A stretch of 64,000 nucleotides of DNA from Anagrus nilaparvatae (lineage: Eukaryota; Arthropoda; Insecta; Hymenoptera; Mymaridae). This document shows positions 1-64,000 of this stretch, in pieces (the first letter of the stretch is position 1; each line of letters opens with the position of its first letter). The DNA is taken from assembly GCA_022575985.1 (NCBI GenBank), contig JAKSXM010000040.1:11736001-11800000 (forward strand), given 5' to 3'. The position numbers were made by a program, and so were the translations under genes. A model generated the notes under the pieces. That model did no database searches. It was not told where the DNA came from and saw only the letters and a program-made list of their open reading frames with translations.

Positions 1-395
1 TATTTGGCGAGCGCGGTCAATTTTTTTTTTTTCTTAAATATAATAAAAAAGTCAAAAATAAGATGAATACGAGGAAACTGAAGGTTTATTGTATGCACCC
101 GGGATTGCAGACGACTGGTAAGTTAAAAAAAAAAAAAAAAAATTCATTTTTATCAACAAAAAAAAAATTTTGGTTTTTTGAAAAACAACGTTTTGATTCC
201 TTCTACTTAACATATCTGCGAAAATACTTGACCGATTTTTATGCTTATGCTCTATATTTCTTTGTTGTGAGTTTTTCTAAATTAATTTTTAAAAAAATTA
301 AAAAAAAAATTAATTTAATCATTAAAATTAACAAAAAAGTACCGAAAAATTTGTTTTGAAACTTTAAACGCGTTTTTCTCGAAACAGGTTTTTTC
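1..395. other. AT-rich sequence without a gene
   Basis: Homopolymer-rich A/T sequence. The only open frame (63-359) is made of poly-lysine and poly-phenylalanine runs from A/T tracts and is not credible as a gene. Confidence 0.6.
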
Positions 396-483
396 AAACC
401 GGTGTGCACGATTGCGCAATAACTACCCCACAGACTTACTCATAAATTGCTATATAATTAAACAAATATATACTTAAGAACCT

Positions 484-594
484 GGGGCTCTATTCGCGAT
501 CTTTATGTATTACGTACATACTATATATTTTAATAGAAATATGTATACGTAAGATTTTATGTACTGTATACATAAAGATCGCGAATAGGGCCCC
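484..594. mobile_element. Short hairpin MITE (111 bp)
   Basis: Terminal inverted repeats of about 26 bp start GGGGCTCTATTCGCGATC on the left and end with the complement GATCGCGAATAGGGCCCC on the right, with one mismatch in the outer ten bases. The size and lack of an ORF fit a MITE. I could not find a target-site duplication, so the superfamily is open. Confidence 0.6.
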
Positions 595-739
595 TGACTT
601 CGAGTTTTTTTTTTTTTTGTCCTCAAAAATTTTTTACAGCTAATTTTGTCCGAAAATTTTAGGCCTTTTTTTGAATTTTTTTTTTCCGGAGCCACCATTT
701 TGTTCTTAATTAGTTTTTTTGAAAAAACTCGAAGTCAGG
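592..739. repeat. Inverted-repeat unit (148 bp)
   Basis: Inverted ends CCCTGACTTCGAGTTTTTT (592-611) and AAAAAACTCGAAGTCAGGG (721-739) enclose A/T-rich sequence. It directly abuts the MITE at 484-594 and shares its last bases. Confidence 0.5.
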
Positions 740-823
740 GTCTTAATTAAGCTAAAAACTCTTACCAAAAAATTTTTTTTTTTTTTCCGATAACATAATC
801 TCTCAGCATCGTGCACACCGTTT

Positions 824-1134
824 TTTTTTACTGCTTCATTTGCGCACGTGTGACGCGGAAGTGACGTCACAGAAAACTAAAAACATTTTTTTTTTTCTAT
901 TTTAATACATGTGTAAACTAATAAAAAAATATTTACTCAAATATCTGTAACCGTTTCTTCAGAATCCTTACCTAAAAAACACGACAAAATATAGTAAAAT
1001 CACCCTTAAGTTAGCCAAAAAAAAAAAAAAAAAAACAAAAATTTACCAAAAGAATTATACATAAAGACGAAAATTTTGGGCATTTTAAAAGTAAAATTGG
1101 TTTGTCTGCTGGGGAGATATTAATTCTAGAAGTT
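824..1134. other. AT-rich spacer
   Basis: No ORF, repeat or RNA signal that I can support. Confidence 0.4.
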
Positions 1135-1480
1135 GGAACGTATTTACTCAATTTCTCGCGCATGCGCAACTCGAAGAAAAATTTGAATCACGGAATTGGA
1201 TAGCCAGGAAAATTTAGTATCTGGGCCTAAGAGGAAAATTTTTTTTTGCAATAAAATAAGAGTCTGACAGAGTTTTTACTAATTTTTGCGCTCTGAAAAT
1301 TTAAAAAAATAAAGTGCACAAAAAAAACTAATACGGCTACAAAAAATCAAGGAGAAGACCTAAGAGGCTAAAAATTGAGGAGGTGAGTTGTTTTCGATAG
1401 TATTTTGAGGGAAAAATATTTTGGAACCGATTTGAAAACCCAAGAATTAGGTTTACATACACTTGAGGAATATTACTTCA
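1135..1480 (+). repeat. Foldback repeat family X, copy 1 (partial)
   Basis: Same orientation and order of landmarks as the fuller copy at 2650-3285: TTTCTCGCGCATGCGC, then a GGCCTAAGAGGAAAATTTTT block, then AAAAATCAAGG, ending at TTCATTTAAATCTACCC. It is more diverged than copies 2 and 3. Confidence 0.5.
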
Positions 1481-1517
1481 TTTAAATCTACCCACATATG
1501 GGTAGATTTAAATGAAG
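1476..1517. repeat. Perfect 18-bp stem hairpin
   Basis: CTTCATTTAAATCTACCC is followed by a 6-nt loop (ACATAT) and its exact reverse complement. It sits at the junction where family X copy 1 (+) meets copy 2 (-), so it is the fused end of two head-to-head units. Confidence 0.8.
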
Positions 1518-2290
1518 CGTGTATAAAATGTATGTTCGGGTATTCAAAATTGCCCCAAAGTATTTTTTTCTGAAAATAATACCAAAAATAAGTCAGCAAC
1601 CCAATTTTTAGCCCGCCGGAGCGAAATCTCGATTTTTGTCAGTCATTTTTGTATTTTGGACTCTTATAAAAAATGTAAGAAAAATGAGGAATAATATTTC
1701 TTATTTTTTCTGTTAAAAACTCTCATTAAAATGAAATAACTATTTGTTAAGCAAGGGATGAAAAGTAGATTTATGTTTTCCATGCAGTTGTATGGAAAGT
1801 AAAAAATGTATTTTTTATCCCGTGATTTAACACATGGTTTTTCATTAAAAGCGTAAGAAAGAGCGCTTCCCGTGTAGAAAAACGATTCTTTCTAACGCGT
1901 GTAATGAAAAATTTTTTCCTCTTAGATCCGGATAGGAAATTCCCTGGCTGTGCGATACCAAGGTCAAATTTTTTTTGCGTAGCGTATGCACGAGATACCT
2001 ATAAAATAGGCTGTTTGTTTTTTCCAAAAGTCTATTTCTCAAATGCCTATTAATTAAAAATCTTTTAACTTTTATATTTTTCCTTGAACTTTATATTTTT
2101 GGGCGAAAAGAAAGTTTCGATGGGACATGCTTTTTGACAGCTCTACATAAAAAAAGCAGCTTTCAAAAGTTCATTTTTTACAAATTTTGAATTTTTCGCC
2201 AAGTTACGTGATTAATTAAAAATCTGACAAAAATTTGGATTCCGCGTAAAATTTTACATAAGGATATATCTTTTAATCTTTTAAAGAGCT
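1515..2290 (-). repeat. Foldback repeat family X, copy 2 (inverted)
   Basis: Reverse complement of 2650-3285. Matching landmarks include the reverse of GGGTAGATTTAAATGAA, the CTCTTAGATCCGGATA block near 1920, AAAGCAGCTTTCAAAAGTTC near 2153-2175, and AATTTTACATAAGGATATA near 2250-2270. With copy 3 it forms a foldback with arms of about 0.65-0.75 kb. The minus-strand ORF at 1845-2042 lies in this arm and has no recognisable domain. Confidence 0.7.
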
Positions 2291-2649
2291 TTTATGTTAA
2301 AATAGCGAAATAATAAAGAATCGCCTCAAATTTCGGAGGTTTTTGCTCTCATTATTATGAGTGTTAAGCTATATAAAAATTTCTAAGCCTTGTGCCTATA
2401 TTTTAATATACTTCTATCGTTCTCGCTCACATCGAAAATGTGAGCGTAATGCTTTTATACTTTTTTCAGTGTATTTAATTTATTTGTTTAGCACACGTTT
2501 ATAAAAAGTTAATAGGAGCAAACTTAAGAGGAACAAATTCTGATCACACGGCTATTATTTATAGTAAAAAGAATATAGAAAAATTACTTGAAAAAATGAG
2601 ATTTTTTAATCTTTTAATTTAAAATTTCCTCGATTTGACATAAACGCAT
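2291..2649. other. Loop of the family X foldback
   Basis: AT-rich sequence between the two arms. It contains CTCACATCGAAAATGTGAG near 2427, a small hairpin, and nothing coding. Confidence 0.4.
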
Positions 2650-3285
2650 ACATGAAAATTATATTTAATATATATATTTATGTAAAATTTCCCGAGGAAT
2701 ACAAATTTTTTGTCAGATTTTTAATTGGTCACGTGACTTGGCGGTAAATTCGAAATTTGTAAAAAATGAAATTTTGAAAGCTGCTTTTTTTAATGTATTA
2801 GAGCTCTCAAAAAGCAATGTCTCATAGAAACTTTTTTTTCGCCAAAAAATATAAAGTTCAAGAAACCATTTAAGCCTGGTTACAAGATTTTTAACTAATA
2901 AGCATTTGAGAAACCGACTTTTAATTAAAACAGCCAGTCTTAGTGGTTTCTCGTGCATATGCCACTCAAAAAAATTTTTTGACCCCATAATCGCATAGCC
3001 AAGGAAATTTTTTATCCGGACCTAAGAGTAAAAAATTTTTTTATATTAATGAGAGTTTATAACAGAAAAAATAAGAAACATTATCCATCATTATTCTTAC
3101 TTTTTTATATAAAAGTCCAAAACATAAAAATGGCTGCCAAAAATCAAGATTGGGAAGCTAAAAATTGGGCTGCTGACTTATTTTTGGTAGTAATACTTTC
3201 AGAAATAAACACTTTGGGGCAGATTTAAAGAGCTGACCATACATTTCATACACAATTCATTTAAATCCACCAATATATGTGATAA
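2650..3285 (+). repeat. Foldback repeat family X, copy 3 (fullest)
   Basis: Begins near TTTATGTAAAATTTCCCGAG and ends TTCATTTAAATCCACC. Its first 200 bases recur at 38876-39050 and 47510-47705 (TAAAATTT..CGCGGAATTC, then GAGCTCTCAAAACGCAATAA), which shows a dispersed family. The minus-strand ORF at 2713-2988 is inside this arm and is not supported as a gene. Confidence 0.7.
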
Positions 3286-3311
3286 TATAATAACATATTA
3301 TACATATATAC

Positions 3312-4010
3312 TAGAGTGTGTCTTATTTTTTTGTTTTCGATATTTTTTGGCTCCCCCCATTTCTTTCGAATACTTTGGTCATAAAAAAACCCCCAGCTCC
3401 AAGGATTTTGATTTTGGATTTTTTTAACCCGTATCACGGAGCACTTGAAGTTTCCCATTTAAATAACATGGGAATTTTGAAATTTGAGCTTTCTAATTTT
3501 TAAACGTGCTTCAAAATTTTTTTAGACACTAGCAATTAGGTAGAAAATGAAGTTTAGACATATAAAAACTGATACCCAAAATTATAGAAGTCCCAGAACA
3601 TTTTATTTTGCCAAAATAAAATTATTAAAATTTTTCCATTTAAAATACATTACAAATGAAAAACAATGTATTTTAAATGGGAAAATTGCGATTTTTAATA
3701 ATTTTATTTTGGTAAAATAAAATGTTCTGGGACTTCTATAATTTTGGGGATCAGTTTTTATATGTGTAAACATCATTTTCTACCTAATTCCTAGTGTCTA
3801 AAAAAATTTTGAAGCACGTTAAAAAATTAGAAAGCTCAAATTTCAAAATTCCCATGTTATTTAAATGGGAAACTTCAAGTGCTCGGTGGCACGGGTTAAA
3901 AAAATCCAAAATCAAAATCCTTGGAGCTGGGGGTTTTTTATGACCAAAATATTCGAAAAAAATGGGGGGAGCCAAAAAATATTGAAAACAAAAAAATAAG
4001 ACACACTCTA
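3312..4010. mobile_element. hAT-like foldback MITE (699 bp)
   Basis: Near-perfect palindrome, arms about 330 bp each, centred near 3661. The ends read TAGAGTGTGTCTTATTTTT and its complement, and both sides are flanked by the same 8 bp, ATATATAC (3304-3311 and 4011-4018). An 8-bp target duplication plus ends fitting the hAT YARNG pattern support hAT mobilisation. The two arms produce mirror-image spurious ORFs (3318-3503 + and 3784-4041 -). No transposase is encoded. Confidence 0.85.
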
Positions 4011-4018
4011 ATATATAC

Positions 4019-6127
4019 TGAGGAGAACTTATTTTAGACACTTGTCAGGGAAAAAGCCTCTGCACCTAGTAGTAGATAATTATAACCATATACCGCGATA
4101 AATTCAAATTCAAAAATTAAATTGTTTCAAAACTTTTGTTGAATTGGATTTTGTTGTATAATGTTTTAATTTCCTCCCGCTGGGGGTAATGACTTTTTTT
4201 CTCGCAAATATTTAAGTTCCATTAAGTATATAAGGACCAAGGATATAATATTAGGGTTCGATAATTGATTAAGAAAGCGTGTGATTAAAAAAAAAAAACA
4301 AATTAAAAAAATTAAAATTTTTAATATAATCTAAAATAACTCAGGTGAAATACAAAATTAATCCCATATGCCAAAAAAATTTAAATATACCAACAAAAAA
4401 ATGTTACACAATATATTAATAATTAAATAATATAATCAGAATGATTATATATAAAATTACCTCAATGATATTCATTATGTTGATTCGGAATTTCAATTGG
4501 TATTTATTTCATAAATCTAGAACTGGGACTCCGACTTTACGCTTTTTAAACAAATAAAAATAAAAAATAGACATTTACAAATTTCATACCTAGAAGGGAA
4601 CAAATAATGGGACCTACAAAACTCAACTTTTAAGAAAGTTCTATCCACCATTGAGTATCTTTGTTTAGCACATTTTCCAACTTATTTAAAGCACGTATCT
4701 ATTTATAATATCTTTTTAATGAGAGAGTTTATACTTGTCGGTATTTGGTAACAGTAAATAAAAAATAAAGTGGAAATTTTTATTTCTTTAAACAAATACG
4801 ACATGTTAAATTTTTGTCATTTTTGGGCAATGAATACCAAAATTATTATATCAGGCTCATTATTAAAAAGCATTTAACTTTTGGGGAACGTATCATGGCT
4901 AATTTTTTGCTAAACCCTTTCAATAATAAGTTATGGCTAATTGTTTACAAAAAAAAAAGTTAAAAATACTAAAAAGTTAAAATTAAATATAAAATAGTTA
5001 AAAGTTAAAAATATTTATATTTATAAACAATAATATCTATAATTTATAACTGCAAAGGTTTAGCGAAAAAATTCCCGCTACACCACCCCCAAAATTGAAT
5101 GTTTTTGAATATGAGCCAAAAAGGATTTTAAACTGAATTCACCAGATCTGGAAATTCTAGCATTTATGACTTGAAGTGTAAAAAAATTCAGCATATCGTA
5201 TTTTTTTAAACACTTTAACACCAAATTTTTTTTCCTATACTACATACGTACTAAAAAGCTTTGATTTTTTCATTAAAAACTTATTTTAAAAAAATACATT
5301 AAAAATTTTAATTTCAAAATACGCTACACAACTCGCTACACAAGGACGCCCTTATTGCAATTTTGACTAAAGTTGCAACTTAAAAATTTGTAGTTTTGAC
5401 AAAATTGTGTAATGAGTTTACTAATTATTACAACTATAGGGTTCGTGATGAAATTTTTCTGTTTACGGGGCATGAAGCTAATTATTAATAAAAATACTAA
5501 CCCTACTAATTTTCAACATCGTATTTTTTTAACTGACCTCTGACATCCACCCCCTCCCCAAAAAAAAACAGGTTTCTCGCGACTAAGCATTTTATACAAA
5601 TAAATCAACGACATTGTTATTATTTTTATTATTTTTTTAAAATACATCTATTATAATTAATATGTAGGAGAAGATTAAGAAAGTACAGCAGTACAAGAAA
5701 CGTTTTATATCTTATAAAAATAGAAAAATTTTTAATTGGATATGCTCATTTTTTTAAAGTGGACAAGAGCTGTACTCTACGGAAACTACTAGTTAAGCAT
5801 CAGATTGGCTTATGCATTTTCGTATTAAGCTTTCTTGATTTTAGTGTGTGGTATATTTAAAATATTTTCATGTTTCCTCTCATAAAGTTGCCTATAGTTT
5901 ACAATTAAATTTCAAGGAACTCTGAAATCAAATGTAACATAGTGATCCAAGTTTCATGATGTAAGAATCATATGAGTAAGATATGCCGTGTCGAATCTCA
6001 AAAACTGCTGCATTGATTTTCATTTAAACTTGTTGATATATTTAATGATAATATTATTGCAAATTATTTTAATTTATAAATGCATAATTATTTTAAAAAG
6101 AAAAATTAATAATTGTTGCATAATTAA
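4019..6127. other. Gene-free AT-rich stretch
   Basis: About 2.1 kb with stop codons in all frames. I see no gene, RNA or clear repeat. A low-complexity block of AAAGTTAAAAATA-like repeats lies at about 4960-5030. Confidence 0.4.
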
Positions 6128-6711
6128 TGAAGGTTGAATCGGGTAGATAAATGAAATTTTTTTATTTAAAATTTCTAAAAATCAAAACTTCTGGAAATTT
6201 TAATGCTTATCGCCATTTATCAAGTAATATGTTCCTTAGAATTTAAAAAATTTTTTTTAATTTATTGACTGTAGACGGTAATATTAGCACTTAAAATTTC
6301 CTTTTTTTTTTTAACTAATAAATTAGTCAAGACTTTTTTATAAAACTTCTAATTTTAAAAATGTTTTTAATATTTAGGACATTATTTAGCATCGATCCAC
6401 GAAAAAAAAATTTCAATTTATAACAATTATATAAAATATTTTTTAAGATTTTTCATTTTTCATGTAACCTAGTTTTCAAAATATAGATTTATTCGGGGCA
6501 AAATTCAGCAAATAAAATAATTTTTATAGTGAATCGATATGAAATATCTCCGTCTATATTCAATAAATTAAAACAATTTTTTGTATATTCTAAGGGACAC
6601 ATAACTTGATAAATGGCTGTACAAATCAAGGATTCCAGAAGTTTCGATCTCTAAAAATCCTATATCGAAAAATGCTATTTTTATCCACCTGATTTGAACT
6701 TAAGTATTAAA
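6128..6711. repeat. Imperfect foldback element (~580 bp)
   Basis: GGTTGAATCGGGTAGATAAA at the left pairs with TTTTATCCACCTGATTTGAAC at the right. Inside, GCCATTTATCAAGTAATATG (near 6211) pairs with CATAACTTGATAAATGGC (near 6599-6616) and TTTATTGACTGTAGACGG pairs with CCGTCTATATTCAATAAA. Related sequence occurs inside the large palindrome near 36370-36500 and its mirror. Confidence 0.65.
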
Positions 6712-7017
6712 AAATCACTAACATTACTGAACTTTTTAAAAAAATTTTACGAGAAATTTTAATTATCTGAGCTGGAAGATCTGTAAGCTAATTTTTAAAA
6801 ATTATAGACTTCAGTACTTATTACGTGAGTTCATGATCATAATATGTTATTCAGAGCGATATGCAAGTTTTATCAAAATAAAGACGTTATAAACCGATCA
6901 AATGTAAAATATTATCTTCGAACTCGAAAATAAAATAATAAAAATGAAAGAAAATCAGTTTAGATAATTATATTTTAAAATATATTTATTCTTTAAATTT
7001 ATGCTGATAGTAATAAA

Positions 7018-7693
7018 GGGGTCATTCATAAAATACGTAACACAAATTTGGGGTAGCAGGGGTCTCATAGCTTCTTATGGTCTTGTTACGCTTGAGGAGG
7101 AGTATGTCGTTAACAGTGTTACGTTACGTTACGTTACATTTTTTGGGGTTCAAATGATCTCATGGAAAATATTTTGGACCATTATGTCTATAAATGCATC
7201 ATGCAACAGTATATATAGGCTAATGTGAAAGTAAATAAATTAAATTAAATTAAAGACTCGAAAATATTTTAAAATATTTATTTCAACAAAACTGCATTTT
7301 TAATTTTGAATTTTGAAATTTCCAAACAGTTGAGAAATCCCTTTTAAGATTAGGAATAAAATAATTTAATAAAATTTGTTAGGACTCAACAAAATCAATT
7401 AAGTATTTAAAAAACACAATTACAAATTCTTATTCTTAAATACTATTTTCATTAAAATTAAAAGTTAATTGTAAAGTAAAGTACGAGATAAAGAATTTTG
7501 TTATAAAAATAAATACATTTTCAAAAACAATTTTTTCTTTTTTTTTTCAACAACTAGGTTCAAAATTTATTTTATCGATGTTAAGTATAACGAAATCCTA
7601 GGGGATTCAGAGGTCTGATTATTTGTCACGGTGTTTTACAATATAGGTCGAAGGCATAAAAAATTTTGTATTACGTATTTTATGTATCAACCC
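7018..7693. mobile_element. Non-autonomous DNA element with GGGGTCATTCATAAAATACG ends
   Basis: The left end is GGGGTCATTCATAAAATACG and the right end, read in reverse complement, is GGGTTGATACATAAAATACG, followed on both sides by TAACACAAA-like sequence. Ends of this GGTCATTCATAAATTACGTAAC type are common in arthropod MITEs (family knowledge). The unit contains a GTTAC run at 7119-7138 and the left copy of the 272-bp direct repeat. Confidence 0.6.
7149..7420. repeat. 272-bp direct repeat, left copy
   Basis: Starts TTCAAATGATCTCATGG and ends AAAAACACAAT. It is the same length as 9689-9960, differs from it at only a handful of positions, and lies exactly 2,540 bp upstream of it. The ends are not TG..CA and there is no tract or primer site, so these are unlikely to be LTRs. 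Confidence 0.85.
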
Positions 7694-7927
7694 AAATTAA
7701 TAACTTGAAATAATTAATTAAAAAATAAGTTTGTAACACCACGTACAAAAATTTTAAATAAGAACAAAGTAACTCATAAAACGGTAATAATAAGAAAAAA
7801 AAAATGGAACTCGAGATGGAACTTTTCTATGATAAATATATATTAATATCCGAAGATAATAACGGCGAAATCAGCAACGGTAAGCCTGTATTCATTTATA
7901 AATTTAAATATTTTATGTAAATCTTAC

Positions 7928-8415
7928 TTGACAAAGATTGTTTTTTGGCAGTCGATTTTGCTACTGGTTTAGTTTTTTTCTGTCGACTTGGCTCCTCTTC
8001 CGATTCGATGTTTTTTACATGTCTACTTGATCGGGCCTTTTTTAAAACATCAATAGCTTCCCAGTAGGTTTCTAAAATAATAAAAATAAATCAAAAAAAA
8101 TTTTTTTTTAAATTTTATAAGAGAACCCTTACTTGTAAATGATTCAATATGCTCAACAAAACGTGTTTCCCATGTTCTTTTATCTGCATCGACATCTTCG
8201 ACGACAAATTGTTCAAATTCTTTAGAAGAATGAGGTGTATTTGGTGGTAAATAACATTCAAAGTCTACTGAGTCATAGCTAACCCATTTACTTAATATTA
8301 TTATGGGTGAATCATTGAGTTCCTTGAAATTGGGATTAAAATGGACAATCATAAATTTTGAGTCGTTGAATAGCTCCATTAACTTAAATGGACTCAAACC
8401 ACCTTCTTCTTCCAT
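7928..8415 (-). CDS. Uncharacterised protein, two-exon N-terminal fragment
   Basis: Exon 1 is 8415-8133, starting at ATG GAA GAA GAA. It ends at a GTAAGG donor with one base left over. Exon 2 is 8071-7928, after a TTATTTTAG acceptor. The joined frame stays open through the junction and ends at another GTAAGA donor. Exon 1 encodes a segment reading FMIVHFNPNF, then KWVSYD and a D-x3-W motif (DADKRTWETRF). Exon 2 gives TYWEAIDVLKKARSSRHVKN followed by an acidic and then a lysine-rich, NLS-like tail. This layout resembles the N-terminal region of uncharacterised insect proteins that sometimes carry a C-terminal BEN domain; that comparison is from memory. No downstream exon is convincing, although an AG acceptor near 7900 would add a short terminal exon. 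It may be a broken gene or a transposon passenger, because it sits between the 272-bp direct repeats. Confidence 0.45.
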
Positions 8416-8759
8416 TATTAACAAATGTTTTCTAATTAATTAAATAAAAAAAAAAGTAAATAAAATATATTCAATCATCGATTTATATATATATTGTTTC
8501 AAGTTTTAAAAAGTATTTGCTTGTTTGTATTAGGCAAAATAATGCATTAACATACAAAGTAGTATTGAAAGAATTTTAAAAAATTAATTTTTTAAAATTA
8601 CAATTGTCTGCAATATTTGTGATTATTTAAGTTTGTTTTCTGATTTCATTATTGTAATTGAAAATTCGTCTGTTCATAAAATAAATTCATAAAATTATTT
8701 AAAGTTAATCATTTTAAAAATATTTAACTGCCATGATACTTTAGTCAAAATACGGGTTT

Positions 8760-9057
8760 GGTTGTAAACTCTCCGGCCACCATCAGATTTGGTCTAGTAT
8801 AGGTTTTTTGGGTCGCTGATCAAGAACGTTGAGGTATTTATTATAAAAAATTTGATATTCACCTTGAAATTAGCCAAAACTACCCCTAAAAAGGGTATTT
8901 TACAAATATTGCAAATACCTCAAAATTTTTTGGGGAACTTTTGCCCAATTTCAGGGTCAAGCACCATATCTCATAGAAAATACCCCGATTTTCGTGATTA
9001 GCGATCCAATAAACCTATAGTAGGCTATATCTGGAGCTAGCCGGAGAGTTTACAACC
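8760..9057. mobile_element. TIR element with GGTTGTAAACTCTCCGG ends (298 bp)
   Basis: GGTTGTAAACTCTCCGGC at the left end is matched by its complement at the right end. The inner sequence continues as an imperfect palindrome (CTATAGGTTT..GGATCGCT). It is followed by a C run. A diverged relative occurs at 57336-57605, sharing ATAGGTTTTTTGGGTCGCTG. Confidence 0.7.
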
Positions 9058-9688
9058 CCCCCCCCCGTAAGAAAATAAAATTCCGCTATTCACTAATGGA
9101 ATTTCTTATCAGTGTATAGGATTAGGCCTATATATATAGTATATATTAACAAAAAAAAATTATTTAGATGTATTGATTATATCTGATTTATAAAATACAA
9201 AAAATTTACGTTGCTTGCTTTTTAAAGAAAATTAATAATTGTTTTAAAAAAATTTTTTTTAAATAAAATTAATAAAATACCTATAAAATTAATTGTTTAG
9301 AATAATTATTACATTATTTTTATTAGTATAAGCTAAAGCGAATAATTATGTTTTTTTTAAATTAAAATTTTAATAAATTTTGAACTTAATTTTCAGTATT
9401 AAAAAAAATGTTTAATTTCGATAATTTTTTATCATTTAATTTCCTATCTTATTATTATAAACATTCTATTTAAATTTTATAAATTCATTTAGAAGTTTTT
9501 GATAATATAATCTTTTGAAGCTTTTATAGTTTTTAATATAAAAATTTTCAAAATCCAAAAAATCAATGCAATAAAAATAAAAGAAAATTATAAATTCAAG
9601 TCAAATGATTTAAATATTACCTATAAACTAGTATAATACGTAAATAATACATTTATATATAAATTATGTTAAAAATTTTTTGGAGTAG
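9058..9688. other. AT-rich spacer
   Basis: Extremely A/T-rich. Nothing supported on either strand. Confidence 0.4.
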
Positions 9689-9960
9689 TTCAAATGATCT
9701 CATGGAAAATATTTTGGACCATTATGTCTATAAATGCATCATGCAACAGTATATATAGGCTAATGTGAAAGTAAATAAATTAAATTAAATTAAAGACTCG
9801 AAAATATTTTAAAATATTTATTTCAACAAAACTGCATTTTTAATTTTTAATTTTGAAATTCCCAAACAGTTGAGAAATCCCTTTTAAGATTAGGAATAAA
9901 ATAATTTAATAAAATTTGTTAGGACTCTACAAAATCAATTAAGTATTTAAAAAACACAAT
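9689..9960. repeat. 272-bp direct repeat, right copy
   Basis: Near-identical to 7149-7420 but without the GGGGTCATTCATAAAATACG ends that surround the left copy. It is either a segmental duplication or a decayed second copy of that element. Confidence 0.85.
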
Positions 9961-10929
9961 TTCTAGGTAAATTTATATTTTTTAGCAGTTAAGAATGCAT
10001 GCCACATATGAACCATTACAATAATTGTCTACCTTGTCTACTTATTAATTTATACCACGATTTTAAAATAGATTTAAAAAATTAATTTAAATTAATTTAA
10101 ATAATAACAAAATATTTTATTAAAAATCAATATTCAATACATGCTCAAAAAAATTTTTAGAATTATTTAGAATTTGGAAATATTTAATTATAAATTATAC
10201 CGTTTTATTGTTTTTGTAAAATAAATAAAATGGTTTCAAGTAGCAGAGAAGCAGTTAATGAAATACCCGTGGCACAATTTTTCCTAATAATTGGAAAAAA
10301 AAAATTGAATAAACTGAAACACATAAAAAAAAATATTATCGTGCTATTGAAAACAGTACATATATGGGATATGGAGGAATATACTTGTCATTGGTCGTTC
10401 TGTAAAAATTTTATATTGATTGATTATAGTATTATACTTTTGTAAACAAATGTTCAGAATGACATATATATAAATGTCAAGTATATTATTTACTTATAAT
10501 ACTAAAACAAATTTTTTAAGTTCAGTATTCGTTCAGTACGCTAGTTGATTCTCGTAAAGCAATTTTATAAAAAGAAAATTATAGTTAACTCTCAAGAGTC
10601 TTTTATCTTTTCAATAAATAGGATTCTAAACTTTTTCATGTAATGCAAAATAGGAGTGATTTTAAATTATTAGATTGAGTTATTTGAGTAATCAAAGTAA
10701 ATTGAATTAATAATTATATTTATTTTTTTTTTCGAATAAAGGCTGTATATTAATCGACAAAATAGAAATTTTATCAAATTCAGAATGATAGCTACACTAT
10801 CTAAGTAGCAAGTAACCTTAAACAAAAATTATTATTATTTTAACTTAAAAGCTTAGATTTAGCAATTATATTTGTACATATTTTTTGAATTTAAATTTAT
10901 TTTTAAACCTGCCTCTGTATACAAGCTTA
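9961..10929. other. AT-rich sequence upstream of the zinc-finger relic
   Basis: No repeat structure seen. The ORF at 10230-10445 has biased, non-globular composition and no domain. Confidence 0.4.
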
Positions 10930-11681
10930 ATGATGGAAAACATAAAAACAGTTGACAACAATAAAAAATGTAAGTATTTTATTCACAAGAATATTATGCA
11001 AGGTGTTTAAAATACAAAGAATAGCAGAATTATTCAAATGCAAAATATGAAATAAAATCTGTAAATAAGAGAAAAATTTAATTTCATCATTTAAAGCCAA
11101 AAAAAAATATTAAAAATTTACTAAGTCCACATACGACGGTTTTTTGAAAAATAAAATAAAAAGTTTTATTATGAAATAATAAGTGTTTTTATTTGTATAG
11201 TTTTTCTAAAAATTACTATTTAAATTTATTTACGTGGCTTGGATTATACCAAATAAGATTAATAATTAAATTATTAATTATATTAAATTATATTTATAAA
11301 AATTTACCTTTATGTTTAATTAGTTTTATTTCAAATTTAAATATTTTAATTTTGAGAGATATTGATGTTCTGGGAATATTAACGACCTGTATGCAAAATT
11401 TTAAAATGCAAAATGAAATTAAAATAATTAAATTTTCAATTTCAGGTGAAAAATTTTACAAATTCAATTTTTGTAATAAGATTTTTGATAGCATGAATAA
11501 TTTTTGTCAACATAAAAAAACTTATCCTTATTTAAAAAATTTTAAATGTGAATACTACAGTGAAATTCAAATTACAAAAGAACCAGAATTCATAAAACAT
11601 ATCCAAATTCATACCGATGAAGAACCATACAAATGTTTAAAACGGTTTAAAATGTCAGAACACTTTTGCAAGAAAAATTAA
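10930..11681 (+). pseudogene. Degenerate C2H2 zinc-finger gene
   Basis: Exon 1 (10930-10969) starts ATG ATG and encodes MMENIKTVDNNKK. It ends at a strong GTAAGT donor with one base over. Exon 2 starts at 11446 after TTTCAATTTCAG, and the junction keeps the frame into CEKFYKFNFCNKIFD. This gives relics of two fingers. Finger 1 has lost its first cysteine (FNFC where CxxC is expected). Finger 2 has FKCEYY in place of a CxxC pair but retains HIQIHTDEEPYKC, the classical inter-finger linker. The frame stops at 11681, and finger-like sequence resumes in other frames (KINLDLYKKIHFNSKLYD near 11676-11730; REKPYEC near 12258). The intact splice sites but lost zinc ligands indicate a decayed DNA-level copy rather than a functional regulator. 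Confidence 0.6.
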
Positions 11682-12310
11682 TCTTGATCTTTATAAAAAA
11701 ATTCATTTTAATTCAAAACTTTATGATGCGAAAGGCGTATGAAGAAATTTAGAAAAAAAACAAAAAAAAATTATTTGCTGTCCGCCCGGGCGTAAAATAG
11801 TTTGTAAAATTTCAGCACACGTTTTAAACAGGGTTTTAAAAACAAGTAGGTCAAAAAATAATATAAGCACCATACTCGTGCCAGGCTTCTTTATTAAAAA
11901 ATATTGAATTGATAGCAGGAAAGTATACACTGGAAATTACCATGGTAAGAGAATTTAAAAAAGATAAAAAATTAGATACACATATAAAAAGAGAAAATCG
12001 TCATAAAATGATATAATATTTTTTTCCATTGATTACTGTATAAAATTTTATTTTAAATAATACTTTAAATTTCTAAATTTCTAATTTTATAACTACATTA
12101 TTAAAATTAATTTCTTTAAGAAAAAAAAATCAAAAAATAAAAATTATTAGGTACCAAAAAATTTTCAAGTTTGCAATAAAAACTGTAAATTTAAAACTAT
12201 TTTTTTGAACTGTAGAAAAAAATTGAGTTGCAAGAAAAATTATTAGTCTTATACAATAGGGAAAAACCTTACGAATGTAAAAAATTGAAAAATAAGGCAT
12301 CTTAAAGAAA
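11682..12310 (+). pseudogene. Further zinc-finger relics, frame-broken
   Basis: Finger-like peptides continue in shifted frames, including a histidine-spaced piece near 11685-11725 and the linker-like NREKPYECKK near 12255-12285. The second piece lies within the left arm of the 3.1 kb foldback, so it is present in mirror image near 14850-14880. Confidence 0.45.
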
Positions 12311-12515
12311 CTTTTTTCTCAAAACGTCGTTTCATTTATTATTTAAAATAAATGCTTTACCTAAATGTAAAAGAATTTTATTTAAAAAATAAAATTATTG
12401 AAAATAAAAGAAAAGTTCGCAATAAAAAAAATGAATTAAATTTTAAAGATGTTCCAGCTAAAATGTATGTGTATGAAAATATATATGTGTGTGTAATTTT
12501 TACTTATACTATATA

Positions 12516-12776
12516 CACGGTGATTCCGAAACAGTAGTAGTTGCGCACGCACATTAGTAAGCGCGAAATATAATTTTAAAAATTTTCACAGTGGAGCCAC
12601 AACATTTCAAATAAAATAATAAAATGGTAAAGAAGTTTAGATGGTAATTACCTAAACTTCTTTACCATTTTATAATTTTATTTGAAATGTTGTGGCCCCA
12701 CTGAGAAAATTTTTAAAATTATATTTCGCGCTTACTAATGTGCGCGCGCAACTACTACTGTTTCGGAATCACCGTG
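12516..12776. mobile_element. Tc1/mariner-like hairpin MITE (261 bp) with empty site in mirror arm
   Basis: Almost fully palindromic: CACGGTGATTCCGAAACAG at one end and its exact complement at the other, with a short loop around 12646. It is flanked by TA on each side (12514-12515, 12777-12778). The matching position of the other foldback arm (near 14616-14622) has a single uninterrupted TA in otherwise identical sequence, so insertion with TA duplication can be read directly. Confidence 0.92.
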
Positions 12777-13560
12777 TATATAATTATATGGAAGAGAGGG
12801 GTATCGGAATATATAAAAATAAAGAATAAGAGGAATAGAAGAAATAAGCTTACATTACGTATAGGTATATATATAGATGCATGCCGCTGTTTGGAATTTA
12901 TGAATATAGACTGAAGCTGTTTAACTGAACGAAAACCCCCCAATCGGCCATTTTAATTTATAGTATACACTTCTCTTTCGTTTCATATTTATATGCGCGA
13001 GGACATGGCGCGTTTTGTATTTTTAAATTCCTGGAATATACCTACACTACACAAAATTTCGATACATAAAAATTAATTATAATTATGGATTTTAATCTAC
13101 TTTTTTAAAAATAATTTTAATCAAATTATGAATAACTAAAATTTTAATGAAACACTGTCTAAACAAAAAATAAAAAAATTTCAAAACTTATTCTATCTTT
13201 AAACAGCTTATTCTATTTTTTCCAAAATGGCGACATGCCCTTGCAATTATTTATTTTAATGCAAACAACAAATTTTCAACTACCAATAAACACACTTTTT
13301 AAAATAAATTAAACAACACACTTTTTAAAATAAATACAAAAAGCAAACTTACACTACGATACAGGAACAAAAAAAAACTGACGTCTAAGTTAAACAAAAA
13401 TTTCACTTTATGTTTCCTTTTTAATTTAACGTTAACTTTTTGAGTTATTACTCCACATTCACGAAACCTTTTTCATTTGTAAATTTAATTTTTCAGCACT
13501 GTCTCTAAAAAATTTACATATCTATAATAATTGTTTATTAGAAAAAAAATCAAAATTAAT

Positions 13561-13809
13561 GCAAAAATAGAAAATTATTAAAAAAAGGACTCTTGCTCGT
13601 CGGAAGGACGGATAGCTAAAGCTGCCCACATTAAGTTATATAATGTATTCTCCCCACTGCAATTTCATGAGCAGGCGGGGGAGGGATAAAACGCAGCATT
13701 ATGGTATGTTTGGAATTCTATTCTCTCAGCTTATTGGCTAAGTAAAACTTTCCTGCTTTTGCGTTAGAGTTGTAATTTATATTCGTTCGTTATTTATTCA
13801 TTAATTATT
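13561..13809. other. Loop of the 3.1 kb foldback
   Basis: Slightly GC-richer than its surroundings, for example TTGCTCGTCGGAAGGACGGA near 13590. No ORF. Confidence 0.4.
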
Positions 13810-15122
13810 TAATTTTTGATTTATTTTCTAATAAACAATTATTATAGATATGTAAATTTGTTAAAGACAGTGTAAAGACAGTGCTAAAAAAATTAAATTT
13901 AAAAATAAAAAAGGTGACGTGAATGTGGAGTAATAACTAAAAAAATTAACGTTAAATTAAAAAAGAATAATAAAGTGAAATTAAAATTTTTATTCAAAAT
14001 TTATAATAGACGACGTCAGTTTTTTTTTGTTCCTGTATCGTAGTGTAAGTTTGCTTTTTGTATTTATTTTAAAAAGTGTGTTGTTTAATTTATTTTAAAA
14101 AGTGTGTTTATTGGTAGTTGAAAATTTGTTGTTTGCATTAAAATAAATAATTGCAAGGGCATGTCGCCATTTTGGAAAAAATAGAATAAGCTGTTTAAAG
14201 ATAGAATAAGTTTTGAAATTTTTTTATTTTTTGTTTAGACAGTGTTTCATTAAAATTTTAGTTATTCATAATTTGATTAAAATTATTTTTAAAAAAGTAG
14301 ATTAAAATCCATAATTATAATTAATTTTTATGTATCGAAATTTTGTGTAGTGTAGGTATATTCCAGGAATTTAAAAATACAAAACGCGCCATGTCCTCGC
14401 GCATATAAATATGAAACGAAAGAGAAGTGTATACTATAAATTAAAATGGCCGATTGGGGGGTTTTCGTTCAGTTAAACAGCTTCAGTCTATATTCATAAA
14501 TTCCAAACAGCGGCATGCATCTATATATATACCTATACGTAATGTAAGCTTATTTCTTCTATTCCTCTTATTCTTTATTTTTATATATTCCGATACCCCT
14601 CTCTTCCATATAATTATATATATAGTATAAGTAAAAATTACACACACATATATATTTTCATACACATACATTTTAGCTGGAACATCTTTAAAATTTAATT
14701 CATTTTTTTTATTGCGAACTTTTCTTTTATTTTCAATAATTTTATTTTTTAAATAAAATTCTTTTACATTTAGGTAAAGCATTTATTTTAAATAATAAAT
14801 GAAACGACGTTTTGAGAAAAAAGTTTCTTTAAGATGCCTTATTTTTCAATTTTTTACATTCGTAAGGTTTTTCCCTATTGTATAAGACTAATAATTTTTC
14901 TTGCAACTCAATTTTTTTCTACAGTTCAAAAAAATAGTTTTAAATTTACAGTTTTTATTGCAAACTTGAAAATTTTTTGGTACCTAATAATTTTTATTTT
15001 TTGATTTTTTTTTCTTAAAGAAATTAATTTTAATAATGTAGTTATAAAATTAGAAATTTAGAAATTTAAAGTATTATTTAAAATAAAATTTTATACAGCA
15101 ATCAATGCAAAAAAATATTATA

Positions 15123-16063
15123 TACATTACATTTTTTACAAATAACTTTCGTATCTAATTATTTGAATTCTTACGAACTCGGCCAACAAATAAATAAATT
15201 AATAAACTGCAGATTTATCAAAAAAAAATATTTTTTTATTATTCAGTTTTTATTAATTATTTAAAGTTTTCACACAATTTTTGGTATGATTTTGATTATT
15301 TTATAAAAAAAAAAAGATAATTTAAAAGTCGTTAAAAGTAAAATATTTTTTTTAATCAAAACACTTTTAGCTAAAAATTAAAATTCAAAAGGTTTTAAAA
15401 ACGTATTAGAAAGCTTTTAGAAACCTTCCCAAAAACTTTTTACTACTAAAATGTTCTAAAAGCGTGTTAGTAACAAATTATTTAAAAAAAACTGTAAATT
15501 ATAACATATTTAATGATATTTGAACTTTATTTAAAATTTACAGTCGTCTAAAAACCAAGTATCCACGCCAATTGCAATTTGACTGTTTTATTCATTGATC
15601 AGTTTATTCAGTCAGCTAGTTGGCAGCGTATTTTTTTATTTTTTTCATTTACAAGACAGCCGAGATGAATTTTATTCCATCGTAAAATTTTTGCAAGTTT
15701 TTTCATAATGTAGACAGCTGTTATGAATAATACTCGTAAATGAATTTTTTTTGGGTTTTTTCATGTTTAAGTCTATAGTCAAACTTATTTGGTTTTTTTA
15801 TATTTCAGACTCTCAATGGTCTGGAACATGACAAAGTTTTACCACGATTCCCCTAAAAATCTTTGGCATTTTCTGATTCTAAAGGGTCTCCTGAGGCAGG
15901 AAATGCATGTCCTGAAATTAAAACCGTTGCTCTCGGGGAGAACCGCTCCAATTTGGGGGTTGTTAGGGGTGAAGTAAAAAAAATTTTTTTTTTGAATTTT
16001 TTTTTTTTTTAATATTATGTAAATGATTTTAGAACATTTAAACCAAGATTTAAACTGACGAAC
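15123..16063. other. Gene-free stretch
   Basis: AT-rich. The ORF at 15789-15977 lies in a moderately complex block and has no recognisable domain. Nothing else is supported. Confidence 0.4.
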
Positions 16064-16192
16064 AAGTCGACGCTTCCTAATAGCAGAGTCCTTATTCGCG
16101 CTGGCTTTTAGTACAGTCCTTATTCAAGTTTTAAGATAGAACTGTCCTTATTCGCGCGGTGCAAAAGACAGTCCTTATTGGGAAGCGCCCTA
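16064..16192. repeat. Four imperfect tandem copies of GTCCTTATTC (26-30 bp period)
   Basis: The core GTCCTTATT occurs at about 16089, 16115, 16142 and 16172, two copies followed by CGCGC. The flanks (GCTTCCTAAT and ATTGGGAAGCGCC) are partly inverted to each other, suggesting a small structured element. Confidence 0.65.
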
Positions 16193-16594
16193 AAAAATTT
16201 CGTTCCTAATTTGTTGTACTAACCGCGCTCGGAGTCGTTGCTATTTTTTTCGTTGCTATATAAATTTAAGAATAAAATTTAAGATTTTTAAATGATTGTA
16301 GTAATGAATTAATTAAAATAATGAAACAATTCTTTTGTGATAAACTGGAAAAATTTTATTTATAATATAAATATAAAAAAATAAATTATTTGAGATAATA
16401 ATGAATTAAAATAAATTTTTTTTTGTATTTATTTCAAATAGTTTTGAAAACTGTACAAAAAGCTTTAGAAAATCTCTGTTTTTTTGGCTATAATTTTTTT
16501 CAAACATTATTTCATCACATAGGGGTAAAAAAAATTAATTAAAAAATCTTATAACTAGACAAATTTTTTCCGCGAAAATTTTCATTATAACCAA

Positions 16595-17170
16595 AACTTT
16601 AACTTCAAACCAAAAAAGTATCGAGGGAATTTTGAGTACGAAAAAACTTGAAGCGAGGGAAAAATCGAGAAAGACCTCAAGATTATTTGTACCAAAAAAT
16701 TTTTTTAATTAAAACAATAATAATCAACATATAATTAAAATAAACATTATTAAACGCGCGCGCGAAAGACATATATAAAGTAGAAGGGCCAAAGTTTTAT
16801 GTAAATTCATAAATTAACCTTTAGTTACTATTATTCTTAAAATTTGTTAATTAACTTTTAGAAATTATAGACAGGTAATAATTTTTAGAAAATTAAATAA
16901 CTAATTAATAAATAATACAAAGAGAGGTTCTTGTTAGAAAAGGGAAAATAAAGTAGTTAAATTCGTGCCCTTCTATTTTTATAGGTACTTCTTTCGCGCG
17001 CGCGTTTAATAATAAACATTGTTTATTTTAATTATATATGTTGATTGTTATTGTTTTAATTAAAAAAATTTTTTGGTACAAATAATCTTGAGGTCTTTCT
17101 CGATTTTTCCCTCGCTTCAAGTTTTTTCGTACTCAAAATTCCCTCGATACTTTTTTGGTATGAAGTTAAT
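16595..17170. repeat. Foldback element (~575 bp)
   Basis: AAGTATCGAGGGAATTTTGAG (from about 16616) pairs with CTCAAAATTCCCTCGATACTT (17132-17152). Pairing continues through AAAAATCGAGAAAGACCTCAAG and ends inside at GCGCGCGCG tracts (16755 and 16996). The central 220 bp is unpaired. No target duplication was identified. Confidence 0.8.
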
Positions 17171-18010
17171 AACATTAAGTCGGTACGACAGAAAATTGCA
17201 AAATAGTAGTTTTGGAAATTTTGTTGGAGTAGTCTTCGCCTCCAAATTGAGTAGGCGTCGTCTTCGCCACTACATTTGAGGTGGCGTAATATCAAAGTAA
17301 TATTCCATTTACCTTTCACTTGGAGTTTTTTTCCTTCGGGTTTTGAATAAGCGTTTTTTTCTATATGATATACTCTAGTACATACATATTCAAATAATCC
17401 AAGTTAAGAGGAATCTTCGGTTACTAAACATAATAAAAAAAAAATTTTGGAGTTACTAATTTTGATTAGATTCTAATCCTTCCGTAATCAAATTTTCTAT
17501 GGTATGAAACAAGTTTGAAGTGAATAATTTAATTTTCGAGGCAAAACATAATTTAAAACCTTTTTACAAAAAAAAAAAACTAGCTTTTGTAAGTGAAAAA
17601 TTAAAATATTAACTTGAAAATTTTTAAAGGTTATACAAAATTTTATTGCGGAGGGACTGTAATAAAAATTAATAAATTTTAAAATTCGGTTATGTTTCGT
17701 TGCTGACGATTCCATCTTCTTAATTATATGTTTTTAAAGGAGTAAAATATTATTATAGTTTTACATAAAAATTGTATTCAAGCTGTCATCGTTTATTATA
17801 TTATTATTATTCCCGGTCCATTCATCTTTCACTGAAAATATTACTAAATATTAGCGAATTGTAAAAATAAAATAATTGGAATTCGATTTATTTATTATTT
17901 TTTAAGCCCCTCAGGCTCGTGAATGTTTAGATTCGACAAAGCAAATTTTTTTACAACCATTTTAGTAAATAATTATTTAATGTTAATTTTAATTAAAATT
18001 ATAGGCCGAA
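17171..18010. other. Upstream region of the CACTA-type gene
   Basis: AT-rich. GTCTTCGCCTCC / GGCGTCGTCTTCGCCACTAC near 17231-17271 is a small local repeat. ATTATAG directly before 18004 could be a splice acceptor for a 5' UTR exon. No promoter can be assigned. Confidence 0.35.
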
Positions 18011-18434
18011 ATGTATAGTAAAAGACACACTCGAAGAATCGTTCAAAAAGGAATCCAAAGTTATCTTGATACTTTAGAAAAAGAATCAGAAATTAATGAT
18101 GTTACTGATAAAGTAAAAAAAAAAATGAAAACTTCCTCAAATGATGGCAATAAATCCGCAGATACGTTTCTTTATACTTACAATGATGAATATTTAAAAG
18201 GTGCATTTGTTACTGAAAGAAATGGTTTAATGAAAATGCACATGAGAATCGAAGGAATGCCACTTGACATTGAAGGGTTGGATAATTTTATACTTGGCTC
18301 TTCAGGACCATCAAATGCTAAAAAAAATTATGAAAATAATGAATCATGTTTATTTAATCCAGAGGAATTTATTGAAGACCAAACTAATAATGAACAGCCA
18401 TTTTTGGACTATATTCATTTATTTGATGTACAAG
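18011..18434 (+). CDS. CACTA/EnSpm-type transposase gene, exon 1
   Basis: Starts at ATG (MYSKRHTRRIVQKG) and runs 141 codons plus one base to a CAAG|GTATTT donor at 18435. The reading frame continues past the donor only into intron sequence. The remaining G joins GA at 21999 to make a glycine codon, so the peptide continues LFDVQ-GNYSDDIE without a break. The exon is basic at its start and acidic later, and contains no catalytic residues. Basic N-termini followed by low-complexity acidic stretches are usual upstream of the catalytic part in animal CACTA-like proteins. Confidence 0.8.
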
Positions 18435-18817
18435 GTATTTTTATTTTCTTTTTCTTTTTCATTATCAGGATATTATTTTCTTTATCTGCACGGAGCGAAC
18501 AAAGCGGCAGCTGATACTGCTTTTACGACGTAGCCGCTGCTTTTTCATTTATTTTTCATTTATTATTTATTATTATTATTTATTATTTTTTTTTCAATTT
18601 TTAGGTTATAAATTTATTTTAAATATTATCACATATAAATAAAGATATTTTATTATTTATTAAATTATTTAAACATAAGATAAATATAAATATGTAAATT
18701 TAATTTTTAAATTCAAACTTTTTAATATTTATTCAAAATATTAATGAGAAAATGCTTTATTAACATAAATAATTTAGGCAGGGGTAGTACGACAGACATT
18801 GCGAATAGCGCTGCCAT

Positions 18818-19260
18818 TTTAACATGGAACATGTTCATTGGATGGGTTATTTGAAAAAGTTTGGTTCAGCATTGAAGGTGGGGGGGGTTAAATGGACTTT
18901 AAATATTTTCAATTTAGGGGCTTAAAATAATTTGAAGTGGGAGTCAGGGCCTAAATAGGCCCTGATAAGTACAAGAACTTTAAATACTTTAAGTTTATGC
19001 CATAAAATTTATAGATTTAGGATAATTTATATTTCAAGATTTATTGTAATTTCGGTTTTTGGATTTAAGTAGCTAAAGCAAATATTTTTAAAGCGATTTT
19101 ACCGGTAATAAACGTAAAATCGTTTTAAAAATACTATACTTTTTATGGCCAAAAGTTAACGAAAAAACCCGGGGAGCAAAGATTTTCTTAAAACTGCAAT
19201 TTTAGGCCCACTCTAGTGAACATGTTCCATACTCGTTGGTTGTGTAGTTACACAAACCGC
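18818..19260. repeat. GGAACATGTTC-bounded element, copy 1
   Basis: Begins TTTTAACATGGAACATGTTC and has the inverted GAACATGTTCCATACTC near 19217. A G run lies near the left end and a TTGTGTAGTTACACAAACC hairpin lies just past the right end. Sister copies are at 24181-24396 and 54000-54350. Confidence 0.6.
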
Positions 19261-19871
19261 TTATAAATTTTTTGATCTCAAGATTTCAGCAGTCTCGCCA
19301 AAAGCAGTAGCTGTAGCAGAAGTATACTATCTATAGATACTGCTATGTTCGCTCTGTGTACTATTTAATGCAGGAAAGGAGGTAAATTTTTTTGGAAAAT
19401 GGAACAGTAGTTTTAGGTAAATAAGATCAACTTAAAATTTTTTGAAACTTGTCAAGAAAGGTGTCAAGATCAGAAGTAAACAAGTTTGGTTAGGGGGGTT
19501 TGTGTAAAACACAGTAAAAATTGGCCAAACTACTTTTAGGTTAAAAATAGAATAATATTTAATATCTTGGGAAATATTTATTAAATGAATTTTAATGAAA
19601 ACATGTATCGAGGGGTTTATTGGGTCACTGATTACGTTTTTAATGTAAGAAATTTCTGCCAAACCCTTATAACATTAAAAGTTACCCTTTTTAGAAGTTT
19701 TTTTAGAATATTTTGGAAGTAAATTTAAGATTATCAATTGAATGGCTTTTTTTCAGAATAATTAAAAAGAAAATGTTTTATTTCAATTATGCGTCAAAAT
19801 TGGGATACACGGGTTAATAATAGTGGCCGAAAAGTACCCCCAGAATAAGAAAAAATTAAAAAAAAAAGAAC

Positions 19872-20358
19872 CCCACGGTGCCCCTAAAACAATTTTAAAT
19901 TAAAATGCAAATTACCCTTTCGATTCCAATGGAAATTTGTTTTTTAGTTATTCAGAGTCACAAAAATAAAAAAATTTTAAAAATCCGTCTGGCACTTTTT
20001 TTTTAGCTACAAACTGTTTTATTTCGATATTATAATAGAAAATAATTGGAAAATAATATATAAGTTTGTGTAAAAGTTCTTTTAAGTTATAAAAAATAAT
20101 TTTACCTAAAAATAAGACCTAGAAACAACAGGCAGCTCAAGGAAGCCCAGGGCATCTAAAAATCAAAATTTAAAAAAAATGACATTTAATGTAAATGTTT
20201 GATAGTTTAGCAATTTGAATAACAAACAATCCTGAATTATCAAATTTTTACATTTTAATGTTAAAATTATAAGAAACAAATAAAAAACAAATTTCCATTG
20301 TAATCTCGGGGGTAATTTGCATTTTTATTTAAAATTGTTTCAAGGGCACCGTGCCCTA
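19872..20358. repeat. Foldback with CACGGTGCCC ends
   Basis: CACGGTGCCCCTAAAACAAT at the left pairs with ATTGTTTCAAGGGCACCGTG at the right. The arms of about 75 bp continue through AAATGCAAATTACCC and AATGGAAATTTGTTTTTTA. The interior has no ORF. Confidence 0.7.
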
Positions 20359-20493
20359 GATTATTTTTTTTTGTTTGTGAATTGATGTTTTGAAAATATT
20401 GTATCGTATTTTAACTATAATGAAATTCATTCCTCCTCACCCAGGTAGTGAAAACTATCCCTGCATCAAAAAACAATGGAAATAACGTTTTAA

Positions 20494-21539
20494 CCCATTA
20501 CCGCCCAGGCAGCCAAAACGTGCCACTTGATTAATACCAGCTTAGATTTTCATTAAAAATTAAATTTTGAAATTGTTTTAAGACTAGAAACTCATGAGGA
20601 ATTCAATTTTAGAATCATTTTTTACCAACAAACCCTCAGAAAATTTCTACAAGGGGCGGAAACTTAAAAAACAAGCGATTTTAGCCCTGTTTTGCGGCCA
20701 AAACGTGCCACTTTGACGTAAGTCTTTGTTATTTGTAAAATATTATGTTTTTTTTCCTGCTAATTAGTACCCGGGGGTTTTCGAGGTTGCTAATTTCAAA
20801 TATAAACTCAAAAAAATCATAAAAATTCATCTAGGGGTGGAAAATTGGGGTGAAAAGGGGTGAAAAGCGGTGAAAAATCGATTTTTATAAAAAACTTTAT
20901 TTTTATTTGTACTTGAAATTTTAGTATTTTTTGGAGGTCATATTTGAAATCAGCAACCTCGAAAACCCCCCGATATAGTTTTTCAAGTAAAAATAAAGTT
21001 TTTTATAAAAATCGATTTTTCACCGCTTTTCACCCCAATTTTCCACCCCTAGATGAATTTTTATGATTTTTTTGACTTCATATTTGCAATCAGCAACCTC
21101 GAAAACCCCCCGGTATAGTTTTTCAAGTAAAAATAAAGCCTTTTATAAAAATCGATTTTTCACCCCTTTTCACCCCTTTTCACCCCAATTTTCCACCCCT
21201 AGATGAATTTTTATGATTTTTTTGAGTTCATATTTGAAATTAGCAACCTCGAAAACCCCCGGGTACTAATTAGCAGGAAAAAAAACATAATATTTTACAA
21301 ATAACAAAGACTTACGTCAAAGTGGCACGTTTTGGCCGCAAAACAGGGCTAAAATCGCTTGTTTTTTAAGTTTCCGCCCCTTGTAGAAATTTTCTGAGGG
21401 TTTGTTGGTAAAAAATGATTCTAAAATTGAATTCCTCATGAGTTTCTAGTCTTAAAACAATTTTAAAATTTAATTCTTAATGAAAATCTAAGCTGGTATT
21501 AATCAAGTGGCACGTTTTGGCTGCCTGGGCGGTAATGGG
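20494..21539. mobile_element. piggyBac-like foldback MITE (1,046 bp)
   Basis: Flanked on both sides by TTAA (20490-20493 and 21540-21543). The ends read CCCATTACCGCCCAGGCAGC and its exact complement. TTAA duplication and CCC-starting ends are the piggyBac hallmark. The arms are about 400 bp and nearly identical. The centre has three imperfect tandem units of 140-150 bp marked by AGCAACCTCGAAAACCCC at 20952, 21092 and 21242. No transposase is encoded. Confidence 0.88.
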
Positions 21540-21998
21540 TTAAAATTATTTTGTTGCAAACTTTTGTTTTACATTCTACAAATTAATTTTTTTCTAGGGA
21601 GGGGGGGGGGGTGGTTATATGATAAAATTGATAAGGGGTAGAAAGTTCTCAGAAACCTTTAAAAAATTGTAGAAGTAATTTAGGGCAGTCTCCCCATATT
21701 TTTTCTGCAGTAGAATAGACGGGAAGATACATGCCTGATGTGCATTGCTTTTTTGCATAATTCTGAAATCGACCTTAACGTTCTTTCTGGCCTCTGAGAA
21801 AAAATGATATTTCTTAAATTAGCGATTTTCAATATACATATATTTAATTTCCCAGAAAATTACATGACCAAATGACTAAATGACTTTATGTATAAAAATT
21901 TTTAAATATATATATTTGGAAAAAAATATTTTCAACTCTACTTTAAAAAGTGGGTCTAGTTTGTATGGAATCGGTTAAATAATGTAAATTATTTTCAG

Positions 21999-23986
21999 GA
22001 AATTATTCAGATGATATTGAAATTGAAGATCAATATTTACAAGATTGCGTCAATCGTTTTTACGATGATTATAATTTAAGTGAAGAAATGAAAAATAAGA
22101 CAATGTCTACTGATAAAAATAGAAGTAACAATAATTTGAAAAATGAAAGTAGTCCAGAAAACCTTGAAGCTTCAAGAATCATTAAAAATTTTATAGCTAA
22201 TGAATTATCCGATTTTTTAATAAAATTATTACCTCGTTGGGCATTAAAACATTTTCGAAGAGTAACGCATACAGCGCTTACAGATTTGTTGCATGAATTT
22301 AAAAAAGAAATGCCAGAACTTAAATTACCATGGGATTCACGTACGTTGCTAAAAACGCCAAGATCTACTCCAGTAGTTGAAGTTTCTAATGGAAACTATT
22401 GTCATTTTGGAGTTAAGCCATGTTTAAAGAAAATAATTAAACAACGCATTTCTGAAGGTATTTCAGGTTTTAATATTAGATTGTTGGTAAATGCAGATGG
22501 TGTACCATTGGGAAATAATGCTGTAAATAAATTTTTTCCGATCTTATGTTCAGAAACAGAAATAAAAAAAGTATACATAATTGGATTATTCTGCGGCGAA
22601 CAAGAGCCAAATGAACCAAATGAGGTACTTAAATTTTTTGTGGATGAAATTTCTGAAATTATAAATAGCGGTTTTGAATATGAAGGTAAAAAATACAACG
22701 TAGAATTATATAATTTAATATGTGATTCTCCTGCTAAAGCGCGCTGTCTTTATACCAAGTTTCCAACAGGATATGACAGCTGCCCAGTTTGTACAATTGA
22801 AGGAGAACACGGATCAAGAGGCGTGTGCTTTCCTGGTGGTATTTCAGCTTTGCGTACAGATGAAAATTTTAAAAATTTTTATTATACAGATTATCAACGT
22901 AAAAAATCAAGTCTTGCCAATATTCCAAATTTTGGCTGCATTACAAATATTCCTTTTGATCCGATGCACCTTGTGGATTTAGGTGTTTGTAGAAAAATAT
23001 TGCACCTATTAATTAATCCTACACCACGAATAAAAAAAAATGAGTGTAAAATAAATTTTGTAAATAAAAAAAAAATATCTGATTTATTAGAATCATATAA
23101 ACAATACTGTCCATGTGATTTTGCTCGTCGTCCAAGAAGTTTGGTTTACGCTTTAAAATTTAAAGCCACAGAGTACAAAGAATTATCATCATATACAGGA
23201 GTTGTTGCGTTTAGTGAGATATTGGAAAAAAGTGTTTATGATAACTTTGTTAAATTACACGTTGTAATGACAATTTTACATAACCCAAATCTTGCAGAAA
23301 AAAAAGAATGGTTAGATTTTGCAGAGAATATAATGCAGGATTTTCACGAAGGTTTTGAAGATATTTATGGTGAAGATTTTGCATCTTTTAATGTTCACGG
23401 TATATTACATTTAATCTATTTTTGTAGAAAATACGGATCTCTGGATAAATTTTCAGCTTACAGATTTGAAAGTTTTAACTACATAATAAAATTAGCTGCA
23501 ACTCGCAAAGGCGAAAAACCTTTACAGCAAGTAATGAGACGATTTTATGAATTAGAATGTTTAAATGACGAAGAAGAAATAATCGTAGGTATTGATTTGA
23601 AACAAGAGCATTCTGATGGCCCAATTTTAAATTTAAAACCAAATATAAAGCAGTTTAAACATTTAAAAAAAAAGAACCTTGAAATAAGGTTGGATGGAAA
23701 AAACAATATTCTATTCATGGAGAACAAATTCGTGATAGAAGCCTTAAATATTGTTTCAGAGAATAATGAAATTCGTATTATTGGTCGAAAATATAGCATA
23801 CTTTCGAATCTGTATACTGATCCATTACCGTCTAAAGATTTAGGAATCGTAGTGATAAGTTCACAAAGTTGTAATATTATACAGTCATGGAATATTAAGG
23901 ATGTAACTGCAAAAATGTTTAAGCTACCATACAAAGAAAATTTTGTTGTTTTACCTTTAATACACACATTTAATCAATCATCGTAA
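21999..23986 (+). CDS. CACTA/EnSpm-type transposase gene, exon 2 (catalytic)
   Basis: Continues exon 1 in frame after a TTATTTTCAG acceptor. The frame is open for 29 codons before the first internal ATG (22088) and ends TAA at 23984-23986, giving about 803 residues with exon 1. Visible motifs, numbered from the ATG at 22088: LLVNADGVPLG (D137), LICDSPAKARC (D213), a CPVC zinc-ligand pair (232-235), IPFDPMHLVDLGV (D291/H294/D297), NVHGILHL and YRFESFNY (E461). These match the order of conserved blocks in CACTA (Tnp2-like) transposases, including the DG, CDAPAKA-type, D-MH-D-GV and FE motifs. Catalysis would be cut-and-paste DNA transposition in the nucleus. No stop or frameshift interrupts the ORF, so it is either recently active or kept by selection. 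I did not find CACTA-starting terminal repeats around it, which leaves domestication possible. Confidence 0.82.
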
Positions 23987-23990
23987 TAAA
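23985..23990 (+). promoter_or_regulatory. AATAAA polyadenylation signal overlapping the stop codon
   Basis: The TAA stop at 23984-23986 is followed immediately by TAAAG, so AATAAA starts on the second base of the stop codon. This would give an unusually short 3' UTR. Confidence 0.55.
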
Positions 23991-24180
23991 GTAATTTAAA
24001 GTTGTAACAAAAAGCTGTATTCATTTATTGTAATACGAAATTGATATGAAGATACAAAATATATGGCAGAAAATTTAAATTTTGTAAAAATATTTTATTC
24101 AAAAATAATAATCAGTTGTATTAAATAAAATTCTGATACTATATTCGCAAAATAGTTGTAAAATAAAAAAAACTTATAAC

Positions 24181-24396
24181 TGGTGTGTGTATTTACACAA
24201 TCTAGCATGGAACAAGTTCACTTAAAACAGTTTTATCCTCCTGGTTGTAAATCACTAATTATTACAATTAATAATATATTTCCTACTACTAATTGACCAC
24301 CGCCCCCCTCCCCTAAAAATGTAAATTTTTCACCTTCCCCTTCCAGCTAAACCTTTTCAAATACCCCTCCCAATGAACATGTTCCATGTTAAAATA
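24181..24396. repeat. GGAACATGTTC-bounded element, copy 2
   Basis: Contains GCATGGAACAAGTTCAC near 24205 and AATGAACATGTTCCATGTTA near 24372, with a C-rich run between them. It is in opposite orientation to copy 1, so the two form an inverted pair around the CACTA intron and exon 2. Confidence 0.55.
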
Positions 24397-25002
24397 ACAT
24401 TAATTAAAAAAAAAATATATAAAAAAACATTAAAACCTACTCTGTAAAAATATTTTGCTTTCATGAGCTTTAAAAAATGTTTATTTTTATCTTGAATTGA
24501 AGTTATCGCCTATTTTATTTTTCTTAAATTATTTTTTAAGGAATTTATCGACCTTTTTGGGCAGGATAATTTTTTTAAGTAGCTAGAATAATATTTTTAA
24601 AGTTTTTAAAAATAACATTTGCAGTGAAACTAAATTATTGAATGTTATTAGGTTAAGATATTTTATGTTAATATGTAATGTAGTCTCCTTAACAAGGAAT
24701 CTCTATAATCTTGCTGAAAATAAAACTTAATGAAACTAAGAGTTTAAAATTTGAGGAGGATCAGGTGTTATGTATACTGCAAAAACGTTAAAATATGTTT
24801 TTTATGATCTCAGACAATAAGTGCAAATTTTCATGTATAATTTTAAAAGAATAATAAAAAAAATGCATATTTTAAATTTAATGTTAATTAATATTAAATT
24901 TGAATTTTTAAAATCACCCTTTAAAATATTTCATTCTATTAAGCTGAAGAAAAAAATCTGTATTTTTTAGGAAATTAATAAAATAAGTAGTGGTTAATTC
25001 CA
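24397..25002. other. AT-rich spacer
   Basis: No gene or repeat that I can support. Confidence 0.35.
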
Positions 25003-25099
25003 CGTGAAACGTAGGTTGACTTGTAGATGGAGTGTTCCGATGGAGCTGTAACGATTTACAGGTTGTTAAATATATAAAATGTTCTCACTGCCTAATTTT

Positions 25100-27450
25100 T
25101 AAGTCTTAAAATTGGTCTAGCCATCTGTGTAAAGTTTTGAAATTTTTTACCCATTGTAAACAACTTAACAACCAATTTTTACATTATTATATAAAAGCTA
25201 AAAAATTGTACGGAAAATAATATAAAAATAACTTTGGATCACAAATTTCCCTGCCTATCCAAACCGTTTTTTTAATTTTTAAATTCGGAAAAAATGATCC
25301 GTTGCGGATATGGCTCATAATTTTGAAAGGGTTACTTAAATAACTTTATAAATGGAGTAAAGATAGAGAATTTCATAGACTCTCACCTCGAATTAATATG
25401 AGTTTATTTTTACATAGGGAAAAGTAATATCGATAATTAGTAAAATTTCCCGATGTTGATGCAAATTTAGTGAAAAAAAATATGATTCTAAACAAATTTA
25501 GGCAGAATCGATTTTATAAGTTAAATTATTTATTAAAAAAGTTTTTGTTTATGCCCTTCATATTCATATGTAGTCAATATTAAAAAATAAGAATACTTAT
25601 TAGAAACTATTCAAATCTTAATGATAATCACCTCAAAGGAAAATAAATCTCTTGGATTTTAAAAAAATCTGTTTTAACTGGATTTACTATGTTAAAATAT
25701 CACACCAGGCCAATTTTTATGCTCATAGATTAAAAATTTTTGTAATAGCAGCTGTTTTTCAAAGTAAAAGAATTTCAAATTTTCAAGGAAAATGTATGTG
25801 TGCATTTCTACGAGAAAATCCTTTTTATGAGCACCAAAAATGAAAAAAAAAAATTTACGAGGCCGCGACTACCACCATGATTTTCAGGTAGTTTGAACCC
25901 TACAGAATGCGAAAAAAAAACGTGAAAACGGAATCGGCGATGGACGCCAAAAAGATTTTGCCACTTTTATGTCAAAAACCGTGTTTTTCGTACCTGAGCT
26001 ACCCAAAATTTTCAAAATTACTTTTTTAGTAAATAAAATTTTACAAAATAGATGACACAATCTTATTGCCAGGGAAAAACCACTCCAGAAGAAAAAAAAC
26101 TTTTCCTTTTACGATAAAATTTAGCCGAGTTATCGTCAATTTAATATTTTACTCAAATTTATCTTAAAAAAGATTGAAGTTCTGTATTGAAAGAAGCCTG
26201 TTTCTGAGCTTTAAACATGCATTACTCGCTTTATTTTCATCATAAAATAATAATTTTTTTTTTAAATTGATCAGTTTTTTCTTGGCAATTCATTTCTTCA
26301 AGTGAAAATCATTTTTATTGACCAAATTTCAATTTTTAGATCAGAAACCTTTGAAAACTGTAAGTAGCCAAATTTATTTAAGACAGTTTTTCATTGGTTT
26401 TTGACCTAACAATTTAAATTTTGTGAACAAAAATGATTTCTTTCTTGAAGAAATGAATACTCAGGGAAAAATTAATCGATTTTAAAAAAAAGTTACGATG
26501 AAAATCAAGTGAGTAATGTATGATTAAAGTTCAGAAACAGACTTTTTTCAATATCTTTTTTAAGACCATGAATTTGAGTAAAATCTTCAATTGACGATAG
26601 CTCGGCTAAATTTCATCGCAAAAAGAAAAGTTTATTTTTCTTCTGGAGTGGTTTTTTCACTGGCAATAAGATTATGTCATCTATTTTTTAAAATTTTATT
26701 TACTAAAAAAGTAATTTTGAATATTTTGGGTATCTCAGGTACGAGAAACATGGTTTTCGACATAAAAGTGGCAAAATCTTCCGTGTTCACGTTTTTTTTG
26801 CATTCTATAGGGTTCAAACCACCAGAAAATCATGGTGGTAGTCGCAACCTCGTAAATTTTTTTTTTTCCATTTCTGGTGCTCATAAAAAGGATTTTCTCA
26901 TAGAAATGCACATGTAAGTATAATATTAAAATTTTTTTACACTCTGTTCAAAATTCAAGCAAAATCAGACTCTTCAAAATCCCATACATTCGCCTTCTTT
27001 TTAGCTGATTTTCACTGAGAATTAATTAAATAGAATTCATTAAACACTTTTTTAATAATAAATTAAAAATACAAAATCAATTTTGCTTAAATATAATTGA
27101 AAATATGGTTTTTTTTACTAACTTAGCATTTTCAACATTGGAAAATTTCACTAATTATCAGTATAACTTTTGTCTATGTAAAAATATGCAAACTTATATT
27201 AATTCGATGTGAAAGTCTATGGAATACTCCATCTTTACTCGATTTATAAAGTTATTTGAAGCAGCTCTTCCAGAGTTATGAGCAAAAATTATAAAAAACG
27301 ATTCGGATAGCCGGGGAAATTTGTGATGCAAAGTTATTTTCATATTATTTTTCGTGCACTCTTTTAAGCTTTTATATAATAATGTAAAAATTGGTGGCTA
27401 TGTTCTTTGAAATGGGTCTAAAATCGCAAAACTTCATACAGACGGGTGGA
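25100..27450. repeat. Palindrome A (arms about 1.2 kb)
   Basis: Centred near 26370. Paired landmarks: TATATAAAAGCTAAAAAATTG (25190) with its complement near 27365, GAGGCCGCGACTACCACCATG (25859) with CATGGTGGTAGTCGCAACCTC (26832), and AGCCGAGTTATCGTCAATTT (26133) with GACGATAGCTCGGCT (26594). Arms are visibly diverged (several mismatches per 50 bp), so this is older than the 3.9 kb palindrome. Confidence 0.8.
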
Positions 27451-27489
27451 ACCGATGTTAATACGTAAAAACTGGAGAGTGAGAACAAT

Positions 27490-30150
27490 ATATATTTATG
27501 AGAAAATTCACCAAAAGATTGCCCTTAAATGTTCAACCTTTTGAAAAAAAAAATTTAACGCACACCTTGCTAATACGTTTTTTTGCGATCATTAGTTCAT
27601 ATACACGGTCTTTGATTGCTGGAAGTTCGTCATTTCATGGTAATGTGACCAAAAATATAAGTTAGAATGAGATAATAGTCTTTTTTTCTTTGTCTAACTT
27701 ATAGCTTTTGTCACATTACCATGAAATGACGAACGTCTAGCACTCAAACACCATGTATAGTCACGAAAAAGCGATGAACAGAAAAAATGTTGCATGTATA
27801 ATAGTTTTTTTTTAGTTGGAAGGCTCAAAATCACGTTTTTCCGATAATTAAAAAAACCAATTTTTGAAAAATTTTTTTAACCCATTAAAATCATTTCAAA
27901 CGATATATTTATGTTTTTTAACTATATATTTTAACTATATTTTCATAATTTACTAAAAAAATCGTGTTTGTAAAAAAATAACACAAATTTTTAATTATTA
28001 GCATTTTAGAGCAGCTCAAAATTTAGAAAAACGTTTAAAGTACTTGTTTAGTTTTTAAAACTTTTTAAAGTAAAATTATCATTAAAAGGTAATAATAAAA
28101 AGTTAAATAAAATATAATTCATCAATTACAAGCCTTAGAAATGACCTAAATCAGCTGAAAACAACTCCAAAGCTAAATTAACCAATTTTTGGTCATTTTT
28201 AAAAAAGCCAATTCAGCCTCGTTTTCAATGATTTTGTTTATTACTAACTTTTTGCAGATTTTTTTATATTATTTGCTTTAATTTTACATATTTTAATTTT
28301 TAAAGTATTATCTATGTGTTGAAGATAATTTTTCTTTTAGTTTTCAACGTCTTAGAGCACTTCAAATGTAAATTATTGGGTTTTTTAAAAATTCATAGAC
28401 CTGGCATTTTTCAAGCAGATTCAAATGATGTTATAAACTGCATGGACTAAAATACGCATTTCCTCCTGTATTTCCCAGTAATTTTTCTAGTGCAATTCGA
28501 ACTCACTATTTATTTTAACATTAAACTTTTTTTAGTTTTTTAGGGTACCAATTTTGAGGGACCAATTCTTAAAAGTTTCGCAGCCTTCAAGAAAAAATTT
28601 TCTGAATCAGATTTGCAAGAGTTACTAATATATTTTTTCCTCAGGAATTCGATGAAACCACTAGTTTTTTTATTTGGTGTTTTCCTTAGCCATGAAATCT
28701 ATTGTATTTACTGGTTTTTCACAATCTTATATATTTTGCATTGGTAGCCCTTTTGAACCTTAAGGTTTTGAAATATTTAAAATTATCTTTAATTAATTAA
28801 TAGTAATGAAAAAAATGCTTAAGAAAATGCGAAATCGTTTCGTATTATGATGAAAATTCACTGACTTATCAAATTTTTAAGTTATTGGACTTCAAGTAAC
28901 GTGTAATTGAGATTATGGGAGAATTATTTCAAAATCTTTAATTAACGATAACTCGTTTATTAAAAAACAAAAAGTTTTAGCATTTTATCGAGTAGCTTTT
29001 TACTGACTATATATTTATTAAAGATAATTTTAAATATTTCGAACCCTTAAGGTTCAAATGGGTTACCAATGCAAAATATATAAGATTGTGAAAAACCAGT
29101 AAAAATAGAAACAAAAGATTATATGGCTAAGGAAAACACCAGATAAAAAAACTAGTGGTTTCATCGAATTCCTGAGGAAAAAATATATAAGAAACTCTTG
29201 CAAATCTGAATCAGAAAATTTTTCTTGAAGACTGCGAAACTTTTAGGAATTTGTCCCTCAAAATTGGAACCCTAAAAAACTAAAAAAATGAATTTTTCTC
29301 CTAGAAAACGTCGTTATATGTTAAAATAAATAGTGAGTTCGAACTGTACTAGGAAATACGTATTGTAGTCCAGTTTATAACATAATTTGAATCTGCTAGA
29401 AAAATGAATTATCTATGAATCTATGAATTTTAAAAAAACCCAATAATTAACATTTGAACTAATCTAAGACGTTGAAAACTAAAAGAAAAATTATCTTTAA
29501 CACATAGCTAATACTTCAAAACATGTTAAATTAAAGGAAATAATACAAACAAATCTGTAAAAAGTTAGTAATAAACAAAATCATAAAAAACGAGGCTGAA
29601 TTTGTTATTTCGAAATTGGTTAATTTAGCTTTGGAGTTGTTTTCAGCTGATTTAGGTCATTTCTAAGGCTTGTAATTGATGAATTATATTTTACTTAACT
29701 GTTTATTATTACCTTTTAATAATATAATTCCACTTAAAAAGTTTTAAAAGCTAAGTAAGTACTTTAAACGTTTTTTAAAATTTTGTGCTGCTCTAAAATG
29801 CTAATAATTAAAAATTTGTGTTATTATTTTACAAAAACGATTTTTTTGGTAAATTGTGAACACAATATACGTTAAAAAACATAAATATATCGTTTGAAAT
29901 GATTTTAATTGGTTAAAAAAAGTTTCAAAAATTGGTTTTATTAAATATCGCAAAAATGTGATTTTGAGCCTTCCAACTAAAAAAAAACTATTGTACACGC
30001 AACATTTTTTTTGTTGACGACTTTTTCGTGACTATATATGATCTAAAGATCCCAAAAAAACGTATTTGCAAGGTGTGCGTTAAAAATTTTTTTTTCAAAA
30101 GGTTGATTATTTAAGGGCAATCTTTTGGTGGATTTTCTCATATACATATA
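27490..30150. repeat. Palindrome B (arms about 1.2 kb)
   Basis: Centred near 28900. Paired landmarks: CACCAAAAGATTGCCCTTAA (27511) with its complement near 30108-30127, TTAGTTGGAAGGCTCAAAAT (27813), and ACTAGTTTTTTTATTTGGTG (28660) with CACCAGATAAAAAAACTAGT (29138). The left arm carries a 152-bp insertion (27604-27755). Confidence 0.82.
27604..27755. mobile_element. Tc1/mariner-like hairpin MITE (152 bp) with empty site in mirror arm
   Basis: Ends CACGGTCTTTGATTGCTGG and the complement of CACTCAAACACCATG, inner stem GTTCGTCATTTCATGG on both sides. Flanked by TA (27602-27603, 27756-27757). The other arm of palindrome B, near 30033-30042, reads through the site with one TA. The ends begin CACGG like the MITE at 12516, so the two may belong to one family. 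Confidence 0.85.
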
Positions 30151-30298
30151 TGATCACCTGTGAACCATTGCACCTGAATCGGAAGACTCTATCTGCAAGT
30201 TAACGTACGTTTCACGGACAGTAAGCCATGTCAAAAAAAATTTTGTTGTAATTTATAAAAGTATAGTTGCATAAAAATGTAATCAAGAGATAATTATT

Positions 30299-30299
<1 letters not shown>

Positions 30300-30336
<37 letters not shown>
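30300..30336. repeat. (AAT)12 microsatellite
   Basis: Twelve uninterrupted AAT units. Confidence 0.95.
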
Positions 30337-30337
<1 letters not shown>

Positions 30338-30339
30338 TA

Positions 30340-31526
30340 TCTAAATTTTTATGGCTAATATCCTTAACTTTTTAAAAATTTTTTAAATTTTAAAACATTA
30401 ATAAAATATAGAACTGTACATTGATTAAAATATTTCAAAAAAATAATTCTCTGTTGAAAATCCTTAATACCTGACAGCTGTGGTAAAAAATTTAGAAGAA
30501 TAAAATCAGGTGAGTAAATATATAACTTTATTTACCCAAAGTAATAAAAACTTTTATACTTAAGTAACCCTGTGATAAGCTCTTTCTACACCAGATTAAA
30601 AGTCGATGTTAAATCTGGCAATTTTTAAAAATTATATAGTGTAGTTGAGGATTTTTAATGATTAATCGTAAACAAAACTCAATAAATAAGCAGATTTATG
30701 AACGATCGTAAAATTACGATTTTTTTTGTAAATTTAAGATTTGTTTGGTAAATTTACGAATTTTTCATTAATTTACGATAATTTCGTATAATTACCATCT
30801 CGGGTCCCCTGAATGAGCGCCAACCCAACATGTGGTGCGGTGTCGAGATTGCAATGAATTCTTATAATATACACTTACCTGAATTAGAAAAAGTGAATTT
30901 TAAAATAATCTTTCGGGCGCTTTTTGAAAAAAGCTCAAAATTGAGCTTTTCTAAGCTGCCCGTTCTTCATTTTTATTCCACCCCTTGTAGATGAATGCTC
31001 AAAAATTATGAGAAACGAGTTTCTATAGTAAAATTTCCTCAGGAATTCGGTCCTGCCATTAGTTTTCCAAAATTTTCCCTGGAAAACCCCGAAAATGGAA
31101 AAATTCACTTTGGATTTTTTAACTGCTTCACTAAGAGTTACCAAGAATTACTCATATAATATTTACCATGGTATGCATAGTGGAAATAATATCTAAAGGA
31201 TATTTTCTTTTTAAAGCGTGGATATTAAGTATTATTTTATTTACAATATGCAAGAATTAATTACTTAATTTAAAAATTGCCATGATATTTATAATATAAA
31301 TGATCAAATTTTATGAAAGTTTCGCCCTTTTCCTATAATTTGTTGTATTGTTTATTGAAACATTTTGTCTCCTAAGTTGAGCATTTGTTGCTTATACTCA
31401 CTAAGAAGTACTTGAAAATCCTTCCTTCAAGAAATAATTTTAATCTCTGATAATTTTGCTAAAATTTCGGTATTTAAAATTTTTATTTGTAACTACGACA
31501 GATTACAAAAAAACCATTCAGGAAAA
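30340..31526. other. Gene-free stretch
   Basis: Contains a piece near 30815-30845 (CATGTGGTGCGGTGTCG) that looks like a decayed relative of the CATGTGGCGCGGCG stem at 31840. The minus ORF at 30935-31144 has no domain. Confidence 0.35.
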
Positions 31527-32167
31527 CAGGCCTGCCACACTGCAGAATAAAATAAAAATAAAAATTTAATTAAAAAATTATCCATGGAAGGGGAAACCGC
31601 GCTTTTTAAAATTTATTTATTTACGTATTAATAATTAATTAAAATTAATAATTTATTACTTATTCATGTAATCATTAGTTAATTAAGTGTTTTTAATAAG
31701 TATTTCGTTTATTAAATTAATTTTATTTGATTATTGATGAAATAACGGTGTTCCCCCTCCACTGATAATTTTTTAATTTTATTTTTAAGGTACAGACATA
31801 AAGTGCCTTGCATCCGATCCCGATCAGAATCAACCTCGGCATGTGGCGCGGCGTTAGCTAGATTCTACCTAGTTCTACCTAGAACTAGCAAGTGCCTAGC
31901 TAACGCCGCGCCACATGCCGAGGTTGATTCTGATCGGGATGCAATGACATTAGCGCAAGCGCAGTGAGGTAATTTTCAAATAAATTACATGATGGGATCG
32001 GGGTGGGATAAGTTTTTGGGGCATTTTTAAAAAAAATACTTACCCTACCACGTAATTTTTTTGAAAATTACCTCATTGCGCTTGCGCTAATGTCATTGCA
32101 TCGGATGCTAAGCACTTTATGTCTGTATACCTTTATTTTAATTTTATTCTGCAGTGTGGTAGGTCTG
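31527..32167. mobile_element. TIR element with CAGRCCTGCCACACTGC ends, copy 1
   Basis: The left end is CAGGCCTGCCACACTGCAG and the right end is the complement of CAGACCTACCACACTGCAG. The interior (GGGGAAACCGCGCTTTTTAA, then AATTAATTAAAATTAATAA) matches 48062-48976. A 345-bp palindromic insertion sits near its right end. The copy at 48062 lacks that insertion. Confidence 0.82.
31788..32132. mobile_element. Palindromic insertion with two inner hairpins (345 bp)
   Basis: Outer ends AGGTACAGACATAAAGTGC and its near-complement, flanked by TTA (31785-31787 and 32133-32135). That would fit PIF/Harbinger-type 3-bp duplication; this assignment is inference. Inside are two further strong stems. GATCAGAATCAACCTCGGCA (31824) pairs with TGCCGAGGTTGATTCTGATC (31917), and TGACATTAGCGCAAGCGCA (31946) pairs with TGCGCTTGCGCTAATGTCA (32077). 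It is far more GC-rich than its host sequence. Confidence 0.8.
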
Positions 32168-33059
32168 AAAAGGGTGGCAAGAAGGAAATTTTTTAAAATC
32201 AGAATAAAACATATAAATAGTATCTCTTATTTTCCTTTTCTAAATTGTTTTACGAGTTTTAGCAAGTTAATAATAGTTTAGAAATTTGTAGTTTAAATTC
32301 TTCCTAGTTCTAGATTCAATTAAATATTAAAATTTTAATTACATGAAATAGATTTCGTTTATTTTTACTTACACTGCTCAATTGCTATCATTGAATATTC
32401 AACATATTTGTTTGTTAAATTTTCAAATAATTTCTTAAATTTAAAAAATTTTTGATCCTTTAAATTTATTGTGTATTGGCAATTAAAATATGAAGAATAA
32501 AGTGGTTATATTATATCATCTTTATTGGATATTTTCCTCACCTCATTTTAAATCATTTACAAATAGTATTATAGATTCGTTTTATTTAATAATAATTAGA
32601 TTCAATATTCAGTAAAATCAATTTGATGATTAGACTCAGAGAGTAATTTGCATAATATTTTTAATTGGTTTTTTAACTTTATTTAACAATACTGGGATTG
32701 ACTAATCGAACATGTAAAGAAAAAATAATGTTCTTATAAGGTATAGATTCATAGCTTAAATAAGCTAAAGTTTCTTGTTACTTAAAAATTAACTTTACAT
32801 TTAATCTTAAAAAATAGTAAAGTAGATTAAACAAATTTTAATTCATAACACCATTAAATCTTAAAATGTTTAATTAAAAATGTTTAAATTTTAAAAATAA
32901 TAGTATCAATTTTTAAAGATTTAACATAAATTGAAAAATAAATTAACTTACCTTTCAACATGAAATTAAATATTGTGGTTTATTCTCGCATAAAAAGAAC
33001 TAAAATGATTTATCATATGATAAACAAAATTTTGAGGTAAATAAATTAAAATTTTCATC
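32168..33059. other. AT-rich spacer
   Basis: No coding or RNA feature. A GATTTATCATATGATAAA palindrome lies near 33008. Confidence 0.35.
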
Positions 33060-33370
33060 CATAAAAATGGTTCCTTAACATCGACCCCCCCCCCCCTTAA
33101 AAGGAAAAAGTTCCTGTTTAAATGCTATTTTATCCGCTATCTTGGGAAATTCGAAAATACGTTGAGGTAAAATATCAAAATTTTCATCCATAAACATTCT
33201 TTTTTCGACCTAGGAAACCCCCAGGTAATTTATGTATAAAGTTCCGTTTAAACTTTGGTCCGGCATCTTGGAAAATTGGCATATAGTTTTTGGTGAAAAA
33301 TTAAAAATTATACCTCCAGAATATTAGCTTTCTCTTGGATGGTTCATTTTCATCCCGAGAGTATTCCAGG
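33060..33370 (-). repeat. 128-bp repeat array, short (two to three units)
   Basis: CTATCTTGGGAAAT (33137) and GCATCTTGGAAAAT (33264) are spaced about 128 bp. The intervening sequence matches the arrays at 34.2, 39 and 60 kb, in the CCGCCATCTTGG orientation. It ends near TGGTTCATTTTCATCCCGAG, which recurs inverted at 34232. Confidence 0.7.
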
Positions 33371-33784
33371 ATACATTTAAATAAACTTTTCGGGTCACTA
33401 ATATATGCTCAACCGCATGATTTATCATATGGTAAATCATTATGGTTCTTAACGTTCTAAACTACTTCAATAAAAACTGAACATTATTCACTTCACTTTA
33501 TTATAAGTGTCACTGAAATACACAAAAAAGTCTAAAATTAAGTATGAAACAAAATTATTCAGATACTTACGCAAATAAAATAAAAAAAAGAAAAAAAAGT
33601 GTTGCTATTAACACTATATTATGTATGCCAAACTTTGTCGAATGGCAAATATATTGAAATAATATTAATTTGTTTTGAATTTTATCCAATAAAGTACTGC
33701 AAATTATAAAATTTAAGTGATATAAATACTTTGAGTATCTCAATGAATCGAAAAAATTGTTTTTTTTTTAATTTTAAAAAATCT

Positions 33785-34150
33785 ATTGCGACCTTCCTGC
33801 AACCTTCCCGTCACCTTTCTTGGACATTGGAGCGTGTGGTGCTCAAAAATTAAATTTTATGCTTTAAAGGTCGCAGGAACATCGCTGAAACCCTGCCGCG
33901 ATATTTCACTATATTTTACTGAATTTATCTAAACATCGCCGCAACCTTCCAGCGACATTCGATATACGTTTAGTATTCACTCCTCTTTACTCTTAACCAC
34001 ACCTACCTTTGTCTTAATTGCCCATATAATTTTATATTTTAGGACATTTTAATGTTCCTGCGACCTTTCACAAACTTTGCTGCGGTTTTTGACCAAACAT
34101 TGCACATACACATTTTAATATCTCAGCAAGGTCGCAGCAACCTTCGGTGC
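33785..34150. repeat. GCGACCTT / GCAACCTTC-rich block with inverted pair
   Basis: Repeated GCAACCTTC and GGTCGCAGG motifs. GGTCGCAGGAACAT (33869) pairs with ATGTTCCTGCGACC (34053). It lies between two oppositely oriented 128-bp arrays, suggesting one compound element from about 33060 to 34713. Confidence 0.5.
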
Positions 34151-34199
34151 TGTATGGGTTGTATAAAAAATTCGCGAAAGTTGTCTGAAGATATTTAAC

Positions 34200-34713
34200 C
34201 ACCAGGTATTTAAAAAAAAATAATAAGATCCGAGGATGAAAATGAACCATGCAGGTAGAAGCGGATACCCTGGGGGTATAATTTTCAATTTTTCGACCCA
34301 GCGTATTTTCCGATTTTCCAAGATGGCGGACAATAAAAATTAAAAATAATGAGTTTTAACTTTACAAAGGGGTTATTGAGGGTGAGAAAAATGAATCAAG
34401 GGTGGAAAATATTCAATTTTTCGATTCAACGTATTTTCCGATTTTCCAAGATGGCGGACAATAAAATTTAAAAATAATGACTTTTAACTTTACAAGGAGG
34501 TTTTTGAGGGTGAGAAAAATGAATTAAGGACGGAAAATATTAAATTTTTCGACCAAACGTATTTCCCGATTTTCCAAGATGGCGGACAATAAAATTTAAA
34601 AATAATGACTTTTAATTTTACAATGGGGTTTTTGAGGGTGAGAAAAATGAATTTAGGTTGGAAAATATTCAATTTTTGGACCCGACGTATTTTCCGATTT
34701 TCCAATATGGCGG
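34200..34713 (+). repeat. 128-bp repeat array, four units
   Basis: The cores at 34321, 34449, 34577 and 34705 are spaced exactly 128 bp. Each unit reads TTTCCGATTTTCCAAGATGG then CGGACAATAAAA, and GGGTGAGAAAAATGAAT. It directly abuts the left end of the 3.9 kb palindrome. The minus ORFs at 34115-34333 and 34490-34705 are repeat translations. Confidence 0.9.
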
Positions 34714-35221
34714 ACTTAGATGTAAAAAAATGATATTAAAAAAGGTTTTATGTAATTTGACACATAATTAACGGAAGTATTACGATTAGAAAATAAAAAA
34801 AATTATCTAAGCTTTGAACTTTCAGATCAGATAAATTATCTTTTATCTTAAAAATAATATTTTCGATAAGCCATACATTCAGGCAGACGAATTTTCTTAT
34901 TTACAAAGGTTATAAAACCTTAGTAAACATAATCATGTGTTTGAATATTTTTTTGGTTTTTTGTAAAAATGTGGATGAGTTTAAAGAAAAAAAATTATTT
35001 GTTGCAACTACGAGGAAACCGCACGTTGAGTTATTTTCAAAAAAAATACTTTGTTTTAAAAAATAACCTATTTTATTTATGCATGTGCTTCGGTGCCTGT
35101 TAATTATTTATACTCAATTAATTAATTAAAAAAGTGGAAAAAAGATTTTGTGAAGCTTTAATAAGAGTAAGGCGCAAAGTAAGTAAGCTGCTTTTATTAA
35201 AAATTAATAAATGTATTTTTT

Positions 35222-35691
35222 ATGCAGCATTGTTATATTAATTTAAATAAGTTTCAGTTTGCTCTAGCCTTGCATGCCCCAAACCTTGGCTTAGAGCTAC
35301 CTGCTTTAGAGGGTTACGAAATTGTTGAAAAAAAGGATCAGCATTACACACTGCTTAAAATAATTAGGGCCGGCTTTAATAGAATCGAAGTAATGTTATC
35401 TCCAAAATTGCTATTCAAAAGAATAGGTTATTTAGCAGCTAGTCAAAGTTTTCATATGGATTCTGAAATAACATATTTTTATTTTTTGTTACAATGTTAA
35501 AAATTTTGTATTGACACCAATATTCATTATTTTTCAGGAATTAATGTTAACGAACAATATGATTCGGAGAGATTTAAAAAGTAATAATCAATTCGATATT
35601 GGGTTAGAATTAAGTGGCTTAGACTGTTCAAGATTTATCAAGAGATTTAGTCAATGACATCATGACTTTACTAACCACTAAAAAACCATAT
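35222..35691 (+). pseudogene. AP-3 complex delta-subunit gene fragment, left arm
   Basis: The frame from 35222 contains FKRIGYLAASQSFH, identical to the conserved AP-3 delta-adaptin stretch. Before it is AGFNRIEVMLSPK, matching the AAFNIIEVM-type sequence of the family. At 35468 the expected phase-0 intron begins with AT instead of GT (GAA|ATAACA), so the donor is dead. The 70-bp intron ends TTTTTCAG. Exon 2 (35538) continues ELMLTNNMIRRDL, then a frameshift near 35629, then DLSRDLVNDIMTLL and TTKKPY before a TAA. This is a small part of the N-terminal trunk of a ~1,000-residue protein. AP-3 delta (garnet in Drosophila) works in endosome/lysosome-related vesicle traffic. The first ~35 residues of the frame do not match AP-3 and are unexplained. 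Confidence 0.82.
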
Positions 35692-36583
35692 TAAACCTTA
35701 AATATTTAGTAAAATTGGAGATATTGAGTAAAAACGATAATTTTAGATATGTATGTACTTTCATAGAATAAAATTACGTACTACGTCCAAACCAAAAAGA
35801 AATAATGCTGTTTTTTTATGTAAAATATTTTGACGAAAAAAATTTGACCAAAAAATTAAGTACCAGATTCGAGATATTGAAAAAACCATATTTTCAGATA
35901 TTAGTATTTTCATAGAAAAAAATTCGGTGTTGCGTCCAAAAAGAAAAAAAATAGCTGTTTTTTGTATTGTTTGGTGGCAAAAATTTGATACAAATCTTTT
36001 CGAAAAATTAATTATCAGAATCGATATTTTCAGATATTAATACTTTTATAGAAATAAATGTGAAATTAAATCCAAATTAAAAAAAAAGTACGTGCAGATT
36101 TTTTGGTGAAAATAATTTAAAAAAAAAATTAGGTCTCAATACCGTAATGATTGTTATATTATATTACCGGTTAAACGCGTGCAAACACCTGTTTTTTAGC
36201 TTCCTGGGGTCTCAAAACGTGCTTATATGCAAAAAAATAAGAACTTCACCTTTAACAATGGTTCCTTTATGATACACTAAAATTTGAGATAAACAAATAC
36301 GTTACTTAAAAATTATAATAATTCTCAAGAGAAGTTAAAAAATTGAAAAAATATTCAATTTCTATAGCCATTGATCAAGTTATATTTCCCTTAAAAAGTA
36401 AAAAAAAAAAATTTTTTATTTATTGACTACAGGCGGAGAAATTAGAGTTTGAAGTTATTATTTTCTAAATTTTTCCCCGAATAAATTGATATTTTGAAAA
36501 TTATTCCCAATTGGGCCACGCTATTATCCAATGGGCCAAACCCCACTCACATTAGCTAAGTACATCCCCGCTTGCATTATCCA

Positions 36584-36760
36584 AGGCCCGTATTAGGATA
36601 ATCCAAGGGCCGCCCAAGGCCCGTATTAGGATTATCCAAGGGGTCTCCGTGTGCATTATCCATGGGCTCCCGCTTGCATTATCCAAGGGCCACCCTAGGA
36701 TTATCCAAGAGACTCCTTGGATAATCCTAGGGCGGCCCTTGGATTATCCTAATACGGGCC
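36584..36760. repeat. GCATTATCCAAGG repeat block at the palindrome centre
   Basis: Several copies of TTATCCAAGGGCC alternate with CCCGTATTAGGATTATCC. A local hairpin CTAGGATTATCCAAG / CTTGGATAATCCTAG has a short loop at about 36710-36714. GC-rich compared with the arms. Confidence 0.75.
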
Positions 36761-37655
36761 TTGGATAATGCAAGCGGGGATGTACTTAGCTAATGTGAGT
36801 GGGGTTTGGCCCATTGGATAATAGCGTGGCCCAATTGGGAATAATTTTCAAAATATCAATTTATTCGGGGAAAAATTTAGAAAATAATAACTTCAAACTC
36901 TAATTTCTCCGCCTGTAGTCAATAAATAAAAAATTTTTTTTTTTTACTTTTTAAGGGAAATATAACTTGATCAATGGCTATAGAAATTGAATATTTTTTC
37001 AATTTTTTAACTTCTCTTGAGAATTATTATAATTTTTAAGTAACGTAATTGTTTATCTCAAATTTTAGTGTATCATAAAGGAACCATTGTTAAAGGTGAA
37101 GTTCTTATTTTTTTGCATATAAGCACGTTTTGAGACCCCAGGAAGCTAAAAAACAGGTGTTTGCACGCGTTTAACCGGTAATATAATATCACAATCATTA
37201 TGGTATTGAGACCTAATTTTTTTTTTAAATTATTTTCACCAAAAAATCTGCACGTACTTTTTTTTTAATTTGGATTTAATTTCACATTTATTTCTATAAA
37301 AGTATTAATATCTGAAAATATCGATTCTGATAATTAATTTTTCGAAAAGATTTGTATCAAATTTTTGCCACCAAACAATACAAAAAACAGCTATTTTTTT
37401 TCTTTTTGGACGCAACACCGAATTTTTTTCTATGAAAATACTAATATCTGAAAATATGGTTTTTTCAATAATTCTCGAATCTGGTACTTAATTTTTTGGT
37501 CAAATTTTTTTCGTCAAAATATTTTACATAAAAAAACAGCATTATTTCTTTTTGGTTTGGACGTAGTACGTAATTTTATTCTATGAAAGTACATACATAT
37601 CTAAAATTATCGTTTTTACTCAATATCTCCAATTTTACTAAATATTTAAGGTTTA

Positions 37656-38125
37656 ATATGGTTTTTTAGTGGTTAGTAAAGTCATGATGTCATTGACTAA
37701 ATCTCTTGATAAATCTTGAACAGTCTAAGCCACTTAATTCTAACCCAATATCGAATTGATTATTACTTTTTAAATCTCTCCGAATCATATTGTTCGTTAA
37801 CATTAATTCCTGAAAAATAATGAATATTGGTGTCAATACAAAATTTTTAACATTGTAACAAAAAATAAAAATATGTTATTTCAGAATCCATATGAAAACT
37901 TTGACTAGCTGCTAAATAACCTATTCTTTTGAATAGCAATTTTGGAGATAACATTACTTCGATTCTATTAAAGCCGGCCCTAATTATTTTAAGCAGTGTG
38001 TAATGCTGATCCTTTTTTTCAACAATTTCGTAACCCTCTAAAGCAGGTAGCTCTAAGCCAAGGTTTGGGGCATGCAAGGCTAGAGCAAACTGAAACTTAT
38101 TTAAATTAATATAACAATGCTGCAT
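37656..38125 (-). pseudogene. AP-3 complex delta-subunit gene fragment, right arm
   Basis: Mirror copy of 35222-35691. It has the same mutated donor (GAA|ATAACA), the same 70-bp intron and the same frameshift, so the lesions predate the inverted duplication or have been homogenised since. Confidence 0.82.
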
Positions 38126-38633
38126 AAAAAATACATTTATTAATTTTTAATAAAAGCAGCTGACTTACTTTGCGCCTTACTCTTATTAAAGCTTCACAAA
38201 ATCTTTTTTCCACTTTTTTAATTAATTAATTGAGTATAATTAATTAACAGGCACCGAAGCACATGCATAAATAAAATAGGTTATTTTTTAAAACAAAGTA
38301 TTTTTTTTGAAAATAACTCAACGTGCGGTTTCCTCGTAGTTGCAACAAATAATTTTTTTTCTTTAAACTCATCCACATTTTTACAAAAAACCAAAAAAAT
38401 ATTCAAACACATGATTATGTTTACTAAGGTTTTATAACCTTTGTAAATAAGAAAATTCGTCTGCCTGAATGTATGGCTTATCGAAAATATTATTTTTAAG
38501 ATAAAAGATAATTTATCTGATCTGAAAGTTCAAAGCTTAGATAATTTTTTTTATTTTCTAATCGTAATACTTCCGTTAATTATGTGTCAAATTACATAAA
38601 ACCTTTTTTAATATCATTTTTTTACATCTAAGT

Positions 38634-38875
38634 TCAATTTTTTCTCAAGATTTACAAAAAAAAAATTTTTTTGCCGAAAATAAAATTTTTATTTCCCAAA
38701 GTAATGACTTTCCGGGCTCAAAAGTATTTTCAATCGAATTATCGCACCCAAAAACATAATTTACCACCAAAAATAATCGTAAAGTTAATTTACCCTTCTC
38801 GACGCACGTTTCTATAATTACAATTATTCCTTTAAATTTCGCCGTTTTAATAGAAAATTTCCTAAAAACATAAAA
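38634..38875. other. Spacer after the palindrome
   Basis: AT-rich. TTAATTTACCCTTCTCGACG at 38787-38806, continuing CACGTTTCTA, recurs exactly near 41203, just upstream of the retrotransposon. Confidence 0.5.
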
Positions 38876-39050
38876 AAATATATCCTTATATAAAATTTCC
38901 CGCGGAATTCAAAGTTTTGGTCAGATTTTGAATTGCTCACATGACTTGGTGGAAAATTTGAAATTTGTAAAAAATGAACTTTTAAACCTGCTATATTTTG
39001 ATCTAGAGCTCTCAAAACGCAATAACCCAGTGTTTTCCCTTTTTCATGAT
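38876..39050 (+). repeat. Foldback repeat family X, partial copy 4
   Basis: TATCCTTATATAAAATTTCC then CGCGGAATTC, GGTCAGATTTTGAATTG, GCTATATTTTGATCTAGAGC and TCTCAAAACGCAATAAC follow the order of 2650-2870. It runs directly into the 128-bp array. Confidence 0.7.
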
Positions 39051-39860
39051 AATGACCTTACATCGATGAAAACGTTTTTTTTCAACCTTGTACACCCGCA
39101 GTCAATATAAAAAGCCTTTTCTGGAATGTTTTGGAAAGCTGAAAAATATGCTGGGGCGGAAAAATTAAAATTTTTATCAATGAAAAAGTTTCTCTTAACC
39201 TTGGAAACCTCTAGGTAATATAGAAAGTTCCTATTTTATGTTTTTTGTTCCACCATCTTGGAAAATATGATGAAGCCAAAAAATAAAAAATTTCATTCAT
39301 AAAAACGTTTTTCTCTACCTCGAAAAACCCCAGGTAATATAGATACTTCTGCTATTCATATTTTTTGTTTCGCCATATCGGAGAATTCTGGAAACATGCT
39401 TGGGTGAAAAAATAAAATTCATAAATGAAAATTTTTTTCTCAACCGCGTAAACCCCTAGGCAATGTAAAATGTTTGTTCTGACATGTTTTTTGGTCCACC
39501 ATTTTGGAAAATTAGAAAATATGCTGGGGATAAAAAATGAAAATTTTCATTAATAAAATCGTTTTTCACAACCTCGAAAACCCCTAGGCAATGTAAAAAG
39601 ATATAATATAAGATAATTCTGACAAGATTTTTAGTCCGCCATCTTGGAAAATTGGAAAATATGCTAGGGCAATAATATTAAAATTTTTATTAAGAAAAAC
39701 GTTTTTCTCAACCTTGAAAACTCCAAGGTAATGTAGAATAAGTTTCTAATTTAATGTTTTTTGTTCCGCCATCTTGGGAAATTGAAAAAGATGCTGGGGC
39801 AAAATAATGAAATATTTCAATTATAAAATCTTTTTTCTTGACCTCGAAAACCCTCAGAGA
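39051..39860 (-). repeat. 128-bp repeat array, about six diverged units
   Basis: CCATCTTGGAAAAT-type cores at about 39127, 39253, 39373, 39499, 39639 and 39769 give 120-140 bp spacing. Each unit carries AACCTCGAAAACCCC and ATGCTGGGGC. Same family as 33.1, 34.2 and 60 kb, more diverged. Confidence 0.8.
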
Positions 39861-40355
39861 CTCTCACTACACTTGTGGGTAAAATAGGGATCCAGCTACA
39901 TTATCCTCGAATTTTTTTTTACCAGCTACACTATACCTTACTTAAAATTCATTTCCCTCTTCTTTTTTCAAACGTTTTTAGTACGACGACGGCTAAAATA
40001 ATATAATAATTATTTTAAATTGATATTTATTTTAAAAAAGTGTCAAATCAAAGAAATTATAAAAACTTAAATATCTCTTTTTATTATAATACTTTGTAAA
40101 AATAGGAATTATCTGCTTAAAATTTTTGAAATTGAGCTTATAACCTCAAATTTTCTACAATTTGCTTAAAGCAAATTGCTTTTAAATTACAGAAAAATTT
40201 TGATAAATTATTAAATAAATGAGGTAAGTTCAATAAAAATATTTTTTTGATTAATGAATAAAAATTACGTGAAATTTTTTGTTTAGTTTCAGCTAATTTT
40301 TTATTTTTAAATTAATTTTACCAATATTTTTACAGTTATTTCTACAATAAACAAA
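39861..40355 (+). other. Upstream region of the Myb/SANT-like gene
   Basis: AT-rich. A GAG|GTAAGTT donor at 40224 and a TTTTTACAG acceptor ending at 40335 would define a 112-bp intron in the 5' UTR of the gene that starts at 40356. Confidence 0.45.
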
Positions 40356-40931
40356 ATGGGAAGTAAACAAAAGCATAATTTTAGCCAGGATGAAACATTT
40401 AACCTGATACAAATTTGGGGAGATCCAGATATTCAACATCTTCTCAGAACTTTTCGTAAACATAAACTAATTTATGAAACTATCGCTACTCAACATGCAG
40501 AAAGTGGGTATAAAAGAACGGGTCCTGAAGTAAAAGAAAAAATTAGAAACCTGAAAAAAGATTATGTTAAAAAAAAACCAAAATCAGGAGGGGCCATTCC
40601 AAAATGGCCCTTTTACCATGCAATTCACAAGGTCTTGGGGCAGAAAGATGTTTACAATGACCAGCTTTTAACAGATTCTTTAATATTTAGTGATGATAGA
40701 AGTGAAGATTCAGAACAAGATAAAAATTTTGATGACAAACTTGACCCTGAAACCGAGATCACTGATGAACCTACTCCTAAAAAATATCATAAAATTAAAA
40801 GAAAGCCTCCACCAAGAAAGAGAAAAAATGAACAAGTTGATCTTCTGGGGGAAATCAAAGAATTAAACAATTTATCAAAAAATAGCTATGAACACTCTTT
40901 GGAAATGGTGTTACGTCTAAACTTACTTTAA
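40356..40931 (+). CDS. Myb/SANT-like (trihelix-type) DNA-binding protein
   Basis: 191 codons from ATG to TAA. Residues ~8-95 fit the Myb/SANT-like domain of insect trihelix-type proteins: DETFNLIQIWGDPDIQHLLR, then YKRTGPEVKEKIRNLKKDY, then WPFYHAIHKVLG near the end. The tryptophan usually present at the start of helix 1 is replaced (HNFSQDE). After the domain come an acidic stretch (DDRSEDSEQD), a basic nuclear-localisation-like patch (KRKPPPRKRK) and a short helical tail. The domain binds DNA in the nucleus; targets are unknown. Such proteins occur both as host transcription factors and as the second protein of PIF/Harbinger transposons. No Harbinger transposase is nearby, so I cannot choose. 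A putative 5' UTR intron (40224-40335) supports a real transcription unit. Confidence 0.75.
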   Translation: MGSKQKHNFSQDETFNLIQIWGDPDIQHLLRTFRKHKLIYETIATQHAESGYKRTGPEVKEKIRNLKKDYVKKKPKSGGAIPKWPFYHAIHKVLGQKDVYNDQLLTDSLIFSDDRSEDSEQDKNFDDKLDPETEITDEPTPKKYHKIKRKPPPRKRKNEQVDLLGEIKELNNLSKNSYEHSLEMVLRLNLL

Positions 40932-41202
40932 TGTAACCTGTAAAGAATATTGCTAATGCGAATAGGATACCTTTTAGCATTGCGTCTACGTGACACTAAC
41001 GGCGGGAAAGGATTAGGTTCAAATCAATTTAAGATAATTAATTAATAACTACTTTTTCTTTTATTATTTACTTATTAGTTATAAAATGTCTTATAATAAC
41101 TTACAACTTGCTTACTATGATTACTAATTAAAGTCCAACTGGAAGTCCTAAATATTTTAAAGTCCAACTACTAAGATCACTTGGATTGGTAAGTATACTT
41201 AA
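40932..41202. other. Junction between Myb/SANT-like gene and retrotransposon
   Basis: TTAAAGTCCAACT occurs twice (41126-41140, 41157-41170). No poly(A) signal stands out for the upstream gene. Confidence 0.35.
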
Positions 41203-41884
41203 TTTACCCTTCTCGACGCACGTTTCTAAAGTGGCGCAATGAAATATTTGCAACCCTGTAGAACAGGGCTCCACAGCAATGTGGCCTTGCCCTACAGAGC
41301 AAGGTAATCGTTGCTGCTGGTTCATTCATGTTTGGGACCTTCACCTGCTGTCTGTTGGGGGGATTCAGAAAAAGCCACGAAAAAAGCTGAAAAGTTCGCT
41401 GGGATTGGCTGCATGTGTTTCCGTCTAAACAAAAAACTGTTTACTTTAAATGTGATATATGTGTTGCAGCTAATAACTTCGGGACGTAAGGCCTGAAGCG
41501 GTAATTATCAGATAAACCCTTGCAGCTGCAGGTGTTGGGCGCGAACATGACTGATCCTAGGATCCCTGATTTCAGTGAGCCCTGCGGCGTTCGCTCCATA
41601 AATAGTGAAGAAGCTCTTTTTTTGTTCAGAGCTTCCCTGACTAACCTAAAACCTAATTAAAATGCACAAGTGTGTAAGTCCCAGGAGCAGATGTCTGGGT
41701 GGATATCGCATTCTTTCTTGCAGTGCAAATCGAATGATCGAACGGCACGTGCTGTTTTTCACCTGGTGATCATTTGATCATCTGTGGAAGTAATCTTACT
41801 TTTGTAAGAATCATTGGGATCTTGACCAATCGCTAGGAATGGCCTATGAGGATCCTGTTAATACGACGGGTAAAATATCGTATT

Positions 41885-42772
41885 ATGTCAGCAGACATCG
41901 CTGGCACCGGCCCCATGGATTCTGAGGGGGGCCAACAATTTTGCATGGAGGTGGATTTAACATCATCTTCCACCCAGGGGGGACCAGGTAAGGAACTTCA
42001 AGCCACAGTTTTGCTTGAACGTATTCAGCACCCACTACCTGCAGAAGGTGCAGGGAATACTGAAAAACCAAGCTATGCGGACAGCCTTAAATATCTGCAA
42101 AACTTAGCATATGGCACTGGTAATCTTAACACAGACCAGGCCTTTGATCAAGCAGTGGTCGAAAAGCCCAATGCCTTCCTTCACCACATTTCTGTTCTGA
42201 AGGATGTTGCACAGGCTTTGGAAAAACACTATAAGGAAATGATGGAAGCTCATCCCAGCATGTCACATCACTGTACATCAGTACAGAAAAATTGTGGCAT
42301 GCCAATTAAAAATGGAGTAAATCTCTTCGGCAATGTACTCATTCAACTTGAGCTAATAACGAAGAGACTGCATGCAGAAACGAAAGACATTGAGTCTGCT
42401 ATTAAAAAAGCAGAAAATAAACAGCAGGCAAAGAGAATCCGATCGTCTTCCTCTGAGGAGAACTCCCCAGAGTCAAGACAAGATAGGAAAAGGATCCACA
42501 AGAAGAACATCAGCAACTCTGGGGTGGAGCAGCAGAACAACGCGGAGCTCCAGGAAGAAGAGGAAAGAAGGAAAATGCTGCTTCAAGAAAGCCAGAGGAA
42601 GGAGCAAGAACAGAGGATTAAGGAGAAAGTGCGACTGGAACAGAAGGAAAAAGAGCGGCGTAAAAAAGATAAACTGATCCAGGAAGCAAAAGAAGAAGGT
42701 AGGTCTGCTAGAATTATACCAAAAGCAGAAGCTGGAACAGAAAAAAGGGAAGCGGCCACCAAAAGAGAATGA
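41885..42772 (+). pseudogene. Retrotransposon ORF1, N-terminal part
   Basis: The likely start is ATG at 41885 (MSADIAGTGPMDSEGGQ); an in-frame ATG lies 13 codons upstream. The C-terminal half is a long charged coiled-coil (EEEERRKMLLQES...KEKERRKKDK). The frame ends at 42772. Lysine-rich coding sequence continues in another frame to about 42918, so at least one frameshift separates it from the zinc-knuckle part. ORF1 proteins of this clade bind the element RNA. Confidence 0.7.
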
Positions 42773-42983
42773 ACTTGCGGGGGGAGATCGCCAAAATAAG
42801 GGAGATGACTCAAAGGTTGCTCCTAACAACACCAAGGAGAACGGCCCACAGGATAACCCTGAGACCTCCCCCAACAAGGATGGAGATAAGGACACCCCTA
42901 GGCATAAGTCCAAAAAATAAAGAAAGCTGCTGAAGAAACAAAAGCAGCTGCAGCTCCAACCAAGAAAGGGTACTGATCAGCAT

Positions 42984-43910
42984 ATGGAGATATGCGAAGT
43001 AGCTGACGGACAAGAGCAGCAAAATCAGGTACCTAAGAAGCCACTGGTCAAGGAGGAAAATTGGCTGGTAAAGGGTAAGAAGAAGAAAAAGCCCAGGGCC
43101 AAAAAGCCCCAGCCAACAAAGAAACCTGCAGAAAAAGGTAAAGTACCTTCCAAGGTGGGAAGGCGCAGGTATAAGAAAAGGAAAGAAGCCTTCCAGATTA
43201 CCCCAGCGGCGGGCAAATCCTACGAGGAAACGCTTCTCGATTTAAAGAGAAACGTTAACCTCGAAGAATTTGGCGCGAAGGTCCACCGCATCAGGAAAAC
43301 TCAAAACGGCAGCGTCCTTATTGAGTTGGAGGCCATCGAGGACCGACAAAAACTGGAAGAAGCGGTGAAGTCGGTCACGGGCCCTGAGTCGAATGTTCGT
43401 GACTTGATCCCGACACTAAAACTCGAAATCCGAGATTTGGATGGGGTCACGAAAGAACAGGAGATTCAGGCAGCTGTTGCCAAGGCCATAGGTGTCGAAA
43501 ATGAAGACCTATTCCAGGTGTCCATTTTCAAAACCAAAGGCACAACAAGCCAGATGGTCGTGGTGGATATTCTTGAGGCCGACGCTATACGCCTGGCCAA
43601 AAAGGGCAAAATCCAGATCGGCTGGGCATCGAGTAGAGTGCGCCTCCGTGCAGACGTGAGGCGCTGCTACAAATGTCTGGGCTATGGACATAGCCAATAT
43701 GTCTGCAAAGGCCCAGACAGAAGTAAGGCGTGCTTAAAGTGTGGCGAAGATGGCCATAAGAGGACAGAGTGCAGCAAGGATAAGCCTGAGTGCTTCCTCT
43801 GCAAGACCAGAAAGGATAAGTGCTCCACGGAGCACTATCCTGGAGAGGGAAACTGCCCCAGTTACCGGGAGGCTCTAGCTGTGGCAAGAAGCAGGTGTCA
43901 TCGGAAATGA
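42984..43910 (+). pseudogene. Retrotransposon ORF1, gag-like zinc-knuckle part
   Basis: Open frame of 308 codons. It begins with lysine-rich sequence, then a globular region (about residues 70-215), then CYKCLGYGHSQYVC and CLKCGEDGHKRTEC (CCHC knuckles) and a third CFLC...H....C-type cluster. This trio near the C-terminus is typical of R1-clade ORF1. Its stop TGA overlaps the ORF2 start (ATGA at 43907-43910). Separated from the N-terminal part by frameshifts. Confidence 0.82.
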
Positions 43911-44374
43911 TCAAGGTTCTCCAAGGGAACATGCAACACGCACGGGAAGCTGGTGCATTGTTGGATCAAATTGCTCGCGAAGAGGATGCAAATATCCTCT
44001 TACTAAGCGAGCAATATTACAACATGAACCACAAGTACTGGCTTTCCGATGACACTGGCTGCTGTGCCATATGGCTTCGAGGCAGAGCCCAAACGTCTCT
44101 TACCCAACATGGGAAAGGGAATTGCCATGTCTGGGCCAAGTGTGGGGAGACAACTTACATAAGTTGCTATCTCTCCCCAAACGACAACTCGGCAGAACTG
44201 GCTACAAAGCTGGTCAGCATCGAGAGCACGGTCCGGACGGCGACTGGTGGCGTCATCCTTGGTGGAGACTTCAACGCCAGGGCTCTGGAATGGGGGATGC
44301 CAACGACTAACCCCAGGGGACGAATGGTGCTCGAAATGGCCACTAGGTGCAAACTAGTGGTCCAGAATAGATGA
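43907..44374 (+). pseudogene. Retrotransposon ORF2, APE-like endonuclease part
   Basis: Starts ATG ATC AAG GTT, overlapping the ORF1 stop by four bases. MIKVLQGNMQHAREA is the usual QxNxxHxxxA opening of the endonuclease. LLSEQYY gives the catalytic-glutamate block and GGVILGGDFNAR the GDFNA motif. It stops at TGA 44372-44374 (NR*NRPTYERAG), apparently a nonsense change, and a frameshift follows near 44405. Confidence 0.8.
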
Positions 44375-44404
44375 AACAGGCCCACCTACGAGAGGGCGGG
44401 TTGG

Positions 44405-44792
44405 GGTATATATCTCTATCCCGGACATAACCTTCGCTACAGAAGCTGCGTCCGGGAGAATAGGCGACTGGAGGGTGATGGATGATCAATACAATGGTAG
44501 TGATCATCATTACATCGCCTTCCGGGTATTGGAAGGAACCTCACAAAGACCTCCGTACAGGAGGCGCCCCTTGGGTTGGAACGTCCCAAAAATGGACGAA
44601 GACAGATTCGAAGAGTATCTTCGAATCGAGTCAGCGTCCAACCCCGCTTGGCATGGAGGGGCCACAAGTCCCCATGAGGCTGAAATCTTAAATAAGAAAG
44701 TAACGTCTCTATTATGCGGGGCTTGTGATGCCTCGATGCCTCGCCGCAGGCCCTGGAAAGGGAGAAAGCCAGTGTACTGGTGGACTCCCTAA
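44405..44792 (+). pseudogene. Retrotransposon ORF2, endonuclease end and linker
   Basis: In the shifted frame SIPDITFATEAASGRIGDW and YNGSDHHYIAFRV supply the C-terminal endonuclease block (SDH motif). The frame ends at TAA 44790-44792 (WWTP*), but the same frame continues directly into IAELRKECHRTRRKA and the RT region, so this is a single nonsense change. Confidence 0.75.
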
Positions 44793-44999
44793 ATAGCTGA
44801 GCTCCGGAAGGAATGCCACAGGACACGACGAAAGGCGCAAAGAGCACGGGACAGACCTGAGGCCGCCGTTCTTTCTCAGGATCATAAGGACGCCAAACAC
44901 CGGCTGGCCAAGGCCATCCGTCAAAGCAAGGCTCGATGTCTGCGTTCATTACGCGAAGATGTAAACAAGGACCCCTGGGGCCTAGGTTACAAAATCGTA

Positions 45000-46865
45000 A
45001 TGGGCAAGTTGAACCGGGGGTCCGACAACATGATGGACGCGGCGTCGACTGAACGGATCGTCGGTGCTCTCTTCCCTGAAAGGCCCATCCGGGAAAACCC
45101 GACTGAGATGATACCCAGGGAGGAAGTGCCGCTGTTCAGCGAAGGCGAGATGGTCAAGGCCATAAAGGCCATGAAAAATGGCAAGGCGCCGGGGCCGGAC
45201 GGGATACCAGCGGAAGTGCTCAAAAGAGCGGTCAAAGTAATCCCTGGTATCCTGTTAAGCATGTTCAATGCGTGTTTGGTGGCTGGAGTGTTCCCAAAGC
45301 AGTGGAAGGTGGCACGTCTCGTGCTATTGAACAAGGGCAAGGGGGGAGCCCCGGACTCTCCATCATCTTACAGACCTTTGTGTATGTTAAATACCATTGG
45401 TAAGGTAATGGAGAGCTTGCTCCGGGCAAGGCTCAGAAGGGCAATCGAGGAGGGCGGTGGTCTCTCTGAGGAGCAGCATGGTTTTCGTGAAGGGCATTCC
45501 ACGATAGACGCCATTCGGCGTGTCGTGGATACCGTAGAGGCTGAGAGAAAAAAGCGGCCTGCAATTCGCAAGGACGTCCTTCTGGTAACGCTGGACGTCA
45601 AAAACGCTTTCAACTCGGCCAGGTGGGATGACATGATCCGGTCCCTCGAGTACGATTTCCGGATACCCAGGTATCTGGGTAGCGTACTAAAGGATTACCT
45701 GCGGGACCGGAGACTGCTCTACGACACGCTGGATGGAAGGCGTGAAAGGGTTTTGAGTGCAGGCATCGCGCAAGGTTCGGTTCTCGGACTGCTCTACGAC
45801 ACGCTGGATGGAAGGCGTGAAAGGGTTTTGAGTGCAGGCATCGCGCAAGGTTCGGTTCTCGGACCGGACCTGTGGAATGCCTTTTACGATGGCTTGTTGC
45901 GCGTCCACCTCCCGGAAGGAGTTTCCCTGATCGGGTACGCCGACGACGTGGCCCTGGCCATAACTGGCAGGGACATGGAAGTGACCCAGGAGAGGTTGAA
46001 TCTAGTCATGAGACGGATCAACCTCTGGATGGGCGATCACGGGCTCCAGCTTGCGATCCCAAAAACGGAGATCGTACTGCTGACTCGTCGAAGGGTTCCC
46101 ACCGACTTCGATGTAATTATCGACGACGGCGGAAACCCTCACACAATCCGAACCAGAACATCGGTGAAATACCTGGGAGTTCAGCTTGATAACAAGCTGA
46201 CCTTCTGGGAGCAATTTCAGAGGTCGTGTGAAAAGGCAGCGTCGGCCGCATCCTCCCTGTCAAGGCTCATGGCCAACATTGGGGGACCCAAACCAGGGAA
46301 GCGAAGGCTCCTGATGTCAGTCGTCAACTCTGTCCTGCTCTACGGATCAGAAGTCTGGGCGAAGACCACAGAAACTGCCAAGTACAGACGAAAAATATCG
46401 TCGGTACAGAGGCAAGCGGCAGTGAGGATCGCCTGCGGATACCACACGGTATCTCTAGAGGCGATCCAGGTTGTTGCTTCGGTGATACCCATTGACCTGC
46501 TAGCGTTGGAGCGGAAATTCATCTACGAGAGCGTAGATGAGCGCGAAGTGGCTTCCACTCGCGCCCGCTTCAACTCTATGAAAGCATGGAAGAAGCGATG
46601 GAAAAAGAACCAAGAAAAAAATGCCCTATGGACGCGCAGACTGATCTCAGACCTGCAGGCATGGATGGGACGACAGCATGGGGAGGTGGATTTCTACCTT
46701 ACCCAGTTCTTAACTGGACACGGGTACTTCCGTGTCATGTTGAAGCATTGGCATAAGGTGGCAACAAAGGAGTGCTTGCACTGTCCGGGCGTGGATGATA
46801 CAATAGAGCACACATTCTTCGAATGTGTTCGCTACTCGGGGGGGCGCCCGCCCTTCCCGATTTGA
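45000..46865 (+). pseudogene. Retrotransposon ORF2, reverse transcriptase part
   Basis: 621 codons from the first ATG; the frame is open back to 44793. RT blocks in order: GKAPGPDGIPAEVLK, YRPLCMLNTIGKVME, QHGFREGHSTIDAI, LLVTLDVKNAFNSARWD (catalytic D), GIAQGSVLGPDLWN and IGYADDVALAI (YADD). A 75-bp in-frame tandem duplication just before the GPDLWN block repeats LLYDTLDGRRERVLSAGIAQ and would place an extra loop in the RT core. The C-terminal CLHC..H..C zinc motif (ECLHCPGVDDTIEHTFFEC) is present. The frame then breaks near 46838, and coding-like sequence continues to about 47027. Confidence 0.88.
45713..45862 (+). repeat. 75-bp tandem duplication inside the RT domain
   Basis: ACTGCTCTACGACACGCTGG occurs at 45713 and again at 45788, with identical sequence between. 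The duplication is 25 codons, in frame, and covers part of RT motif B. Confidence 0.95.
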
Positions 46866-47273
46866 AGGCCGGAGACGGTGGTCCCGGAAATGCTACGGAG
46901 TTCCGAAAACTGGAACAAAGTAGCGGAGTACGTAAGGACCACCTTGTCGGAGAAGAAGGAGGAGGGCTTTTCTATCGTAGAGAGTTCTCCTGCCCATAGG
47001 CAGGGGGGGAGGCAGCGGCCAGCTGCCTAGGCTGCGCGTCCCAAACTGAAGTTATACCTGAAAAGGGAGTTACGGTTTGGGACATACAAGCGCGGGGGGT
47101 TTAAAGTGTGTTTATCCAGTAAGAATCTGGGGCGTAGCCGGCGACCGCGATCGCCGGTAGTCTCCCAGTTGTACACTTTGTACACTTTGTACAACTGGGC
47201 GGTCATGGAAATTTTCGGGTCTTTAAGGCCCGCAAACACTCCATGGCTGATGCAAGATTCACATATTTCCCTT
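46866..47273 (+). other. 3' region of the retrotransposon
   Basis: GC-rich 3' end. A 36-base hairpin CCCAGTTGTACA..TGTACAACTGGG lies at 47164-47199. CGGCGACCGCGATCGCCGG near 47139 is also self-complementary. These structures could be the 3' UTR recognised by the element's RT; that is inference. Confidence 0.6.
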
Positions 47274-47287
47274 AAAAAAAAAAAAAA

Positions 47288-47509
47288 TTGTAATTAATTA
47301 TGGTGATTCACAAAAAAGGGCTTCAAAAATACTCTTCCTGAAACCTGTTAAATTTTAGGCTAAAAAATGACTCCATAACAATTTTCAGGTCAGTTTAGGA
47401 CATTTTAGGGGTCGACCAAATCCAGGGTAACTCTAAAGTGGCTGTGAAGGACAAAAATTTTTTTTAAATATTAGTTTTTAATACTTCGTAATATGTTTTT
47501 ATAGTGTAG
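47288..47509. other. Spacer after the retrotransposon
   Basis: AT-rich. No supported feature. Confidence 0.35.
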
Positions 47510-47705
47510 CAAAACTTATGTATATATCCTTATGTAAAATTTCTCGCGGAATTCAAAATTTTGGTCAGATTTTAAGTTGGTCAAGTGTGGTCAAGTGACT
47601 TGTCGGGAAATTCGGAATTAGTAAAAAACGAACTTTTAAGGCTGCTATATTTTGATCTGGAGCTCTCAAAACGCAATAACTCAGTGGTTTCTCTTTTGCA
47701 CTGTA
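47510..47705 (+). repeat. Foldback repeat family X, partial copy 5
   Basis: TATCCTTATGTAAAATTTC, CGCGGAATTC, GGTCAGATTTTAAG, then GGAGCTCTCAAAACGCAATA follow the order of copies 3 and 4. A GGTCAAGTG direct duplication lies at about 47579-47595. Confidence 0.7.
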
Positions 47706-48061
47706 AAAAAAAGTATTGTGAAAAATTATACGTTATGCGACATTATACTTTTTTAGGTAAAATAGGCCATTAAGAACATTTTTTTATTGCCAATGAGGAA
47801 TCATAGTGCCAATTACTTGGAAGTGCTTTTAATTTTATGTCTTGAAAACTATTTTTGCATTATTTACAGTAAATCTAAGCTCTTAACCTTATTTACAAAG
47901 GGAGAGAAAATTTCCCCTCTTATTTCAATGACAGGATATCATTTTTATTTTTGACCGTCTCACGTTAATTGCTCACTAGCGCCATGTAGTCTGAGTATTA
48001 CATATAATTTGTATATATATTTGTATTTGTAAAATTTGCAACGCCTTCAGGTTGCCTATAA
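47706..48061. other. AT-rich spacer
   Basis: No gene or repeat supported. Confidence 0.35.
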
Positions 48062-48976
48062 CAGGCCTGCCACACTGCCGATTAAAATGAAAATAAAAAT
48101 AAAATTGAAAAATTATCAGCAGTGCTGTTATGAAAAGATTCCATTCCAAGAATCTAGTAATAAAGCTACGGAAGGCGAACACATATTTTAAAAAAATATG
48201 CACTATTGTAGTAAAATCAGGCATATTTAATTAAAACTAAGTAAATAATTAAATTCCACAACTATTTTTGAAATAAAAGATTTTAATAATTTAATTAATT
48301 ATTATTGGGAATCACGATTAAATTCATGCTTACTTTTTTACCCCCTCCACACGTAGGTGTGTATAAAACATGGCTACTCTTTTTCCATGAATATAACATA
48401 GGAAAAGTAACAAATAGTTCATTATTAGTTAAAATAAAGATATTAAATTGAAAAAAACACATAAATTTATTAACACAATACTATTTCTAATATTCACTGT
48501 TTTATTTTTGTAAAAATTTTAAACCTTTAATTCATTTTATTAAAAATATCATTTTTTGGTCTATATGTACAATGTTAATTCATACCTTAGGATAGCCATC
48601 TTACTTACACCGACGCGCGTGCATGTGTTTAATCATGAATCCCAATAGGTAGTACATATTTTTTTCGAATATGTGTTCGGCATCCGTAGTTTTATTACTA
48701 GATTCTTGGAATGGAATCTTTTCATAACAGCACTGATTATCAGTGGAGGGGAAACCGCGCTTTTTAAAATGTTTTTATTTATGCATTAATAATTAATTAA
48801 AATTAATAATTTATTAATTATTCACGTAATTATTAGTTAATTAAGTGATTTTAATAAATATTTCACTTATTACCTTAATGTTATTTGATTATCGATGAAA
48901 TAACAGTTTTCCCCTCCACTGATAATTTTTTAATTTCATATTTATTTTCATTTTATTTTGCAGTGTGGCAGGTCTG
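48062..48976. mobile_element. TIR element with CAGRCCTGCCACACTGC ends, copy 2
   Basis: The left end CAGGCCTGCCACACTGCC and right end (complement of CAGACCTGCCACACTGC) match the copy at 31527-32167. Most of its length is a 618-bp hAT-like insertion at 48120-48737. Without it, the element is about 290 bp of the same GGGGAAACCGCGC and AATTAATTAA sequence. Confidence 0.82.
48120..48737. mobile_element. hAT-like MITE (618 bp) nested in copy 2
   Basis: Ends CAGTGCTGTTATGAAAAGAT and its exact complement, continuing about 50 bp inward through AATCTAGTAATAAAGCTACGG. Flanked by ATTATCAG on both sides (48112-48119 and 48738-48745), an 8-bp target duplication. The sister element at 31527 has the uninterrupted site (near 31578). 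The interior has no transposase. Confidence 0.92.
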
Positions 48977-49219
48977 TAAAGAATGGACTTCAGAAAAACA
49001 AGAAAGTTATCTCAATACGCAACTCTGATGATAATACCTTTTATCTGTGTAGCTTAGGCATTTTAGGGATATGGCACGTCGCGGACACGTTGTGTTTTCT
49101 AGGATATACTTTTCTCACCATTGAACATAATTTGTAAAGACCTTAAGTATTCAATAAATCAAGTTTAGTAAATAGATGTATAAAAACTTTTTTTTTTTAA
49201 TAAACAAATCGTATTTCAG
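48977..49219 (+). other. Sequence upstream of the Hem exon, ending in a splice acceptor
   Basis: AT-rich intron-like sequence ending TCGTATTTCAG at 49219, a good acceptor. No upstream Hem UTR exon can be identified. Confidence 0.55.
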
Positions 49220-49286
49220 GTAGCAACTGATAAGTTCTGTTATTAAATATTGCTATTTAAAAATTTGCATTTATAATACTTTAATT

Positions 49287-50558
49287 ATGTCCAAGGCAAG
49301 TGTTGCTTCAAATCAAAAGATTGCAGAAAAGTTAATGGTTTTAAATGAAAGAGGGATTGGCATGTTAACCCGCATCTATAATATAAAAAAAGCTTGTGGT
49401 GATGCTAAATCAAAACCAGGATTCTTGTCTGACAAAACTTTAGAATCTGCAATTAAAATAATAATAAGAAAATTTCCAAATATTGATATTAAAGGACTTC
49501 AATCCTTAAATAATCTTCGGAATGAAATAATTAAGTCTTTATCTCTTTATTATTATACATTTGTTGATCTTCTAGAATTCAAGGATAATTTATGTGAACT
49601 ATTAACAACTATTGATGCTTATAATTTACATATGGATATTACAATTAACTTTGATTTAACTAAACTTTATTTGGATCTAGTGATTGTATACATTAGTTTA
49701 ATGATTTTACTTTCTCGAGTAGAAGACCGTAAGGCTGTCTTAGGTTTATTTAATGCTGCTCATGAAATGGTTCATGGTCAATTGGATCCTAGTTTTCCTC
49801 GATTAGGTCAAATGATTATAGATTATGAATTTCCATTAAAAAAATTATCAGAAGAATTTATTCCTCACTCTAAAATTTTATTGACAGCCTTATTTTCTTT
49901 ATTTAATATTTATCCGAGTAAAAATTTATCTGCTGATAGTTGGAGAGCAGACCAAAAACTTAGTTTAGTTGGTAGTCCCGGACAATTATTGAAAGCTGCT
50001 GCTACTGAAACTATGTCTTGTGAAATATTAAGTTTAGAGAAATTAGAAAAATGGATTATATTTGGATTTACTCTTTGCCACCATGTTTTAAATCAAGAAC
50101 AACCTAATAAAATCTGGATAGCCGCATTAGATTCAGGATGGGTAATTACTCTTTTTAGAGATGAAGTAATATATTTTCATCAGTATATTCAACAATTTTT
50201 TGAAGGCATTAAGGGATATGGAAAAAGAATATCAGAAATTAAAGAAAGTTACAGCCATTCAATTCAAAAAGCTGGTTATAAACATCGAGAAAGGAGAAAG
50301 TTTTTAAGAACTGCTTTAAAAGAGCTAGGCTTAATATTAACAGATCAACCAGGGCTCTTGGGTCCAAAAGCTTTATTAGTCTTGATGGGTATGTCTCTAG
50401 CAAGAGATGAAGTGCTATGGCTTTTGAAGCATGGTGATAATCCACCTATTCAAGGAAAAGGAAAGGGTCGAGGATATGAAGATTTAGTAGATCGACAACT
50501 ACCAGAACTCCTATTTCATTGTGAAGAATTAAGAGCATTAATAAGGAAATATTCTCAA
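49287..50558 (+). CDS. Hem / NCKAP1 (WAVE complex subunit), first coding exon
   Basis: Encodes the first 424 residues of the Hem/Nck-associated protein 1 family, whose members are usually about 1,120 residues. Conserved stretches include NERGIGMLTRIYNIKKACGD near the start, FVDLLEFKD, DLTKLYLDL, PRLGQMIIDYE, NLSADSWR, EKWIIFGFTLCHHVLN, HRERRKFLRTALKELG and LSDQPGLLGPKAL-type sequence. After HRERRKF the known family order is kept. The exon opens at 49220 after TATTTCAG and ends exactly at codon 424 (Q) before GTACGTAA, where homologues continue without a gap. The ORF runs seven codons further only into the intron. Hem is a core of the WAVE regulatory complex that passes Rac signals to Arp2/3 and actin at the cell cortex. 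No frameshift or poly(A) tract suggests a retrocopy. The remaining exons lie beyond 64000. Confidence 0.93.
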
Positions 50559-50582
50559 GTACGTAAAATTTATATATATTAA

Positions 50583-51233
50583 ATAAATCTTTATGACCAT
50601 AAAGCAGCAAAAGTTAGTAGCAACTAGCAGCAAAAAAGTGGTCTCAATAAATTAAAAAAAAAAAACATGTGAAACTAAGTAACCAAGATTTTTTTTAGCC
50701 AGTAAGTTCATATTTTTCTTCAAAGAAGCAAAAAAATTTGAATTTGAAAGCTCATATATCAAAATAGTTGATCGGAATTTCGATAAAAAATTTATCGGAT
50801 TTCCGATCTGAATTTGATCGACTTTCCGGTCGAAATTTTTATCGGATTCCGATCGAAAACTCGATTAAATTTTTGATATGGCGGCTTTCAAGGTTGAAAA
50901 TAACGTTTTCATTTATAAAAATTTTTATTTTTTTGCCCCAATATACTATCGATAAAAAAAAGATGTGGACCTCTAGAATTTTTGAAATATTTTCCAAAAA
51001 AATAGTCCCAGATTATTCGGGTAAAAAAAAATCGGCTGACAAATTATCCTTCGATCTCTGTAAAAAATTTTATGATTGTAACTTTATTAGGAGGGAAGGG
51101 ACATCAATAAATTATTATTATGCGTGTATTTTAAACAGCGACGTTGTCGCCTTAAAATTTTTATCGGTTTTTTATTTTTTCTAATTAAAATATCTTTTAT
51201 ACGAAAAACACAATTTATTTAAAAATCGAATAC
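50583..51233. other. Repeat-derived sequence after the Hem exon
   Basis: Contains a TCGATC/GATCGG-rich patch (50780-50875), a fragment resembling the 128-bp family (ATATGGCGGCTTTCAAGGTT, TTGCCCCAATATACTA, 50876-50950), and GATGTGGACCTCTAGAATTT, related to GATGCGAACCTCGAGTTTTT at 51251. Confidence 0.45.
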
Positions 51234-51862
51234 TACTATCGGTTTGAAAAAGATGCGAACCTCGAGTTTTTTATTAATATCTTCCCCAAAAATACAGATA
51301 ATTTAATGAAATAAAATTTTTCTAAAAATTTAACCATATTTTTATTGGAATCTCAAAGGAATTTAACGCAAATATTCTAGAAGTGATTTTATTGCAAAAA
51401 CAAATAAAAAAACGAGAATTTTAAGAATTTTTTTTTTGCTCCATGACTTTAGACCCGAAAAAAGAGTTGAAGGAATCATCCGATTTTGACAAAAATTTAA
51501 CCAGTGATAAATAAACCTTTCTTGTGCATGATACAATTTTGAAAATTTAAATATTTCAATTCGCAAATTTTTTATGGGCTTCAGAAGAAGAGGCCTTCAT
51601 CTCATCAACAAATTGTCGTATCGGCTTCGTTTTTTTTTTAATCGATAGCTTACTGTTTGTAGATTAAAAATATATATTTTGTTGATGTAACGAATTATCG
51701 ATTTCTGAGCAATAACGATTCTAAAATACGGACAGGTGTATTCTATTCATCTATTGTTTTTCACTGTTTTAACCCGTATTCATGAATAACTAGAATAGCC
51801 GCGCGCTCTGCGCGCGCAGAATAATAACTCTTTTTTATAATTTCGTTATAAAATTAATTTAA

Positions 51863-52952
51863 TCCCTATGAAAAATTTTAACCATATTATGGCCATAATT
51901 TATGGTAATGAGACATAAACTGGCTATCAATTATGGCTCTATTATGGCCATCTAGTTGACGCTAAATCATCATTTAAAAAAAATGATATCTTCTTCTTAT
52001 TGTATAAAATTATCATTTATACTCCTCCAAAGCCTATAGCAAACGTAAAAAACCCACAACTTGTTTCTAAAGACCATAAAAAATAAAAAAATTAAATTAG
52101 AAATGATTTTAGCGTTCGTAATATTTGTGTTTATAACATCATTACACAATATTCTGATAAAAAAAATTCTTGGAAAATTGATAAAAAATTTTTCAATTAT
52201 TTTCTATCAATAATGCTGATATTTACGATGTGAGTAATTTAAAGGTATACCACGTTTAGTAATATAATAAAATGAATATTTTTCAGCTATAACGACTTTC
52301 GTTCGTGAATAGACCACTTAATTAATTACTTATAAAAAAATTAAGGTTTATATTTTTTAATTTTTAAATTAAAATAAAATAATCATTTAAATTTATTTGA
52401 TACACAAATTTATTATTTTTAATAAAAATTGGATTTAAAATTATATTAAAAATTTCCAAAACATTTTTACACATTAATTTTTGAGTAAAAAAAGTTATAG
52501 GAGCAAACGTTCTTATATTTTTTTAAAAATATCTCAAAAATCATTTACAGAATACAAAAAATATTAAGTTCTTGAAAATATATTTTTAAACTTTTTGTCA
52601 GTATTCAAAGCCAATGAAGCTCTTAAAAAAATACTGTCAATTTTATTAATAAAAGGTTAACAAAATATTGCACAATTCAATTCAATTTTTCTTATCAAAA
52701 GCCTATCATTTTTAGTGTTTAATTATTACATCTGTAAAGCCATGGATAAGTTTAAAAGACATAAAAGTAAAATTTGTAATAATAATACTGATTTAAAATT
52801 TGAAAATTATATTATTTTAAAAAAAGGTATGGCTAATTTTTACTTGCTACGGGCTTGTAAGGGGCATAGACGACGATTTTATGAAGAAAGGCAAACATCA
52901 ATCAGATGGCCATAAATTATGGCCATATTATGGTAAAAACTTTACACAGGGG
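51863..52952. mobile_element. piggyBac-like element (1,090 bp)
   Basis: Flanked by TTAA (51859-51862 and 52953-52956). The ends read TCCCTATGAAAAATTTTAAC and, from the other side, CCCCTGTGTAAAGTTTTTAC, followed on both by CATAATATGGCCATAATTTA-like sequence. The TTAATTTATGGCCATA palindromes make up the subterminal repeats. The ORF at 52715-52915 has no transposase motif. The ends are less alike than in the 20494 element, so it is older. Confidence 0.65.
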
Positions 52953-52956
52953 TTAA

Positions 52957-53999
52957 AATAAAATTTATGGTTGTGTTGATAAAAAATACTATTATTTTTA
53001 TTCCTCTAAAATATTTTTACCTTCAAAATGCAATAATTATTATCTATTTTACCCCTTTTACGTTAATTTATTTATATACCTACTTAAGAAAATTTAATTT
53101 GTGCTGTTTTTTATTCTCGAAGGAAAGTTTTCATTATTTTTTTTGTTTTTTACTTAATTAGTGAAATAAATTATATATATTTTTGCCCACCTATTTCAAT
53201 TTTTGACAGCATATTGCAAGATTCGAATGAAATTGTAAAAAAGCTAATTCTTAGGATTTTCAAAATTTGCCTCCTTTAAATCCATGCTGACCCTGCTTAA
53301 TTAGTCTCCATTTGTGGGATCTATTAATATCTGCTTGGGGTTGAATTTCTATGAATGTCTCAATAGAAATTTAAAATTTTTAAGTTTTCACAAAAAGTCT
53401 TTCTTTTTTACTTCTTCTAATTGGCCTTAAAATTTTTGTTGTCCCATAAAATTTTTGTTGGTACCCAGTTTTTGGGGCATATTTGCTTTTTAAGTACTGA
53501 AAAACTCAAAAAACGAATGTTCATAACTTTCTATTTTCCAAAATTTTACATTTTCCGGATTTTCTTGTCACCTAACCAAAAGTCCGGAAAATTTTGGAAA
53601 ATTGGTAGTTATGAAAATTCATTTTCAGTGGGAATTTTACATACTCATTATTCATGAAAATTATTTTTTATAGTTTTATTTAGAGCGTAGAAAAATTAAA
53701 ATCTCAAAATTAGCTGAAATTTTTCTAGCAAATTTGAAAAAGTGTTAAATTAGAAAAACAGCTGCCAGTTTGAATGCTTTCAATCTAGAAGCTTAAAAAT
53801 TTTCATGGAATCATATTTTTACGCACTCAACCCAGTCGAAATAGTTTTTTGAAAATCCCAGAAATTCAACTTCCCTTTAGTAAAGTTTTACTAAGAATTA
53901 CTGATATGCGAGTATTCCAGTTTGGACATTCCATCGGGTAGTTTATGTTTATTATAAATCGCAATACTATAAGTATAATGTAAAAAAACTTAAAACCGA
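52957..53999. other. Gene-free stretch
   Basis: AT-rich. The ORFs at 52967-53161 and 53421-53657 are hydrophobic by composition and have no recognisable domain. Confidence 0.35.
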
Positions 54000-54350
54000 T
54001 TTGTGAACTCACAAACAACAAACATGGAACACGTTTAAATTTATACTTTTAACAACCGCTAGTATTTTGTAACCATTAAATAAATAGTATTTTAGAATAA
54101 TCATTGGCACTAATGTAAATTTAAGCTCCAAAAAACCTTATTATTCTGGAACCCCTTTATCGAACTCATTCTAGGTCCCTAAATCAAAATTATTCTATAA
54201 TGTTCCTAAACCTGAATTATTTTTAGTCTATAAATCAATATTATTCTAAGTCCCTAAATCGAAATTATTCTAAATCCATTTGAGCCCCCCCCCCCCCCGA
54301 ATGACATGCTTGTAGTACCCTCCCTGTCTATAAACATGTTTCATGTTAAA
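54000..54350. repeat. GGAACATGTTC-bounded element, copy 3
   Basis: AACATGGAACACGTTTAAAT at 54021 and ATAAACATGTTTCATGTTAA near 54331 are the ends. The interior has four to five imperfect ~35-bp repeats of CTAAATCRAAATTATTCTA (54150-54270) and a C run at 54286-54298. Confidence 0.6.
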
Positions 54351-55089
54351 AGCATTTTTGAACCAATTTGATGCGTTTGAATTGGAGTTATAATAATTTC
54401 AGAGTCAATAATCAATTTACTCGTTAACAGTGATATAGGCCATTTTGACTAATATGGCTCTATGTATTATTAATAGGGCTCTGAAAACTTCCGTAACGAA
54501 TTTGATAATTTAATTTCCTCCCTTAATAATATTTCATAATATCAACACAACCACATTAATTGCTTCAAGATTTTGACATTATTTATGATATTATTTCTTT
54601 TTATCACAAAAGTATAAATTGTTTGGTTCTTTAAAAAATATACTTACATAATTTTTAAATCTTAATTTTATTTTTTTTTCTTCACCTATATACTTAAGTA
54701 AGATATAAGTCCTCATTAATTTTATAAATAATATACAAATTTTGCTTTTAACCTCTTTTTTTTGCAGGTACATTTTTTGTGTATTTTTATTTATAAATAA
54801 ACTAAATAACGTAACCATTATCTTTATTTATTTAAATTTTTCATATAAACAACATTTTTTAATAATCATTAGTTTATTAATTAACCTTTAAAAGTTTAGA
54901 ATCAATTTAAATCAAATGTTTATTTTCTTATCAGTATATTTTTATTTTATACAATATTGGTAATGAGTCCCAATTTTCATAATAAATTTATAAATAATTG
55001 AATAATCGATTTTAATTCGGCCAATCAGAAGGCGAATAAAAAGGCGGAATAGAAGCAACTTCAGATCTCCATCGATTTTTATAAAAGGG
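54351..55089. other. Gene-free stretch
   Basis: AT-rich. The minus ORF at 54591-54818 is lysine/phenylalanine-rich by composition and not convincing. Confidence 0.35.
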
Positions 55090-55950
55090 ATTAAAGAAAA
55101 ATAATATTCTTCGCCTCTCATTATTCTTAATTTGTTCGTTCATGCTACAACATCTGGTATGAGAAATAAAAATTAATTTGCAAATTTAAAAAAAAATTGA
55201 AATATTTAATTACCGTATGAAATGTGCCGATTAATCTGCCTAAAAAGAACTTTGAATCGCAAAAATCCGCCAAAAAATGGCCAATGTAGACGGTTAAAAT
55301 CAAAAGGGTAAAATTTTTTGTTTTGCTGATATCAACGTCGGTTTTTGACCAATTTTTACGATTCAAATTGCTAATTAATCAGTTTTTTGAATAGAGAAAA
55401 TTGGCAAATGGAAAATAATAATCTTTGAGCAATTAGCAAAAAGGAAAAGAAAAATTTTGAGATCGGATAGACAAAAGAGATATCTCGCTGCGAAACAATT
55501 AAGGTTGGAAAGATGTATTTTTTTGGGTCTCACCCTGGTCTCAGCGGGATAAATAAAAATTTTTTTTATCTATACGATCTCAAAATTTTTCTTTTCATTT
55601 TTGCTAATTGCTCAAAGATTTTTATTTTCCATTTGCCAATTTTCTCTATTCAAAAAACTGATTAATTAGCAATTTGAATCGTAAAAATCGGTCAAAAACC
55701 GACGTTGATATCAGCAAAACAAAAAATTTTACCCTTTTGATTTTAACCGTCTACATTGGCCATTTTTTGGCGGATTTTTGCGATTCAAAGTTCTTTTTAG
55801 GCAGATTAATCGGCACATTTCATACGGTAATTAAATATTTCAATTTTTTTTAAAATATGCAAATTAATTTTTATTTCTCATACCAGATGTTGTAGCATGA
55901 ACGAACAAATTAAGAATAATGAGAGGCGAAGAATATTATTTTTCTTTAAT
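55090..55950. repeat. Palindrome (861 bp) nested at the right-arm boundary
   Basis: Arms of about 390 bp are near-perfect complements, starting ATTAAAGAAAAATAATATTC and centred near 55520. Pairs include GAACGAACAAATTAAGAATA and CAACGTCGGTTTTTGACCAA. The loop (about 55480-55560) contains GGTCTCACCCTGGTCTCAGC. The right end coincides with the inner end of the 51234-56504 foldback arm. Confidence 0.88.
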
Positions 55951-56522
55951 TATTCATGAATACGGGTTAAAACAGTGAAAAACAATAGATGAATAGAATG
56001 CACCTGTCCGTATTTTAGAATCGTTATTGCTCAGAAATCGATAATTCGTTACATTAACAAAATATATATTTTTAATCTGCAAACAGTAAGCTATCGATTA
56101 AAAAAAAACAAAGCCGATACGACAATTTGTTGATGAGATGAAGGCCTCTTCTTCTGAAGCCCATAAAAAATTTGCGAATTGAAATATTTAAATTTTCAAA
56201 ATTGTATCATGCACAAGAAAGGTTTATTTATCACTGGTTAAATTTTTGTCAAAATCGGATGATTCCTTCAACTATTTTTTCGGGTCTAAAGTCATGGAGC
56301 GAAAAAAAAATTCTTAAAATTCTCGTTTTTTTATTTGTTTTTGCAATAAAATCACTTCTAGAATATTTGCGTTAAATTCCTTTGAGATTCCAATAAAAAT
56401 ATGGTTAAATTTTTAGAAAAATTTTATTTCATTAAATTATCTGTATTTTTGGGGAAGATATTAATAAAAAACTCGAGGTTCGCATCTTTTTCAAACCGAT
56501 AGTACACAGGTGAAATTTTTAA

Positions 56523-56594
56523 CTCAGTTTTCTACGTAGTTTTCTACTCAGTTTTCTACTCAGTTTTCTACTCAGTTTTCTACGTAGTTTTCAA
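56523..56594. repeat. 12-bp tandem repeat, six units
   Basis: Units CTCAGTTTTCTA and CGTAGTTTTCTA alternate in the order C-G-C-C-C-G, 72 bp in all. Confidence 0.92.
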
Positions 56595-57335
56595 CATATG
56601 CAATTCGTTTTAGGGTTATTTTTTAAAAAATTTCTAAGTACTGTTCATAAAAAATATAATTGGGCATGAAATTGAGTAATTATCGCATAAACTTTGCTCT
56701 AAATATAAAAATTACCTTTTTCAAAAGACTTTAAAATTTTTCGGGACTTGTAATTTTTTTTCCCTTTTATTATTTTTTTCTTTTTTTTTTTAATGTTGTA
56801 AAAGTTTTTTTTTTTTAATATTCGTATACTTTAAAAATGTGTTCTTAATTTTAAAATTTTTAAAAGTGTAAAATAATTATTTTTATGATTATAAAAAATT
56901 TTAGGTATCAAGGAATCGGGTCAAATAAGGTGTACAATTAAATTAATTAAAAAACAACAATTTTTTATTAAAAATAAAAATTTAATACAATTTTATATCT
57001 TGATCGAGTGGCCTTTAAGACAGTGACATCTCAGCTTTGATCATGTAGGTGATATGTTGAGTTTTGTCCAAATTCCTTCAAACCTATATATTTGTACAAC
57101 CTACAATATAGGAAAGACATTAATTACGAAGACTTAAAATACTGTAGGTTTGTGGACTTAGAATCATTTCACTATAGGGACTTGTTATAAGTTAAAACTA
57201 TTATGAGTCAACACGCTCCATGTCAGTTTGTTGTGCGAAAACACAAAACTGCAGCTACAATTTTTTTTTTAATGTAAGACTACAGTAGGTACTTGAATTT
57301 TTCACACGGGACACGTCTTCAAAAAAAGTTAAATT
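56595..57335. other. Gene-free stretch
   Basis: AT-rich, with ACCTACAATATAGG and TACTGTAGGTTTGTGG near 57108-57155. Nothing coding. Confidence 0.35.
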
Positions 57336-57605
57336 TTCAAAAACTACCCCTAAAAAGAGGTATTTTTATGCCTATTTTTATGTATTCATATTTTATTGGG
57401 CCCAGATTTGGTCCTCATAGGTTTTTTGGGTCGCTGATCAAGATTTTCAGTGATTTTTTTAGGTAAAACTATTTCACTCTTAAATTAGCTCAATGTACAA
57501 AAACATCCCTTTGAAGGGTAATTTTCGCAAATTTAGGGGTGAAATATTCATTCATTTTAATTAAAAAAAGAAATAAGAAATTTTTGATCAGCGATCCAGC
57601 TTCTG
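57336..57605. repeat. Diverged relative of the 8760-9057 element
   Basis: Shares AAAACTACCCCTAAAAA, CAGATTTGGTC and ATAGGTTTTTTGGGTCGCTG with the 8760 element and ends with TGATCAGCGATCCAG in inverted orientation. The terminal CTCTCCGG block is missing. Confidence 0.55.
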
Positions 57606-57940
57606 TATTCTCATATAATCATTATTTTATTTTTATGATTAAATCATAAAATTTTATGAAAACTTGCATATTTTTTAATAGTTTTGAATTATTAAAAAAT
57701 ATTAATATTACTTGTTTTTAAGTATTTGATTAAAAATTAAAGGAAATGCTTGAATTAAAGCCATTCAAGCAAAATACAAGCGCAGCAACCTAACAGTGTA
57801 GCCACAAAATTATGTTGGGAATTTTAAAAACTTTAATAAATTCAGAAATTATTTTCTGATTTTATTTTTTTTTAAATATCATATTCAAGTAGCAAATATG
57901 CATACATTACTACCATATTCTACTTTGTCTTGTTAAATTT
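57606..57940. other. AT-rich spacer
   Basis: Nothing supported. Confidence 0.3.
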
Positions 57941-58078
57941 AGGGAAGAATGAGAGCGAAGAATTAAAATCAACTGCATTCTTTATAGACAAAAACCAAAC
58001 ACATATAACTCACTTCGAAATGAGTCTAATATTTAATGATTCAACCAAATTTGATGCTTCGCTCTCATTAATTCCTAA
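57941..58078. repeat. Short inverted repeat (138 bp)
   Basis: AGGGAAGAATGAGAGCGAAG at the left pairs with CTTCGCTCTCATTAATTCCT at the right. An ORF that seems to run through it opens with TTG rather than ATG and has no known domain. Confidence 0.55.
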
Positions 58079-58771
58079 ATTTAAAAAGGCGAAACAGCAA
58101 AAAAATATATTAGGAAGCTCGAAGGGTCATATATACTATAATTATGATTAAGTGATTTAGTTCTCGACAAATTAAAAATCAATCTTACCATTATAATTAT
58201 TTTTTAAAGTTTGCATCAAGTAATTAAATACTCTTTACTGAGATTACTTGTTATCGAACTCAAATTTATAACATACTTACTTTGAAGCTTGGACTAAAAA
58301 CTGGCAAGATTGGTTTCTAAATTGGCAAGATGCTTATTTGCAGAACCTTGTACTATATATTATTTTGCATTCTAAAATTAACAATAATAAAAACTATACT
58401 CACTAAAAACCAGGAAACTTTTAACCACATGAACTGGAAAAGTTGATGTATCTAGCTGGCTCGCTGCTTGACAGTTTCAATTGATTTCTAGAAACATACA
58501 GTTTTAATAATAAATAAAGAGTTTACTTTGTAAGATTTCATATATTTTTAATAAACTCAATAATCTACTTTAAAATTCTTAAATGCATATTTCTGTGAAA
58601 CTGTAAATACAATTAAGTTTAAGGCAAAGACTTATTTTTTTTCAGAAAATTTCCATTGTTATAAAGTAGATAATAATATGGTTTTACTTTTTTAATTTAT
58701 CTATTATTAACAATAAGGAACTAATGCAATGGCTATGAATATTATCAATTTAATATCAAAATTAGGTTATG
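58079..58771. other. Gene-free stretch
   Basis: AT-rich. No repeat or coding feature supported. Confidence 0.3.
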
Positions 58772-59190
58772 CTGCATGATTTTGGTTTATCAATTATAGT
58801 TTTTAACAACTATACAAGTGGTTTTAATAAAACTATTAATCAAAAACATTTTAAAAACTTGTATGATTTAATTAAATTTATTTTATCAATTAAATATTAA
58901 AAAACAATACTTACAATTAATTTATTTCCAAGCAATAATAACGTCCACCATGCATGCATTTTCTTGATAGCAGAAAGCCTTTGTATAACAAGGCGCGAGA
59001 AAACACATACATGGTGGACGTTATTATTGCTTGGAAATAAATTAATTGTAAGTATTGTTTTTTAATATTTAATTGATAAAATAAATTTAATTAAATCATA
59101 CAAGTTTTTAAAATGTTTTTGATTAATAGTTTTATTAAAACCACTTGTATAGTTGTTAAAAACTATAATTGATAAACCAAAATCATGCAA
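58772..59190. repeat. Near-perfect palindrome (~420 bp)
   Basis: Arms of about 185 bp, centred near 58980. TGCATGATTTTGGTTTATCA pairs with its complement at the far end, and CAATAATAACGTCCACCATG (58933) with CATGGTGGACGTTATTATTG (59012). The loop is about 45 bp. Confidence 0.92.
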
Positions 59191-59639
59191 TTTTTTTATT
59201 TTTATTTGAAATCTAGTAGAATTACAAAAAAAATTATACATTACTAATTTGAAGTATTTTTGTTGACAAAGACATCGGTTTTTTTTCTTTTTGCGTACGA
59301 TTAATATTAAAGGAGATATGACAAGGCAAAAATGGTTGTTTAACGAAAAATGAAGAAACCGGATCGTTCTGGTGTAAATATCTGGAAAAATATTACTTTC
59401 ACAAAAAAAATTATTCCTATCATTTTTCAAGATGATAAAATTGGGAAAATTTTGAGACCACCTAGAACCGTTTAAAATAACCAGAAAAAAAGTTATGGAC
59501 AAATTAATTTTTTTTCCAAAATTTTTCATGCCAATTTTTTAGCGCCATCTGGGCTGAGTTGCTTCAAAAAAAAATCCTTTCGTGAAAAGTCAGAACACTT
59601 GTTCCTAAATATCTCCTCTAACAAAAATAACCACGTAGT

Positions 59640-59876
59640 TATACTCCCTGGCTCAGAGTTATTTCAGGGAGTTAACTCCCTAAAACAGGGAGTTAACCAC
59701 CTAAAAAAGAGAGTTCACTCCCTGATTTAGAGAGTTAACTCCTGGTTAACTCCCTGATTTAGGGAGTTAACCACCTAAAACAGGGAGTTAACCACCTAAA
59801 ACAGAGAGTTAACTCCCTGATTTAGAGAGTTAACTCACGGTTAACTCCCTGATTTAGGGAGTTAACTCCCTGAAAT
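59640..59876. repeat. GGGAGTTAACTCCC tandem array
   Basis: About a dozen and a half copies of the half-motif GGGAGTTAAC or its complement are spaced 10-25 bp, alternating with CACCTAAAACA and CTGATTTAG. Each full motif is itself palindromic around GTTAAC. Confidence 0.9.
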
Positions 59877-59934
59877 TTCTGTCATCTCCTCGAATACCTT
59901 CGGGATGAAAATGGACCATACGAGGGAAAACTGA

Positions 59935-60465
59935 TATCCTGGAGGCGTAAATTTTAATTTTTCATCCAAAACAATTTTCCAATTTTCCAATTTTCCAAGA
60001 TGGCGGATCAGAAAAAATCAAAATAAAGACTTTCTACATTACCTACGGTTTTTCGGGGTTAAGAAAACCGTTTTTATGAATGAAAATTTTGATTTTTTTG
60101 CCCCAACATATTTTCTAATTTTCCAAGATGGCGGACCAGAAGAAAACAAAATAAAGACTTTCTACATTACCTAGGGGTTTTCGGGGCCGAGAAAACCGTT
60201 TTTATGAATGAAAATTTTAATTTATTTGCCCCAACATATTTTCCAATTTTCCAAGATGGCGGATCAGAAAAAATCAAAATAAAGACTTTCTACATTACCT
60301 AGGGTTTTTCGGGGCCAAGAAAACCGTTTTTATGAATGAAAATATTGATTTTTTTGCCCCAACATATTTTCCAATTTTCCAAGATGGCGGACCAGAAAAA
60401 ATCAAAATAAAGACTTTCTACATTACCTAGGGGTTTTCGTGGCCGAGAAAACCGTTTTTATGAAT
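59935..60465 (+). repeat. 128-bp repeat array, four units (best conserved)
   Basis: AGATGGCGG cores at 59999, 60126, 60254 and 60382 give 127-128 bp spacing. Units are nearly identical: TTTTTTGCCCCAACATATTT, CCAATTTTCCAAGATGGCGG, AAAATAAAGACTTTCTACAT, TACCTAGGGGTTTTCGGGG. Same family and orientation as 34200-34713. Confidence 0.93.
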
Positions 60466-60857
60466 ATTAACTCCCTGAAATAACTCTCTGAGCCAGGGAG
60501 TATAACTACGTGGTTATTTTTGTTAGAGGACATATTTAGGAACAAGTGTTCTGACTTTTCACGAAAGGATTTTTTTTTTGAAGCAACTCAGCCCAGATGG
60601 CGCTAAAAAATTGGCATGAAAAATTTTGGAAAAAAAATTAATTTGCCCATAACTTTTTTTCTGGTTATTTTAAACGGTTCTAGGTGGTCTCAAAATTTTC
60701 CCAATTTTATCATCTTGAAAAATGATAGGAATAATTTTTTTTGTGAAAGTAATATTTTTCCAGATATTTACGCCAGAACGATCCGGTTTCTTCATTTTTC
60801 GTTAAACAACCATTTTTGCCTTGTCATATCTCCTTTAATATTAATCGTACGCATTCG

Positions 60858-60943
60858 AGGAGATGACAGAAATTTCAGGGAGTTAACTCCCTGAAATAAC
60901 TCTCTGAGCCGGGGAGTGTAACTACGTGGTTATTTTTGTTAGA
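60858..60943. repeat. Solo third copy of the inner TIR end
   Basis: Repeats ATTTCAGGGAGTTAACTCCC, TGAAATAACTCTCTGAGCC and TAACTACGTGGTTATTTTTG in the same order as 60465-60528. Confidence 0.8.
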
Positions 60944-60979
60944 GTCCAGCAATTTTCAGCCCTATCGGAGTAGATAGGT

Positions 60980-61560
60980 AATGTCGATCCTGGCACAGGG
61001 GGTGGGGGAAGGTCACATGGGAGGTCGCATGGTGGGGATTGTCGATCCTGGCACAGGTGGTGGGGGTGAGAGTGGAAGCGGACGTCCCAGGGTATTGATT
61101 ATTTTTTGGCACGTGCAATTGCACGTGATCATATTTGGCGGCCATTTTGCACGCGTGCGTGCGTGAATAAAAAATGGCTGTTGTATTAGAGAGTATTTGT
61201 ATTAGAGAGTATTTTTCAAGATGGCGGACATTTATATTTTTTATTTGAAAATGGCCGCCATTTAATTCATTGTATCGCGTGCATGCGTGCGTGAATCAAA
61301 TATGGCTGCCGTTCAATTGCATTATGTCATATTTGGTAGCCATTTTGCGTGCGTGCGTGGTTAAAATATGGCTGCCATGCATTTGCATGAATCATATTTG
61401 GCGGCCATTTTTTTTGCGTGCGTGCGTGCATGTATAAATTTAATATGACTGCGTGTAGTTGCACAAGCGTATTTTTAAAGATGGCGGCCATTTATATTTT
61501 CTATTTCAAAATGGTCGCCATATATTTATATTGTAGTGCGTGCGTGCGTGCGTGCGTGAA
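60980..61560. repeat. GCGTGCGTGCG / AAAATGGCTGCC low-complexity region
   Basis: A pair of GTCGATCCTGGCACAGG units (60983, 61040) is followed by repeated ATATTTGGCGGCCATTTT and GTGCGTGCGTG tracts (61150-61160, 61280, 61340, 61420, 61538-61556). AAGATGGCGGCC recurs (61209, 61479). Confidence 0.8.
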
Positions 61561-61637
61561 ATTTTTTATTTTTACAGCTATTGTTTTTTATTATATATGA
61601 AATTATATTTACAACAAAAATAATTTAACAACGCAAT

Positions 61638-61995
61638 AAAAACCGGTATATGACGTCAATGGGAATCCCAAAAAGATGAATCATCATTTTATTTATTTAA
61701 TGCGTAGTTAAAACCGGTTTATGACGTCAATGGGAATCCCAAAAGATGAATCATCATTTTATTTATTTAATGCGTAGTTAAAACCGGTTTATGACGTCAA
61801 TGGGAATCCCAAAAGATGAATCATCATTTTATTTATTTAATGCGTAGTTAAAACCGGTTTATGACGTCAATGGGAATCCCAAAAGATGAATCATCATTTT
61901 ATTTATTTAATGCGTAGTAGAAACTGGTTTATGACGTCAATGTGAATCCCAAAAAGATGAATCATCATTTTATTTACTTAATGCGTAGTAGAAAC
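61638..61995. repeat. 70-bp tandem repeat, five units
   Basis: TGACGTCAAT occurs at 61651, 61722, 61792, 61862 and 61932. Each unit also has AAAACCGGTTTA, GGGAATCCCAAAA and GATGAATCATCATTTTATTT. The first and last units are the most diverged. Confidence 0.95.
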
Positions 61996-62125
61996 CGATG
62001 TATACCTATTTTTATGAGTGTAATATTATGTACATGATAAGTTACCTGAGCTTGCTTAGGTATCTTAACATGTAGATAATTATAATATATTAATAATAAA
62101 AAATATTTACATGTATAATAATAAA

Positions 62126-62207
62126 ATAGTATATGAGTGCACGTTTCTATTATTCTTAATTTGTTACTATATATACATATAAACAGATACATGCACTCAT
62201 ATACTAT
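62126..62207. repeat. Hairpin (82 bp)
   Basis: ATAGTATATGAGTGCA at the left is the exact complement of TGCACTCATATACTAT at the right. Confidence 0.8.
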
Positions 62208-63136
62208 AAATATATGTGATCAATTTTTTCCTTATATATGGAACAAAGGTTAAATTTATCACTTGTGAGAGAAAAAAAAAAGACGCCCTCTAGTGTTATA
62301 TTTTGTAACTTCCATAAAAATTTTATATTTTTATAAATATAACTATAATTTTTTAATATTTTAGTTATTTATTTTATATTTTTTTAATATTTATTGAAAT
62401 TTTAAGGCTATGTCTTCTTTATAATATATTAATTATTTTCTCTACACCAAATAATATGTTTTTTTTTACTAAACATAACCTTAAAATTCAAGATATATAA
62501 TATAAAAATATATAAATTCTTTAACATAACCTCAAAATATATAAATTCCTTACATAACCCCTAAAATCTGAATAATTCTTATAATAACCTCAATCATTTA
62601 ATAGTTTTTAGATCATTAACTTAAATTTTGATAGAAATTGTTAAAGTTTAAACATTTTTGAAGTAGAAATAATTTTTTTTTTTTTTGCCATAATTACCGA
62701 ATTAATTAATATTCAATTACTAAAATAAAGTAAACAGTTTTACACGGGAAATTTAATTTTAGTTTGAAATAAAAACAGAAATTTATTAAAAAATTTTTTT
62801 TATTCTTCATGATATGTTAATTAATTTTTCTTCTCTCAAATAATGTATATATGTTTACTAAACATAACCTTAAATTTCAAGGTCATTTAACCAGAGTACT
62901 TTGAAAATATGTACATGGTTGAATGCAAAAATATAGAAAATTGAAATTTCATCTATCACCAACTTTGCTTTTTACGGTTTAAATTATATCAGCTAAATAA
63001 TAATAATAATAATAATTTACTATTTTTTAAGAAATTAAAAAACATTTATTGTTGATAAATACATAATTTTTTATTATAAGTCTTATAACATACATTATTT
63101 TATACATTATTTTTTATAACATTTTTTACAATAAAT
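62208..63136. other. Gene-free stretch
   Basis: AT-rich. TAAACATAACCTTAAA-type motifs recur (62472, 62522, 62543, 62860). No coding feature. Confidence 0.4.
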
Positions 63137-64000
63137 TTATAATTTTTTTTTTAATTGTTTAACTTTAGTTTGTCTACATTTGTCAATGATGGATTTAATT
63201 TCATTTTCATAATTAGTAATTTCAGCTTCTCTCTTGTCTACTAACGATTTCATGCGGTCATCTAACTTGTTAGAATCATCCCTAACATCTTTTGCTACCT
63301 TCTTCTTAAACATATATTGTGACAATCCTTGTCCAGTAGTATTTAAAATTCTGTTTATCCATGCACTTTTTTCCGTTTTATCGTCTCGAAAAGATGCATT
63401 TGGCTTATATCTCTTCCTGTAAGCATTAGTTGATTTCAGAATTTTTATATAATTCGCTTGATCCTGATCGGTTACATTTGGGCCTGGTAACTTCTTGAAT
63501 AAAAGCTCAATCATTCCATCAGTCAAAAAATATTTATCATAATCTAAATTTATGTGATTCTCGTCATCGAAAGAGACATCAGTATTTCCCAAATTTATGT
63601 TATTCTTGTTATCGAAATAGACTTCAGTATCTCCCACCATGTATGATCCATTTTGTAAGTACCGTACTCCAGTCTTTGTATCCAAATTTTTGTCTTCATT
63701 TTTAAAAAGCATTTGCAAGTATTTATTCACTTTTGATGTTTTTGGTGTGCTAGCTTCTAGGGTTGGATAAATCTTTGATGAATGAGGTGTTTCATCATCC
63801 ATATCATCATTATTTCTTTCGATAACAGTGTCATCTTCATCATCATAATCTATCGCTGATTTAAAATTATCATTGTACAACGATGAAGTATTATTTTTCA
63901 TTTTCTTAACTTTTTTAATATCATATTCGTAGGTATCATCCTGAATACGTCTTTTTCCTGAATTATTATCTATTTCTGACCATTTTCCCAAAATTTTTTC
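63137..64000 (-). CDS. DUF8207-like, Polinton-associated-type protein (5' end off window)
   Basis: Open from the window edge to TAA at 63137; 288 codons are visible. The codon at 63991 is TTG, and the frame continues upstream (EKILGKWSE), so the true start is outside. The first ~75 residues are basic then acidic and disordered. The middle has the features I associate with DUF8207: GVRYLQNGSYMVGDTEVYFD, a second VSFDDENHINLDYDKYFLTD, GMIELLFKKLPGP, then DQDQANYIKILKSTNAYRKR. The C-terminus (about the last 60 residues) is a charged coiled-coil. DUF8207 proteins are common in arthropod genomes and often accompany Maverick/Polinton-type elements; this link is from memory and no other Polinton gene is in view. 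No stop or frameshift is seen. Function is unknown. Confidence 0.7.
   Translation of the reverse strand, partial: EKILGKWSEIDNNSGKRRIQDDTYEYDIKKVKKMKNNTSSLYNDNFKSAIDYDDEDDTVIERNNDDMDDETPHSSKIYPTLEASTPKTSKVNKYLQMLFKNEDKNLDTKTGVRYLQNGSYMVGDTEVYFDNKNNINLGNTDVSFDDENHINLDYDKYFLTDGMIELLFKKLPGPNVTDQDQANYIKILKSTNAYRKRYKPNASFRDDKTEKSAWINRILNTTGQGLSQYMFKKKVAKDVRDDSNKLDDRMKSLVDKREAEITNYENEIKSIIDKCRQTKVKQLKKKL

Follow-up and report, generated by a model that had tools for sequence, protein, structure and literature searches.

A palindrome with AP-3 delta exons in both arms in Anagrus nilaparvatae: very probably a truncated foldback element that captured host exons before it spread

A near-perfect palindrome that carries a fragment of the AP-3 delta gene in each arm is very probably a truncated DNA transposon of the non-autonomous foldback (Pack-TIR-like) kind, which acquired host exons in its arms before the element spread. 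The palindrome lies in the window, by which we mean the whole 64,000-nucleotide stretch of DNA that was analysed (C79:11736001-11800000 of a 488.7-Mb assembly in 393 contigs). An initial annotation of this DNA had proposed it as a candidate hairpin-RNA locus. Below we describe its structure, its relatives across the genome and the bearing of both on its origin.

Structure of the palindrome in the window

The palindrome consists of the following parts:

34714..36619, + strand: left arm; the outer ~210 bp of the element are absent at its left end
36620..36725, no strand: centre of 106 bp, a stub of a ~22-bp ATTATCCAAGGGCC-type repeat array
36726..38633, - strand: right arm, 99.58% identical to the left arm

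The initial annotation had reported a near-perfect 3.9 kb palindrome at 34714..38633 with two arms of ~1.9 kb, and this is confirmed: 8 of 1,908 alignment columns are unlike, 106 bp separate the arms, and the palindrome is real and not explicable by chance. Substitutions between the arms fall at 35107, 35185, 36144, 36155 and 36297, a 2-nt indel at 35875, and the remaining (sixth) mismatch at about 36616, at the inner edge where the alignment turns gappy. Both arms carry the AP-3 delta signature FKRIGYLAASQSFH (35369-35470 and 37978-37877), as well as a 70-nt intron (35468-35537) in which GAA is followed by the mutated donor ATAACA, where the intact gene reads GAA followed by GTAACA. The frameshift described as common to both arms proved to be an 8-nt deletion, and NDIMTLLTTKKPY is also present in both. 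Besides the AP-3 delta sequence already noted, the arms contain sequence from the element's end, a piece that resembles an exon, repeats of ~150 bp and the margin of an array of ~22-bp repeats. An Rfam scan of the window gave 0 matches at gathering scores.

Capture of an AP-3 delta piece at the DNA level

The gene-derived contents of the arms are listed here:

35258..35366, + strand: exon-like piece directly behind an AG acceptor and in frame with the AP-3 piece; its mirror is in the right arm
35369..35467, + strand: AP-3 delta fragment, first exon part (AGFNRIEVML...SQSFHMDSE)
35432..35467, + strand: longest exact match to the intact AP-3 delta gene, 36 nt; it accounts for all 16 exact 21-mers
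35468..35537, + strand: retained AP-3 delta intron, with donor GTAACA of the intact gene changed to ATAACA
35538..35695, + strand: AP-3 delta fragment, second exon part; an 8-nt deletion shifts the frame, and a stop codon follows KKPY
37656..37978, - strand: mirror AP-3 delta fragment in the right arm

The AP-3 delta homology is borne out by solved-structure matches, tblastn pieces and an alignment with the parent gene. The reading frame 35258-35480 matches AP-3 delta residues 36-71 (solved structures, best E 3e-7) and Pfam Adaptin_N at a sub-cut-off level only (E 0.0045), and tblastn places the AGFNRIEVM..., LMLTNNMIRRDL... and DLSRDLVNDIMTLLTTKKPY pieces in both arms. An intact AP-3 delta gene, a search for which had been proposed in the initial annotation, was located on the minus strand at C317:28.09 Mb (L019). 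It has a start exon (MALKKVKGNFERMFDKN...) with further exons downstream, and exons both before and after the captured piece. The match of one exon of this gene to AP-3 delta chains has an E of 1e-73, and the next adaptor, AP-1 gamma, follows at 1e-15.

The arm fragment differs from the intact gene at 36/319 bases outside gaps. Exon differences at codon positions 1, 2 and 3 are 6/86, 12/85 and 12/86, and intron differences 6/62, a pattern as would be expected for sequence free of coding constraint; the fragment is decayed. Since the intron is retained, the piece was captured at the DNA level and not by retrocopying. The 217-bp end of the element has no match on C317, and the remainder of the arm has none in L019. 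A host gene piece is present in an element with terminal inverted repeats (TIRs), and its intact parent lies elsewhere without the element, as in Pack-TIRs. Two other loci, L020 and L021, also carry AP-3 delta sequence, a piece of 1.28 kb with 99.4% identity to the gene; this pair belongs to another, recent duplication.

For the exon-like piece 35258..35366, Pfam and solved-structure searches returned nothing, and a six-frame genome search hit only palindrome arms (9 matches), with no parent gene among them. Two further loci (L041, L042) resemble the arm over 266-282 bp near 35022-35300 (70-71% identity), and no source gene can be named from them. In 7 of the 10 arms, the reading frame 35258-35484 has 4 variable sites in 227 versus ~12 expected (P 0.003 for that stretch); as 822 of 5000 permutations give some stretch as poor in variable sites, constraint on this frame is not claimed.

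A family of five dispersed palindromes

With positions 35258-35700 as the query, we found matches at 14 places in the genome, nine of which are arms of five palindromes:

C79: palindrome of the window
C147:4.15 Mb: palindrome L015
C196:16.82 Mb: palindrome L016
C62:32.90 Mb: palindrome L017
C62:42.76 Mb: palindrome L018, both arms of which match over query positions 1-266 only

The remaining five matches comprise a 48-base remnant in the right arm of L017 (the tenth arm), the gene together with L020 and L021 (three matches), and L022. The last was considered as a parent gene and rejected, being a decayed relic of the element; the alignment cannot tell whether it has the 8-nt deletion.

The long arm matches of L015-L018 are 96-98% identical to the window arms, with one 122-bp piece at 92.6%. 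Frameshift spacing is identical in all 7 of the 7 arms that hold both exon parts; hence, decay began before the element spread. The arms of L015-L018 extend up to ~210 bp further out than those in the window, the intact ones terminating in CAGGGTTGCAAATATTTCATTGCG, and with these ends the arm length is ~2.1 kb in L015 and L016. Arrays of ~22-bp units (ATTATCCAAGGGCCGCCCTAGG, measured in L017) lie at the inner arm ends of L015-L018 in opposite orientation, so that the ~1.4-2.4 kb between the arms has the array inverted on its two sides, and a ~320-bp unique centre, 96-98% identical, is common to L016, L017 and L018. These are the features of foldback elements: very long inverted arms that form most of the element (~1.9 kb each in the window), tandem repeats within the arms of L015-L018 (the window retains an array stub only), and dispersed copies with common ends, here five palindromes that share the 217-bp end.

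The window copy is a truncated element

At the right side, the window copy continues beyond the pairing portion:

38634..38814, - strand: outer right arm; its left partner is absent in the window copy
38815..41198, no strand: insertion of 2,384 bp, nested in the right arm and splitting it
41199..41258, - strand: actual right terminus of the element, which reads CAGGGTTGCAAATATTTCATTGCG on the minus strand; TA comes next, at 41259-41260

The segment 38634..38814 has counterparts in the outer arms of L015, L016, L017 and L018 at 98-99.7% identity (the one in L018 being shorter), and a direct repeat of 30 arm bases flanks the nested insertion (38785-38814 and 41199-41228). A counterpart of the outer ~210 bp on the left side was looked for within the window and not found; a 128-bp tandem repeat abuts 34714. 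Since the left outer ~210 bp are missing and the right arm runs to 41258, the symmetry of 34714-38633 is the remnant of a larger palindrome. The extent first given thus describes the portion that pairs, and the element itself is larger: the window holds a truncated element that has lost its left end and whose right end is split by the 2.4-kb insertion.

Element ends, target site and older relatives

The 217-bp end has at least 39 matches in the genome, all counts being lower bounds. The five palindromes account for 10; of the remainder, 22 span 60 bp or more at 73-92% identity, and 7 span 40-45 bp at 87-93%. None of the 29 matches outside the palindromes is located at any of the 14 AP-3 matches. 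We inspected 15 element ends. CAGGG is kept in 11 of them and is preceded by TA in 10 of these 11, the sole exception being the left end of L017 (GC); the four damaged ends are those of L016 (left), L037, L040 and L047. Given the A+T-rich background (~71% on average in the window), chance would place TA before far fewer than 10 of the 11 intact ends, and TA is the likely target of the element, as judged from these junctions. TA stands on both sides in L015 only, and the indication of a 2-bp duplication, which comes from that one copy, is weak. Visual inspection of the L015 and L017 flanks for an 8-bp target duplication showed none.

Four relatives that share the end (L049, L058, L059 and L060) were read 4.4-6.2 kb inward from it, and in this span neither an AP-3 piece (blastn) nor an arm-length palindrome was found. 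L059 has other inverted pairs of up to 397 bp, and L049 has some repeat of the 22-bp type. Since relatives of the end lack the AP-3 piece, the element ends probably predate the AP-3 delta capture. No transposase was recognised in the four relatives, and a coding remnant ~4 kb inside L060, an old copy, matched no Pfam family.

Sister arms within each copy, over two common segments

We compared arms over two segments that are present in all ten of them (885 columns; the left arm of L017 covers 213 of the 293 bases of the second segment, and the right arm of L018 starts 18 bases into the first). Differences within a copy number 3 in the window, 10 in L015, 6 in L016, 5 in L017 and 6 in L018, versus 9-28 between copies over the same columns. 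In a tree, both arms are paired in 5 of 5 copies, with support of 100, 99 (complementary split), 100, 98 and 88 for the window and L015-L018 in this order, and the true left-right pairing is the best of all 120 possible pairings. The same ~740 bp are absent from both arms of L018, and the same ~180-bp insert occurs in both arms of L017; arm positions 593-1550 are absent from the right arm of L017 alone.

Over whole arms, the pairs of the window (10/1,911 positions differ) and of L016 (11/1,901) are clear and that of L018 (16/1,173) is moderate, and the L015 pair (32/1,881) is no closer than the left arms of L015 and L017 are to each other (30/1,869). The figure for the whole L017 arms (93/1,086) was set aside as misaligned, the large deletion in the right arm being out of register, and for this reason the two common segments were used instead. 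Over these two segments, every arm has the other arm of its own copy as its sister. The copies differ from one another by 1-3%, though each palindrome is near-perfect. Either the arms are homogenised within a copy, wholly or partly, or a single arm served as the template for both when the element transposed.

Proposed origin

Overall, we suggest that an ancestral element with CAGGG-type inverted ends and probably a TA target took up the AP-3 delta piece (two exon parts and the intron) together with a second, exon-like piece. The captured stretch would have been placed in both arms, probably via repair of one arm from the other, which would have lengthened the arms; gene conversion would be preferred here to hairpin-primed resynthesis. 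Transposition would then have dispersed the element, the transposase presumably coming from a partner element, and arm-to-arm copying would keep both arms alike at each site. Movement by transposase and the order of capture and arm lengthening are what we infer from the copies as they now stand.

In favour of a transposon, the same palindrome with the same fragment recurs on C147, on C196 and at two places on C62. Counting against it are the occurrence of TA at both ends in L015 only and its absence at the left end of L017, the lack of a transposase partner in the relatives read, the four older relatives without an arm-length palindrome, and the incomplete homogenisation. In addition, excerpted reports place most foldbacks with Mutator (PMC4079207) and give TIRs generally under 100 bp for the TA-duplicating TcMariner elements (PMC8277862), so that, going by these excerpts, a 2-bp TA target would be unusual for a long-armed element. 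The layout also departs from the one described for Pack-TIRs, in which the capture stands between two TIRs: here, the piece is inside both arms. The element works like a Pack-TIR but differs from the described layout.

Alternative explanations

The site could instead be a hairpin-RNA gene, in which transcription would run through the centre, Dicer-2 would cut the hairpin, and the resulting siRNAs would act on AP-3 delta mRNA. Of the earlier proposal of a candidate hairpin-RNA locus, the long inverted repeat with AP-3 delta homology stands; it is not a lone inverted duplication, as it is one of five mobile copies. The initial annotation had held that identity to the parent gene too low over every 21-nt window would speak against targeting, and the sequence is not of that kind: there is a 36-nt perfect stretch, and of 499 parent-exon 21-mers each window arm contains 16 without any mismatch, 58 when up to one is allowed and 103 when up to two are, versus 0, 0 and 0 in a control of one simply shuffled arm. 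Exact 21-mers elsewhere number 19 (left) and 5 (right) in L015, 4 and 4 in L016, 19 (left) and 0 (right) in L017, and 16 and 16 in L018. Targeting of AP-3 delta is thus possible in principle, for the window copy via one 36-nt stretch. The hairpin would be long and near-perfect, arm homogenisation would maintain it in this form, and fly hairpin RNAs have been proposed, in the excerpt available, to derive typically from their targets (PMC10317233). Against this stand the decay of the fragment (36/319 bases), the membership of the site in a family of five mobile-element copies, the arms of L018, which keep the first AP-3 part only, and the right arm of L017, which has none of the 499 21-mers. We regard a hairpin-RNA gene at this site as highly unlikely.

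A related view would join both readings: exon-capturing foldbacks would be mobile makers of hairpin RNA, transposition scattering the elements and arm-to-arm copying keeping the hairpins near-perfect, and at least some of the five palindromes would still make siRNAs that lower AP-3 delta. We rate this view as unlikely, if slightly less so than a hairpin-RNA gene at the window site; if true, it would offer a route for hairpin-RNA genes to arise far from their targets.

Palindromes of near-perfect symmetry can also be assembly artefacts, for instance from a read turned back on itself. Such an origin is extremely improbable here: the palindromes number five and lie on four contigs, their flanks differ, each copy has differences of its own while the ends are common to them, and the window arms differ at 8 alignment columns. 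A single local, immobile inverted duplication of an AP-3 delta pseudogene, which is what the window taken alone looks like, deserves next to no credence and is refuted by the dispersed copies, namely the same structure at four other sites with common ends, and by end-sharing relatives without an AP-3 match.

Comparison with known systems

Animal Pack-TIRs, array-bearing foldbacks and hairpin-RNA loci with host exons are already known. Exons inside both foldback arms appear to be new on a narrow check: among the open-licence titles and abstract beginnings listed, none dealt with host exons in both arms of a foldback as an inverted pair.

The truncated foldback element proposed here resembles Tetris of D. 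virilis and Galileo of Drosophila, as excerpted, in its long inverted arms with internal tandem arrays, its non-coding middle and the absence of a transposase from the copies (PMC4079207, PMC3573991). Tetris and DAIBAM share outer ends (PMC4079207); likewise, the ends here are common to other elements. The arms of one Galileo copy are reported to be 98-100% identical, and copies with 'two extended or recombinant TIR', with grown arms, are described (PMC3573991, excerpt); the likeness extends to the sister arms, here over the segments compared. Under the repair model in that excerpt, in which one arm is mended from the other and the tract may run further inward, a piece captured beside one arm would enter both (PMC3573991). 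Two differences from Tetris and Galileo, as excerpted, are the TA beside the ends, in place of target duplications of 8-10 bp (Tetris) and 7 bp (Galileo), and the host gene exons in the arms. In a table excerpt, Galileo arms at an inversion are closer to those of another copy (PMC2775673), which is not seen here over the 885 columns.

Ssk-FB4 of D. melanogaster, a Pack-TIR, is likewise a foldback that acquired a host gene and afterwards multiplied to several copies (PMC8277862). There the TIRs flank the capture, whereas here each arm contains it, the two forming an inverted pair; moreover, Ssk was captured almost completely and is reported to be protein-coding in that excerpt (PMC8277862), whereas the AP-3 delta piece is frameshifted.

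Hairpin-RNA loci of Drosophila offer the third comparison. In hp-ODox, ~200 bp of Tapas exon 2 lie in an inverted repeat, and such loci, going by the excerpt, share with the palindromes described here an inverted repeat that contains part of a host exon and stands at a distance from the parent (PMC10317233). The Drosophila loci give siRNAs, whereas the palindromes here are mobile-element copies known from DNA alone. How hairpin-RNA genes come to stand far from their targets is not settled; according to the excerpt, the locus may have been mobilised or a retrogene may have inserted (PMC10317233). If RNA were made from them, five comparable exon-carrying foldback copies would be a concrete case of locus mobilisation. 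Regardless of RNA, the foldback form together with arm homogenisation would turn a captured gene piece into a near-perfect palindrome.

Open frames and insertions in the window

Within the window, in the foldback element and elsewhere, lie the following features:
21983-23986, open frame of 667 aa
35258-35484 and its mirror in the right arm (-), open frame of 95-99 aa fusing an exon-like piece to AP-3 delta
38815-41198, nested 2,384-bp insertion with 30 target bases directly repeated on its two sides
40353-40931, open frame in this insertion with a Myb/SANT-like domain (PF13837, E 4e-17)
41837-46865, stretch resembling a non-LTR retrotransposon, with a match to reverse transcriptase (RVT_1, E 4e-28)
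49224-50582, Nckap1/Hem gene, open frame of 452 aa (PF09735, E 2e-195)

The first piece of the fused frame (36 aa) showed no difference in any of its nine matches in a six-frame genome search. Across seven of the ten palindrome arms, three of the four variable sites in 35258-35466 fall at third positions, and depletion of variable sites in the frame was not significant after correction for the scan.

The target repeat around the nested insertion is unusually long, and the insertion contains tandem repeats of 126-140 bp with GTCCGCCATCTTGG. In the retrotransposon-like stretch, zinc knuckles scored only below the cut-off, and the RT frame carries an exact 75-bp tandem duplication (45712-45864). 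Nckap1/Hem is a host gene close to the foldback element. By eye, the 667-aa frame resembles a transposase; a Pfam search at E 0.1 returned no matches for it.

AP-3 delta copies elsewhere in the genome

Two further AP-3 delta-like fragments, each with one stop, were found in the assembly (G000):
contig C373, 3033956-3034096, 60% aa
contig C281, 598251-598391, 57% aa
On the exon query both cover residues 48-94, a range that for the most part lies beyond the AP-3 delta part held by the palindromes.

Two distant sites, L020/L062 (C317:14.60-14.61 Mb) and L021/L061 (C62:70.51 Mb), share ~8 kb at 99.84% identity. This shared sequence is a mosaic of several gene pieces, including a Metallophos_2 piece, presumably VPS29, and a Fe_hyd_lg_C piece, which we take to be CIAO3/NARFL. 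Its AP-3 delta piece (1.28 kb) is 99.4% identical to the intact gene; in this mosaic AP-3 delta exons have been copied for a second time, and recently.
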